Assembly: GCA_029006135.1 (NCBI GenBank)
Contig: JAQXGE010000047.1
Span: 1 to 50,102 of the forward strand
Source of the DNA: Oscillospiraceae bacterium
Lineage (GTDB): Bacteria > Bacillota > Clostridia > Oscillospirales > Ruminococcaceae
Reading direction: 5' to 3'
DNA: 50,102 nucleotides
The first letter of the stretch is position 1, and the number at the start of each line of letters is the position of its first letter. A program made the translations under genes and the position numbers. Positions 1-50,102 of this stretch are shown here, in pieces. The notes under the pieces were generated by a model. That model had not been told where the DNA came from. It saw nothing but the letters and a program-made list of their open reading frames with translations, and did not search any database.

Positions 1-2163
1 AAACCCGCCGCCAAAAAAGCGGCCGCCGAAAAGACCGCGGCCAAAAAGCCGGCGGGCAAAACCGCCGCCAAAAAGACCGGCGGCAATCTGGTCATCGTGG
101 AATCCCCGGCCAAGGCCAAGACCATCGGCAAATACCTCGGCAAGGGTTATACCGTCATGGCCAGTATGGGCCATATCCGCGATCTGCCCGCCAGCACGCT
201 GGGCATTGACGTGGAAAATAACTATGAGCCGAAATATATCACCATCAAGGGCAAAAGCACCCTCGTCAAGGAACTGAAGGCCGAGGCGAAAAACGCCGAC
301 AAAGTCTACCTTGCGACCGACCCGGACCGTGAGGGCGAAGCCATCAGCTGGCACCTTGCGAACGTTCTGGGCCTTGACCCTGCCGAGCCGAACCGCGTCA
401 CCTTTGATGAGATTACCAAAAAAGGCATTCAGGAGGGCATGGCGCATCCCCGCGCCATCGACATGGACCTCTTTAACGCCCAGCAGGCCCGGCGTGAGCT
501 GGACCGCCTGGTGGGCTATAAACTCAGCCCGTTTCTGTGGCACAAGGTCCGCAAGGGCCTGTCCGCCGGACGGGTGCAGAGCGTGGCGGTCCGCATCATC
601 CGCGACCGTGAGATTGAGGTGGAAAACTTCCAGCCGGAAGAATACTGGAACCTTGACGCCGCACTCAAGCCCAAGGACGGCGGCACGGGCTTTACCGCCC
701 ATCTCTCCGCCGGGCCAGACGGCAAAAAACTGACCGTCAAAAATAAGGAGCAGGCGGACGCCATCCTCGCCGCTCTCAAGGGCTGCGGCTATGTCGTGGC
801 CAAGGTGGATAAAGGCCAGCGCCGCCGCCAGCCCCAGCCGCCGTTTATCACCTCCACGCTTCAGCAGGATGCCAGCCGCGCGCTCGGCTTCTCGGCCACC
901 CGCACCATGCGGGCGGCGCAGCGCCTGTACGAAGGCATGGAAGTGGCGGGCTACGGTCAGATCGGTCTGATCACCTATATGCGTACCGACAGCCTGCGCA
1001 TTGCGGATGAAGCCGCCGCCGCTGCAAGGAATTTTATCAGCAATAACTGGGGCGACCCGTATGTCTGCGAGAAAAAGCGGGTCTGGAAGTCCCGCTCCGC
1101 CACCGCCGCACAGGACGCCCACGAAGCGATTCGTCCCTCCATGCCGGAACTGACCCCCGAGCAGGTGGAGGCGAGCATCTCGGGCGATGAGGCCAATCTC
1201 TACCGCCTGATTTGGAGCCGGTTTATGGCATCTCAGATGTCGGACTGCGTGATGGACACCGTCTCCGCCGTAATTGCGGCAGGGGACTACAAGTTCCGCG
1301 CATCGGGCTACCATGTGACCTTTGAGGGCTTTACAGCGCTCTATGAGGAGTCCACCGATGAGCGCCAGAAGAAGGAGACGGCCCTGCCGCCCCTTGCCCC
1401 CGGTCAGGAACTGAACCTGCAAAAGCTCAGCGCTGAGCAGAAGTTCACCCAGCCGCCGCCCTACTACACCGAGGCCACCCTCATCCATACGCTTGAGGAA
1501 AACGGCATCGGCCGTCCTTCCACCTATGCGCCCATCATCACGACCATCGTGGACCGCGGCTATGTCGAGAAAGACCAGAAAAAACTCCGCACGACCCCGC
1601 TCGGCCGCGCCGTCAATCAGGTCATGCTCGAGCAGTTCCCCGACATCGTGAACCCCACCTTCAGCGCCGAGATGGAGAAAAAACTTGACGTTGTGGAAGC
1701 CGGCGAGGCCGACTGGGTGCAGACTGTCGATGATTTCTATCAGGGATTTTCAAAGAGCCTCGAAGCCGCGGAGAAGAACATGGAGGGCAAGCGCATCAAG
1801 GTGGAGGACATCCCCACCGATGAAATCTGCGACAAATGCGGCCGCCCCATGGTCATCAAGAGCGGACGCTACGGCAAGTTCGTGGCCTGCTCCGGCTTCC
1901 CCGAGTGCCGCAACGCGCACCCGATTGTCAAGGATACCGGCGGACTCTGCCCTGTCTGCGGTGGGCATATGCTGCTGCGCAAGAGCGCAAAAGGGCGCAT
2001 CTATTACGGATGCAGCAAATACCCCGACTGTAACTTTATGACCTGGGACGAGCCTGTGCCGGAAACCTGCCCTGTCTGCGGCAAGACGCTGTTCAAGCGC
2101 CGCGGTCAGCTTTACTGCGCCGGGGAAGGCTGCGGGTTCACCAAGAATGTGGAGAAGAAATAA
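1..2163 (+). CDS. topA: DNA topoisomerase I, 5'-truncated by the window
   Basis: Type IA topoisomerase that relaxes negatively supercoiled DNA. The reading frame is open back to base 1, so the true start lies outside the window; the GTG at 97 is only the Val of the N-terminal VESPAKAKTI motif. The 30 or so visible residues before it are a Lys/Ala-rich basic tail (repeats like KPAAKKAAAEK). The TOPRIM acidic motif DPDREGEAI lies near 317-345. The catalytic Tyr of GLITYMRTDS is at 976-978. Three C-terminal zinc ribbons with paired CxxC motifs run from about 1828 to the stop, a common Firmicute arrangement. trmFO follows after 3 bp, as in the topA-trmFO pairs of Bacilli. The identity is certain; the only oddity is the basic N-terminal extension. 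Confidence 0.97.
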   Translation, partial: KPAAKKAAAEKTAAKKPAGKTAAKKTGGNLVIVESPAKAKTIGKYLGKGYTVMASMGHIRDLPASTLGIDVENNYEPKYITIKGKSTLVKELKAEAKNADKVYLATDPDREGEAISWHLANVLGLDPAEPNRVTFDEITKKGIQEGMAHPRAIDMDLFNAQQARRELDRLVGYKLSPFLWHKVRKGLSAGRVQSVAVRIIRDREIEVENFQPEEYWNLDAALKPKDGGTGFTAHLSAGPDGKKLTVKNKEQADAILAALKGCGYVVAKVDKGQRRRQPQPPFITSTLQQDASRALGFSATRTMRAAQRLYEGMEVAGYGQIGLITYMRTDSLRIADEAAAAARNFISNNWGDPYVCEKKRVWKSRSATAAQDAHEAIRPSMPELTPEQVEASISGDEANLYRLIWSRFMASQMSDCVMDTVSAVIAAGDYKFRASGYHVTFEGFTALYEESTDERQKKETALPPLAPGQELNLQKLSAEQKFTQPPPYYTEATLIHTLEENGIGRPSTYAPIITTIVDRGYVEKDQKKLRTTPLGRAVNQVMLEQFPDIVNPTFSAEMEKKLDVVEAGEADWVQTVDDFYQGFSKSLEAAEKNMEGKRIKVEDIPTDEICDKCGRPMVIKSGRYGKFVACSGFPECRNAHPIVKDTGGLCPVCGGHMLLRKSAKGRIYYGCSKYPDCNFMTWDEPVPETCPVCGKTLFKRRGQLYCAGEGCGFTKNVEKK

Positions 2164-2166
2164 ACG

Positions 2167-3471
2167 ATGCAATGCAAAATAATCGGCGCCGGTCTGGCGG
2201 GGTGCGAAGCCGCACTCTGGCTGGCGGACCACGGCGTGGACGTTACGCTCTTTGAGCAGAAGCCGGTTCACTTTTCCCCCGCACACAAGAGCGGGGACTT
2301 TGCGGAACTCATCTGCTCGAACTCCTTAAAGGCCGAGCGCCCTGACTCCGCCTCCGGCCTGCTCAAACTCGAGATGCGCGCTATGGGCTCCCACCTGCTC
2401 ACGGCGGCCGAGACCGCCCGCGTGGCGGCAGGCGGCGCACTGGCGGTGGACCGGGATGTGTTCTCCCGCGCGGTGACCGAGATGGTGGAAAATCATCCCC
2501 GCATCACGGTCCGCCGGGAGGAAGTCACCGCCGTTGATGAGAGTGAACCGGTGCTGATTGCCTCCGGCCCGCTCACCGAGGGCGCGCTCGCGCAGCAGAT
2601 TGCCGAACTGACCGGTTCCCACCGGCTGAGCTTCTATGATGCCGTTGCGCCCATCGTCACGGCGGAAAGCCTTGATATGGACAAAATCTTTGCCGCGTCC
2701 CGCTATGGCCGCGGCGAGGCGGATTACCTCAACTGCCCGTTCAGCAAAGCGGAGTACGAGGCATTTCATGCGGCGCTCACCGCCGCCGAGCGCGCACCGC
2801 TCCATGACTTTGACGGCGATTTGACGGTCTATGAGGGCTGTATGCCTATTGAGGTCATGGCAGGGCGCGGCGCGGACACGATGCGCTTCGGTCCGCTGCG
2901 CCCGGTCGGCCTGCGTGACCCGCATACCGGTCACCGCCCCTGGGCCAACGTACAGCTCCGGGCCGAGAACACCGCCCGCACGCTCTATAACCTCGTTGGG
3001 TTCCAGACCAACCTCAAGTGGGGCGAACAGAAGCGGGTCTTTTCGATGATTCCGGGCCTTGAACACGCCGAGTTTGTGCGCTACGGCGTCATGCACCGCA
3101 ACACCTTTTTGGAAAGCCCGGCGGTGCTCACCAAGGAACAGTGCCTGAAAGAACACCCCAACGTGTTTTTTGCCGGCCAGATTACCGGCTTTGAGGGCTA
3201 TATGGAGAGCGCGGCCAGCGGCTTGCTCGCGGCGCACAGCCTCTATGCGCGGCTGCGCGGCGAAAGCTACACCCCGCCCCCGCCGAACACGATGTGCGGC
3301 GCACTGATGGACTATATCACAACCCCCAACAAGGATTTTCAGCCCATGGGAGCCAACATGGGCATTTTGCCCCGGACGGCGGAAATTGACGCCATCCGGG
3401 ATAAGCGGGAACGCTATATGGCGCTCTCGGAATCTGCGCAGGCGGCCATGAATGCCTGGGCGGCGGACTGA
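2167..3471 (+). CDS. trmFO: tRNA (uracil-54-C5) methyltransferase, folate/FAD-dependent
   Basis: Makes ribothymidine at position 54 of the tRNA T-loop, using methylenetetrahydrofolate as carbon donor and FADH2 as reductant. The 434-residue protein has the N-terminal dinucleotide-binding motif GAGLAGCEAA (residues about 7-16). The family signature ICSNSLKAE is near residue 50, and a second glycine-rich FAD region, FAGQITGFEGYMESAASG, lies near residues 337-354. The length fits the family (about 430-450). The ATG lies 3 bp after the topA stop, so the two are probably co-transcribed and translationally linked. This folate-dependent enzyme, rather than SAM-dependent TrmA, is typical of Firmicutes. 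Confidence 0.96.
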   Translation: MQCKIIGAGLAGCEAALWLADHGVDVTLFEQKPVHFSPAHKSGDFAELICSNSLKAERPDSASGLLKLEMRAMGSHLLTAAETARVAAGGALAVDRDVFSRAVTEMVENHPRITVRREEVTAVDESEPVLIASGPLTEGALAQQIAELTGSHRLSFYDAVAPIVTAESLDMDKIFAASRYGRGEADYLNCPFSKAEYEAFHAALTAAERAPLHDFDGDLTVYEGCMPIEVMAGRGADTMRFGPLRPVGLRDPHTGHRPWANVQLRAENTARTLYNLVGFQTNLKWGEQKRVFSMIPGLEHAEFVRYGVMHRNTFLESPAVLTKEQCLKEHPNVFFAGQITGFEGYMESAASGLLAAHSLYARLRGESYTPPPPNTMCGALMDYITTPNKDFQPMGANMGILPRTAEIDAIRDKRERYMALSESAQAAMNAWAAD

Positions 3472-3491
3472 GTATCAGCGGAGGACTGACA

Positions 3492-4514
3492 ATGAAAATC
3501 TTACTGGATGCCATGGGCGGCGACAACGCGCCCAACTCGACCCTTCAGGGCGCGGCGGATGCGCTCAAAGAATTTGGCGATGGCATGACCATTGCCCTGC
3601 TCGGTGATGAGGAAAAAATCAAGGCGACTGCCAAGGAACTGAACATCGACCTTGCGCCTTTTGAATTGATTCCCTGCACCGAGGACGTGGATATGCACGA
3701 TGACCCCGTCAAGGCCGTGCGCCACAAACCGGACTCCAGCCTTGTCAAGGGCCTGACCATGCTGCATAACGGTGAGGGCGATGCCTTTGTCTCGGCCGGT
3801 TCCACCGGCGCGCTCCATGTGGGCACCAGCCTGATTGTGCGCACCATCAAGGGCGTCAAGCGCCCTGCCCTTGCCACCTGTATGCCGGGCAAAAAACAGC
3901 CGTTCCTGCTGCTGGACTGCGGCGCCAACGCCGAGTGCCGTGCCGAGATGCTCAACGCCTTCGGCACGATGGGCAGCGTCTACATGGAGCGCGTCATGGG
4001 CCGTAAGGACCCCAGCGTGGCGCTCATCAATAACGGCGCCGAGGACACCAAGGGCACCCCGATGTACCGTGAGGCACACGGCCTTCTGCGGGACAATACC
4101 GCCATCCGCTTTGTCGGCAACATTGAGCCGCGCGACATCATGGCCGGCGAGGTCGATGTCGTGGTCTGTGACGGCTTTGTGGGCAATGTTGTGCTCAAAC
4201 TCACCGAGGGTGTCGCCGGCACGCTGATGGGGATGCTCAAGGACATCTTCATGAAGAACACGCTGACCAAACTCTGCTATCTCGGCGTCAAGAACGGCCT
4301 GCGCGGGCTGAAGCATCAGATGGACTCCGAGGAGTACGGCGGCGCGCCGCTGCTCGGCGCCGCAAAGCCCGTCATCAAGGCGCACGGCTCCAGCAAGCCC
4401 AAGGGCATTAAGAATGCCATCCGCCAGGCAAAATCCTGCGTGGAGAATGATTTGTGCGGCACGATGCAGGCCGCTTTGGCAGAAGTGAACAGCAAAGGAG
4501 AATCCGCACAATGA
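3492..4514 (+). CDS. plsX: Phosphate acyltransferase PlsX
   Basis: Converts acyl-ACP to acyl-phosphate, the first committed step of phosphatidic acid synthesis in the PlsX/PlsY pathway; a peripheral membrane enzyme. The N-terminus MKILLDAMGGDNAP is the family hallmark, and VSAGSTGAL and VCDGFVGNVVLK are further conserved blocks. At 340 residues it is slightly longer than most homologues (about 330). A GGAGG-like site at 3480-3485 supports the ATG at 3492. The stop overlaps the rnc start in an ATGA junction. acpP (and fabD), which often separate plsX from rnc in Firmicutes, are not here. Confidence 0.96.
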   Translation: MKILLDAMGGDNAPNSTLQGAADALKEFGDGMTIALLGDEEKIKATAKELNIDLAPFELIPCTEDVDMHDDPVKAVRHKPDSSLVKGLTMLHNGEGDAFVSAGSTGALHVGTSLIVRTIKGVKRPALATCMPGKKQPFLLLDCGANAECRAEMLNAFGTMGSVYMERVMGRKDPSVALINNGAEDTKGTPMYREAHGLLRDNTAIRFVGNIEPRDIMAGEVDVVVCDGFVGNVVLKLTEGVAGTLMGMLKDIFMKNTLTKLCYLGVKNGLRGLKHQMDSEEYGGAPLLGAAKPVIKAHGSSKPKGIKNAIRQAKSCVENDLCGTMQAALAEVNSKGESAQ

Positions 4515-5185
4515 TGACCCGCAAACCGGAGGAACTTGAAGAAAAACTCCGCTATCACTTCAAAAATCCCGAACTGCTCCTCACCGCGCTGACCCACAGC
4601 TCCTACGCCAATGAGGCTAAGGTCCCCACACGCTACAACGAGCGCCTTGAGTTTTTGGGGGACAGTGTGCTTTCTGTTGTAGTTGCGGATTATCTGTTCC
4701 ACCACTCCACCCGCCCCGAGGGCGAACTGTCCCGTATGCGCGCGTCGCTCGTCAGCGAGGACGCACTGTTCCAGTTTGCCCAGGAAATCGACCTCGGCGC
4801 CTTCCTGCGCCTTGGCCGGGGCGAGGAACTCGGCGGCGGCCGCGAGCGCCCGAGCGTTGTCTCGGATGCGTTTGAGGCGGTCATTGCCGCGCTCTATCTC
4901 GACGGCGGCATTGAGGTGGCCCGGCAGTTTATCCTGCCTTTTATCACCGAGGGCAAAACCGCCGAGGAGGACTACAAGACAAAACTTCAGGAAGTCATTC
5001 AGCAGAACCCCGAGGACAAGCTGAGCTATGCCGTCACCGGTGAGTCCGGCCCCGCACATGACAAGCGGTTTGAAATGACGGTTTCGCTCAACGGCCGTCC
5101 CATGGCCACCGGAACCGGCCGCAGCAAAAAAGCCGCCGAGCAGCAGGCCGCCAAGGCCGCACTGCGCAGCCTTGGCCGCGGCTGA
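4511..5185 (+). CDS. rnc: Ribonuclease III
   Basis: Double-strand-specific endoribonuclease that matures rRNA and cleaves structured mRNAs. The start chosen is ATG 4511, inside the plsX stop (ATGA) and about 10 nt after AAAGGAG at 4494-4500; an upstream in-frame start would lie inside plsX and lacks a site. The 224-residue protein has the catalytic signature ERLEFLGDSVL at residues 44-54, with the acidic metal ligands. The second catalytic patch is around SDAFEAVIAALYLDGG. A C-terminal double-stranded-RNA-binding domain spans about residues 157-222 and ends in the GRSKKAAEQQAAKAAL helix. The rnc-smc-ftsY order is classic for Firmicutes. Confidence 0.97.
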   Translation: MMTRKPEELEEKLRYHFKNPELLLTALTHSSYANEAKVPTRYNERLEFLGDSVLSVVVADYLFHHSTRPEGELSRMRASLVSEDALFQFAQEIDLGAFLRLGRGEELGGGRERPSVVSDAFEAVIAALYLDGGIEVARQFILPFITEGKTAEEDYKTKLQEVIQQNPEDKLSYAVTGESGPAHDKRFEMTVSLNGRPMATGTGRSKKAAEQQAAKAALRSLGRG

Positions 5186-5230
5186 TGGCCGAACCTTCTG
5201 TTTTCAACATTCTTCAATTAAGGGAGAACC

Positions 5231-8200
5231 ATGCGCTTAAAAGAACTGGAAATACAGGGCTTCAAATCTTTCCCGGACCGCACCAAGATTACCATCGGCA
5301 AGGGCATCACCGGCGTGGTGGGACCGAACGGTTCGGGCAAGAGCAATATTTCGGACTCCATCCGCTGGGTGCTGGGTGAGACCAGCTCCAAGCAGCTGCG
5401 CGGTGCGGGCAAGATGGAGGACGTCATCTTCGGCGGAACCCAGACCCGCGGGGCCATGGGCTATGCTTCGGTCAGCCTGACCATCGACAACTCGGATCAC
5501 GGGCTGGACATGGACGCCGATGAGGTTGTCATCGGCCGCCGCTACTACCGCAGCGGTGAGAGCGAGTACACCATCAACGGCCAGAGCGTCCGGCTCAAAG
5601 ACGTCTATGAACTGCTGCTCGACACCGGTCTTGGCCGGGACGGCTACGCCATCGTAGGTCAGGGCCGCATTGCCGAGATTGTGGGCGCAAAGTCCACCGA
5701 GCGGCGGGAAATCTTTGAGGAAGCCTCCGGCATTGCCCGCTACCGCTACCGCAAAAACGAGGCCGAACGCCGCCTTGCCGCGGCCGAGGGCAACCTCGAA
5801 CGTCTGCGGGATATTCTCGGCGAACTGGAAAAGCGCGTAGGACCGCTCAAACGGGACAGCGAAAAAGCGCAGCAGTTCCTTGAATATTCCGAGACGCGCA
5901 AGAGCCTTGAAATCACGCTCTGGGTGGATGCCATCGCCCGCGCACAGGATACCGTGCGCGACCAGCAGCGCAAATATGAGGCGGCTGAGTCGGACTATGC
6001 CCGGATTTCCCGCCAGCTTGACGAGTTTGATGAGCGCAGCGAGGAACTCCGTTCCGAGAGCCAGCAGCTGATGCTGGCCGTCGAGCAGGCCAATGCCGAT
6101 ATCCGCGCGCTGACCGAGGCCAGTGCGGCCGGGGAAGGCCAGCTTGCGGTTCTGCGCAATGAGGACGAGCACGCCCGCGCCCAGATGGAGAGCGCCGCCG
6201 CCGAACTGCAGCGCGCCGGGGAAGGCGCCAAGGGCATCGAGGAGGAGAGCGCCGCGCACCGTGAGGCAATCGAAGCCCTGCGGGCCGCCATCGAAGAACT
6301 CGATGAAAAAGCGCAGGCCCTGCGCGAGGAACTGACCGAACTTGAGCGCACGGCGCTTGCCAGCGGTGAGCGCAGTGAGGTTGTCAGCGCCGAACTTGCG
6401 CGGGCCCAGCAGAACGCAGCGGCACTGGATGTGCAGCGCGCGGGTCTTGCCAGCGCGCAGGACGCCGCCAATGCGCGCTTTGCGGAACTCAAGACCCAGA
6501 AGGACGCCGCCGGTGAGGCCGCGGCCCGTCTGCGCGAAGAGCGCGATGCCGCCGCCGCTCACCTCAAAGAATGTGAGGAGACTGTCACCCGCTGCGACAA
6601 TATCAAATCCGGCTTAAAGCTCAAACTCGAAAGCCGCACCCGCCAGCAGCAGGCCGCAGCGCAGGCCCTTGCCCAGGCCGACCGGGACCGCTCCGGCACG
6701 GCCCAGCGCATCCGCATCCTTGAGGATTTGGAGCGCAGCATGGACGGATATCAGCAGAGCGTCAAGAGCGTCATGCGCGCCGCAGGCGCCGGACGGCTGC
6801 GCGGCATCATCGGCCCCGTGGCGAGCATCATCACGGTCCGCAAGGGGTACGAGACTGCCATCGAGACCGCCCTCGGCTATGCACTGCAGAACATTGTCGT
6901 GGCCGACCAGGGGTGCGCACGCGCCGCCATCACCTTCCTCAAAGAGGAGCGTGCGGGCCGTGCGACCTTCCTCCCGCTCGACACCGTTCAGGCCAGCCGC
7001 TACACCGGCCGGCTGACCGGTACGGCGGAGGTTGCCGCCGATTTGGTGGAGGCCGACCCCAAATATAAAAATATTGTGGAAAACCTCCTTGGCCGCATCA
7101 TCGTGGTCGAGGATCTGACCGAGGCTTCCGCCGTGGCGCGTGACCTCGGCTACCGCAACCGCATCGTCACGCTGGACGGTCAGGTTATCAACGCGGGCGG
7201 TTCCTTCACCGGCGGTTCCACGGCCCGCAGTGCGGGTGTGTTCAGCCGCCGTCAGGAACTGGTGGAACTGCGGGAGAAGCTGAAAACGCTGGAATCCCGC
7301 CGCGCCGCCGCCGAGAAGGACGCCGCCGCCCGCCAGGCCGAGGTGGACAGCCTGGCCGCACAGCTTGCGGGCGCGGAGAGTGAGTCGGTCAATGCCGCCT
7401 CTGCCCGGCTCAAAGCCGGCATGGAACTCGACCAGCTCAGCGCCGCGCTTGAGGAGAGCGCCGCTGCGGCCAAACGCCGCGATGCCGAACTGGAAGAACT
7501 GCAAAACCGGATTGCTTCAAACGCCGCCGCCGTGCGCGAGAACGAGAGCGCCCGCCGCAAAGCGGAGGAAGAAATCCAAAAACATCGCGCCGAACTGGAA
7601 ACGCTCGGTGCCTCCGCCGGCGGGCTGAGCCGCCGCAGGGAGGAACTTAACGCCGAACTCTCCCATAACGGGATGCAGCGCCTCACCAACGAGAAGGACG
7701 TGAGCCTGCACGAGGCTGCGCTGGAAACCCTGCGCAGCCGCACCGGCGAAAACGAGGCCCGCGTGCGGGAACTCAACGCCTCGGTGGAGGCCGCACGGCA
7801 GAAGATGGCCGCCAACGCCCTGCGCGCTGAGGAAATCAGCCGCGCCAACGCCGAAAACCAGCAGAAAATTGCCGCCGCGGAGGAGACAATCCGCCGCTCC
7901 AATGCCCAGCGTGCCGAGAAGGAGGCCGCCGCGGCCCGCCTTGCGCAGGACAACCGCGCCCTCACCGATGAGCGCGAGCGGATGAGCGGGGAGATGGCCC
8001 GTCTGGCCGAACGCCGCACCGCCGCGGAAAACGAACTCAATACCACCGCCGCCAAGCTGTGGGACGAATACCAGCTGGCCGAGAGCGAAGCGCGCAAACT
8101 CTGCGTGCCGTTCTCGAACGTCACCGAACTGCGCCGTCAGGTCGCAGAGGTGCGCGGCAAAATCCGCGCTCTCGGCAACGTCAATGTCGGCGCCATCGAG

Positions 8201-8788
8201 GAGTACCGTGAGGTCAAAGAGCGCTACGACTTCCTCAAAGCGCAGGTCACCGACGTCGAGAAATCCAAGGCCGAACTGACCAAGATGATCCGCGAACTTT
8301 CCGGCGAGATGGAACAGCTCTTCTCCTCGAGCTTCAAGGAGATTAACCGCAATTTCAGCCGCATCTTCCGCGAACTGTTCGGCGGCGGTTCCGCAAGGCT
8401 CTATCTGTCCGATGAATCCAACGTGCTGGAGTCCGGCATTGAGATTGAAGTCTCCCCGCCGGGCAAGGTCATCAAAAACCTTTCGGCGCTGTCGGGCGGC
8501 GAACAGGCACTGGTCGCCATCAGCATCTATTTTGCGATCCTGGCGGTCAACCCCGCGCCGTTCTGCATCCTTGACGAGATTGAAGCCGCACTCGATGATG
8601 TCAACGTCACGCGCTACGCGCAGTATCTGCGCCGCATGACCGACCATACACAGTTTATCGTAATCACCCACCGCCGCGGCACAATGGAAGCCGCTGACGT
8701 TCTGTACGGCGTGACGATGCAGGAGGACGGTGTGTCCAAAATCCTGCGCCTTGACCTTGAAAACGTCTCCGCCGACCTGATTTCCTGA
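5231..8788 (+). CDS. smc: Chromosome partition protein SMC
   Basis: SMC ATPase; with ScpA/ScpB (not in this window) it forms the condensin that organises and segregates the nucleoid. The full-length 1185-residue protein has Walker A GPNGSGKSN at residues 31-39. A hinge domain around residues 520-640 starts near GRLRGIIGPVASI and is flanked by two very long Ala/Glu/Arg-rich coiled-coil arms. The ABC signature LSGGEQALVAI is near residue 1087 and Walker B FCILDEIEAALDD near residue 1110. A 45 bp gap after rnc holds the ribosome site TTAAGGGAGAACC. The high coiled-coil alanine content matches the GC-rich genome and is not a sign of damage. Confidence 0.97.
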   Translation: MRLKELEIQGFKSFPDRTKITIGKGITGVVGPNGSGKSNISDSIRWVLGETSSKQLRGAGKMEDVIFGGTQTRGAMGYASVSLTIDNSDHGLDMDADEVVIGRRYYRSGESEYTINGQSVRLKDVYELLLDTGLGRDGYAIVGQGRIAEIVGAKSTERREIFEEASGIARYRYRKNEAERRLAAAEGNLERLRDILGELEKRVGPLKRDSEKAQQFLEYSETRKSLEITLWVDAIARAQDTVRDQQRKYEAAESDYARISRQLDEFDERSEELRSESQQLMLAVEQANADIRALTEASAAGEGQLAVLRNEDEHARAQMESAAAELQRAGEGAKGIEEESAAHREAIEALRAAIEELDEKAQALREELTELERTALASGERSEVVSAELARAQQNAAALDVQRAGLASAQDAANARFAELKTQKDAAGEAAARLREERDAAAAHLKECEETVTRCDNIKSGLKLKLESRTRQQQAAAQALAQADRDRSGTAQRIRILEDLERSMDGYQQSVKSVMRAAGAGRLRGIIGPVASIITVRKGYETAIETALGYALQNIVVADQGCARAAITFLKEERAGRATFLPLDTVQASRYTGRLTGTAEVAADLVEADPKYKNIVENLLGRIIVVEDLTEASAVARDLGYRNRIVTLDGQVINAGGSFTGGSTARSAGVFSRRQELVELREKLKTLESRRAAAEKDAAARQAEVDSLAAQLAGAESESVNAASARLKAGMELDQLSAALEESAAAAKRRDAELEELQNRIASNAAAVRENESARRKAEEEIQKHRAELETLGASAGGLSRRREELNAELSHNGMQRLTNEKDVSLHEAALETLRSRTGENEARVRELNASVEAARQKMAANALRAEEISRANAENQQKIAAAEETIRRSNAQRAEKEAAAARLAQDNRALTDERERMSGEMARLAERRTAAENELNTTAAKLWDEYQLAESEARKLCVPFSNVTELRRQVAEVRGKIRALGNVNVGAIEEYREVKERYDFLKAQVTDVEKSKAELTKMIRELSGEMEQLFSSSFKEINRNFSRIFRELFGGGSARLYLSDESNVLESGIEIEVSPPGKVIKNLSALSGGEQALVAISIYFAILAVNPAPFCILDEIEAALDDVNVTRYAQYLRRMTDHTQFIVITHRRGTMEAADVLYGVTMQEDGVSKILRLDLENVSADLIS

Positions 8789-8804
8789 TAAGGAGGGTAC
8801 GCCC

Positions 8805-9773
8805 ATGAGCCTGTTTGATGCATTCAAGAAAAAGAAAAAACTCGAGGACGGGCTGGAAAAGACCCGCACGGGGTTCTTCCAGTCCATTGTCAACACGCTG
8901 ACCAACTGCAAAATTGACGATGATTTGTATAATGACCTCGAAGAACAGCTGATTCTTGCCGATGTCGGCCCCTCCTGTGCGGTGCGCCTTGTGGACGAAC
9001 TGCGCGACACGGTGGAGGAAAAACACCTAAAGACCGGCGAGGAGGCTCTTTCCGCCCTGCGGGAGATTATCCGCAAAGAAATCAGTCCCACCACCGACAT
9101 GGACCTCTCGGGTTCCCCGGCGGTCATCCTCGTGGTGGGCGTGAACGGCGTGGGCAAGACCACAACCATCGCCAAACTTGCGCACCTCTACACCGACCTT
9201 GGCAAAAAGGTCATGCTCGCCGCAGGCGATACCTTCCGCGCCGCCGCGAGCGAACAGCTTGAAACCTGGGCGGAGCGCGCCGAGGTGCCGCTCGTCAGGG
9301 CCGGCGAGGGGGCCGACCCCGCCGCCGTCATCTTTGACGCGGTGCAGAGCGCCCACGCAAAGGGCTATGACATGGTCATTGCCGACACGGCAGGCCGCCT
9401 GCACAACAAAAAGGGCCTGATGGACGAACTGTCCAAGATTGCCCGCAGTGTGCGCAAGGCAAGCCCCGAGGCAAGCCTCGAAGTCCTGCTCGTGCTGGAC
9501 GCCATCACCGGCCAGAACGCCATCAGCCAGGCGCAGGAGTTCTGCCGCGCCGCCGGTGCGACCGGCATTGTGCTGACCAAGCTCGACGGAACGCCCAAGG
9601 GCGGCTGTGTCATCGGCGTGCACGAAAAACTCGGCCTGCCGATTCGTTTTATCGGCGTGGGCGAAAAAATTGACGATTTGCTGTTCTTCTCTGCCACCGA
9701 CTTCGCCGAGGCACTTCTGCCCGAGGTGCCCCGTCATGAAACGGACGAGGAAAAAGAGGAGGACAAAGCATGA
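8805..9773 (+). CDS. ftsY: Signal recognition particle receptor FtsY
   Basis: SRP-receptor GTPase that docks ribosome-SRP complexes at the membrane for co-translational insertion. The 322-residue protein has a short charged A region (residues about 1-20). A helical N domain follows, then the NG GTPase core with G1 motif GVNGVGKTTTIAKLA near residues 109-123. DTAGRLHNK (G3) is near residue 193 and TKLDGTPKGG carries G4. The acidic A domain of E. coli FtsY is missing, as usual in Firmicutes. AAGGAGGG upstream of ATG 8805 is a strong ribosome site. The stop overlaps the rdgB start (ATGA). Confidence 0.97.
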   Translation: MSLFDAFKKKKKLEDGLEKTRTGFFQSIVNTLTNCKIDDDLYNDLEEQLILADVGPSCAVRLVDELRDTVEEKHLKTGEEALSALREIIRKEISPTTDMDLSGSPAVILVVGVNGVGKTTTIAKLAHLYTDLGKKVMLAAGDTFRAAASEQLETWAERAEVPLVRAGEGADPAAVIFDAVQSAHAKGYDMVIADTAGRLHNKKGLMDELSKIARSVRKASPEASLEVLLVLDAITGQNAISQAQEFCRAAGATGIVLTKLDGTPKGGCVIGVHEKLGLPIRFIGVGEKIDDLLFFSATDFAEALLPEVPRHETDEEKEEDKA

Positions 9774-10411
9774 TTGTCTGTGCAGCGACCAACAATGCGG
9801 GCAAGCTGAAAGAACTGCGCCGCATCCTGACAAAGTGCGGCCATACCGTGCGCAGCCTGCGCGAACTCGGCGTGAATCTTGACCCCGAGGAGACCGGCAC
9901 AACCTTTGCGGAAAACGCCGCCATCAAGGCCCGCGCTTTCTGCGAGGCAACCGGCCTGCCCACCGTGGCGGATGATTCCGGCCTCTGCGTGGACGCACTC
10001 GGCGGTGCGCCGGGCGTGTTCAGCGCCCGCTATGCCGGCGAACACGGCAACGATGACGCCAACAACCAAAAACTTCTTGCGGAACTCAGCGGTGTGCCCG
10101 AGGAGAAGCGCAGCGCGCGGTTTGTCTCGGCCGTCTGCTTTGTCACGCCGGACGGGCGCACGCTGACGGTCACCGGCGAATGCCCCGGCATGGTTGGGAA
10201 CACCTTACGCGGGGAGAACGGCTTTGGCTATGACCCGCTGTTCATTCCGGACAGTGTGGGCCTGCCAAACGGTTCGACCGCACCCAACACGGCGCGGCGC
10301 AGCTATGCGGAACTTGCGGATGACGAGAAAGACGCCATCAGCCACCGCGGCCATGCCCTTGCCCGCCTTGAGGCCGAATTGCCGGATTTTTTAAACAAAA
10401 CCAACGACTAA
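9770..10411 (+). CDS. rdgB: XTP/dITP diphosphatase (RdgB/HAM1 family)
   Basis: House-cleaning pyrophosphatase that hydrolyses dITP, XTP and ITP to monophosphates, keeping deaminated purines out of nucleic acids. Family motifs are plain: the N-terminal ATNNAGKLKEL nucleotide-binding loop, ADDSGLCVDALGG(A)PG in the middle, and GENGFGYDPLF plus the SHRGHAL block near the C-terminus. The length, 213 residues, is normal (about 195-205) with a short tail. ATG 9770 overlaps the ftsY stop in an ATGA junction, indicating translational coupling. Confidence 0.95.
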   Translation: MIVCAATNNAGKLKELRRILTKCGHTVRSLRELGVNLDPEETGTTFAENAAIKARAFCEATGLPTVADDSGLCVDALGGAPGVFSARYAGEHGNDDANNQKLLAELSGVPEEKRSARFVSAVCFVTPDGRTLTVTGECPGMVGNTLRGENGFGYDPLFIPDSVGLPNGSTAPNTARRSYAELADDEKDAISHRGHALARLEAELPDFLNKTND

Positions 10412-10434
10412 AGTTGAAAATAAAGGAGAATACC

Positions 10435-10740
10435 ATGGCACTGACCAGCAAACAGCGCGCGGTACTGCGCGGGATGGCAAACACGATGGACCCGGTCTTT
10501 CTGATCGGCAAAGGGGAAATTGACGAAACCCTCATCGCCGGCGTGGAGGACTGCATTGCCGCACGGGAACTGATTAAACTCAAGGTGCTTGAAACCAGCG
10601 AGTATGAACCCCGCCAGGCCGCCGAGATCCTCTGCGAGGCGCTCCATGCCGAGTGCGTCCAGGTGATTGGCCGCAAATTCGTTTTGTACCGTCAAAAACC
10701 CAAAGACTCCGCCTATGCGGATCAGCTTCGCTTCAAATGA
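10435..10740 (+). CDS. yhbY: YhbY/CRM-domain RNA-binding protein
   Basis: Small CRM-domain protein associated with pre-50S ribosomal particles in bacteria. ATG 10435 follows AAAGGAGA at 10422-10429, preferred over a TTG 21 bp upstream. The 101 residues start MALTSKQRAVLRGMANTMDP and include the GKGEIDETLIAGVEDCI and ELIKLKVL segments typical of the fold. The conserved GxxG-like RNA-binding loop region is represented by LIGKGEI. The stop overlaps the nadD start (ATGA). The yhbY-nadD-yqeK order is widespread in Firmicutes and supports the call. Confidence 0.92.
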   Translation: MALTSKQRAVLRGMANTMDPVFLIGKGEIDETLIAGVEDCIAARELIKLKVLETSEYEPRQAAEILCEALHAECVQVIGRKFVLYRQKPKDSAYADQLRFK

Positions 10741-11357
10741 AAATCCTGCTGTTCGGGGGCACCTTTGACCCGCCCCATCAGGGACACATGAATAACCTGC
10801 GCGCCGCCATGCAGGCAGTCCGCCCGGACCGGGTCATTGTCATGCCGGCGGGCATCCCGCCCCACAAACAGGCAAGTGCCACGCCGGGCGAGGTGCGCCT
10901 TGCAATGTGCCGGTGCTTCCTTGCTTTGGGCAAAGAGGTCGAACTCAGCGATTGGGAAATCACCCATGCGGGGCGCAGCTACACTTACAACACGCTCACA
11001 ATGCTCGCACAGGCAAACCCCGGTGCGCAGCTCTATATGACGGTGGGCAGCGATATGCTGGAAACTTTTACCCGCTGGTACCGCTGGCAGGACATCCTCC
11101 GCCTTGCCGCACTCGTGGTGCAGAGCCGCGAAGAAGGGGACGAACAAGCCCTGCGTGCCGCTGCCGGGGAACTCGAAGCCGCGGGCGGGCGCATCCTTTT
11201 TGCCCATGCCGCGGCACTGCCCTGCGCATCGAGCGATATCCGGGCGGGAAAGTATACGCCGCAGCAGCTCAAAGAACTTCTGCCCCCGCCTGTGCCGGAA
11301 CTGATCCGGCAAAACCACCTCTATGGATTGTATGAAAGTGAGGAAAAAGCACAATGA
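10737..11357 (+). CDS. nadD: Nicotinate-nucleotide adenylyltransferase
   Basis: Adenylates nicotinate mononucleotide to deamido-NAD+, an essential step of NAD synthesis. The start is ATG 10737, which overlaps the yhbY stop and places the nucleotidyltransferase motif FGGTFDPPHQGHMN (with the HxxH-type ATP site) at residues 5-18. The C-terminal CASSDIRAGKY corresponds to the conserved (S/T)xSSTxIR-like phosphate-binding motif. The 206-residue length fits bacterial NadD. The stop overlaps yqeK (ATGA). Confidence 0.95.
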   Translation: MKILLFGGTFDPPHQGHMNNLRAAMQAVRPDRVIVMPAGIPPHKQASATPGEVRLAMCRCFLALGKEVELSDWEITHAGRSYTYNTLTMLAQANPGAQLYMTVGSDMLETFTRWYRWQDILRLAALVVQSREEGDEQALRAAAGELEAAGGRILFAHAAALPCASSDIRAGKYTPQQLKELLPPPVPELIRQNHLYGLYESEEKAQ

Positions 11358-11929
11358 CCACCGGGGAAGCACAGGCGCTTGTCAAAGCGCGCCTTTCAGA
11401 AAAACGGTATAAACATACGCTGAATGTAAAAAAATTGGCAGTCAAGATGGCCGAGCGTTGGGGCGCAGACCCCGAAAAGGCCGCTCTGGCGGCACTTTTG
11501 CACGACAGTGCGAAAGAACTCCCCCGTGAGGAACTGTTGCAGATTTTTGCTGATAATGCTATAATAGCTAAAAATGCCGCCGAGCGCCCTGCGCCGGTAT
11601 GGCATGGAATCGCTGCGGCCATCCTCTGCCGGACGCAGTGGGGGGTAGATGACCCCGAAATTCTTTCCGCCATCGAGTGCCACACCACCGGCAAGCCCGG
11701 AATGAGCCTGCTCGATAAGATTCTCTATATGGCGGATATGACCAGCGCCGAGCGGGATTACCCCGGCGTGGAAGCCCTCCGGGCCGAGGAGATGGAAAAC
11801 CTTGACCTAGCGCTCTGCCATGCGCTCGAGTCAAGCATTTTGTTCGTCAGGGAGAAGGGCGGTTCGCTCGACCCCATGACCACGGCGGCGCTGGAGGATA
11901 TCCGCGCCGTCTGCGCGGCGGAGGGCTGA
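11354..11929 (+). CDS. yqeK: YqeK-type HD phosphohydrolase (Ap4A hydrolase family)
   Basis: HD-superfamily metal phosphohydrolase. Characterised YqeK proteins hydrolyse diadenosine tetraphosphate symmetrically to ADP. The metal ligands are visible as the first His in RYKHTLNVKKLA and the HD pair in ALLHDSAKELP. The downstream block AIECHTTGKPGMSLLDKILYMADMTSAERDYPG is diagnostic of the family. At 191 residues the length is normal. It is coupled to nadD by an ATGA overlap and ends a run of overlapping genes; about 88 bp follow before the LCP gene, with a weak TATTAT at 11991. Confidence 0.92.
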   Translation: MTTGEAQALVKARLSEKRYKHTLNVKKLAVKMAERWGADPEKAALAALLHDSAKELPREELLQIFADNAIIAKNAAERPAPVWHGIAAAILCRTQWGVDDPEILSAIECHTTGKPGMSLLDKILYMADMTSAERDYPGVEALRAEEMENLDLALCHALESSILFVREKGGSLDPMTTAALEDIRAVCAAEG

Positions 11930-12017
11930 GCGCTGCCAAACTTTAGGCGGCGCAGCCGAATAGGAAAACAATCTGTCGGGACTGTTCCCGTATTATCTGA
12001 TAAAAGGGAGGAACATT

Positions 12018-13967
12018 ATGAGCGAGCCACGCAGGCTGAATACCGATGCCGCACCCCACGCAATGGGCGAAACGGCACGGACCGTCAACACCCAGCATTC
12101 CGCTTCGGGTGGGATGATGAACCAGCAGGAATATGAAGCCGCCCGCCGCCGTGCCCGTGAGGCCGCCGCAGGCAACAGCCGCCGCACCCGCAGCTTCAGC
12201 CGGGTGCAGCAGAGTGATATTGACCGCTACTACGCAGCACAGTCTGCTTCGCAGGGGACCCAAAATGCCCCGGGCAGCCAAAGCGCTGCCCCGAGCGCCC
12301 GGACCGTTCAGAGCGCGCAGAGCGCACCGCGTCAGGTGCGTCAGCACCCCGCACAGAGTTCCTCTCAGCCGGCGGCGTCCGCTGCCCGCCCTGCGGCTTC
12401 AGCCGCTTCGGGCGCACAGGCCAGCGGCCAGCCCCTGACCACGGCCCAGCGCCAGGCGATGGAACTCCAGCGCCGCGCCGCCGCGTCTCAGCACTCTTCA
12501 AGCACTCAGGTGCGCCATCTTGACCTCAACGAGACCAAAGGCGCCCGCGCACACTATGACCAGAACGATGACCCTGAATACCAGGCCCGTACGGCCGCCC
12601 GGGCCGCCAATGGCGGCGCGGCGGCGCGCAGCACCGGTGCAGGGAAGAGCAGCGCAAAGGCTCCCGGCAAGGCCCCCGGCAAATCTGCCGCCGGCGGTGC
12701 AGGCGGCGGCAAACCGCCAAAGAATGGCTCCGGCCATTCCGGAACTTCCGGCAAGGGCGGAAAGAACGGCAAGGGCAGCAAGGGCAAAAAGAAGGGCACC
12801 TGGTGGAAGGTGCTTCTCGGCACCGTGGCCGCTATTGTGCTGATTTTTGCGGGTACAATCTACCTCATCACCCGCTCCATCGCGCCGGAGGCCGGCTCCA
12901 TCAGCATCAACCAGCTGATCAACACGCCCAAGGAGTATTCCGGCAAGGAATTTAACGTTCTGCTTGTCGGCGTGGACCGATCGAGTGAGAGCGGAACCAG
13001 TGATGCACAGGTCAATGACGGTCTGACCGACATGATCATGTACCTGCACTTCAACAACGAGACCGGCGAACTCAAGATGCTCCAGATTCCCCGCAACATC
13101 TTTGTGACGACCGATGCGAGCTATTCCGGCAACTACCAGATTAACGGCATTGCCAAGACACAGGGCCCGTCCGGCTACAATGATATCGGCGCGCTGTGCG
13201 AGTATGTCTCGGATGCGCTCCAGGTCCCCATTGACGGCTATGTCTGCATCTTTATGGAAAAGCTCACCGAACTGGTTGACCTCATTGGCGGCGTGCAGAT
13301 GTACGTCCCGCAGGTGATGGACTACGGCGGAAGCCACCTTGACCCCGGCTACCAGACGCTGGACGGTGCGGCCTGTGAGTTCTTCCTGCGCACCCGCCAC
13401 ATTTACAGCAACTCCGACCTCGGACGGCTGAATATGCAGCGCTATTTCTACGCCGCCATGTTCGCCAAGCTGCGCTCCATGTCCATCTGGGACATTGCCA
13501 AGAACCTTCCGTTCTACCTCAGCATGGTGGAAACCAGCCTCAATGTCAATGACCTCGTGAGCGTGGCGCTCAGCCTCAAAAATGTCTCGAGCGAAAAAAT
13601 CATGCTCGCGCAGGTGCCTGTCTATATGGGCGGGCTGGTCTATCCGTTCAATGTGGAGAATCCCAACAGCGTTGTCGTTGTGGCCCGCCAGGAAACGGCC
13701 GACCTGCTCAACCAGTATTTCCGCGAGAACACCGGCTATGTGGATGCCGCAAACCTGAATGTTCGGGATGACGTGCACAATCTGTCCGGCTATTCCGCTT
13801 CGGACCCCAACGTGCAGTGGATGGGCACCCTCAACTCGGAGATTGCCGATGCACAGCAGAACAACAACATTGATGGTTCCCTCACCACCGACGTCTACGA
13901 TGTTCCCGACCCTGCAGCTGACGGACAGACCGCCGATGACGGTGATGCGTCCGAGCCTGCGGCATAA
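12018..13967 (+). CDS. LytR-CpsA-Psr (LCP) family protein with long cytoplasmic tail
   Basis: LCP proteins are membrane phosphotransferases that attach lipid-linked polymers such as teichoic acids or capsule to peptidoglycan. Residues 1 to about 260 are low-complexity, rich in Ala, Ser, Gln, Arg and then Gly/Lys, and look disordered. One transmembrane helix follows near residues 262-285 (WWKVLLGTVAAIVLIFAGTI). The extracellular LCP domain starts near residue 311 (NVLLVGVDR). LKMLQIPRN, LVDLIGGV and FLRTRHIYSNSDLGR carry the conserved pyrophosphate-binding Arg/Asp residues. A Thr/Asp-rich acidic tail ends the protein. The start follows GGGAGGAAC. The position between yqeK and rsfS is conserved in many Clostridia. 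At 649 residues it is long for the family because of the N-terminal tail. Confidence 0.93.
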   Translation: MSEPRRLNTDAAPHAMGETARTVNTQHSASGGMMNQQEYEAARRRAREAAAGNSRRTRSFSRVQQSDIDRYYAAQSASQGTQNAPGSQSAAPSARTVQSAQSAPRQVRQHPAQSSSQPAASAARPAASAASGAQASGQPLTTAQRQAMELQRRAAASQHSSSTQVRHLDLNETKGARAHYDQNDDPEYQARTAARAANGGAAARSTGAGKSSAKAPGKAPGKSAAGGAGGGKPPKNGSGHSGTSGKGGKNGKGSKGKKKGTWWKVLLGTVAAIVLIFAGTIYLITRSIAPEAGSISINQLINTPKEYSGKEFNVLLVGVDRSSESGTSDAQVNDGLTDMIMYLHFNNETGELKMLQIPRNIFVTTDASYSGNYQINGIAKTQGPSGYNDIGALCEYVSDALQVPIDGYVCIFMEKLTELVDLIGGVQMYVPQVMDYGGSHLDPGYQTLDGAACEFFLRTRHIYSNSDLGRLNMQRYFYAAMFAKLRSMSIWDIAKNLPFYLSMVETSLNVNDLVSVALSLKNVSSEKIMLAQVPVYMGGLVYPFNVENPNSVVVVARQETADLLNQYFRENTGYVDAANLNVRDDVHNLSGYSASDPNVQWMGTLNSEIADAQQNNNIDGSLTTDVYDVPDPAADGQTADDGDASEPAA

Positions 13968-13996
13968 CGTTTTTCTCTTTTAACAAGGAGTATTCA

Positions 13997-14359
13997 ATGG
14001 AAAGCAAAGAATTGGCCATCCGTCTGGCACGCGCGCTGGACAGCAAAAAAGCCCTGAACGTCCGCATCCTCCATGTGGAGGATTTGACCGCTGTGGCGGA
14101 TTACTTCGTCATTGCCACCGGTACCTCCACAACCCATGTGGGCGCACTGGCGGACGAGGCGGATTTCCAGCTTGGCCGCGAGGGCGTCAATGTCCTGCGC
14201 ACTGAAGGCCACGACGGCAACCGCTGGGTGCTGCTGGATTACGGCAGTGTTATTGTTCATGTATTCACCCCCGAAGCCCACGATTACTATGACCTTGAGC
14301 ATCTGTGGGCCGATGCCGCTGCTCTGCCCGAAAGCGAATGGCGGCTGCCGGAGGAATAA
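13997..14359 (+). CDS. rsfS: Ribosome silencing factor RsfS
   Basis: Binds ribosomal protein uL14 on the 50S subunit and blocks subunit joining in starvation or stationary phase. The 120-residue DUF143-family protein has the expected core: an N-terminal helix (ARALDSKKALNVRILHVEDLTAVADYFVIATG) and the HVGALADE segment. The conserved DYGSVIVHVFTPEAHDYYDLEHLW block completes it. AAGGAG upstream at 13985-13990 supports ATG 13997. It sits 30 bp after the LCP gene and 54 bp before leuS, a standard Firmicute arrangement. Confidence 0.95.
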   Translation: MESKELAIRLARALDSKKALNVRILHVEDLTAVADYFVIATGTSTTHVGALADEADFQLGREGVNVLRTEGHDGNRWVLLDYGSVIVHVFTPEAHDYYDLEHLWADAAALPESEWRLPEE

Positions 14360-14413
14360 AATCAAGGGGCGCGCAGGCGTCCACCCAAATCATCTGTGGG
14401 GAGAGATTGTATA

Positions 14414-16957
<2,544 letters not shown>

Positions 16958-16966
16958 TTTCGGGAC

Positions 16967-18619
16967 ATGACACATACCGTCACTGACAATTCAAAAACAC
17001 GTTGGCAAGCCTCCGCCCCCGCGGGGGCTTTGCCTGTTTGGGAACTTTTTCGGCAGAACCTTCGCGCGCTCCTGCGCTCACCCTGGCTCTGGGCGGGGCT
17101 TGCCGTGCTTGCGGCACTCGGCTACGGCGCGGCGATGGCCGTGCCCGCCATTGATATGGATGACCTTGCGATTGATGTTTACCAGCAGGGCGGGGAATTT
17201 CTCCGTCAGGGCCGGTTCACGGTCTGGCTGCTGGAAGCCCTTGCGGAAATCATGCACTATCAGCGGTTCTGGCCGGAATTCTTCTTTGCGGTCTGCCTGT
17301 GTGCGGCCGGCCCCGTGCTGGCGGCGGCGTTCGGCGCCGCGGCGCGGCAGACGGTTCATTGGGGGGAGGCTCTGCTTTTCTCCGCCGGGCTGCTGCTCTG
17401 GCCCTACCATGGAGAAATCCTCATCTATTCCAACCAGTGCGGCGTGGGGCTGGGGTATCTGCTCTGTGCTGCGGCACTGGCGCTGAGCCTGCCGCATCTG
17501 CTGGAGGGCGGGGCCCTTGCCGGCGCGTTCGGCGCGGCGGTGCTGCTCGCCTTTGCACTGGGACTCTATGAATCTTTTGCGCCGGTCTGGCTGACCCTGA
17601 TTTTCGCCGCGCTGCTCCTTGATGCAGCCTCCCGCAGTCCGCACAGCCGCAAAGGGAAAGACTGCTTTTTGTCGATTCTGCGCGGCATATGGCCGCTTGC
17701 GGCGGCACTGCTCATCCGCAAGGCACTCAGCGCCCTTCTCTGCCTGGTCTGCGGGGTGACGGGCGGCAACAGCACGGCCTCCAAGACAATCTTCTGGTTC
17801 CGGCGCGCCAGCCTGCGCGATGCCCTCATCATCCCGCTGCGCGAATGGCTGACCAACTATGCGGCAACGGCGTTCGGCGTGCCGGCGCTCGCCCTGCTTG
17901 CACTGGCCTGCCTGGCACTCGTGATTTGGGCGGTGCGCCGCCGCGGCGGCAATGGACTGCGGCTCTATGCGGCGGGGGTGATTCTCTCCCAGTTTGCGCT
18001 CGGTTTGCTTCAGGGCACCGGAGCACAGATGGCCCGCACGACCCAATGCTTTGCGGTGTTCGTGCCCTTTGTGCTTTGGCTCTGGCTGGCTCCGGCACTG
18101 CGGGATTCCCGCGCACCCCGGCGCATTTTGGCGGCAGTGTGCGGCGCGGCGGTGCTGGCGGCTGAGCTTGTTTCCCTGACCGGAACGCTGCGGTTTAACC
18201 GTGACCGCTGGGCGTATGAGGAACAAATTCTCCTTGACACGGCGGCTCGGCTGGATGAAATTGACCCCACTGGGACGATGCCCGTGGCCTTTGCGGGTAA
18301 AATTGAACTTTCCCCTGAACTGACCGAACGCCTTGTCATCCCTGCGTCAAACCCTGCCTACAAGGCGGCATACCTGATTCATGCCGCTCTCGGCGGCCCG
18401 CTCGGTGAGCTGTACCGATATGAAAACCCCGAAACCCTTGTCATCAACTGGGCGCAGGATGCGTTCGGCGGCAAGGAACAGATGTACCGCCTGATGGAGG
18501 CCGTGGGGCGGCCCTGCACTGCCGCGGACGATGCCCAGCAGCAGGCCGCCAATCTCACAGCGGAATCCGGGGAACACGGAATTGCCATGCAGGATGGATA
18601 CATAATGGTCATTTTTTGA
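16967..18619 (+). CDS. GtrII-like polytopic membrane glucosyltransferase
   Basis: A 550-residue integral membrane protein with about ten or more hydrophobic segments and few charged loops. The architecture and the short motifs (DMDDLAIDVYQQGGEF in the first outer loop, ALGLYESFAPVWLT in the middle) resemble the GtrII family. Those proteins transfer glucose from a polyprenyl-phosphate carrier to a surface polymer outside the cell. The next gene is a GtrB-like polyprenyl glycosyltransferase, the usual partner, which strengthens the call. It starts 9 bp after leuS with no strong ribosome site, so read-through or coupling is likely. The C-terminal 170 residues form a soluble, probably extracytoplasmic domain. 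The acceptor polymer cannot be told from sequence. Confidence 0.72.
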   Translation: MTHTVTDNSKTRWQASAPAGALPVWELFRQNLRALLRSPWLWAGLAVLAALGYGAAMAVPAIDMDDLAIDVYQQGGEFLRQGRFTVWLLEALAEIMHYQRFWPEFFFAVCLCAAGPVLAAAFGAAARQTVHWGEALLFSAGLLLWPYHGEILIYSNQCGVGLGYLLCAAALALSLPHLLEGGALAGAFGAAVLLAFALGLYESFAPVWLTLIFAALLLDAASRSPHSRKGKDCFLSILRGIWPLAAALLIRKALSALLCLVCGVTGGNSTASKTIFWFRRASLRDALIIPLREWLTNYAATAFGVPALALLALACLALVIWAVRRRGGNGLRLYAAGVILSQFALGLLQGTGAQMARTTQCFAVFVPFVLWLWLAPALRDSRAPRRILAAVCGAAVLAAELVSLTGTLRFNRDRWAYEEQILLDTAARLDEIDPTGTMPVAFAGKIELSPELTERLVIPASNPAYKAAYLIHAALGGPLGELYRYENPETLVINWAQDAFGGKEQMYRLMEAVGRPCTAADDAQQQAANLTAESGEHGIAMQDGYIMVIF

Positions 18620-18651
18620 CATGAATACGAATTTTACAGGAGGGAAAAGCC

Positions 18652-19626
18652 ATGCTGATCAGTCTCATCGTACCCTGTTACAATGAGGAGGAGGCAATGC
18701 CTCTGTTCTATAAGGAGGCCAGCCGTGTGGCGGCTGAGATGAAAGAAAGCCACGGTGCGGATTTTGAGTTCATCTTTGTGGATGATGGCTCCAAGGACGG
18801 AACCCTCAGGACCGCCCGCGCCCTTCATGATGCCGACCCAAGAGTGCGGTATGTTTCCTTCAGCCGGAATTTCGGCAAGGAGGCGGGCATCTATGCGGGG
18901 CTTCAGGCCGCAAAAGGCGATTATGTGGCCACGATGGACGCGGACCTTCAGGACCCGCCCGCTCTTTTGCCGCAGATGCTCGATGCGCTCTTGACCGGTG
19001 ACTATGACTGCGCCGCAACCCGCCGCACGACCCGCAAAGGCGAACCCAAGCTGCGCAGCTGGTTCGCACGGCTTTTTTATCGGATCATCAATAAAATGTC
19101 GGACACGGAAATTGTGGACGGCGCGCGGGACTTCCGTCTGATGACCCGCCGCATGGTGGATGCGGTCCTGGAAATGTCGGAGTACAACCGCTTCTCCAAG
19201 GGAATTTTCAGCTGGGTTGGCTTTAACACCAAATGGTTTGACTATGAGAATGTTGAGCGCGTGGCGGGCCAGACCAAGTGGAATTTCTGGAGCCTGTTCA
19301 AATATTCGATTGAGGGAATCGTTGGCTTTTCCACCACGCCGCTGCTCGTGGCGGCGGCTGCGGGCGTTGTGTTCTGCGTGGCGGCCTTTGTCGGCATAAT
19401 CTTTGTGGTGGTGCGCGCGCTGCTGTTCGGTGACCCCACATCGGGCTGGCCGAGCCTTGTCTGCATCATTCTGCTGTGCAGCGGCGTACAGCTTTTCTGC
19501 TTGGGCATTGTGGGCGAGTATCTGGCAAAAACCTACCTTGAGGTCAAGCACCGTCCCATCTACCTGACGCGGGAGACGGAGCGCGACCGCGATGAACGGA
19601 AAGAATCGGACCTCCATCATGCGTGA
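18652..19626 (+). CDS. GtrB-like polyprenyl-phosphate glycosyltransferase (GT2)
   Basis: GT2 enzyme of the dolichol/undecaprenyl-phosphate glycosyltransferase type, which moves a sugar from a nucleotide donor to the lipid carrier on the cytoplasmic face. ISLIVPCYNEEEAMP opens the GT-A fold at residues 3-17. FVDDGSKDGT and the DxD-containing TMDADLQDPP are in place, and the catalytic-domain block DGARDFRLMTRRMVDA follows. Two C-terminal transmembrane helices (about residues 230-255 and 263-290) anchor it. The 324 residues match GtrB/CsbB/YkcC proteins. AGGAGGG precedes ATG 18652. Its last 35 bp overlap the following MATE gene. No GtrA-type flippase is visible nearby. Confidence 0.88.
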   Translation: MLISLIVPCYNEEEAMPLFYKEASRVAAEMKESHGADFEFIFVDDGSKDGTLRTARALHDADPRVRYVSFSRNFGKEAGIYAGLQAAKGDYVATMDADLQDPPALLPQMLDALLTGDYDCAATRRTTRKGEPKLRSWFARLFYRIINKMSDTEIVDGARDFRLMTRRMVDAVLEMSEYNRFSKGIFSWVGFNTKWFDYENVERVAGQTKWNFWSLFKYSIEGIVGFSTTPLLVAAAAGVVFCVAAFVGIIFVVVRALLFGDPTSGWPSLVCIILLCSGVQLFCLGIVGEYLAKTYLEVKHRPIYLTRETERDRDERKESDLHHA

Positions 19627-20971
19627 TATGACGGAGGGCGCCCCGGCGGGGCATATCTGGCGCTATGCGCTGCCGCTCATGCTCGGCAACTGGTTCCAGC
19701 TGGCCTACAATGCGGTGGACTCCATCATTGCCGGGCGGTTTATCGGCCGCGATGCGCTTGCGGCGGAGGGCATTGCCGGCCCGGTGATGAACCTCGTCAT
19801 TCTGGGCATTACCGGCGTCTGTTTGGGGGCCGGCGTGCTGATGAGTGAGTTTTTCGGCGCGAAGGATACACAGCGCCTGCGCCGGGAACTGGCCACGACC
19901 GTCCTGTTCGGACTGGGATTTTCGGTCCTGCTTGCGGCGGCAGGCGTGCTGGCAGCGCCGTGGATTCTGCGCGCGCTTGCCGTGCCGGACGAAATTTTTG
20001 CGATCACCGGCATTTATATGCGCATCACCTTTTTGGGTGCGCCGTTTACCTGCTTTTATAACGCCCTTGCGGCGGGATTCAAGAGCGTGGGGGATGCAAA
20101 AACGCCGCTGCGCTTTTTGATGTTCTCCTCCATTCTGAACGCCGTGCTGGATTTAATCTTCATTGGCGGCTTTGGCTTCGGCATTGTCTGCTCCGCCGTC
20201 ACGACTGTCGTGGCGGAGGGCGTCAGTGCGGCGCTGGCGGGGTACTGGCTCGTGCGGCGCACACCGGAACTCTGCCCGCGCCGGGAAGAATGGCGCATTG
20301 ACGGCGCGCTTCTGAACAGGACTTTGCACTACGGCGGCGTGACGGCTCTGCAGCAGGCCGTGCAGCCCATCGGCAAAGTGCTGATTCAGGGCCAGGTCAA
20401 CGCACTGGGCGTCAATGTCATTGCAGCCTTCAATGCCGTGACCCGCATTGATGACTTTGCCTTCACGCCCGAGCAGAGCATTGCGCAGGCCATCACGACC
20501 TACCTTGCGCAGAACCGCGGCGCGGGCAGGCGGGAGCGCATCACACGCGGTTTTGCGGTAGGTCTTGGCATGGAATTTTGCTACTGGCTCGTGATTGGGA
20601 CAGTTGTGGGGCTTTTCCGCACGCCGCTGGCCGCACTTTTTGTCACCGGTGAGTCCGCCGCCGAGGTGGTTGGGCTGGCAAGTCAGTATCTCGGCGCAAT
20701 GGCGCTGTTTTACATCCTGCCTGCGTTCACAAACGGATTTCAGGGCTATTACCGCGGCATGGGCCGCATGACGATGACGCTGCTCGGGACCTTCACCCAG
20801 ACGGCGCTGCGCGTCATTTTTACCTGCCTGCTCGCACCGCGGTACGGCATTTACGGTATTGCCTATGCCTGTGCCATTGGGTGGAGTGTCATGCTCCTGA
20901 TCGAAATTCCCGCCTATTTCCTTACCCGCAGGCGTGACCTTGCGCGGATGGAAGGGACCGCTTGCCGCTGA
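19592..20971 (+). CDS. MATE family transporter (MOP superfamily), copy 1
   Basis: Twelve-helix transporter of the MATE family, normally a Na+- or H+-coupled drug/organic cation exporter. LPLMLGNWFQLAYNAVDSIIAGRFIGRDALAAEGIAGP is the typical first-helix block, and the second half repeats it in LQQAVQPIGKVLIQGQVNALG. The 459 residues fit the family. The start is ambiguous: ATG 19592 has a GGAG 10 nt upstream inside the glycosyltransferase gene, while ATG 19619 would overlap by only 8 bp. Either way it is translationally linked to the GtrB-like gene. Because lipid-linked sugar flippases (Wzx, MurJ) belong to the same superfamily, a role in glycosylation is possible but unproven. Confidence 0.88.
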   Translation: MNGKNRTSIMRDMTEGAPAGHIWRYALPLMLGNWFQLAYNAVDSIIAGRFIGRDALAAEGIAGPVMNLVILGITGVCLGAGVLMSEFFGAKDTQRLRRELATTVLFGLGFSVLLAAAGVLAAPWILRALAVPDEIFAITGIYMRITFLGAPFTCFYNALAAGFKSVGDAKTPLRFLMFSSILNAVLDLIFIGGFGFGIVCSAVTTVVAEGVSAALAGYWLVRRTPELCPRREEWRIDGALLNRTLHYGGVTALQQAVQPIGKVLIQGQVNALGVNVIAAFNAVTRIDDFAFTPEQSIAQAITTYLAQNRGAGRRERITRGFAVGLGMEFCYWLVIGTVVGLFRTPLAALFVTGESAAEVVGLASQYLGAMALFYILPAFTNGFQGYYRGMGRMTMTLLGTFTQTALRVIFTCLLAPRYGIYGIAYACAIGWSVMLLIEIPAYFLTRRRDLARMEGTACR

Positions 20972-21010
20972 TAAGACCATTGGCGCAAACGCAGCCAAAT
21001 ACAGCAAACA

Positions 21011-21064
21011 AAAAGCGGCCGCAGCCGCACTCCGAAGAAAAGGAGCGCAGCTGCGGCCGCTTTT
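21011..21064. terminator. Bidirectional intrinsic terminator
   Basis: AAAAGCGGCCGCAGC (21011-21025) pairs perfectly with GCTGCGGCCGCTTTT (21050-21064), with a partly pairing inner region. The A/T flanks serve both strands. It separates the + strand MATE gene from the convergent antiporter gene, whose stop is at 21074. Confidence 0.9.
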
Positions 21065-21073
21065 ATGCAGCGC

Positions 21074-22357
21074 TCAGCTGTTTTTGGGCGAAAGCGTGGG
21101 CATCTGGTTGGGGTCCTCAGTCGGGTCGAGGTGAATCTCCCCGGCGGCGGTGAGGGCCAGTTTGGTGAGCGTCGGGCCGACCAGCTCGTACACCAACACG
21201 GCAAACAGCACAACATTGCGCACAATCTGACCATCCGAAAGCTGGGCGGCGGTCTGCGCCATGCCGAGCGCCACGCCGGCCTGCGGCAGCAGCGTAATGC
21301 CCAGATATTTGCGGATGGGTTTGCTGCATCCCGTGGCGGTGCTGCTGATGGCGGCGCCGGAAATCTTGCCCAGCGAGCGGGCAATGATAAACACAATGCC
21401 GATCATCAGGACCATCGGGTTGCGCAGAATGTTCAGGTCCAGTTCCGCGCCGGACAGAACAAAGAACAGGATGGACAGCGGGGTTGTCCAGCGGTCCAGA
21501 CGGTCCATGAGTTCATCGCTCGTGGGGCAGATGTTGCAGAACACCGTGCCGGTCATCATGCAGACGAGCAGCAGCGAGAAGCCGCAGTGAACCGGACCAA
21601 TGTCAAATTCCACCATCGAGATGCCCACGGTCAGCATGACGAACGCGACCGTCATGGACATCCGGTTGCCGCGGGAATGGAAGTACTGCTCACTCCAGTT
21701 CAGCACAAAGCCGGCAACCGTGCCGAGGAGAATCGAGAACACAATCTCGAGCAGCGGCTCGACCGCTACGGTCAGCACGCTGATCACGCCGCTCTCGAGC
21801 GCCGTTGCAATGCCGAAGGAGACCGAGAACACCACAAGGCCTACCGCGTCATCAATGGCCACCACCATCAGCAGCAGCCGCGTGAGAGGTCCGTCCGCCT
21901 TGTATTGGCGCACCACCATCAGGGTAGCCGCCGGGGCTGTGGCCGCGGCAATGGCGCCCAGCGTGATGGCGGAGGAAACCGAAATCAGGCTCGGGTTAAT
22001 AAAATGCAGTCCAACCAGAACGACATCCACAAGCAGCGTGGTAAACACTGCCTGCACAATGCCCACCGTGACAGCCTGCTTGCCCATGGCGCGCAGGTCA
22101 TGGACGCGGAACTCATTGCCGATGGTGAAGGCGATGAAACCGAGCGCCATGTTGGAGATAACACTCAGGTTCTCCACATTTTCCAGGCTGACAAAGCCGA
22201 GACCATTGATGCCAAGGCGCCCGAGGCCGAAAGGTCCGAGAAGCAGACCGGTGATAAGATAGGCAGTTACCGCCGGGAGATGGACTTTCTTTGCCACCCG
22301 GCTCATCATAAGGCCCACAAAAAGGGCAAGCGACATACTAATCAGGATATATTCCAT
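21074..22357 (-). CDS. Cation/proton antiporter (CPA family)
   Basis: Polytopic membrane protein of 427 residues with about 12 hydrophobic segments and the Na+/H+ exchanger fold. The unwound-helix region reads GAIAAATAPAATLMVV, and the ion-binding acidic pair is in VVAIDDAVGLVVF. This is a K+ or Na+/H+ antiporter type protein for pH or cation homeostasis. It has no C-terminal TrkA-N (RCK) domain, only a short Pro/Asp-rich tail. The start is ATG 22357 (MEYILISMSLALF), 9 nt after AGAGGAT. A further in-frame start 24 bp upstream has no ribosome site. It is monocistronic with its own promoter. Confidence 0.88.
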   Translation of the reverse strand: MEYILISMSLALFVGLMMSRVAKKVHLPAVTAYLITGLLLGPFGLGRLGINGLGFVSLENVENLSVISNMALGFIAFTIGNEFRVHDLRAMGKQAVTVGIVQAVFTTLLVDVVLVGLHFINPSLISVSSAITLGAIAAATAPAATLMVVRQYKADGPLTRLLLMVVAIDDAVGLVVFSVSFGIATALESGVISVLTVAVEPLLEIVFSILLGTVAGFVLNWSEQYFHSRGNRMSMTVAFVMLTVGISMVEFDIGPVHCGFSLLLVCMMTGTVFCNICPTSDELMDRLDRWTTPLSILFFVLSGAELDLNILRNPMVLMIGIVFIIARSLGKISGAAISSTATGCSKPIRKYLGITLLPQAGVALGMAQTAAQLSDGQIVRNVVLFAVLVYELVGPTLTKLALTAAGEIHLDPTEDPNQMPTLSPKNS

Positions 22358-22430
22358 ACGCGTATCCTCTTTTCCGCACATTATGTTCCGGAATCTCCGC
22401 TCTCTGGCCGCATCGGGATGCCGGAATTCT

Positions 22431-22457
22431 ATTATAGCACTGCTGGAAACGTTTTCC
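22431..22457 (-). promoter_or_regulatory. Antiporter promoter with a cre-like box
   Basis: On the minus strand TGCTATAAT (an extended -10; TATAAT at 22436-22431) precedes the antiporter by about 75 bp. The -35 hexamer is poor. The -35 zone instead overlaps TGGAAACGTTTTCC (22444-22457), which matches the CcpA cre consensus TGWAANCGNTNWCA at 12 of 14 positions. Carbon-catabolite control is an inference. Confidence 0.6.
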
Positions 22458-22560
22458 TCACTTTATGCTTGTAGAAGTTCTACAGTTTATACTTGAATTT
22501 TTTGTAAATATTGTCAGCTCCTGTCACATTCTGCGGCAATGGTATCGTTTTTCTTTCCCA

Positions 22561-22591
22561 TTGCGCCGCGCGGGCGCGGATGTGGTATAAT
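22561..22591 (+). promoter_or_regulatory. Promoter of the arsR-nitroreductase pair
   Basis: TGGTATAAT (TATAAT 22586-22591, extended -10) lies 35 bp before the ArsR-family start. TTGCGC at 22561-22566 is a possible -35 with a long 19 bp spacer. The short leader contains GTTCAAGCGTTCAAAC, a direct repeat of GTTCAA that could be a regulator site. Confidence 0.6.
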
Positions 22592-22625
22592 GGTTCAAGC
22601 GTTCAAACCAAAGGGGTGAAGACGA

Positions 22626-22985
22626 ATGGCAGGCAGCGCAGAGGATCTTGCCCTGTTCGCACAGGAATTTGAGCAGTGCCGAACGCTTCTGCAGGCGCTC
22701 GGCGATGAGACACGGAAGCATCTGATTCTTGAGATGATGAAGATGGGCCGCTGCAGCGGCGTGCGCGTGGGGGAAATCACGGCGCGCACGCATCTCTCCC
22801 GGCCGGCTGTCTCGCACCATCTCCAGATTCTGCGCAAGGCGGGCCTGCTCAAGGTCCGCCGGGAAGGCACCAAAAACTACTATTATTTTGACGCGGATTC
22901 GGCATCCATGGATGCCCTGCTCACCATGCTTACCCACGCCCGCTGTATTATGGAGCAGCTGCCCGACCGCAGCGGCGGCGAATAA
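22626..22985 (+). CDS. ArsR-family winged-helix repressor
   Basis: A 119-residue ArsR/SmtB-type DNA-binding protein. The helix-turn-helix core reads LQALGDETRKHLILEMMK, then VGEITARTHLSRPAVSHHLQILRKAGLLKVRREGTKNYYYF, giving recognition helix and wing. It has no CxC metal site of the classic ArsR alpha-3 helix, so a metal sensor role is not supported; the ligand is unknown. GGGGTGAAG before ATG 22626 is a moderate ribosome site. It is followed 21 bp later by the nitroreductase gene, which it probably controls together with itself. Confidence 0.9.
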   Translation: MAGSAEDLALFAQEFEQCRTLLQALGDETRKHLILEMMKMGRCSGVRVGEITARTHLSRPAVSHHLQILRKAGLLKVRREGTKNYYYFDADSASMDALLTMLTHARCIMEQLPDRSGGE

Positions 22986-23006
22986 AACTGAAACGGAGGA
23001 TTGACC

Positions 23007-23690
23007 ATGACCATCTGTGAAGCAATGTCTGCCCGGCACAGCGTCCGGCAGTACGAGGACAAACCCATTGAGGCGGAGAAGATTGCCGCTCTGGAAGCGG
23101 AGATTGCCGCCTGCAACAAGGAGAGCGGACTGCATATCCAGCTTGTCAAAAATGAGCCGAAAGCCTTTGACGGATTTATGGCGCATTACGGAAAATTCAG
23201 CGGCGTGAAGAATTATATTGCGCTTATCGGACCCAAGGGCGCCGGGCTGGATGAACTGTGCGGCTATTACGGTGAGCGCGTGGCTCTGCTCGCGCAGACG
23301 GTCGGGCTGAATACCTGCTGGGTCGCCATGACCTATTCCAAGATTAAGTCCGCCTTTACGGTGGCGCCCGGCGAAAAGCTGACGGTCGTCATTGCGCTGG
23401 GCTACGGCAAGACACAGGGCACGGCCCATAAATCCAAGGCCATTTCCGATGTGACCAAGGCCGAGGGCACCATGCCGGACTGGTTCCGCAAGGGCGCCGA
23501 GGCCGCACTGCTGGCGCCTACCGCGATGAACCAGCAGAAGTTCACGCTGACACTTGAGCCAAACGGCCGGGTCAGCGCCAAAGCCGGCACCGCATTTTAC
23601 AGCAAGGTGGATTTGGGCATCGTCAAATACCATTTTACTCTCGGCGCAGGGGCGGAAAATTTCGCCTGGGCAAACGGGGAGAAAAAGTAA
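23007..23690 (+). CDS. Nitroreductase-family flavoprotein (TM1586-like)
   Basis: FMN-dependent nitroreductase-superfamily protein of 227 residues. The N-terminal SARHSVRQYEDKPIEAEKI is the conserved FMN-phosphate binding block. KNYIALIGPKGAGLDELCGYYGERVALLAQTVGLNTCWVAMTY follows, and LLAPTAMNQQKFTLTL is the second-half motif of the fused TM1586-type double domain. The physiological substrate is unknown. ATG 23007 is 6 nt after ACGGAGGA, preferred over a TTG 6 bp earlier. Coupled to the ArsR-type regulator gene, it probably responds to an electrophile or redox signal. Confidence 0.85.
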   Translation: MTICEAMSARHSVRQYEDKPIEAEKIAALEAEIAACNKESGLHIQLVKNEPKAFDGFMAHYGKFSGVKNYIALIGPKGAGLDELCGYYGERVALLAQTVGLNTCWVAMTYSKIKSAFTVAPGEKLTVVIALGYGKTQGTAHKSKAISDVTKAEGTMPDWFRKGAEAALLAPTAMNQQKFTLTLEPNGRVSAKAGTAFYSKVDLGIVKYHFTLGAGAENFAWANGEKK

Positions 23691-23769
23691 CTTTGGCCCG
23701 TTTTATTTGTCAACCGCAAGCCGTCCCGCTCCGGCGCAAAGCGGTACGCAAATTGTAAGCAAGCAATCA

Positions 23770-23808
23770 AAAAACCTCTCCCGCTGATCGCATACGGGAG
23801 AGGTTTTT
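23770..23808. terminator. Bidirectional terminator, convergent genes
   Basis: AAAAACCTCTCCCG (23770-23783) and CGGGAGAGGTTTTT (23795-23808) form a perfect 14 bp stem with an 11 nt loop. It serves the nitroreductase gene on + and the MATE gene on -. Confidence 0.93.
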
Positions 23809-23821
23809 CAGTTATAGGGAT

Positions 23822-25201
23822 TTACAGCTTGGCGCGTTCCTCGCTGTTCAGACGATTGAACAGCTTGATAAGCACAAAAATCGAAATGATGGCCAGCACG
23901 GTTTCGGCAAACGGCTGTGCCCAGGCCAGACCGTAGAGAGGCTCAATGTAGTTAAAGACGAACAGGGCGGGGATTTCCAGCACAATCTTGCGCATGATGG
24001 CAAAGGCCAGCGCATTGCGGCCCATGCCGAGCGCCTGGAACACGCCGACCGCCATGAAGTCCATCACGAGCGGCGGCATCGCAAGGCAGAGCGTGCGGAG
24101 CAGGCGGGAACCGATGCTGATAATCTCGGGGTTATCCATGAACATTGCAATGATATTGCCCGCAAAGCCCAGATACAGGCACATGACGGCGACCAGCAGC
24201 GATTCCACCATCACGAGCGAGCCGGTAAAGGCTTTCTTCATGCGGCGGAAGTTGCCGCTGGCGTAGTTGTAGCTGATGAGCGGCATGATTCCCTGGGAAA
24301 AGCCGAGCGCAATCTGAAGCGGCACATTGTTGACTTTCTGTGCAATGCCGAGCGCCGCGACCGCGCTTGCACCGTACCCTGCCGCAAAATTGTTGAGGAT
24401 GGTCATGCCGGTCACGTTGAGCAGATTCTGGATGCAGGCCGGGAAGCCAACGCCCAAAACCTTGCTGGGCAGACCGTTTTTGATGCTGAATTTGCGCGGG
24501 TCAATACAGACCAGCGTTTTGCCGCGGCGCACACGGAGAAGAACAAAGAAATAGATACACGCCACACAGTTGGACAGGAACGTGGCACAGCCCGCGCCCG
24601 CCGCACCCATGTTCAGCCCCTGCGGCAGAATAAAGATGGGGTCAAGAATCATGTTGAGCAGGCATCCGCTCATCGTGCCGATGCTGGCGTGAAGGCTCGC
24701 GCCCTCGGAACGCACAAGATACGCCATGACTACATTGAGGATGGCGGGCATGGCGCCCAGGCAGACGGTCCAGCCCAGATACCCCCGCGTGGCTTCGTAA
24801 GTGACATCCGTCGCACCCAGCATCCCGAGCAGGCCGCTGTTAAAGGTGATGCAGAGCAGCGAAATCAGCGCACCGCCCACTACCGAACACCAGAAGCTGA
24901 ACGCCGAAGCGCGGTGAACCGTGTCATACTCCTTGCTGCCCAGCGCGCGGCTCATCAGGCTCGAGCCGCCCACGCCGAACAGGTTGTTGACGGCATTGAA
25001 TGCCAGCAGCACCGGCGCGGCCAGTGTGACCGCCGCGTTCTGCACAGGGTCGTTGAGCATACCGACAAACCAGGTGTCCGCAAGATTATACAGCACCATG
25101 ACCAGCGAACTGAGAATGGTGGGCACCGTCAGCGAGGCAATCGCCCTCGGCAGCGGCATGGTTTCAAACAATTCGGTCCTTGTTCCCTGTGACTGTGACA
25201 T
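23822..25201 (-). CDS. MATE family transporter, copy 2
   Basis: A 459-residue, 12-helix MATE exporter. The N-half block reads LTVPTILSSLVMVLYNLADTWFVGMLNDP, and GVGGSSLMSRALGSKE and MGAAGAGCATFLSN are conserved family turns. The start is ATG 25201 (MSQSQGTRTELFETMPLPRAI), 6-7 nt after GGAGG; an in-frame ATG 45 bp upstream has no such site. It is transcribed alone from the near-consensus promoter at 25290-25318 and ends at the shared terminator. The sequence differs clearly from the other two MATE genes here, so these are separate lineages and not a recent duplication. The substrate is unknown. Confidence 0.9.
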   Translation of the reverse strand: MSQSQGTRTELFETMPLPRAIASLTVPTILSSLVMVLYNLADTWFVGMLNDPVQNAAVTLAAPVLLAFNAVNNLFGVGGSSLMSRALGSKEYDTVHRASAFSFWCSVVGGALISLLCITFNSGLLGMLGATDVTYEATRGYLGWTVCLGAMPAILNVVMAYLVRSEGASLHASIGTMSGCLLNMILDPIFILPQGLNMGAAGAGCATFLSNCVACIYFFVLLRVRRGKTLVCIDPRKFSIKNGLPSKVLGVGFPACIQNLLNVTGMTILNNFAAGYGASAVAALGIAQKVNNVPLQIALGFSQGIMPLISYNYASGNFRRMKKAFTGSLVMVESLLVAVMCLYLGFAGNIIAMFMDNPEIISIGSRLLRTLCLAMPPLVMDFMAVGVFQALGMGRNALAFAIMRKIVLEIPALFVFNYIEPLYGLAWAQPFAETVLAIISIFVLIKLFNRLNSEERAKL

Positions 25202-25289
25202 TTTAACCTCCGGAATTTGTATGGGACACTGTGCTTTTGCCGGCACAGCGTCTCTTTTGCCGTTTCAAATCAAAAAATTCGTATCTTTT

Positions 25290-25318
25290 ATTTTACATCT
25301 GTTAAGTAATATTGTCAA
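25290..25318 (-). promoter_or_regulatory. Near-consensus sigma-A promoter of MATE copy 2
   Basis: On the minus strand TTGACA (25318-25313), a 17 bp spacer and TAAAAT (25295-25290), with TG just before the -10. It gives a leader of about 80 nt. It is the best-scoring promoter by eye in the window. Confidence 0.85.
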
Positions 25319-25330
25319 CCGCTGCCGCCC

Positions 25331-26614
25331 TTACGGTGCGGACCAGACGGCTCGCAGCGCGTCCGCTTCCTGCTCGGCCAGCGTGGGGTAGAGCGTGTTG
25401 GAAAATAGTGAGTCATAGCGGTAGACGGCCGTGCCGCCTGCACCCTGCGCCCGCAGGAAGGTGATCTGTTCGGCCAGCGCGCGCCCCGAACACCACTCGG
25501 TACCGGGACCGGAAGACAGCCCGCCGTCCCCTTCCCCAATACGGCTTGCCGCGAGCCCAAAAGCGAGTGAAGTCTCCTCACACCGGGGCAGCGTGAGCCA
25601 TTCCTGGGCCAGTGTGTCCAGCGCCAGAGCGCGGCTGCCGTTTTTGATGTAGTCCCGCCCCCAGTAGAGCTGAGGAATTACGAGGTCGCAGTATCCCGGT
25701 TCGGCCAGCCAGAGAGCAGCGTCACTGTACTGGGCATCGCGGCAGTTTGTGAGATTGCCCTGGGGCGAAACACTGAACACAACGCCGTATTCCTGCGTCA
25801 CGGCCCGGCAGAGCCGCATCAGCGCGTTGACGTTCTCCCGCCGCCAGTCCTCAAGGCTCAGGTTCGTGCCGGAAGCGGCATAGTCCGCAGCGTCAAACGC
25901 CGGGTCTGTGGTGGGGTAAAAGTAATCGTCAAAGTGGATGCCGTCAATGGAATAGTTTTGACACAGCTCGGCGAGGGAATCCGCCAGATACTGCTGAACC
26001 TCGGCGCTCGAAGGGTCAAGAAACTGCCCGTTCCCGGCGGTTCGCACCCAGTCGGGGTGGGTCACAGCGGGACTTTCGGCGCAGAAGGGAGCGGGCGTGC
26101 TCCCTGACCGGAGCCGGTAGGGGTTAATCCAGGCGTGCAGTTCAAGCCCTGCCGCGTGCGCCTGCTCCACCAGCACCGCCAGCGGGTCAAATCCGGGGTC
26201 CTGCCCCTGAACGCCGGTGCAGAGATGGCTGAACGGGAACAGGGCACTGGGGTACAGCGCATCCCCAAAAGGCCGCACATGGGCAAAAACCGTGTTGGCA
26301 CCGAGCGCCGTGATGTTCTGCATCATCTGCCGGACCTCGGCACGGAAGGCGGATTCTGAGGAAAAATCCGTTCCCTGCCATTCAAGATAACTCACCCACA
26401 CGCCGCGGAGTTCCGAGTCGGGGGAAGATTCTGCATTCGGCTCGGCGGGCGCTGAAGCGATGGAGGCGGGGAATTCGGACGCCGCGATGCTGCCGTCCGG
26501 CACTTGCCCGGAACCCTCTGCGCGCTGTGCGGCCTCATTCCACAGCGCCGGCAGGACAAGGAAAAGAGCAAGCCCGCCCACTGCCGCCAGTACCGCCGCC
26601 ATCCGTCTGAACAC
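25331..26614 (-). CDS. GHL10-type (DUF187/YngK) glycoside hydrolase-like protein, exported
   Basis: Membrane-anchored or secreted hydrolase of the GHL10 family, thought to act on cell-wall or extracellular glycans. The start is taken as GTG 26614 (VFRRMAAVLAAVGG...), about 7 nt after GGGGGGA; ATG 26602 is the alternative. One hydrophobic signal/anchor segment comes first, then a Ser/Pro/Glu-rich linker. The family domain starts at ELRGVWVSYLEWQ and includes ALGANTVFAHVRPFGDALYPS and GLELHAWINPYRLRSG. IDGIHFDDYFYPTTDPAFD carries the likely catalytic acids, and DLVIPQLYWGRD closes the barrel. The total is 427 residues. It is transcribed away from the tRNA gene. Confidence 0.85.
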   Translation of the reverse strand: MFRRMAAVLAAVGGLALFLVLPALWNEAAQRAEGSGQVPDGSIAASEFPASIASAPAEPNAESSPDSELRGVWVSYLEWQGTDFSSESAFRAEVRQMMQNITALGANTVFAHVRPFGDALYPSALFPFSHLCTGVQGQDPGFDPLAVLVEQAHAAGLELHAWINPYRLRSGSTPAPFCAESPAVTHPDWVRTAGNGQFLDPSSAEVQQYLADSLAELCQNYSIDGIHFDDYFYPTTDPAFDAADYAASGTNLSLEDWRRENVNALMRLCRAVTQEYGVVFSVSPQGNLTNCRDAQYSDAALWLAEPGYCDLVIPQLYWGRDYIKNGSRALALDTLAQEWLTLPRCEETSLAFGLAASRIGEGDGGLSSGPGTEWCSGRALAEQITFLRAQGAGGTAVYRYDSLFSNTLYPTLAEQEADALRAVWSAP

Positions 26615-26664
26615 AGCACATCCCCCCCGGCCTATTTGTATGCGCCGGCTCACAAAAATAAAGG

Positions 26665-26693
26665 TTGGCAATTGGAGAAAAATATGCTATAAT
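26665..26693 (+). promoter_or_regulatory. tRNA promoter
   Basis: TTGGCA (26665-26670), a 17 bp spacer and TATAAT (26688-26693, extended by TGC) lie just before the tRNA at 26706, leaving a leader of a few bases. Confidence 0.88.
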
Positions 26694-26705
26694 AAAAAAA
26701 CATTC

Positions 26706-26779
26706 GGGCCATTAGCTCAGCTGGTCAGAGCTGGCGGCTCATAACCGCTTGGTCCCGGGTTCAAGTCCTGGATGGCCCA
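26706..26779 (+). tRNA. tRNA with CAU anticodon, probably tRNA-Ile2
   Basis: Full cloverleaf. Acceptor GGGCCAT (26706-26712) pairs perfectly with ATGGCCC (26772-26778). The D arm has GCTC/GAGC. The anticodon loop CTCATAA sits on stem GGCGG/CCGCT, and the T arm is CCGGG-TTCAAGT-CCTGG. CCA is not encoded (ATAA follows). A CAU anticodon may be Met or lysidine-modified Ile2. The ATTAGCTCAG D arm, the GGCTCATAACC anticodon arm and the TTGGTC variable region resemble tRNA-Ile2 (ileX type) as I recall it, more than elongator tRNA-Met with its TTCATA loop. The 3' end is copied repeatedly downstream (26764-27315). Confidence 0.9.
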
Positions 26780-27315
26780 TAAACAGAGGTCCCCCTGCCG
26801 TACCCCGGCAGGGGGACTTCTGTTTATGTCCCGTGGCCATCCGGACTTGAACAGCACGGCCGTCCGCAGACGGCAAAAAACAGTCCGGTGGACTGTTTTT
26901 TAGTGCGCGGGAGAGTCCTGGATGGCTCACAGAGAAATTTTCCCTGCCGTACCCCGGCAGGGGGACTTCTGTTTATGCCCCGTGGCCATCCGGACTTGAA
27001 CAGCACGGCCGTCCGCAGGCGGCAAAAAACAGTCCAGCGGACTGTTTTTTAGTGCGCGGGAGAGTCCTGGATGGCCCGAAGAGAAAGGTCCCCGCCGTAC
27101 CCCGGCGGGGGCCTTTGTGTTTATGCCCCGCGGCCAACCGGACTTGAACAGCACGGCCGTCCGCAGACGGCAAAAAACAGTCCAGCGGACTGTTTTTTAG
27201 TGCGCGGGAGAGTCCTGGATGACCCGAAGAGAAAGGTCCCCGCCGTACCCCGGCGGGGGCCTTTGTGTTTATGCCCCGTGGCCAGCCGGACTTGAACAGC
27301 ACGGCCGCCCGCAGG
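26764..27315. repeat. Tandem array (about 3.7 x 149 bp) derived from the tRNA 3' end
   Basis: Units begin at 26764 (inside the tRNA), 26914, 27063 and 27211 (period 150, 149, 148); the last is broken off near 27315. Each unit holds, in order: a direct copy of the tRNA 3' end (AGTCCTGGATGGCCC and variants); a GC-rich hairpin with a TACCC loop; an inverted copy of the tRNA T-arm/acceptor end (GGCCATCCGGACTTGAAC and variants, the reverse complement of GTTCAAGTCCGGATGGCC); the hairpin GCCGTC-CGCA-GACGGC; the terminator-like hairpin AAAAAACAGTCC/GGACTGTTTTTT; and TAGTGCGCGGGAG. No credible gene lies in 26780-27403. Repetitive minus-strand frames there are translations of the tRNA-like tail. Confidence 0.92.
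26781..26825. terminator. tRNA terminator hairpin, first hairpin of the repeat array
   Basis: AAACAGAGGTCCCCCTGCCG (26781-26800) pairs over 20 bp, with one G-U, to CGGCAGGGGGACTTCTGTTT (26806-26825); the loop is TACCC. It starts 2 bp after the tRNA. The 3' T-run is short. A second perfect 12 bp hairpin, AAAAAACAGTCC/GGACTGTTTTTT (26875-26901), lies 50 bp on and is the better terminator. Confidence 0.75.
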
Positions 27316-27348
27316 TGTGTGTGGTTTGCGGGCATCTGCACACATACC
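27307..27348. other. Two interleaved hairpins at the broken end of the array
   Basis: GCCCGCA (27307-27313) can pair with TGCGGGC (27327-27333). GGTGTGTGTG (27314-27323) can pair with CACACATACC (27339-27348) with one G-U. The stems interleave, so they are alternatives or a tight pseudoknot. No function is known. Confidence 0.45.
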
Positions 27349-27353
27349 AGGAA

Positions 27354-27395
27354 AAAGCGCGGAACCATGGGGGATAGCCCTTGGTTCCGCGCTTT
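27354..27395. terminator. araD terminator, bidirectional
   Basis: AAAGCGCGGAACCA (27354-27367) and TGGTTCCGCGCTTT (27382-27395) form a perfect 14 bp stem just beyond the araD stop on the minus strand. Confidence 0.85.
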
Positions 27396-27403
27396 GGCGT
27401 GTC

Positions 27404-28108
27404 TTATTTTTTCTGCCCGTAATAGGCGTCCGGCCCATGCTTGCGCAGATAATGCTTATCAAGATAGTGCTGCGGCAGAGCGGACGCTTCGGGATCGAGC
27501 TGGCAGGTGAGCAGTGCCATGCGGGCCACTTCCTCGAGCACGGCGGCGTGATAGACGGCCTCAGCGGGGTCTTTGCCCCAGGCAAACGGCCCATGGCCGC
27601 GGCAGATGACGGCAGGCGTTTCCTGCGGGGAAATCCCGCGCGCACGGAACGTCTCCACAATCACGGTACCGGTATTTTTCTCGTAGTCCTGTGCAATTTC
27701 TTCGGGGGTCAGGAACCGGGCGCAGGGCACGGAACCGTAGAAATAATCGGCGTGGGTTGTGCCGTAACAGGGAATATCCCGCCCCGCCTGTGCCCATGCG
27801 GTCGCGTTGGGACTGTGGGTGTGGACGATTCCGCCCAGTTCCGGGAACGCACGGTAAAGTTCAAGGTGGGTCTTTGTGTCACTGCTGGGGTTGAGTTCCC
27901 CCTCCGCCACACACCCGTCGGCAAGGTCCACCACAACCATCTTGTCGGGCGTCAAATCTTCGTACGCAACGCCGGAGGGCTTGATGACCATCAGCCCCTT
28001 TGCCCGGTCAATGCCCGATACATTGCCCCAGGTAAAGGTGACCAGCCCGTGACGGGGCAGTTCCCGGTTGGCGGCGCAGACCTGCGCCCGCAGTTCTTCC
28101 AGCAGCAT
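27404..28108 (-). CDS. araD: L-ribulose-5-phosphate 4-epimerase (AraD/UlaF class II aldolase family)
   Basis: Class II aldolase-fold, Zn-dependent epimerase that interconverts L-ribulose 5-phosphate and D-xylulose 5-phosphate. The start is ATG 28108 ([17 protein letters not shown]), 8-9 nt after AAAGGAC. The 234-residue length matches AraD (231). [26 protein letters not shown] binds phosphate. The zinc ligands are the two His of [15 protein letters not shown] and the His in [12 protein letters not shown], and the [13 protein letters not shown] loop is typical. No araA, araB or arabinose transporter is in the window, so the exact sugar (arabinose, ascorbate or xylulose route) is open. It is probably the last gene of the minus-strand group starting with gph. 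Confidence 0.92.
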
Positions 28109-28176
28109 AAAACAGTCCTTTCCGGTAAAAACATCCGACAAATTTCCCGCACATCGGCTTTTGCAGAGAGCGGCGT

Positions 28177-29217
28177 TTATCCCCGCGTTCCCTCAACGGA
28201 AGAATCGGTGCTCCAGCCCTGAAGGTCGGTCGGGGTGAGGGTGTTATTCCAGCGCCCATCGGCTTGGGCGGCGTTCCACTCGTCCCAGGCGGCTTGACTG
28301 CGGATGGCTGTGCCGCAGCGGTAGGCGGCGTCCCAGGGGTTTGAGGGGTCAGGATCGGTGGGGTCCCAGCCGCGCAGCGATTCATTGGCGGGGTCGGTAT
28401 AGATGGTGCCCGGCTTGCCCATGGGACCGGGGTCCTCGGCGTTGTCATAGATGACCACGCGGGTCCCGATGGGGCAGTTGTCATAAATCCATTTTACGTC
28501 ACAGGTCAGCAGCCGGATGCAGCCAAGGCTTGCCGGGCTGCCCAGCTCGTTGAACTGGTCGTACTCAATGTCGTCCTTGTGTTGGGAGTAGTAGGGAACC
28601 GTGTGGAACAGATAGGAATCCCAGATGCGGGTGGCGTACTGCCCATAGCTCGGACCGGCAAGAAGCCGCCAGTCATAGCTTTCCGGCGTGGCAAAAAAGC
28701 CCAGCGGCGTATCGTCCCCGCCGGAACAGACCATCGCCATATAGGGGCGGGTATAATTGCCCTCGTCATCGAGCGCAAGGACCGTCACGGTGCTTGCGGC
28801 GCGGTTGACTGCAATCATATAGGGGATTGTGCCCTTGGCGCTGTATTTGAGTCCTTCGGACTGGTAGAACGGGTCGGCGGCCAAACCCTCCATGAGCGCC
28901 TTGCCGCGCTCGTCCCAGGTTGCGGGGTCGGTGACCTGCGGCGCATCCTTTGTGCAGTTGACCGAGGCAGTCGCCATGGCCTGCGCCACGCGCTGTTCCT
29001 CCTCGGTCAGGACCGGTTCCGCCGCGCTGGACGCATCATCCTGAACTCCGGTGCCGGAACCGGCATCGACCTCGACTGCACTGCCTTCGGAGCCGCCGTG
29101 TACCAGCGCCCAGCAGCCCATGCAGACCACAATCAGCACCACAAGACACCCGGTCAGGGTGACAAGGGCCTGCTGACGCCGCGCGTTCCGGCGGCGGGAA
29201 GAGTGAGAATGTGCCAT
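28177..29217 (-). CDS. L,D-transpeptidase (YkuD domain), membrane-anchored
   Basis: YkuD-domain enzyme that forms 3-3 peptidoglycan crosslinks or attaches proteins to the wall. A basic N-terminus ([10 protein letters not shown]) precedes one transmembrane helix (about residues 17-40). An extracellular linker follows, then the catalytic domain with the His of [13 protein letters not shown] and the motif SLGCIRLL with Cys233 as nucleophile. The domain ends at GTRVVIYD. The 50-residue tail is rich in Trp, Asp and Pro and is not a known domain. The total is 346 residues. It lies 67 bp downstream of the aminotransferase stop and 68 bp upstream of araD, all on the minus strand. Confidence 0.92.
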
Positions 29218-29284
29218 TTTATTGCCTCCGTTCTGATGGAAATTTGTGTTGGATGAACATCATTTTGCGTTGGAATACGGCATT

Positions 29285-30481
29285 TTATCCGCGAACGCCG
29301 TATTCCTGCGCCACAAAGCGTTCCAGCGCCGCAAAGCTGCGGCGAACTTTTTCGGTGTCAATGCAGTAGGCCATCCGGAAATAGCCCGGGCAGCCAAAAC
29401 TGTCCCCCGGCACGAGCGCCAAATCGTATTTCATCGCCTTGGTGCAGAACGCGTTGGCGTCCTCCTCAAGTGCCTTGGGGAAGATGTAGAACGTTCCCGC
29501 GGGCTTGACGACCGTGAAGCCGAGCCGAACCAGTTCGTCATAAATCAGGTTCATGTTCGTCTCGTAAACCGAGAGGTCGCTCGTGTCGTCAATGCACTGC
29601 GCAACGGCGAGCTGAATGAGCGAGGCGGGGCAGTTGTGGCCGGTGCCGCGGCTGATTTGGCCGCACATCGGCACGATAAACGCGGCGTCCTCACAGCGCG
29701 GGTTGACCGCCACATAGCCGATGCGCTCGCCCGGAAGGCTCAGGCTCTTGCTGAACGAGTAGCAGGTGAGCGTGTCATCGTAAAATTTTGCCGCATACTG
29801 GATGGGTTCGCCGCCGAACAGAATCTCGCGGTACGGTTCGTCCGAGATGAGGAAAATGTGGTGGCCGAACCGGGCACTCGCCTCCCGCAGCCGGTCGGCA
29901 AGGCCAGTCAGTGTCTCGGCGCTGTAGGCGGCACCCGAGGGGTTGTTCGGCGTGTTGATGAGCACGGCGGCGGTATTCTCGGTGAGCATCGCCTCAAAGG
30001 CGTCAAAGTCAATCTGGAAATCCTCGGTGCGGGGCGGCACAACCTTGAGATTCAGCCCGGCCCCTTCCACATAGGGCTTATATTCCGGGAAGAACGGTGC
30101 AAAGGTAATCACGTCCTGCCCGGGAACCGCAACGCAGCGCAGTGCGTGGGCGAGGGCGCCGGCAGCACCGGAGGTCATAAAGATGTAGTCCTCGGTGTAG
30201 TCCATGCCAAAGCGGCGGTTCAGGCTCTGCGCAACGGCGCGGCGGACCGAAGGAATCGTCAGCGTTGGGCTGTACCCGTGCAGCGCCACCGGCTCCTTTG
30301 TTTCAAGAAGTTCACGGCAGACCTCGGTGAAATGCGCAGGGCAGGGCACGGACGGGTTGCCGAGGGAGTAATCAAAAACGTTCTCATAGCCAATTTCGGT
30401 CCCGCGCGCGGTGCTCCACTCAGAAATCTGACGGATAACGGACTTGCCGGAAAGCATATCCTTATACTGCTGTGCAATCAT
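29285..30481 (-). CDS. PLP-dependent class I/II aminotransferase
   Basis: Fold type I aminotransferase of 398 residues. The start is ATG 30481 (MIAQQYKDMLSGKSVIRQ), preceded by GGAGGG. Conserved parts are MTSGAAGALAHAL (PLP phosphate contact), NTPNNPSGAAYS, the LISDEPYREILF aspartate that holds the pyridine nitrogen, and SFSKSLSLPGERIGY with Lys245 as the Schiff-base lysine. The C-terminal Arg that binds substrate carboxylate falls in YFRMAYC. The amino-acid specificity is unclear; aspartate/alanine-type aminotransferases are the closest class. Its ATG overlaps the gph stop, so it is co-translated with gph. An inverted repeat (GGAATACGGC, 29272-29281 and 29297-29306) spans its stop codon. Confidence 0.9.
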   Translation of the reverse strand: MIAQQYKDMLSGKSVIRQISEWSTARGTEIGYENVFDYSLGNPSVPCPAHFTEVCRELLETKEPVALHGYSPTLTIPSVRRAVAQSLNRRFGMDYTEDYIFMTSGAAGALAHALRCVAVPGQDVITFAPFFPEYKPYVEGAGLNLKVVPPRTEDFQIDFDAFEAMLTENTAAVLINTPNNPSGAAYSAETLTGLADRLREASARFGHHIFLISDEPYREILFGGEPIQYAAKFYDDTLTCYSFSKSLSLPGERIGYVAVNPRCEDAAFIVPMCGQISRGTGHNCPASLIQLAVAQCIDDTSDLSVYETNMNLIYDELVRLGFTVVKPAGTFYIFPKALEEDANAFCTKAMKYDLALVPGDSFGCPGYFRMAYCIDTEKVRRSFAALERFVAQEYGVRG

Positions 30482-31140
30482 TGCGGTCCCTCCATAATAA
30501 TATGATAGAGCTGTTCGACATTTTCGGCCAGATACTCCGCGCCCGCTTCGGTCAGTTCCTCCCGGGTGCGGAAGCCCCACAGAACCCCGCAGCAGGGCAG
30601 GTGTGCGTTATGCGCGGTCGCGGCGTCCACGTTGCTGTCCCCCACATAGAGCGTGGAAGCAGCATCGGCGCCAAGGTCAGCGAGCAGAGCGAGCGTTCCG
30701 GCGGCGTCCGGCTTGGGCGCAATGCCGCTGCGCTGTCCGCGCACGGCGGCAAAACGGTCAGCACCGAAGTAGTCTGCTGTGACTTCCTTCGCCAGTGCGT
30801 CCGCCTTGTTGGAAAAGACCGCCATCTGCACGCCGGCGGCGTTCAGCCGTTCCAGAAGTTCCGGGATGCCGGGGTAGGGGGCGGTGGTATCCCGCATATG
30901 CGCGCCGTAATCCGCCTTGAAGTCCGCCAGCGCATCGGCAAGGGTGCGCTCATCCCTCTCTTCGGGCGGAGCAATGCGCTCCACGAGTTTCGGGATGCCA
31001 TTGCCCACAAAATAGCGGTAGGCGTCCCGGTCATGGGTCGGCCAGCCGCGCCGCACACACAGCCGGTTGCCTGCATCTGCCAAATCGGTCAGGGTGTCCA
31101 GCAAGGTGCCGTCCAAATCAAACACAACAGTGCGAAACAT
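30478..31140 (-). CDS. gph: HAD-family phosphatase, phosphoglycolate phosphatase type
   Basis: Haloacid-dehalogenase superfamily phosphatase of 220 residues. Motif I is VVFDLDGTLLDTLTD (nucleophile Asp). Motif II is in MAVFSNKADAL, motif III is the Lys near GIAPKPDAAGTL, and motif IV is LYVGDSNVDAATAHNAHLP. A four-helix C1 cap follows motif I. The pattern fits phosphoglycolate phosphatase, although HAD substrate assignment from sequence is loose. The start is ATG 31140 (MFRTVVFDLDG), 9 nt after GGAAAGGA; ATG 31149 is too close to that site. The stop overlaps the aminotransferase ATG on the minus strand. Confidence 0.82.
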   Translation of the reverse strand: MFRTVVFDLDGTLLDTLTDLADAGNRLCVRRGWPTHDRDAYRYFVGNGIPKLVERIAPPEERDERTLADALADFKADYGAHMRDTTAPYPGIPELLERLNAAGVQMAVFSNKADALAKEVTADYFGADRFAAVRGQRSGIAPKPDAAGTLALLADLGADAASTLYVGDSNVDAATAHNAHLPCCGVLWGFRTREELTEAGAEYLAENVEQLYHIIMEGPQ

Positions 31141-31205
31141 TTCCCACATTCCTTTCCCGAACCCTTCAGCTGCAGGGCGTGCCGCCCCGCAGGGGTCATG
31201 GTTCT

Positions 31206-31234
31206 ATTATAAGAGCATTTTGCCAAAACGGCAA
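31206..31234 (-). promoter_or_regulatory. Promoter of the gph-aminotransferase group
   Basis: On the minus strand TTGCCG (31234-31229), 17 bp, TATAAT (31211-31206), about 65 bp before the gph start. Confidence 0.75.
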
Positions 31235-31293
31235 CACTTTGCCGCGAATCTTTTGGGGTGAACGGCAAAACTGTAAATTTCCGCCGCACCGGG

Positions 31294-31322
31294 GTGAATT
31301 TCCCGGGAAAGTGTGCTACTAT
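31294..31322 (+). promoter_or_regulatory. Candidate uppP promoter
   Basis: TGCTACTAT (-10 TACTAT 31317-31322, extended by TGC) with a weak -35 GTGAAT at 31294-31299 and 17 bp spacing. It lies about 80 bp before uppP. It is divergent from the gph promoter; nothing else is visible in 31150-31402. Confidence 0.5.
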
Positions 31323-31402
31323 ATAAAAAACAATCCAGTTCGGCTCCCGTCCGTGCGGCGGCATCCGGGCGGTCCTTTGAAGGGAAAAGGAGGAAAACAG
31401 AC

Positions 31403-32284
31403 ATGAGTCTTTTTGTCGAGATTCTCAAATCCATTGTCTACGGCGTCATTGAGGGCATCACCGAATGGCTGCCGATCTCGAGCACCGGCCACATGATTTT
31501 GGCGGAGCAGCTGCTTCATTTTAATTTCAGCGCGGATTTTATGGAGATGTTCCGCGTGGTGATCCAGCTCGGCGCCATTCTGGCTGTGGTGGTGCTGTAC
31601 TTCCGCAAGCTGTGGCCTTTCTGCCGTGACAACGGCCGGGATACCGGCCTTGCCTCCCATCTGCGCTGGCCGGTGGTCCGCCTCTGGTTCAAAATCATCG
31701 TGGCCTGCATCCCGGCCGCCGTGCTGGGTCTTTTGCTCGATGATTGGATGGACGCGCACCTCTACAACAGTATTGTGGTGGCGGCCATGCTCATTTTGTA
31801 CGGTATTGCGTTCATCCTGATTGAGCGCCGTCCCCGCGTGGCCGCAACGACCAAACTCTCCCACATCAGCTATTCCCAGGCGTTCAAGGTAGGTCTGTGG
31901 CAGGTACTGTCCCTTGTCCCCGGCACCTCCCGCAGCGGCGCGACCATTCTCGGCGGTATGATGTGCGGGCTGTCCCGCCCCGTTGCCAGTCAGTTCACCT
32001 TCTTCCTGGCGATCCCCGTTATGGCGGGGGCCAGCCTGCTCAAGCTCGTCAAGTTCTTTGCCAAGGGCAACAGCTTCACCGGCGCGGAGATTGCCGTGCT
32101 GCTCGTGGGCTGCCTTGTGGCATTCCTGATTTCCATCTTCGCCATCCGCTTCCTGATGGACTATGTCAAACGCCACACCTTCACGGTGTTCGGCGTCTAC
32201 CGCATCGTGCTTGGTGTCATCGTGCTGGCGGTCTGGGCGGTGCAGACCTTTGTGCTCGGCACCCCCGCCGCAGCCGTGACCTGA
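31403..32284 (+). CDS. uppP: Undecaprenyl-diphosphatase UppP (BacA)
   Basis: Integral membrane phosphatase that recycles undecaprenyl diphosphate to the monophosphate carrier used for peptidoglycan and other wall polymers; raised activity gives bacitracin resistance. The start is ATG 31403 after GGAGGAAAACAGAC. The two catalytic regions are plain: [20 protein letters not shown] near residues 13-32, and [15 protein letters not shown] in the second half. About eight hydrophobic helices fill 293 residues, the usual length. It has its own promoter and terminator. Confidence 0.96.
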
Positions 32285-32315
32285 ACCTGTCAAACATAAA
32301 TTAAACAGAAAAAAG

Positions 32316-32351
32316 AACACGCCCCCGGCTCAAAAGAGCCGGGGGCGTGTT
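32316..32351. terminator. Bidirectional terminator, uppP / ABC exporter
   Basis: AACACGCCCCCGGCTC (32316-32331) and GAGCCGGGGGCGTGTT (32336-32351) form a perfect 16 bp stem with an AAAA loop between convergent genes. Confidence 0.95.
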
Positions 32352-32383
32352 TGTTATGCGGATTGGTTAAACAGCCGGGTATT

Positions 32384-33133
32384 TCAGGCTTCGCCGCGCT
32401 CCATTGCGGCCACATATTCGGGCAGGACTTCGGCGGTGGGGCCGTCTGCGCGCTTATTGCCGTGGTCAATCCAGATGGAGCGGGTGCAGAGCTCACGGAC
32501 CTGATCGGTGCTGTGACTGACAAAAAGCAGCGTTGTGCCGCCGGAAAGCATATCCGCCATGCGGCGCTTGCATTTTTCCTGGAACATGATGTCACCGACG
32601 GCCAGAACCTCGTCACAGATGAGGATGTCCGCCTTGACCTCGGTCGCAATCGAGAAGCCCAGACGGGCAATCATGCCGGAGGAGAAGTTCTTCACCGGCA
32701 CATCCACAAAGTCGCGCAGTTCGGCAAAGTCGATGATGCTGTCAAAGTGCTCCTGCATGAAGGCTCGGTCATGGCCCATGACGGCACCGTTGAGAAAAAT
32801 GTTCTCCCGCGCAGTCAGGTCCATGTCAAAGCCTGCGCCCAGTTCAATGAGCGGCGCAATGCTGCCGTTGACGGTCACGCTGCCGGTGGTGGGGTACATC
32901 ACGCCCGCCACGACCTTGAGCATTGTGCTTTTGCCGCTGCCGTTGCGGCCGATCAGCGCCACGGATTCGCCCTTGTGCACATCAAAGGAGATGTTTTTCA
33001 GCGCATAAAATTCGTTGAAGAAAAGCTGGTGTTTGAGCAGCTTCACGGTATATTCCTTGAGAGTCTCGGTCTTTTCCTGCGCCAGATTGAAGCGCATCGA
33101 GACATCGTTTACCCGGATAATAGGGTCTGCCAT
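32384..33133 (-). CDS. Polysaccharide/teichoic acid ABC exporter, ATPase
   Basis: ATP-binding subunit of the TagH/Wzt-type exporters that move lipid-linked wall polymers or O-polysaccharide across the membrane. The start is ATG 33133 (MADPIIRVNDVSMRFNLA) after AAGGAGG. The long LAQEKTETLKEYTVKLLKHQLFFNEFYALKN insertion before Walker A is typical of this subfamily. Walker A is ALIGRNGSGKST, the signature is VKNFSSGMIARLGFS and Walker B is ADILICDEVLAVGD. At 249 residues it lacks the C-terminal carbohydrate-recognition domain of long Wzt proteins. It pairs with the permease gene 17 bp upstream. No polymer biosynthesis genes lie beside it. Confidence 0.92.
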   Translation of the reverse strand: MADPIIRVNDVSMRFNLAQEKTETLKEYTVKLLKHQLFFNEFYALKNISFDVHKGESVALIGRNGSGKSTMLKVVAGVMYPTTGSVTVNGSIAPLIELGAGFDMDLTARENIFLNGAVMGHDRAFMQEHFDSIIDFAELRDFVDVPVKNFSSGMIARLGFSIATEVKADILICDEVLAVGDIMFQEKCKRRMADMLSGGTTLLFVSHSTDQVRELCTRSIWIDHGNKRADGPTAEVLPEYVAAMERGEA

Positions 33134-33150
33134 GCCGGTTCCTCCTTGGG

Positions 33151-33948
33151 TCAGATATAGAGAATGAAGTTCTTCTGCAGTTTGCGGAACGCCCACAGAC
33201 CGATGCCGAGCATGACCGCCGCACTGGCAATGCAGGCAAACCAGGTGTTGGGGCCGGGAATATTGCCGTACATCACAAGGTTGCGGAACATATTGACATA
33301 GTGGTACAGCGGATTGAGCTTCATCAGCGGGATAACGGCCGGGGGCAGGGCCTCAATGGGGTAAAACAGCGGTGTGGCGTACATCCAGCCCATGACGAGG
33401 ACGCTGTACAGATGCTGCATATCCCGGAAATAGACCGTCAACGCCGAGAGGAGCAGTGCCATGCCGCAGCAGAAAATAAACAGGAAAAGCAGCGGCACCC
33501 AGAACAGCAGGATCGTCCAATAGAACGGTGAGCGGGTGACAACCATGACCAGCACAATGGCCACAAGGCTGAACAGCAGCGTCACAAAGCAGGAAAACAC
33601 CCGGCTCAGCGGAAAAATATATTTGGGAATATAGACTTTTTTGATGAGCGAGGCGTTTTGAATGATGGAGTTCATGCCCATCGAGGTCGATTCGTTGAAG
33701 AAGGTGAACAGCGTGTTGCCGCAGATGAGGTAGAACGGGAAGTTCGGGATGTTATTGCGGAACATGAAGGAGAAAATCAGGCTCTGCAGCAGCATCATGA
33801 GCAGCGGGTTGAGGATGCTCCAGATGTATCCCAAAAAGCTGCGGCGGTATTTTACCTTGAGGTCACGCCCAACAAGTTCACGGATGAGCGGCGTATACTG
33901 CTTGAAGCGCTGCAAACTGGCAGGGAGTGCTATTTTTTGATTTGCCAT
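33151..33948 (-). CDS. Polysaccharide/teichoic acid ABC exporter, permease
   Basis: ABC-2 type permease (TagG/Wzm family) of 265 residues with six hydrophobic segments. The start is ATG 33948 (MANQKIALPASLQRF), after AAAGGAA. RELVGRDLKVKYRRSFLGYIWSILNPLLMMLLQSLIFSFMF is the signature N-terminal coupling-helix region. The C-terminal half ends in MKLNPLYHYVNMFRNLVMYG and a final helix. Together with the ATPase gene it forms a complete exporter. The long 5' region and the promoter at 34163-34191 suggest its own transcription unit. Confidence 0.92.
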   Translation of the reverse strand: MANQKIALPASLQRFKQYTPLIRELVGRDLKVKYRRSFLGYIWSILNPLLMMLLQSLIFSFMFRNNIPNFPFYLICGNTLFTFFNESTSMGMNSIIQNASLIKKVYIPKYIFPLSRVFSCFVTLLFSLVAIVLVMVVTRSPFYWTILLFWVPLLFLFIFCCGMALLLSALTVYFRDMQHLYSVLVMGWMYATPLFYPIEALPPAVIPLMKLNPLYHYVNMFRNLVMYGNIPGPNTWFACIASAAVMLGIGLWAFRKLQKNFILYI

Positions 33949-34455
33949 AAGAGTTCCTTTCTCTGTCATTGGTATTCCGGGGGCATACGCCCGGTTTTTC
34001 CCCGCAGAAAATCCAGCGCGCCTCGAAAGATGCCGCAGCTCCGCCCGCAGGGCCGGCCGCGATATGGTTAGAAATAAATAGTCCGATTTTTGGCAGAAAC
34101 TTTACCCCGTGCGGTGCAGAGGCCTTGATTTTGCCATAACTCGGCTATGATAAGCACAGCCTATTATAGCACAAACCCGCCTAAAATAAAATAAGAAATC
34201 ATGCAAAGAGCTGATTCTTCTGAAAAAGGTCTGGTTTTCTGATAAAAACAGAGGATCACAAAATAAAAACGACCTTCCCAACACAGAGCATTCAAAGGAT
34301 AGGTATGCGCTCTTTTCTGCCATGCCGGCACGGAGATAGGTGCGGCGGGGCACAAGGAGGGAAAGCCAGGCGATTTTGCGGTGCAGGGAAGTGAAGGCGT
34401 AAAATTTTCTCGCAGAAACAGAATTTTATCCCTATACAAACACCGGAAAATATTG
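33949..34455. other. Long intergenic region without a gene
   Basis: Divergent spacer between the exporter and the cation exchanger. It is AT-rich in 34130-34290. Apart from the minus-strand promoter at 34163-34191 I see no coding frame with a ribosome site, no tRNA and no strong repeat. The minus-strand transcript would have a 5' leader of about 210 nt whose role is not evident. Confidence 0.6.
34163..34191 (-). promoter_or_regulatory. Promoter of the ABC exporter
   Basis: On the minus strand TGCTATAAT gives an extended -10 (TATAAT 34168-34163); the -35 region (TTTTAT, 34191-34186) is weak. Confidence 0.6.
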
Positions 34456-34609
34456 TAAAATAAAAATTCAGGGCAAACCGCGGTCCGACTGCGGAGCGGC
34501 GGACGCATTGCGTCAGGGAAAGCGCTGCGCGCCCGGGTGTACACCCGGGACGGCCCCTGCTTTTGACCGCTGCCAGCCGGGCAGCGGAGATTTTACGGAG
34601 GAATTTTTC
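34456..34609 (+). promoter_or_regulatory. Structured leader of the cation exchanger gene
   Basis: TAAAAT at 34456-34461 is a possible -10. The next 150 nt can fold into several stems: GTCCG (34483-34487) with CGGAC (34500-34504), or the competing GACGC/GCGTC (34502-34506/34510-34514); CAGGG (34514-34518) with CCCTG (34555-34559), enclosing the perfect palindrome CCCGGGTGTACACCCGGG (34532-34549); and CCGCTGCC (34567-34574) with GGCAGCGG (34580-34587), just before ribosome site GGAGGA (34597-34602). The alternative pairings suggest a cis-regulatory RNA. I do not recognise a known riboswitch class. Confidence 0.45.
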
Positions 34610-35590
34610 ATGCTTATTCCGGTACTTCTCTTCTGCGTCGGCCTGGTGTGCCTCATCAAGGGCGGCGACTGGTTTGTGGACGGTGCCACCGGCATTGCCC
34701 GCCAGTTCCACCTGCCTGAACTGCTCATCGGTGCTACGGTGGTGTCCATCGGCACCACGCTGCCCGAGGTCATGGTCTCGGCAACATCGGCTCTCTCCGG
34801 TCACGGTGAGATCGCCTACGGCAACGCCATCGGCTCCATCATCTGCAACACCGCGCTCATTGCAGCCATCACGGCGGCGGTGCGCCCGGGCAAGGTGGAT
34901 CCCAAATCCATGCGCCTGCCCGTTATCTTCTTCTTCCTGGCTGCGGCGCTCTACTGCGGCGTGGCCTACACCAGCGGCAACTTCAGCCGCCCGATGGGCA
35001 TTGCCCTGCTGGCCATCTTTGTGGTCTACATGGTCCTGACCGTGCGCCAGATGCGCAAAGACCCCGCTCCCGCAGCTGCGGAGGAGGAAGCGGCAGAGGA
35101 AAACTCCACTGCCAAGAACATTCTGCTGCTCGTTGTCGGCGCGGCTGTCATCGCCGTGGGCGCTGACCTGCTTGTCGATAACGGCACCCTCATTGCAAAG
35201 GCTCTCGGCGTGCCCGAGTCCGTCATTGCGCTGACCTTCGTGGCATTGGGCACCAGCCTGCCCGAACTCGTCACGGCCATCACCTCGCTGGCCAAGGGCC
35301 ATGGCTCTCTCTCCCTTGGCAACGTAATCGGCGCGAACCTGTTCAACCTTGTGCTGGTCTGCGGCGTGTCTCAGACGCTGTCGCCCTTCCACATTCCCGA
35401 GAACGCCTCGATTGCCGGCGTGAATGTCTCTCTTGCCATCGAGATTCCCGTCATGCTCGCCGTCATGCTGCTGCTCACGCTCCCCGGTCTGTTCAAGGGC
35501 AAACTGAGCCGCTGGCAGGGCGTGACGCTGCTGTGCATCTACGCCGCGTTCTGCTGCTTCCAGTTCTTTGTGCTGCCCGGCCTTGCCTGA
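34610..35590 (+). CDS. Calcium/sodium antiporter (CaCA family, YrbG-like)
   Basis: Ten-helix cation exchanger of 326 residues with two inverted alpha repeats. The first is GATVVSIGTTLPEVMVSATSA...GNAIGSIICNTALI; the second is LTFVALGTSLPELVTAITSLAKGHGSLSLGNVIGANLFNLVL. The paired Glu residues of the two LPE motifs coordinate the cation. An acidic cytoplasmic loop (AAAEEEAAEENS) separates the halves. The start is ATG 34610, 7 nt after GGAGGA. The family exchanges Ca2+ for Na+, H+ or K+; the ion used here is not determinable. A structured leader precedes it. Confidence 0.92.
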   Translation: MLIPVLLFCVGLVCLIKGGDWFVDGATGIARQFHLPELLIGATVVSIGTTLPEVMVSATSALSGHGEIAYGNAIGSIICNTALIAAITAAVRPGKVDPKSMRLPVIFFFLAAALYCGVAYTSGNFSRPMGIALLAIFVVYMVLTVRQMRKDPAPAAAEEEAAEENSTAKNILLLVVGAAVIAVGADLLVDNGTLIAKALGVPESVIALTFVALGTSLPELVTAITSLAKGHGSLSLGNVIGANLFNLVLVCGVSQTLSPFHIPENASIAGVNVSLAIEIPVMLAVMLLLTLPGLFKGKLSRWQGVTLLCIYAAFCCFQFFVLPGLA

Positions 35591-35617
35591 TTTTGGCCGC
35601 GGATAAACCAAACATAT

Positions 35618-35658
35618 AAAACCGGCCCTGCGGAAAATTCTTCCGCAGGGCCGGTTTT
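35618..35658. terminator. Bidirectional terminator, exchanger / LtaS-like gene
   Basis: AAAACCGGCCCTGCGGAA (35618-35635) and TTCCGCAGGGCCGGTTTT (35641-35658) give a perfect 18 bp stem, loop AATTC, with T-runs on both strands. Confidence 0.96.
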
Positions 35659-35666
35659 TTTGGTGC

Positions 35667-37562
35667 TTATTCGCTCACCGAGCTGAACAGCGCCTGGTTG
35701 CGCTTGGCGCCGGTTCCGATGTTGTTGTATTCAAGGTAATAATATCCGTAGACCCACGCATCCAGTTCGGGATTTTCCCCGTAGCGGTGGGTGGTGCCGT
35801 CCGCGGCCATATAGTCATTTCCGGCCGTGACAACGGGAACATAGTCCTTCATCGCAAGCAGATAACGGTAGTAGGGTGTCAGCGGCAGACCGGCGGTTTC
35901 CGCAAGGGTCGGGGCGAGCATACACAAATCCATCCGGTTCAGCGCATCCGCACTTTCGGTTTCGCTCTGTGCGGCTTCGAGCGGGTAGTTGGCCCAGATG
36001 ATAAAGGGCGTACTGCGCTCAAGAATTTGCAAATCGTTGCCCTCTGCGCGGCTCTTGTCCGCCACATGGTCCACAAAGCTCGGCGCATGGTCGCCCGCCA
36101 TCGCGACAATGACGCGGCGGCCCTGCTCGGCGTAGACCTTTTCAAAATACGCGGTAAGTTCGCCGAATGCCTGGTCGGTGAGGTACATATTGCTCAGGTA
36201 CTCGTCCATCACGGCGTCATACTCGCCGTAATCCGTGGCGGCATGGACCAAATCGGCCTCGGGCGGGTTCATGTCATAGTCGCCGTGGCTCTGGATGGAC
36301 ACAAGGAAGGTGAACCGCGGCTGATCCTCCGGCATCGCTTCATAGAGGGCCGTCAAATCGCGGTAGGTTGCCGAATCGGTCTGATAGGGCCGATTGCCGT
36401 AGGTTTCCTTTGTGGGGAAATCCTCCTCAAAATGCGTCTCGTCAAAGCCGAGCGCCAGCCAGGCGGAATCCCGGCGGTAGTTGGAGTTCGTGTACGGGTG
36501 AGCGGCCATTGTGGCATAGCCCAAATCCTTGAGATAGCCTGTCAGGCTGTTGGCATTGTGGAGGTTCAGCCAGTTGAACGGCGTGATGGAGGGCATCAGC
36601 ATCATCGAGTTGCCGGTAAGCATCTCATACTCACTGGAGTTGGTGCCGCCGCCCACATGGGGGCCGACTGTGTGGCCGTAGATGGAGTTGGGCAGACTGC
36701 GGGTCACCGTCATGATGTCCCGGTCGGCCTGCAAATCGGTCACAAGGTCAAAGTCATAAAAACTCTCTGAGAGAATCAGTACCACATCGGGGTAATCCTC
36801 CGCCTTGGCAGGCGGGGTTGTGCGCTCATAATCCTTTGCGCGGTCGGCGGCCTGTGCGGCGGCTTCATCGGAGTAGTTTTCCGGCATGAGGATGGGGTCC
36901 ACCATCAGGCTTGCGGCCTCAATGGTGCCGGCCAGATAGCCGTATTTATAGTAGGTTTCCTGCCAGGCCCAGCCATAAGTGGCGGAGGGCTTGATGGGGT
37001 TGGGACTGAAATAGCCGATATAGAGGATGGCAAAAATCCCCGCCGCACTCCCGGCAATCCGGATGCCGCGCTGCTTCCAGCTGGCCCTGCGGCGGGCGGC
37101 TTTGCCGCCTGTCAGCCGGCTCTGTGCCCAGCCAATCGCCAGCACCGGCAGGTAGAGCAGCACCAGTTCCACCACCGTGGCGGTGATATGCAGCGTGTAG
37201 CTGCCCATGACCTCGGCCGCGGTGCCGAGATTGAGAATGTCCTGCGGCATGAGCGCTGAGCCGTGCAGATCGCGGGTGTAGTAGTTGATGAGCGAGATGA
37301 CGGTGAACACCGCACCTGACAGCCCTGTGGCAAGGCTCCAGCGCCCGCACAGCGCAAAAAGGCCAAGCGTCAGGCAGAAGGCGGTCAGCGCATTGAGCGG
37401 CGCATAGACCGGCCACTGCCCGGCCAGATACCCCGGTGTCACACCGTCAGACAGCTCAAGCTGATAGCGTGCGATGAACGCCGCCGCCACAGCCAGCACA
37501 AACGGCAGAACCACGGACAGCCAGAAGTGCTTGTCGGTAAGTTTGTTTTTTATATTTTGCAT
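35667..37562 (-). CDS. LtaS-like sulfatase-fold phosphoglycerol transferase
   Basis: Membrane enzyme of the lipoteichoic acid synthase/alkaline phosphatase superfamily: N-terminal transmembrane helices (about five, residues 10-195) and an extracellular sulfatase-fold domain. Metal and catalytic residues are visible: VVLILSESFYDF (Glu) and GGGTNSSEYEML with Thr307 as the probable nucleophile. MAGDHAPSFVDH carries the Asp/His metal pair. LtaS-type enzymes polymerise glycerol-phosphate from phosphatidylglycerol; some relatives only prime or decorate glycans, so substrate identity is inferred. The 631 residues match the family (about 600-650). ATG 37562 follows AAGGAA. It shares the neighbourhood with uppP and a teichoic-type exporter. 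Confidence 0.87.
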   Translation of the reverse strand: MQNIKNKLTDKHFWLSVVLPFVLAVAAAFIARYQLELSDGVTPGYLAGQWPVYAPLNALTAFCLTLGLFALCGRWSLATGLSGAVFTVISLINYYTRDLHGSALMPQDILNLGTAAEVMGSYTLHITATVVELVLLYLPVLAIGWAQSRLTGGKAARRRASWKQRGIRIAGSAAGIFAILYIGYFSPNPIKPSATYGWAWQETYYKYGYLAGTIEAASLMVDPILMPENYSDEAAAQAADRAKDYERTTPPAKAEDYPDVVLILSESFYDFDLVTDLQADRDIMTVTRSLPNSIYGHTVGPHVGGGTNSSEYEMLTGNSMMLMPSITPFNWLNLHNANSLTGYLKDLGYATMAAHPYTNSNYRRDSAWLALGFDETHFEEDFPTKETYGNRPYQTDSATYRDLTALYEAMPEDQPRFTFLVSIQSHGDYDMNPPEADLVHAATDYGEYDAVMDEYLSNMYLTDQAFGELTAYFEKVYAEQGRRVIVAMAGDHAPSFVDHVADKSRAEGNDLQILERSTPFIIWANYPLEAAQSETESADALNRMDLCMLAPTLAETAGLPLTPYYRYLLAMKDYVPVVTAGNDYMAADGTTHRYGENPELDAWVYGYYYLEYNNIGTGAKRNQALFSSVSE

Positions 37563-37610
37563 GAGAATACGTTCCTTTTTTACTTTTGGTGGAAACAGAC
37601 GGATTTTATT

Positions 37611-37639
37611 ATTATATCATATTTTGAGGAAAAGGGAAA
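37611..37639 (-). promoter_or_regulatory. Candidate promoter of the LtaS-like gene
   Basis: On the minus strand TATAAT (37616-37611), about 50 bp before the start. The -35 (TTTCCC, 37639-37634) is weak; the surroundings are AT-rich. Confidence 0.5.
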
Positions 37640-37698
37640 TAGAGAACGCTCAAGCTTTCTGCCAAATAAAAAATCACGATATAATTGCTTGCGAATGC

Positions 37699-37727
37699 TT
37701 GCATTTGATTGCAGAAATGCCTATAAT
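37699..37727 (+). promoter_or_regulatory. Toxin-antitoxin promoter with operator-like palindrome
   Basis: TTGCAT (37699-37704), 17 bp and TATAAT (37722-37727). The spacer contains GCATTT...AAATGC (37701-37720), an inverted repeat well placed for autorepression. TTGC(T/A)T repeats lie just upstream. Confidence 0.8.
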
Positions 37728-37750
37728 AAAAATAAAGGAGCGTGATTGCC

Positions 37751-38056
37751 ATGGCCAATACTTCTGCTGTTTATGCACGCATTGATGCGAATCTGAAAGA
37801 GAACGCGGAGGGAATCCTCGCTCAGCTTGGAATTTCACCTTCCGGAGCGATTCAGATGCTTTACAGCCAAATTGTACTCCAGCAGGGAATGCCGTTTGAA
37901 CTTCGTCTGCCTACCGCAAAGCCGACAGCGGTTGGCGGCATGAGCCGCGCCGAACTGGATGCGGAGCTGAGCAAAGGCGTTGAATCAATCAAAAAGGGAA
38001 AAACGTATTCCGTGGACGAAGTGGACGATGAATTGGCGCGGGAGTTCGGGATATGA
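37751..38056 (+). CDS. RelB/DinJ-family antitoxin
   Basis: A 101-residue antitoxin with an N-terminal ribbon-helix-helix domain (SAVYARIDANLKENAEGILAQLGISPSGAIQMLYSQIVLQQGMPF), the hallmark of DinJ-type proteins. The C-terminal segment (MSRAELDAELSKGVESIKKGKTYSVDEVDDELAREFGI) is charged and should wrap the toxin. ATG 37751 is 10 nt after AAAGGAG; a GTG 9 bp earlier is too close to it. The stop overlaps the toxin start (ATGA), the standard TA layout. Antitoxin and promoter are more AT-rich than the flanks, consistent with horizontal arrival. Confidence 0.9.
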   Translation: MANTSAVYARIDANLKENAEGILAQLGISPSGAIQMLYSQIVLQQGMPFELRLPTAKPTAVGGMSRAELDAELSKGVESIKKGKTYSVDEVDDELAREFGI

Positions 38057-38385
38057 CGGAACGTTTTCGCGTCAATTACTCCCCGGAGGCTTTGGACGAC
38101 CTGAAAAAAATCTATTCCTATATTGCCTTTGCACTCAAAGAAAATCGGATTGCATCCAACCAGGTCAACCGTATCCGGAGCAGTATCCGTTCGCTGGATA
38201 CATTTCCGGGACGATATGCGGCGGTTGAGTGGGAGCCGTGGGCATCCATGGGAATGCATAAACTGCCGGTGAATAACTATGTGGTTTTCTATCTGGTGGA
38301 CGATGCATCCAGGGAAGTCAAAATTGCCCGTATTTTTTACGGCGGGCGTGACATTGAAGGCGCAGTCAATTCGGAGGACGAATGA
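38053..38385 (+). CDS. RelE/ParE-superfamily toxin
   Basis: A 110-residue toxin partner of the DinJ-like antitoxin. The RelE/ParE fold is seen in RVNYSPEALDDLKKIYSYIAFAL, SLDTFPGRYA, and the C-terminal strands NYVVFYLVDDASREVKIARIFYGGRDI. RelE-type members cut mRNA on the ribosome and ParE-type members poison gyrase. The short motif set here (LPVNNYVVFYLVDD, ARIFYGGRD) is shared by both, so the target is not settled. It is translated from an ATGA overlap and closed by a terminator. Confidence 0.88.
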   Translation: MTERFRVNYSPEALDDLKKIYSYIAFALKENRIASNQVNRIRSSIRSLDTFPGRYAAVEWEPWASMGMHKLPVNNYVVFYLVDDASREVKIARIFYGGRDIEGAVNSEDE

Positions 38386-38390
38386 CAGCA

Positions 38391-38425
38391 GGGGGAACGG
38401 CTTTTTGAGCTGGTCCCCTTTTGCT
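38391..38425 (+). terminator. Toxin-antitoxin operon terminator
   Basis: GGGGAACGGCT and AGCTGGTCCCC form an 11-position stem (10 pairs, one G-U, one mismatch), loop TTTTG, then TTTTGCTTTT. Confidence 0.75.
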
Positions 38426-38470
38426 TTTCTGCACCTCCGCCGTTCCGGACCCGAAAAACGTGGGTTCCCG

Positions 38471-38499
38471 TTGTCCCGTGCCGCAAACCGTGCTATAAT
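38471..38499 (+). promoter_or_regulatory. Promoter of the MYG1-like gene
   Basis: TTGTCC (38471-38476), 17 bp, TATAAT (38494-38499) extended by TGC, 40 bp before the start. Confidence 0.85.
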
Positions 38500-38538
38500 A
38501 AATGAAACGTTTGAGATTCACCACACGGAGGCAAAAAT

Positions 38539-39375
38539 ATGAAAATCCCGGCAAAAGGCTTTACGCACGGCGGAAAATTCCACGCAGACGATGTGTTTTC
38601 CACGGCTCTTTTACAGATTGTCCGCCCGGACATCAAGGTGACCCGCGGCTTTGTGGTGCCTGATAACTTTGACGGCATCGTGTACGATGTGGGCGGCGGA
38701 ATGTTCGACCACCATTCCGAACCGCGTGAGAGCCGTCCTAACGGCGTGCCTTATGCGGCCTTCGGTCTGCTGTGGCGGATGCTCGGCCCCGGGCTTGTCG
38801 GCGCACATCAGGCCCGGCTGATGGACGAAAACTTTGTCCAGCCGCTCGACCTCAATGACAATACCGGCGAGCCGAACTCTTTAGCGGATGCCATTGGAAG
38901 TTTCAACCCCGTGTGGGATTCCAAGGATGACCCGGATGAATGCTTCTGGCGCGCCGTTCCCTTTGCGCGTCAGGTACTTGAGAACGAGATTGCCGCCGCC
39001 AACGCCGTCAACCGCGCTGATGAGACGGTACAGCGCGCTTACAAAAATTCAAAGGACGGCATTGTTGTCCTGCCCGACTATATGCCGTGGAAAAACGGTC
39101 TGTACAAGACCGATGCTCTGTTTGTCGTGTACCCCAGCCAGCGCGGCGGATACAGCGCGCAGTGCGTGACGGACTACAAGACCCGCCGCAGCAAGGTGCC
39201 GTTCCCGCCCGCCTGGGCCGGTCAGCCCGAGGAAGTCCTGCGGGAAAAGAGCGGTCTGCCGCTCAAATTCTGCCATCCCAGCCGCTTCCTTGTGACGGCG
39301 GAGGATAAGGATTCCGCCATTGAAGCCTGCCGCCGCGCTCTGCGCGCCGCGGGCCGCCCGGTGAGCGGACAGTGA
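38539..39375 (+). CDS. MYG1 family protein (DHH-like metal hydrolase fold)
   Basis: Homologue of the MYG1/GAMM1 (UPF0160) family. Eukaryotic MYG1 is a 3'-5' RNA exonuclease; the bacterial role is uncharacterised. The opening FTHGGKFHADDVFSTALL, the IVYDVGGGMFDHHSEPRESRPNGVPYAAFGLLW block with its DHH-type metal ligands and the later FNPVWDSKDDPDECFWRAV segment are typical. The C-terminal block SAQCVTDYKTRRSKVPFPPAWAG also fits. The length is 278 residues. ATG 38539 follows ACGGAGG. It is translationally coupled (GTGA) to the GIY-YIG-GNAT gene, suggesting a shared nucleic-acid role. Confidence 0.88.
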   Translation: MKIPAKGFTHGGKFHADDVFSTALLQIVRPDIKVTRGFVVPDNFDGIVYDVGGGMFDHHSEPRESRPNGVPYAAFGLLWRMLGPGLVGAHQARLMDENFVQPLDLNDNTGEPNSLADAIGSFNPVWDSKDDPDECFWRAVPFARQVLENEIAAANAVNRADETVQRAYKNSKDGIVVLPDYMPWKNGLYKTDALFVVYPSQRGGYSAQCVTDYKTRRSKVPFPPAWAGQPEEVLREKSGLPLKFCHPSRFLVTAEDKDSAIEACRRALRAAGRPVSGQ

Positions 39376-40232
39376 GCGCACAGCGCCTTGGCCCGGCACC
39401 GAGCACCGAGCAGGACTGCCTGACGGAGTCCGCCGCATGGGCCTACATGGTGCGCTGTGCGGACGGGAGCCTCTATTCCGGCTGGACCAACGATTTGGCC
39501 CGCCGCCTTAAAGCCCACAAAACCGGCCGGGGCGGTGCGCGCTACACCCACAGCAAGGGTGCCGTCAAACTGGCCTATGCCGAGCGCTGTGCTGACAAAT
39601 CCGCCGCACTGCGCCGTGAAGCGGCACTGAAAAAACTCGATAAAGCGAGGAAAGAGAGCCTTGCCGCCGCGTGGGAAGCACGCAACACGATCACAATCCG
39701 GCAAGCCGCCCTTGCGGATGCCCCGGCGGTCAATGAACTGTACGGCTGGTATGTGACCCACTCAACGGCAACATTCCAGTACAGGGTCCCCACTGTGGAG
39801 GAACAGCGGCAGAGCATGGCATCCGCGATGGCCGCGGCACCGTTCCTGCTTGCGGAGGATGCCTCGGGGCGCCTGTGCGGCTATGCGTGTGCCCACCCGT
39901 GGCGCACACGGGAAGCATTTTCCTGGGATGTGGAACTGACGGTCTACTGCGCGTGGGACTGCATCGGGCAGGGAGTCGGGCACCGGCTCTATGACACGCT
40001 CATCCCGGCTCTGCGTGAACAGGGCTACTGCAACGCGATTGCGCTGGTGGCACATCCCAACCCCGAGAGTGAGGCGTTCCACAAGGCACTCGGCTTCCGC
40101 AAAGCGGCCACCGAGCCGCGCACCGGCTACAAGTTCGGGCGCTGGCTCGATTTGCAATACTGGTGGCTGGATCTGCGCCCCGGCGATGCCGCGCCCGAGC
40201 CCGTTCGCCTGCCGGAATTTCCCGCGGAATAA
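39372..40232 (+). CDS. GIY-YIG nuclease fused to a GNAT acetyltransferase
   Basis: The 286-residue protein carries two domains usually found apart. Residues about 22-100 form a YhbQ/UPF0213-type GIY-YIG domain: AYMVRCADGSLYSGWTNDLARRLKAHKTGRGGARYTH, then KLAYAERCADKSAALRREAALKKLDKARKESL. Residues about 108-275 form a GNAT domain like phosphinothricin/MDD-type acetyltransferases: ITIRQAALADAPAVNELYGWYV, WDVELTVYCAWDCIGQGVGHRLYDTLI and the NPESEAFHKALGF motif. The start is taken as GTG 39372, overlapping the MYG1 stop; a later Met (AYM) would cut the GIY motif. I see no frameshift or stop at the joint. Substrates of both halves are unknown. Confidence 0.85.
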   Translation: MSAQRLGPAPSTEQDCLTESAAWAYMVRCADGSLYSGWTNDLARRLKAHKTGRGGARYTHSKGAVKLAYAERCADKSAALRREAALKKLDKARKESLAAAWEARNTITIRQAALADAPAVNELYGWYVTHSTATFQYRVPTVEEQRQSMASAMAAAPFLLAEDASGRLCGYACAHPWRTREAFSWDVELTVYCAWDCIGQGVGHRLYDTLIPALREQGYCNAIALVAHPNPESEAFHKALGFRKAATEPRTGYKFGRWLDLQYWWLDLRPGDAAPEPVRLPEFPAE

Positions 40233-40243
40233 AAAGGTAAAAT

Positions 40244-40283
40244 AAAATCCCGCACCTGCGGCAAAATGCAGGGGCGGGATTTT
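40244..40283. terminator. Bidirectional terminator
   Basis: AAAATCCCGCACCTGC (40244-40259) and GCAGGGGCGGGATTTT (40268-40283) pair with one A-G mismatch, between the convergent fusion gene and MATE copy 3. Confidence 0.9.
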
Positions 40284-40286
40284 GCT

Positions 40287-41660
40287 TTATGCGGCTTTCT
40301 TGGGGCCTTCTTTGAGGATGCGGTTAAACCGCGTGAAGAAGGTGATGCTCGTCACGGCGGCGGCAATGATGTCGCTGATCGGCTCTGCGAGGAAAACGGC
40401 GAACACCTTGTCGGACAAAATCATTGGCAGGATGAAGATAAGAGGAATCAGCAGAATCAGTTTGCGCAGGCAGGCCATAATCAGGCTGATTTTGGCCTGT
40501 CCAAGTGCGACAAAACTCTGCTGGCAGGAACATTGGAACCCGCAGGCAAAGATGCCGGCCATATAGACCCGCATGGCCCAGCGCGTGTATTCCACAAGTT
40601 CGGCATCGGGGGTGAAAATCCGCGCAAACATCTGCGGCGCAACCATGGCCGCCGCCCAGAATGCGGCGGCATACACCACGCAGACGCCGAACTGGCAGTA
40701 GAACGCTTTCTTGACGCGGTCGGCGTTGCCCGCGCCGTAAGTGTAGCTGATGATGGGCTGACCACCCTGGCAAACGCCCTGAAGCGGCATCATGACCAGC
40801 TGGGAGACGCTCGTGATGATGGTCATGGCGCCCACCGCAAGGTCACCGCCGTAGCGGGAAAGGCTGGAGTTGAAGCTGATGGAGAGCAGACTCTCGGTCG
40901 CAAGCATGACAAAGGAGGAAATACCCAGCGCCAGGCAGGGGGCAATGACCTTGCCAACAATGCGCAGATTTTTCTTTTTCAGACGCAGCACCGTCTTTTT
41001 GCCGGTCAGGAAGCGCAGCACCCAGATAGCGCTCACGCCCTGGCTGATGACGGTCGCCGTGGCGGCACCCTCAACGCCCATGTCCAGCACAAAGATGAAG
41101 ATGGGGTCAAGGATGATGTTGCACACCGCGCCGATGACGGTGGTCATCATGCTGAAGGTGGCAAAGCCCTGCGTTGTGATGAAGGTGTTCATGCCCAGCA
41201 CAATCATGACGAACAGACTGCCCAGCACATAGATGCGCGTGTAGCCGAGGGCGTAGGGGAGTGTGTTCTCGCTCGCGCCGAACAGCATGAGCAGAGGGGA
41301 GGCAAAGATGCTCACCACAACGGTGAATACCACGGCAATGATGACGAGCAGACTGAAGCAGTTTCCCATGATGCGCTCGGCACCGTCATTGTCTTTCTGA
41401 CCCATTGCGATGGCTGCACGGGGCGCACCGCCCGAGCCGCAGAGCATGGCGAAAGCGTTGACGAGCATCAGAATGGGCATACACAGCCCGATGCCGGTCA
41501 GTGCGGTCGCGCCAGTCTCAGGAATATGACCGATGTAAATGCGGTCCACGATGTTATAAAGCAGATTGATGATCTGTGCCACTACGGCGGGCAGTGCCAG
41601 CTTAAACAGCAGCTTGGGAACACTGCCGGTGCCCATATCGGCGGATTGTGATGCAGCCAT
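40287..41660 (-). CDS. MATE family transporter, copy 3
   Basis: A 457-residue MATE exporter with 12 hydrophobic segments. LPAVVAQIINLLYNIVDRIYIGHIPETGATALTGIGLCMP is the helix 1-2 signature, and GSGGAPRAAIAMGQKD and MGVEGAATATVISQGVSAIW are further conserved turns. The start is ATG 41660 (MAASQSADMGTGSVPKLLFK), after AAAAGGAG; an earlier in-frame ATG 42 bp upstream has no site. It lies downstream of the GH3 gene on the same strand but a GC-rich hairpin separates them. The substrate is unknown. Confidence 0.9.
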   Translation of the reverse strand: MAASQSADMGTGSVPKLLFKLALPAVVAQIINLLYNIVDRIYIGHIPETGATALTGIGLCMPILMLVNAFAMLCGSGGAPRAAIAMGQKDNDGAERIMGNCFSLLVIIAVVFTVVVSIFASPLLMLFGASENTLPYALGYTRIYVLGSLFVMIVLGMNTFITTQGFATFSMMTTVIGAVCNIILDPIFIFVLDMGVEGAATATVISQGVSAIWVLRFLTGKKTVLRLKKKNLRIVGKVIAPCLALGISSFVMLATESLLSISFNSSLSRYGGDLAVGAMTIITSVSQLVMMPLQGVCQGGQPIISYTYGAGNADRVKKAFYCQFGVCVVYAAAFWAAAMVAPQMFARIFTPDAELVEYTRWAMRVYMAGIFACGFQCSCQQSFVALGQAKISLIMACLRKLILLIPLIFILPMILSDKVFAVFLAEPISDIIAAAVTSITFFTRFNRILKEGPKKAA

Positions 41661-41720
41661 TGGCAAAATCTCCTTTTGAATGTATGAAGAACTTTGAATC
41701 ATGAAAAGGGACAGACAAAA

Positions 41721-41745
41721 GGGGCCGACCCTGCGGGCCGGCCCC
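41721..41745 (-). terminator. Terminator after the GH3 gene
   Basis: GGGGCCGACCC/GGGCCGGCCCC form an 11 bp stem around a 3 nt loop, with T-runs on both sides (TTTTG on -, TTTTT on +). It insulates MATE copy 3 from the GH3 gene. Confidence 0.75.
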
Positions 41746-41798
41746 GAACCTTTTTAGTATACTGCGATTGGCAAAAAATGTCAATCCAACGGGAAAAC

Positions 41799-44042
41799 TC
41801 AGTAGTTCAGGCCGAAACCGTACTCATAGTAACTGCCATTGCCGTCACGGTAGGCGTAGGCCTTGCCGTTCTCATCCTTGAGGGAATCCGGCATATAGAG
41901 GTCCTTGTCAAAGCCGGGCACGTCATTGGGGCTGATGCAGACGCCGTCCGCGTTGACAGCCAGCACTTCATCGCCGCGGGGCAGCGTGAAGGGCAGCTTG
42001 CCGACAGGGGAGAAGCGCCCGAAGATGACATCCAGCGTGGCGGAAGGATAGGTGTCAAAGCCGGCGGTCAGCGCATCGGCGCAGCGCTCGACATTGCCGA
42101 CCTCCCAGGCCAGCGTGAAGTTGATGTTGGCAATGACCTTGCCGCCGTGCGCATGGACGGCAGCAGCAATCTCGGCCAGGCGGTTGGCATCATGGAGAGT
42201 CGTCTCCTCGTGCGTCTCGGCGGTCGGCTTGCCGTCCGCATCCACGTTGCAGACGGTCTTGCCCTCGCAGATGTCGAGCTCCAGATAGCCCGGCGTGGCA
42301 TTGAAATACTCACCGGAGGAGGGCGTGACCATCAAAATCGCGTAATCGGCCTCGGCGGGGTCCTCGGTCAGCGCCACATTGCCGAGCATCTCACGCAGTG
42401 CCTTGGTCGCGGCGGCGGCCTGCTCAGCGCCCTTGTTGAATGCCTCGGCATAGACCTTCTTGCCGGCGAGTTTGTCGGCGGTCAGCGGCAGGGTGCCGTC
42501 ATTCTTGAGCAGAACAACGCTCTGGCGGTGAACTTCGTTGGCGGCGGCCCAGTCATCGGGGTTGGCAACAACCTTGGCGGCCTCGGCGGGACAGCGGTAG
42601 GTATCCTCAAACATACCCAGTTCAAACATCTCGGTCAGCGTGCGGGTCACGGCGCGGTCAAGTGCCTCATCGGTCAGCACAACTTCCTCTTTGGTAAAGC
42701 CCTCGGGCGGGTTGTGCGTCTCGTAGTAGTCATTGTGGGCACGGTCGTAGGCCTCACGGGCATAGGCGTTGTCGAACAGGCCGGAAATCACATCCACCCC
42801 GGCGGTGCCGATGGCATAGCCGATGCGCTCGGGCTGGTCGAGCTTCTCCATGCCCCAGGCCATGTTGTGAACGATGCCGGAATCCGAGTTGATGTAGCCC
42901 TTGAAGCCCATCTGCCCGCGCAGCATCGTGTCAATGAAATACTTGTTGTAGGCAAACCCGTAGGGCTTCAGGTCAATAACGTTGCCCTCGCAGTCCTTCT
43001 GCGGGGCGCTCTTGGCCGCGGCAGGCTTGGAATAGTAGGGCATGATGGAGGCCGTGTTGGAGTCAACAGCGGTCTGGAACGGCGGCAGATGGTATTTCTG
43101 CAAACTGCCCTCGGTCGCGTAGACGTTCCACTGACCGGCGGCATAGTGGGGGTCAAAGCCGTTTTCACGCGCGCCGCCGCCCGGGAAGTGCTTGGTGGTG
43201 ACGGCCACGCCGTCCTTGGTGATGCCCTCTTTGCTGCCCTGAATGCCGGGGATCAGATGCTCCATAATCTCACTGATGAGCGCGGGATCCTCGCCGAAGG
43301 TGCCGTAGGTGCGCTGCCAGCGCGGATCAGTCACGGTATCCGCCATGTACATATAGCCCTTGCGCAGGCCGCAGGCGTTCCACTCGCGGCGGATGGTGTC
43401 GGCAAACTTGTCCACAATATCAATACGGCCGGTGCCCTTGACAGCCGCGGCAATGCCCAGCGTGCCGGGCCAGGTGGCAAACACGCCGCCCGCATCGTTC
43501 ATGCCGAACACAATCTCGCCGTTCTCGTTGCGGCTGTTGGAGGTCACGTTCACCGGCACAAAGCGCTCACAGTTCTCCGCCAGATACTGCAGCTGGTCAA
43601 GGTAGTCGGCCAAATCATCGGGTTTGGCGTTCTCGCGCAGGATGGTGTGGCGGGCAAACCAGTCCTTAATCAGGGTGGAGGTGCCGGGCAGGTCCTGCAT
43701 ACCAAAAATGGTTTTCTGGTGGACCTCGGCCTCATCGAGCAGGCCCGACTCATCGGGTTCGGGCTTGTGGTCAGGCAGGCGCGGGCTGGGGTACTTGGGG
43801 CCCATGCGCCAGTCGGAATAGAACAGCTGACCAATCTTTTCGTCCACCGTCAGTTCCTTGACGTAGGCGGCGGCACGCTCCGCGGCGGGCAGGCGCCAGT
43901 CGTTGACGGCGTTGACCTCACCGGAACCGTCAATGTCCTTGAAGGTCAGGCCGTCCTTCTCGATGACCCGGCGGCTGACGGTGGAAATATCCGGGCCGTT
44001 TGCGTTGTGGTAGATTTTGATGTTTTCAGAAGCTTTTGCCAT
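41799..44042 (-). CDS. Glycoside hydrolase family 3 enzyme (beta-glucosidase-like)
   Basis: A 747-residue GH3 protein without a signal peptide, so cytoplasmic. The N-terminal barrel contains LTVDEKIGQLFYSDWRMG, TFGEDPALISEIMEHLIPGIQG and VAVTTKHFPGGGARENGFDPHYA (substrate-binding Lys-His). GFKGYINSDSGIV holds Asp387 as the likely nucleophile. The second alpha/beta domain contains NEVHRQSVVLLKNDGTLPL and the CADALTAGFDTYPSATLDVIFGRFSPVGKLPFTLP block. GH3 members release glucose, xylose, GlcNAc or others, and the specificity here is not readable. ATG 44042 follows AAAGGAG. It lies downstream of the beta-glucuronidase gene on the same strand. Confidence 0.9.
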   Translation of the reverse strand: MAKASENIKIYHNANGPDISTVSRRVIEKDGLTFKDIDGSGEVNAVNDWRLPAAERAAAYVKELTVDEKIGQLFYSDWRMGPKYPSPRLPDHKPEPDESGLLDEAEVHQKTIFGMQDLPGTSTLIKDWFARHTILRENAKPDDLADYLDQLQYLAENCERFVPVNVTSNSRNENGEIVFGMNDAGGVFATWPGTLGIAAAVKGTGRIDIVDKFADTIRREWNACGLRKGYMYMADTVTDPRWQRTYGTFGEDPALISEIMEHLIPGIQGSKEGITKDGVAVTTKHFPGGGARENGFDPHYAAGQWNVYATEGSLQKYHLPPFQTAVDSNTASIMPYYSKPAAAKSAPQKDCEGNVIDLKPYGFAYNKYFIDTMLRGQMGFKGYINSDSGIVHNMAWGMEKLDQPERIGYAIGTAGVDVISGLFDNAYAREAYDRAHNDYYETHNPPEGFTKEEVVLTDEALDRAVTRTLTEMFELGMFEDTYRCPAEAAKVVANPDDWAAANEVHRQSVVLLKNDGTLPLTADKLAGKKVYAEAFNKGAEQAAAATKALREMLGNVALTEDPAEADYAILMVTPSSGEYFNATPGYLELDICEGKTVCNVDADGKPTAETHEETTLHDANRLAEIAAAVHAHGGKVIANINFTLAWEVGNVERCADALTAGFDTYPSATLDVIFGRFSPVGKLPFTLPRGDEVLAVNADGVCISPNDVPGFDKDLYMPDSLKDENGKAYAYRDGNGSYYEYGFGLNY

Positions 44043-44102
44043 AGGTTACTCCTTTCGCGTTCCCGGCATGGCCGGGGGTGAAAAGTCCTGTATATACAAT
44101 AG

Positions 44103-44136
44103 TGCGGGCACACTTCACAAAAGGAAGGTGCCCGCA
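44103..44136. other. Hairpin between the glucuronidase and GH3 genes
   Basis: TGCGGGCAC (44103-44111) and GTGCCCGCA (44128-44136) form a perfect 9 bp stem, with an inner CTTC/GAAG pairing on the minus strand. No T-run follows, so it may be an mRNA processing or attenuation structure or a weak terminator. No clear promoter for the GH3 gene is visible in 44043-44233. Confidence 0.5.
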
Positions 44137-44233
44137 AAGGGAGGACGGAAAAAGCAATTATAAGCTGACGGGGGTGCGGCAGAGCCGTTATGCCGTCAGG
44201 CGGTTTGGAAATTTTCCGGGGAAATCACTGGGC

Positions 44234-46060
44234 TTATTCGCCGCACTTGTAATCCTGCGGCAGGCTGGTCCAGCGGGCGCGGAAGCGGTAAGCCGCATCC
44301 TTGGGCTGACGCTGACGGGTGAAGATGCCCTTCTTGTTGCCGTTGACACGCATGATGCCCTCGGTCGTCTGGAAGTCGGCAAAGTTCCAAACCAGTTCGC
44401 CCTGAACGAAGTCATAGCTGTCAAAGACGTTGTGGTTCATATCCAGGTACTCGTCCTGATATTCCTGGCTCCACATGACGCTGGGCAGCTTGTGCTCGCT
44501 GGAGAGCGTATCGGCGCCGTACTCGGTGAAGATCATCGGGCGGCCGTTGAGAACCTTGGCCCAGCCGTCCATCTCGTGACGGAACGCCATCTCGGCGTCC
44601 ACAGTGCCGGGGCCGCCCATGACGTACCAGCCGTAGTAGCGGTTCAGGCTGATGAAGTCGGCAAACTGCTGGCCCTTGCTCGTCTCGGACGTGCTCATCA
44701 TGACAACGGCGTAAGTACGCGGACGCTTCTGGGGGTCAAGCTCACGAGCCAGGTCAAACAGCGGCTTGAAGTAGGCTTCGGTGCCCTCGCTCGTGCACTG
44801 AGGCTCGTTGAGGATGCTCCAGGCAATGACGGAAGCGTGGTTCTTGTCGCGGGTAATCATGTCGGTCAGAGCGGCCTTGTGATTCTCGAGCAGTTTCGGG
44901 GTCGTCTCCTTCTCGAAGTAGCCGACCTTCTTGCCGTTGCCCTGGTTGGCGGCGACAAAGTTCATCGTGCTCTCCATGAAGCCGACGGCGGGCACCTCGT
45001 CGATGATGAGGAAGCCTTCCTCGTCCGCCATCTGGTACAGTTCCTCGGCGTAGGGGTAGTGGCTGGTGCGGAAGCAGTTCGCGCCGATCCACTTCATGCA
45101 CTCATAATCGCGCTTGACGGTGGCAAGGTCAAGGCCGCGGCCGCGGATGTCGGCATCCTCGTGCTTGCCGAAGCCGCGCAGGTAAACGCCCTTGCCATTG
45201 AGCAGGAAATGGCCGTTCTTAATCTCGAAGGTACGGATGCCGATCTTGTCGCTGTACTCGTCAATGACCTCGCTGCCGTCCATGATGCGGATGACAAAGG
45301 TGTACAGGTAAGCGGCGTGGACGTTCCACAGCTTGGCATTGGCAATCTTCAGCGTGCCGGTCTTGCCGCAGGATTCGGCAACCTTGGTGCAGCCGTCATA
45401 GACCTCAACCACAACATCATGATCACCGTTGGTGACGACGGTGTAGTCGGTCTCAGCGCCGCCCTCAACAATGCGGTGGACAACTGAGAAGTCCAGGACC
45501 CGCTCCTTAGGCAGGGCGCACAGCTTGACGGGGCGATGGATGCCGGCATAGTTGTAGAAGTCAAAGTACGGTGCAGCAATTTTTTTGCCGTTGGACAGAA
45601 CGGAGGTCTGGCCGGCGGGCAGCGTGTACTCGGTCAGCTCGTTGTTGATGAGAACGGCGAGCTTGTTGTACTGGTTGTAGCGCACAATGTCGGTCACAGT
45701 CGCGTCAAAAGGCAGGAAGCCGCCCTCATGGCTCACGACCTCCACGCCGTTGACAAAGACGCGGGCGCGGTGGGTGGCGGAGCCGAAACGGATCTGAACG
45801 TCCTTGCCGGACCATTCGCCGGGAACAAAGAAGTCGGTTTCGTACCAGAAATCACCGCAGTATTCGCGGCTTTCCTTGTCGGTAAAGAAATCGCAGAAAG
45901 AAGCGGGAACCGGCATGGTGACGGGGGCGGGCAGACCGGCTGCCCAGTTGCTCTCGACACCTTTGCTCTCGGGGTCAAACTCAAACTTCCACATACCGTC
46001 CAGGCTCACAACGCGGCGGGAAGAGGAAACGCGGGGGTACAGCAAAGATTTGTTTTCCAT
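44234..46060 (-). CDS. uidA: Beta-glucuronidase (GH2)
   Basis: Hydrolyses beta-D-glucuronides, including host- and drug-derived conjugates in the gut. The start is ATG 46060 (MENKSLLYPRVSSSRRVVSLDG) after TAAGGAGG. The 608 residues form a jelly roll, an Ig-like domain and a TIM barrel. The acid/base is Glu419 in SILNEPQ and the nucleophile is Glu513 in FTEYGADTL. NKKGIF places Asn575 and Lys577 where the N-x-K motif recognises the glucuronate carboxylate, which distinguishes this from beta-galactosidase. LNRYYGWYV and LVWNFADF are also conserved. The loop after VPAVGF (about 15-20 residues, MESTMNFVAANQGNGKK) resembles the loop-1 class of gut enzymes. No signal peptide, so uptake by the neighbouring symporter is expected. 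Confidence 0.95.
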   Translation of the reverse strand: MENKSLLYPRVSSSRRVVSLDGMWKFEFDPESKGVESNWAAGLPAPVTMPVPASFCDFFTDKESREYCGDFWYETDFFVPGEWSGKDVQIRFGSATHRARVFVNGVEVVSHEGGFLPFDATVTDIVRYNQYNKLAVLINNELTEYTLPAGQTSVLSNGKKIAAPYFDFYNYAGIHRPVKLCALPKERVLDFSVVHRIVEGGAETDYTVVTNGDHDVVVEVYDGCTKVAESCGKTGTLKIANAKLWNVHAAYLYTFVIRIMDGSEVIDEYSDKIGIRTFEIKNGHFLLNGKGVYLRGFGKHEDADIRGRGLDLATVKRDYECMKWIGANCFRTSHYPYAEELYQMADEEGFLIIDEVPAVGFMESTMNFVAANQGNGKKVGYFEKETTPKLLENHKAALTDMITRDKNHASVIAWSILNEPQCTSEGTEAYFKPLFDLARELDPQKRPRTYAVVMMSTSETSKGQQFADFISLNRYYGWYVMGGPGTVDAEMAFRHEMDGWAKVLNGRPMIFTEYGADTLSSEHKLPSVMWSQEYQDEYLDMNHNVFDSYDFVQGELVWNFADFQTTEGIMRVNGNKKGIFTRQRQPKDAAYRFRARWTSLPQDYKCGE

Positions 46061-46620
46061 GGGAATAACCTCCTTAAAAGAACACATCATAACAATGCGG
46101 ACAATACAAAAATACGAGACATCAGGTGCTGCTCGCCCCCTGACTGATTTAATTATCCCACAGAATTCGCCGGGCCGTTAGTAGAATTTTTGGACAAATC
46201 CGAAATAAACGGGGAAAATGATTGATTGGCCCCCTCCGCATTTCTCACCCTCCGGAACCTTCCGCAGCGCAGAAAAAAGCGGCTGATTTATACGGCAAAC
46301 TGGCGGGTTTGCAAAAAAATACGGAAAAAATCAGCACTGTGTAACACTGTACGGCGATGCTATTATATAAATAGGATAAGAACTGTGAAAAGTGCACAAA
46401 AATGACTGTTTTTCGACAGGGGATTTCACATAATAAGCGTTAAATTTTCCGGATTATCCTAAAAATATTCCTCACTGAAATTTATCTGAACGTTCATAAT
46501 AAAGTCACAATTTGTGAGGGGTGCGCGTAAAGCCTCCCCTTTTTGGGACCCGAAAATCAACTGGTGTGTTTCCGGCTCCGGTTAAGCCGAAAACATACCC
46601 CGCTGCGAAAGGAGAAATCC
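46061..46620. promoter_or_regulatory. Divergent regulatory region, glucuronidase / symporter
   Basis: 560 bp without a gene. On minus, TTTCAC (46390-46385), 17 bp and TATAAT (46367-46362) is a candidate uidA promoter. On +, the same AT stretch reads TGCTATTAT (-10 46361-46366), so the two -10 elements overlap. CACTGT is repeated at 46335 and 46345 (10 bp apart), as for an AraC-type site. TGAACGTTCA (46487-46496) overlaps CATAAT (46495-46500), a second + strand -10 candidate. It is followed by the perfect palindrome TCACAATTTGTGA (46505-46517). Confidence 0.5.
46563..46599 (+). promoter_or_regulatory. Leader hairpin before the symporter ribosome site
   Basis: GGTGTGTTTCCGGCT (46563-46577) pairs with AGCCGAAAACATACC (46585-46599) in 14 of 15 positions (one G-U, one mismatch), loop CCGGTTA. 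It ends about 10 nt before AAAGGAG. No T-run follows, so it is not a terminator. Just upstream AGGGG/CCCCT (46517-46521/46536-46540) followed by TTTT could be a weak attenuator. Confidence 0.55.
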
Positions 46621-48252
46621 ATGTCTAAACAACCTCTGGAAGATCAGGCGACTGGTCTTCATCGCGCAAAAGGCTGGGAAATTGGCTTCTTCTCTCTGAA
46701 CAACCTGTCCACGAACCTGTACATGTTGCTCATGAACTCCATTTCCTACTACCTCGTCGGTATCGTCGGCATCGGCGTTGTGCTGGCCGGCTCCATCGTC
46801 ACCATCATGCGTGTGTGGGACGGCGTGACCGACCCGTTTGTCGGTATGATCGTTGACCGCACCAACACCAAGTTCGGCAAGAACCGTCCCTTCATCGTCA
46901 TCGGTCAGGCCATCCTGTTCATTACGACCTTCCTGATGTTCCGCATCATCCCGACGGTTAATCCGAGCATCCGCTTCCCCGTCTACATCGTCCTCTATAT
47001 GCTCTACATCATCGGCTACACCTGCCAGTGTGTTGTCACCAAGTCTGCGCAGTCCTGCCTGACCAATGACCCCGCACAGCGCCCGGTGTTCTCGATGTGG
47101 GACTCCGTGTGGGTTACGCTGGTCTTCAGCTTTATCTGGCCCATCGTTCTGTCCACCTACCTCATCCCCAACTACACCCTCAACTCCGCTCAGCATGCTG
47201 ACAAGATTGCCGAGCTGGTCGCTCAGACCCCGCACCTGGCTGATATGCTGACCGAGAGCAACGGCGTTCAGATCCTGTCCGGCTTCTATAACCCCGAAAT
47301 GTGGGTTATGATGCAGCTCGTCATCGGCGGTTTCTCCGCTGTCATGGCAGTTCTGGCCATCATCGGCATCTCTCGTAAGGACAACATCAAGTACTTCGGC
47401 CTCGGCGAGGAGCAGAAGGTCGGCTTCAAGGATTACGTTGACGTTCTCGCTCACAACCGCGGCATTCAGATGCTGGTTGTCTCCGCTTCTACCGACAAGC
47501 TGGCTTCCTCTACCAAGTCCAACACCACCGTTATGGTCTGCTTGTGGGGCATTGTCTTCGGCAACTACGCGATGTACTCCTCCAACTCTGCTATCACCAC
47601 CATTCCCATCCTGATTCTCACCCTGTTCCTCATGAACAAGGTTGCCTGCAAGATGGGCCAGAAGAAGGCTCTGCTCATGGGCACCTATGGCTCCATGATC
47701 TGCGCTGTGGTTTCCTGCATCCTGATCATGCTCGGCGCCAACAAGGGCATCATGCAGCTGCCCGTCTTCAGCCTGACCAAGCCCTCCACCTTCGCAGGTC
47801 TGTTCATGCCCTCCAACTGGAGCATGATCGGTCTCATCTGGGTCATCGTTGCCATCCTGATGGGTGCGTTCAACAACATGGCCGGCAACATCGTTATCCC
47901 CATGACCGCCGACTGCGCCGACTACGAAGTTTACCGTACCGGCCGCTACGTTCCCGGCCTGATGGGCACCCTGTTCAGCTTTGTTGATAAGCTGATTTCT
48001 TCCCTCGCTTCCACATTCGTTGCCCTGACCTTCTCCGCCATCGGCTTCAAGGAGGTCCTGCCCACTGTTGAGACTCCGTTCAGCAACGGCATCCTGATTG
48101 CGACGATTGTCTGTTTCCTCGGCTTCCCGATGATCGGCTGGCTGTGCAACATCATTTCGATGCACTTCTATCCGCTGACCAAGGAAAAGATGGCTGAGAT
48201 TCAGGACGAGATTGCCCGCATCAAGAACGAGCAGGCTCAGGCCAAAGCCTGA
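46621..48252 (+). CDS. GPH-family sugar/cation symporter (GusB/MelB-like)
   Basis: Glycoside-pentoside-hexuronide symporter of 543 residues with about 12 helices. The first-loop signature is RVWDGVTDPFVGMIVDRTNTKFGKNRPFIVIG, and NNMAGNIVIPMTADCADYEVYRTGRYVPGLMGTLFSFVDKL is the matching C-half block. An insertion of about 40 residues (HADKIAELVAQTPHLADMLTESNGVQ) between middle helices is long for the family. The C-terminal tail is charged and helical (PLTKEKMAEIQDEIARIKNEQ). ATG 46621 follows AAAGGAG. Placed divergently from uidA, it probably imports glucuronides with Na+ or H+, as GusB does. Codons are strongly biased (CTG, GTT, GCT, ATC), suggesting high expression. Confidence 0.9.
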   Translation: MSKQPLEDQATGLHRAKGWEIGFFSLNNLSTNLYMLLMNSISYYLVGIVGIGVVLAGSIVTIMRVWDGVTDPFVGMIVDRTNTKFGKNRPFIVIGQAILFITTFLMFRIIPTVNPSIRFPVYIVLYMLYIIGYTCQCVVTKSAQSCLTNDPAQRPVFSMWDSVWVTLVFSFIWPIVLSTYLIPNYTLNSAQHADKIAELVAQTPHLADMLTESNGVQILSGFYNPEMWVMMQLVIGGFSAVMAVLAIIGISRKDNIKYFGLGEEQKVGFKDYVDVLAHNRGIQMLVVSASTDKLASSTKSNTTVMVCLWGIVFGNYAMYSSNSAITTIPILILTLFLMNKVACKMGQKKALLMGTYGSMICAVVSCILIMLGANKGIMQLPVFSLTKPSTFAGLFMPSNWSMIGLIWVIVAILMGAFNNMAGNIVIPMTADCADYEVYRTGRYVPGLMGTLFSFVDKLISSLASTFVALTFSAIGFKEVLPTVETPFSNGILIATIVCFLGFPMIGWLCNIISMHFYPLTKEKMAEIQDEIARIKNEQAQAKA

Positions 48253-48311
48253 TTCTGAATCGTCCCTGACGGACGTCAGTCAACTCAAATAAAGGGCCCA
48301 AAAACAATTTG

Positions 48312-48349
48312 CCCCGCGGGTCCCAAAGGAACCGCGGGGATTTTTGTTT
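48312..48349 (+). terminator. Symporter terminator
   Basis: CCCCGCGG (48312-48319) and CCGCGGGG (48332-48339) form a perfect 8 bp stem, followed by ATTTTTGTTT. Confidence 0.88.
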
Positions 48350-48356
48350 GTCCCGC

Positions 48357-48506
48357 ACCGCTATGTGCTTCCTCGGCTTCTCGATGATTGGCTGGATCTG
48401 CAACATCGTCGCGATGCACTTCTATCCTCTGACCAAGGAAAAGATGGAGGAGATCCAGGATGAGATCGCCCGCATCAAGAACGAACAGTCTCAGGTAAAG
48501 GCGTAA
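48357..48506 (+). pseudogene. 3' remnant of a second GPH symporter gene
   Basis: The frame ending at the TAA at 48506 encodes MCFLGFSMIGWICNIVAMHFYP and a charged tail. These 47 residues match the last 47 residues of the intact symporter at 39 positions (83%, counted by eye), and the nucleotide differences are mostly at third codon positions. It starts directly behind the symporter's terminator, has no ribosome site and lacks about 500 N-terminal residues. It is a remnant of a diverged tandem paralogue, not a functional gene. It has its own terminator that resembles the upstream one. Confidence 0.85.
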
Positions 48507-48561
48507 ATCCTGCACAAAAATCCCTTTTGCAATTTAGTTGATTTACCAAAAGGGTCCCAAA

Positions 48562-48597
48562 ACAAACCCCTGCGGGTTCCATCCCGCGGGGGTTTGT
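48562..48597 (+). terminator. Terminator after the symporter remnant
   Basis: ACAAACCCCTGCGGG and CCCGCGGGGGTTTGT form a 15 bp stem with one U-G pair, loop TTCCAT. Its 3' arm runs into the next promoter. Confidence 0.85.
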
Positions 48598-48605
48598 GTT
48601 ATAAT
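48577..48605 (+). promoter_or_regulatory. Promoter of the TM2-domain gene
   Basis: TGTTATAAT (extended -10, TATAAT 48600-48605) with a weak -35 TTCCAT (48577-48582) that lies in the loop of the preceding terminator. Confidence 0.65.
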
Positions 48606-48637
48606 AAACAAATCAAATGAAATTCGAGGATAAGACA

Positions 48638-49081
48638 ATGGCAAAAGGCAAATACCGTGACAGAAAAAAGAAGGAAAACGATAAGGACGAAGTATGGGTT
48701 TTCAGCAAGGAGGATATGCGCGGACGCGACCCCAACGAAGTGACTCCGGCCCAGCTTGCGGACGCTGACTTTGAACGTCAGGCCGCCCGGCTCGCTGCGG
48801 GCGAGGAAGATGAGGTCTTTGGCTTCTGGGGCAAAGTCTACAAACTCCAGCAGAAGTATGAGGCTCGGATCCCCCACGCAACCGTCAAAAAGAAAACCTA
48901 TCTGATTCTTCTGGTCCTGTTGGGCTGGATGGGCGGTCATCGCTACTATGAACATCGCTGGGTTCTCGGTGCAATTTATACGGCGTTCTTTTGGACCGGA
49001 ATTCCGTTCGCCATGTGCGTGATTGATGCCATGATCGTCATTCCCAAAAAGGCAGATGAGAACGGATATATCACGATGTGA
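48638..49081 (+). CDS. TM2-domain membrane protein
   Basis: A 147-residue protein. Residues 1-90 are soluble and highly charged (basic KGKYRDRKKKENDKDE, then acidic). A TM2 domain follows: two hydrophobic helices joined by a short turn with the G-G-H-R-Y-Y motif (LILLVLLGWMGGHRYYEHRWVLGAIYTAFFWTGIPFAMCVIDAMIVI). TM2 proteins have no settled biochemical role in bacteria. The start is ATG 48638, 9 nt after GAGGATAA; an ATG 21 bp upstream lacks a site. The AraC-type regulator follows 35 bp later, probably in the same transcript. Confidence 0.85.
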   Translation: MAKGKYRDRKKKENDKDEVWVFSKEDMRGRDPNEVTPAQLADADFERQAARLAAGEEDEVFGFWGKVYKLQQKYEARIPHATVKKKTYLILLVLLGWMGGHRYYEHRWVLGAIYTAFFWTGIPFAMCVIDAMIVIPKKADENGYITM

Positions 49082-49116
49082 TACCTCCCTTTCCGGGGGA
49101 AAGGAGCTGAGGAAAG

Positions 49117-50102
49117 ATGCAGCTTGACGCACTGGAAACACTGACGCAGGTTATGGCGGCCTATACCGTCAATGTGAGGCGGGTTGCGGAACCGTTTGAA
49201 GGGCTGGAAAATTTTGACTACGGACTGCGCAAAGCGCTGGACCCCCAGTTTGACTGGCAGGGATTCGGACATTTGCTGATGGAATCCGTGCCGGAAAATA
49301 CCCTGGTCTATGCCGAGGGTACCTTTGAGCTGCACTTTGCCATGTTCCGCATCCCGGATGAGGAGAACACGCTCTTCCTCATTGGCCCGTGGTCCGAAGG
49401 CCCCCGCAGCAAAGAACAGATAGATTGGACGCTCCGCATGATTGGTCCTGAGGGCGAGGCCGCCGTGCAGGATTATTATAACGGCGTGCGCATCATTCAG
49501 GACCGCAACTTCATGGCTACCATCAACGCTCTTGTCGGCATGATGATGCCGGAGGGAGAGCTGGAGATTGAGGAGCAGAAGGAATTCCTGCCGCTGAATT
49601 TTTACCCGGATATCCGGTTTTTCCATGAACCGGAGTTCCAACAGGAAATCCCCGTTGCTATGCTCGAGGAGCGCTATGCGACCGAAACCCGGATTCTGGA
49701 TGCTGTCTCACGCGGCGATGTGGACGCGGCTTTTGAGGCCTGTCACCAGATGGCACGTTTTACCTATGGGGGCCGGCTGGCCGGCTCACTCTACCAGGTT
49801 AAAAACAAGCTGATTGTCTTTAACACATTGCTCCGCAAAGCCATCGAGCGCAGCAAAGTTCACCCCTATTATATCGACAAGATTTCCACGCGCTATGCCA
49901 ACCGCATCGAGTCCATGACGATGGAGGAGGAGCAAACGGTGATGGGCGATATGGTGCGGGAATACTGCGCCTATGTCCGCCGCTACTCGCTGAAGGACTA
50001 TTCGCCGCTCGTGCAGAAAGTCATTAACCATATTAACCTTAACTTGGGCAGTCAGCTCTCCCTCAAGAGTTTAGCGGCAATGTGCTATATCAGCCCGAGC
50101 TA
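49117..50102 (+). CDS. AraC-family transcriptional regulator, cut by the window end
   Basis: The frame runs from ATG 49117 (MQLDALETLTQVMAAYTVNVRR), about 10 nt after AAAGGAG (49100-49106), to the last base without a stop: 328 residues visible. The first 290 residues form an uncharacterised sensor region (acidic, with FLIGPWSEGPRSKEQ and FFHEPEFQQEIP segments). Then VINHINLNLGSQLSLKSLAAMCYISPS matches the first helix-turn-helix of the AraC DNA-binding domain; the second one lies outside. The long sensor part resembles regulators of sugar-use loci in Clostridia. Given its position it may control the symporter and uidA, but that is inference. Confidence 0.85.
   Translation, partial: MQLDALETLTQVMAAYTVNVRRVAEPFEGLENFDYGLRKALDPQFDWQGFGHLLMESVPENTLVYAEGTFELHFAMFRIPDEENTLFLIGPWSEGPRSKEQIDWTLRMIGPEGEAAVQDYYNGVRIIQDRNFMATINALVGMMMPEGELEIEEQKEFLPLNFYPDIRFFHEPEFQQEIPVAMLEERYATETRILDAVSRGDVDAAFEACHQMARFTYGGRLAGSLYQVKNKLIVFNTLLRKAIERSKVHPYYIDKISTRYANRIESMTMEEEQTVMGDMVREYCAYVRRYSLKDYSPLVQKVINHINLNLGSQLSLKSLAAMCYISPS

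Follow-up and report, generated by a model that had tools for sequence, protein, structure and literature searches.

The window, by which we mean the whole stretch of 50,102 nucleotides analysed here, carries a tRNA gene with the anticodon CAU (Table 1), which presumably is not an initiator tRNA, given its G1–C72 pair, and which we take to resemble tRNA-Ile2. The adjoining divergent gene (25331–26671) has a homologue (E ≤ 1e-50) in 28 of the 35 genus genomes, in several of them beside the tRNA. Behind the tRNA, and beginning within it, TRF delineated a tandem array at 26764–27314 with a period of 148, 3.7 copies, 91% matches and a score of 875. A first reading from sequence only had proposed a unit of 148–150 bp, repeated about 3.7 times behind a CAU tRNA and starting inside it, and ARAGORN, TRF and the sequence itself bear this out, with unit starts at 26764, 26914, 27063 and 27211 (spacings of 150, 149 and 148) and with copies 2 and 3 being 93% and 88% identical to copy 1 over a 149-nt reference. 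In a full unit, the tRNA 3' end in sense orientation leads into a GC hairpin; then come the T-arm and acceptor sequence in antisense and two further hairpins. An assembly artefact, which the same reading had considered, is unlikely, since the units are not identical to one another and further genomes show the same design. Two mechanically called minus-strand ORFs of 131 and 179 aa cross the array, reading the repeats. At 1–86, the window additionally holds a short tandem repeat with a 27-bp unit (AAAACCGCCGCCAAA..., TRF score 85).

Table 1. Features of the CAU tRNA locus in window coordinates; R1 is the covariance model of the unit core.
Feature	Position	Strand	Basis
tRNA gene, anticodon CAU	26706..26779	+	ARAGORN; Rfam RF00005, 64.1 bits
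Promoter-like site of the CAU tRNA, TTGGCA-17-TATAAT, TG before second hexamer	26665..26693	+	Pattern scan, 11/12 matches
Hairpin directly 3' of the tRNA, 23-bp arms, loop 5	26778..26828		Inverted repeat
Antisense arm, unit 1: reverse copy of tRNA acceptor 3' strand and T-arm	26835..26852	-	Sequence, fold
Core, unit 1	26853..26913	+	Folds; R1 match 26841-26918; covariation
Sense arm of unit 1 / start of unit 2: tRNA 3'-end copy from the T-loop on, drifted (GGATGGCTCA)	26914..26929	+	Repeat family
Antisense arm, unit 2	26984..27001	-	Sequence, repeats
Core, unit 2	27002..27062	+	R1 match 26990-27067, 97.7 bits
Sense arm, unit 2	27063..27078	+	Repeat family
Antisense arm, unit 3, drifted (GGCCAACC)	27132..27149	-	Sequence, repeats
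Core, unit 3	27150..27210	+	R1 match 27138-27215, 99.2 bits
Sense arm, unit 3, drifted (GGATGACCC)	27211..27226	+	Repeat family
Partial unit 4: hairpin, antisense arm 27280-27297, core ending near hairpin 1	27227..27314	+	TRF end 27314, sequence

In unit 1, the antisense arm reads GGCCATCC-GGACTTGAAC and lies opposite GTTCAAGTCC-T-GGATGGCC in the tRNA, lacking one base, with six additional bases (tcccgt) standing between the hairpin and the arm, so that the inverted repeat with a 6-nt insertion and a 1-nt deletion described previously is found again in the sequence. The core that follows runs in the order AG, inner stem (GCAC/GTGC, 26854–26857 with 26903–26906), hairpin 1 (26859–26874), hairpin 2 (26875–26901) and GCGGGAG. 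Throughout the array the sense copies have drifted away from the tRNA sequence. The tRNA together with its first inverted copy folds at −98.6 kcal/mol, compared to −58.1 kcal/mol (sd 4.3) in 200 shuffles (z −9.4), and the antisense–core–sense segment reaches z values of −6.7 on the plus and −7.8 on the minus strand. In the predicted lowest-energy fold of an RNA spanning the tRNA and unit 1 (−137.3 kcal/mol), the antisense arm is paired to the 3' half of the tRNA; with the native tRNA enforced, the value is −130.5 kcal/mol. Since the lowest-energy fold gives up the tRNA, an RNA switch would be possible if transcription passes the hairpin. A transcript carrying the antisense copy, as the first reading had it, would likewise have to run through this 23-bp hairpin, which separates the tRNA from the antisense arm. 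In a simple terminator scan, this first hairpin is terminator-like on the minus strand only (26817–26789), and the equivalent hairpins of units 2–4 are terminator-like on the plus strand. Both strands of 901 bp hold 7 terminator-like sites versus 1.1 in shuffles, six of them within the array.

Whether the unit occurs at other tRNA genes or dispersed, a question already raised from the window, could be addressed by searching related genomes, where R1 finds it behind tRNAs of 15 different anticodons. Within the own genome, the last 45 nt of each of 42 tRNAs were compared with the sequence downstream (less than 400 nt of it for five), and an exact inverted match of at least 9 nt was found only at the CAU tRNA and at tRNA-Pro(CGG), the latter being followed by two units. 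A third array runs to an end of contig C3 in a stretch without a tRNA, and tRNA-Lys(CTT) is the best match for the arms of its first unit. Using the tRNA plus unit as BLAST query, 34 of the 35 genus genomes were matched, many by the tRNA alone; the covariance model R1 of the core, built from 11 units and comprising 78 positions and 27 pairs, likewise matches in 34 of 35 (E ≤ 0.01). Under stricter filters than in the genus search, R1 matched 14 of 247 genomes of a family sample (E ≤ 1e-6; 4 in the genus and 10 outside) and 14 of 295 genomes of an order sample, 10 of which belong to four other families. Among 17 loci viewed outside the genus, 13 contain a tRNA called by ARAGORN, and 9 further outside loci have either a tRNA at most 500 nt upstream (6) or a tRNA 3' end recognised by eye (3). 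The tRNAs carrying the design outside the genus are Met(CAU), Ser, Leu, Ala, Asp, Tyr, Lys, Glu, Arg and Pro. The unit family is near-universal in the genus and patchy across the order. A protein encoded in the window has its closest relatives, at 75%, in MAGs of uncultured Oscillospiraceae, with further matches spread over many groups.

We read 146 units, which is most of the places among the R1 matches listed, with 17 of the 163 model matches (below 31 bits, mostly opposite-strand or partial) excluded. A tRNA 3' end precedes 113 of the 146, intact in 97 cases (same strand, at most 900 nt upstream, 15 anticodons) and displaced in 16; the remainder stand behind another unit (4), at contig starts (6) or in places which our script could not explain (23), and several of the 16 viewed from this last group show a recombinase-like frame entering a tRNA-like tail. 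The 72 first units begin 47–84 nt behind the tRNA, and 22 of 123 locus-strands hold two or more units within the stretch fetched. We are close to certain that this is a real unit family tied to tRNA 3' ends. The proposal of a REP-like family seeded by a tRNA holds as far as a repeat family tied to tRNAs is concerned; a dispersed REP family was rejected on the tRNA linkage of the units.

Both arms follow the tRNA they stand behind. Scored against its own tRNA, the antisense arm of the 72 first units reaches 14.25, versus 7.07 for tRNAs of other identity; the corresponding values for the sense arm are 13.57 and 6.03. The own tRNA beats every other for 47 antisense and 44 sense arms, with the two near-identical Glu tRNAs counted as different. 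The best-fitting isotype is that of the local tRNA in 89 of 97 cases, the 8 failures consisting of five Glu/Glu ties and three real ones. Even inside an isoacceptor, the antisense arm fits the tRNA of its own species best in 20 of 50 comparisons, ties in 23 and fits worse in 7, some of the variants compared being only shifted ARAGORN gene ends. For the cores, nearest neighbours were determined in 129 units (16 below 45 bits and one cut by a contig end, 17 of the 146, were omitted): 74 lie at the same tRNA of another genome, 15 at another tRNA of the same genome and 40 at neither, with mean similarities of 0.657, 0.617 and 0.600, respectively. Since core neighbours mostly share the tRNA across genomes, hopping between tRNAs is rare or old, and a unit mostly descends, or is carried, with the identity of its tRNA. 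Which tRNAs are occupied varies between species.

The core displays extensive covariation. Changes on both sides are seen in 25 of the 27 R1 pairs and 94.3% of paired cells are complementary, versus 70.3% in shuffled and at most 48.8% in slid controls, in counts that lean towards the model, as the alignment was fitted to R1, and that include weak rows (below 31 bits). Pairing is lowest in the outer stem, which is formed by the arms (78.7% of cells). With weak rows again included, Watson-Crick pairs make up 3112 of 3239 cells (96%) in the inner stem and both hairpins, and 1766 of 1798 in hairpin 2. Within the same 3239 cells we counted 42 G–U and 22 A–C pairs, the latter corresponding to G–U on the other strand. 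As controls, the tRNA acceptor stems of the same loci gave 33 G–U and 5 A–C in 637 cells, the T stems 58 and 10 in 455 cells (30 odd cells, register imperfect), and terminator-like hairpins 45 and 13 in 1016 cells, where the search had allowed both kinds equally. The low and only mildly lopsided wobble points to a DNA-level constraint or to copying and would favour a DNA hairpin; the excess of G–U over A–C of about 2 to 1 leaves room for an RNA role. In many units hairpin 2 is seen by eye to carry a T-run. An extra A in the antisense arm was rejected as a universal attC-like bulge, being present in just 20 of 70 units by a crude alignment which often misjudged the register.

Recombinase frames adjoin a subset of the units. 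At nine loci (L118, L124, L139, L150, L154, L196, L202, L219 and L227), GTTCG stands exactly 24 nt before CACCA, directly ahead of hairpin and unit, at the ends of recombinase-like frames. The six frames translated resemble large serine recombinases, some stopping just past CCA and others entering the hairpin or unit, and of two that were domain-scanned, one contains Resolvase, Recombinase and Zn_ribbon_recom and the other, which is partial, a zinc ribbon. These loci suggest a group of large serine recombinases aimed at tRNA ends, and a recombinase-associated insertion at the T-loop is likely; the GTTCG–CACCA spacing is 19 nt in tRNA-Glu, compared to 24 nt at the recombinase junctions. Several loci have a displaced tRNA half ahead of hairpin and unit, its start lying at the anticodon or behind it. 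Inserted DNA splits tRNA-Ile2, Gly and Arg genes at L104, L121, L179, L201, L203, L213 and L220, where the unit sits on the displaced 3' part. An integrase model matches below its cut-off 336–593 bp downstream of five units (L168, L203, L206, L213 and L214). The integron integrase model TIGR02249 found nothing above cut-off in the 35 genus genomes, and its weaker matches belong to other tyrosine recombinases, as they do in all 14 control genomes. A clean pair of empty and occupied sites was not found.

The unit shares features with several known classes of element. REP and BIME sequences are short palindromic intergenic repeats, sometimes in tandem. The unit is likewise short, palindromic, intergenic and sometimes tandem; unlike them, it is tied to tRNA 3' ends (113 of 146) instead of being dispersed between ordinary genes, its arms are locus-specific and its core is branched and not a single hairpin. 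MITEs are short, non-coding and have inverted-repeat ends, which also describes the unit, except that its inverted ends are not constant and vary with the tRNA, fitting the local one over other identities. In integrons, attC sites have inner and outer stems, an unpaired stretch and variable terminal hairpins. The predicted structure of the unit has all of these (hairpin, inner and outer stems, unpaired stretch), a likeness of structure alone, and it resembles attC (PMC3053210) as an imperfect palindrome in tandem sites. It differs from attC in that its arms copy the local tRNA and that no integron integrase exceeded the cut-off in the 35 genomes, and from integron arrays in that no gene cassettes were recognised among the units. 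Like attR scars and the class II T-loop sites of phages such as Ms6 (PMC1762012), the units place direct copies of the tRNA 3' end, starting in the T-loop (drifted in the window), behind an intact tRNA, and recombinase frames occur at some of the same tRNA ends, as with tRNA-integrating islands. Unlike attR scars, the unit has a length of 150 bp, an antisense copy, a conserved folded core and tandem arrays. The units of about 150 bp in the window are too short for an integrase-bearing element between the copies, and recombinase frames elsewhere adjoin units and do not lie inside them.

For the window and ten loci, only the tRNA reaches the gathering score in Rfam 15, other matches staying far below theirs, and a known annotated repeat family, an explanation considered in the sequence-only reading, was not found there besides the tRNA. 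Nor did we recognise a description of a tRNA-end cassette in the open-licence literature searched; that the cassette family is undescribed rests on these two sources. A single 201-bp query matched no plasmid, and among phages one unannotated gut scaffold, MT840079, in which the unit stands behind a displaced tRNA-Ser end and which possibly is host DNA. Five pattern matches in viral contigs fall in coding sequence and were rejected, by eye, as due to chance; a single tRNA occurs in the matched stretches, 6 kb from its match.

We propose, as the best reading and with a probability of roughly 45%, that the unit is a candidate non-autonomous, attachment-site-like palindromic DNA cassette at tRNA T-loop sites. 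The cassette would consist of the GC hairpin, the antisense acceptor/T-arm copy, the folded core and a sense copy that starts within the T-loop and continues to the tRNA 3' end, and would be under selection as DNA, in the form of a cruciform or a single-strand hairpin. Direct T-loop copies may recombine with each other and so add or remove units, the tRNA staying intact because the unit copies stand behind its complete end, and the cassette may also ride on integrative elements that use the same tRNA ends. In favour of this proposal are the spread of the R1 matches, the tRNA linkage, the match of both arms to the local tRNA, the covarying and mostly Watson-Crick core, the drifted sense copies in the window, and the recombinase frames and displaced tRNA ends beside units. 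The locus-fitted arms count against this proposal, since they are hard to explain by ordinary insertion, as do the core neighbours, the failure to find a clean pair of empty and occupied sites, the integron integrase, plasmid and viral-contig results, the spacing of 24 versus 19 nt, the low pairing of the outer stem and the excess of G–U over A–C. A decidedly long shot is a single-strand-hairpin recombination system anchored on tRNA genes, in which antisense arm, core and sense arm fold from one strand, the arms mimic the target T-arm and re-copy the address on arrival, and each cassette is addressed to one isoacceptor. If true, this would amount to an integron-like system with tRNA genes in place of attI.

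Control in cis at the RNA level is the main rival of the DNA cassette, though a somewhat unlikely one. Here the antisense arm would block folding or processing of the tRNA and the sense arm would act as a decoy releasing it, thereby tuning certain tRNAs, which requires transcription past the hairpin behind the tRNA. The predicted preference for tRNA–antisense pairing (−137.3 versus −130.5 kcal/mol), the strong covariation of the structure, the arms that follow tRNA variants inside an isoacceptor (20 best, 23 ties and 7 worse of 50) and a first hairpin unscored as plus-strand terminator in the window are consistent with such control. However, G–U pairs are scarce compared to tRNA stems, units 2–4 of the window have terminator-like hairpins on the plus strand and hairpin 2 has a T-run in many units, the occupied tRNAs differ among species, and a tRNA normally folds before a downstream arm is made. 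Because of the spacing of 24 versus 19 nt and the first hairpin being unscored on the plus strand, we consider the DNA cassette slightly less likely, and RNA control slightly more likely, than we otherwise would.

The units may also be a passive by-product without function: the polymerase would have turned back on itself at the hairpin, giving a reversed copy of the tRNA end, after which tandem slippage and gene conversion among the copies preserved the likeness of the arms. By eye, antisense copies at some Glu, Val and Gly loci open directly after a T-run with the CCA complement, the units are in tandem, and palindrome correction would yield Watson-Crick pairs; the core, however, is not derived from the tRNA, yet it is common to many tRNAs and several families with covarying pairs, and since independent fold-backs would not give the same core, we regard this origin as rather unlikely. 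Stacked integration scars had been suggested from the sequence; they would be attachment-site remnants of T-loop-directed elements that integrated and excised repeatedly, by means of a large serine recombinase or a tyrosine integrase. The T-loop of tRNAs is the target of class II integrases (PMC1762012), the sense arms begin in the T-loop, as displaced ends can, and recombinase frames reach tRNA-like ends beside units. Some link to integration therefore finds support in these frames and the displaced tRNA ends, but plain scars do not, since neither an antisense copy nor a covarying core would be part of a scar, and remnants would not be expected to retain both in 34 of 35 genomes; on the whole, we consider scars improbable. 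A two-way transcription insulator, whose stacked terminators would keep convergent transcription and integrated elements from affecting the tRNA, could account for the excess of terminator-like sites (7 in 901 bp versus 1.1 in shuffles), but would work without any copy of the tRNA, antisense or sense, and appears very improbable.

A repeat family without a match in Rfam 15 stands at many tRNAs across a bacterial order, with two arms that fit each host tRNA around a shared core. How antisense and sense copies of 15 different tRNAs are kept or renewed is a testable question, which bears on tRNA genes as landing sites, on the evolution of palindromes or on tRNA control. Such arrays may in addition break assemblies, as with the array at a contig end in the own genome, and confuse tRNA-based maps of islands.

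Parts of the unit also occur in other repeats. The bare hairpin CAGTCCRSYGGACTG has 25 places in the own genome at up to 1 mismatch, versus 1 for a reversed control; seven of them are tRNA units and the others viewed are, by eye, different GC-rich repeats. A second dispersed palindrome of the own genome (e.g. L054–L060 and L077–L081), TGACAGTCCRSYGGACTGTCA, has GC-rich flanks and only the hairpin in common with the tRNA units. What appeared to be a separate, long type of unit was rejected, as it is the short unit containing a dispersed repeat, with no gene inside by eye. This GC-rich repeat of about 115 bp, with up to 23 matches per genome, lies between GAACAG and hairpin 1 in the long units, and is also found at L006 (reverse strand, about 562–680), L154 (920–1030), L379, L382 and others.
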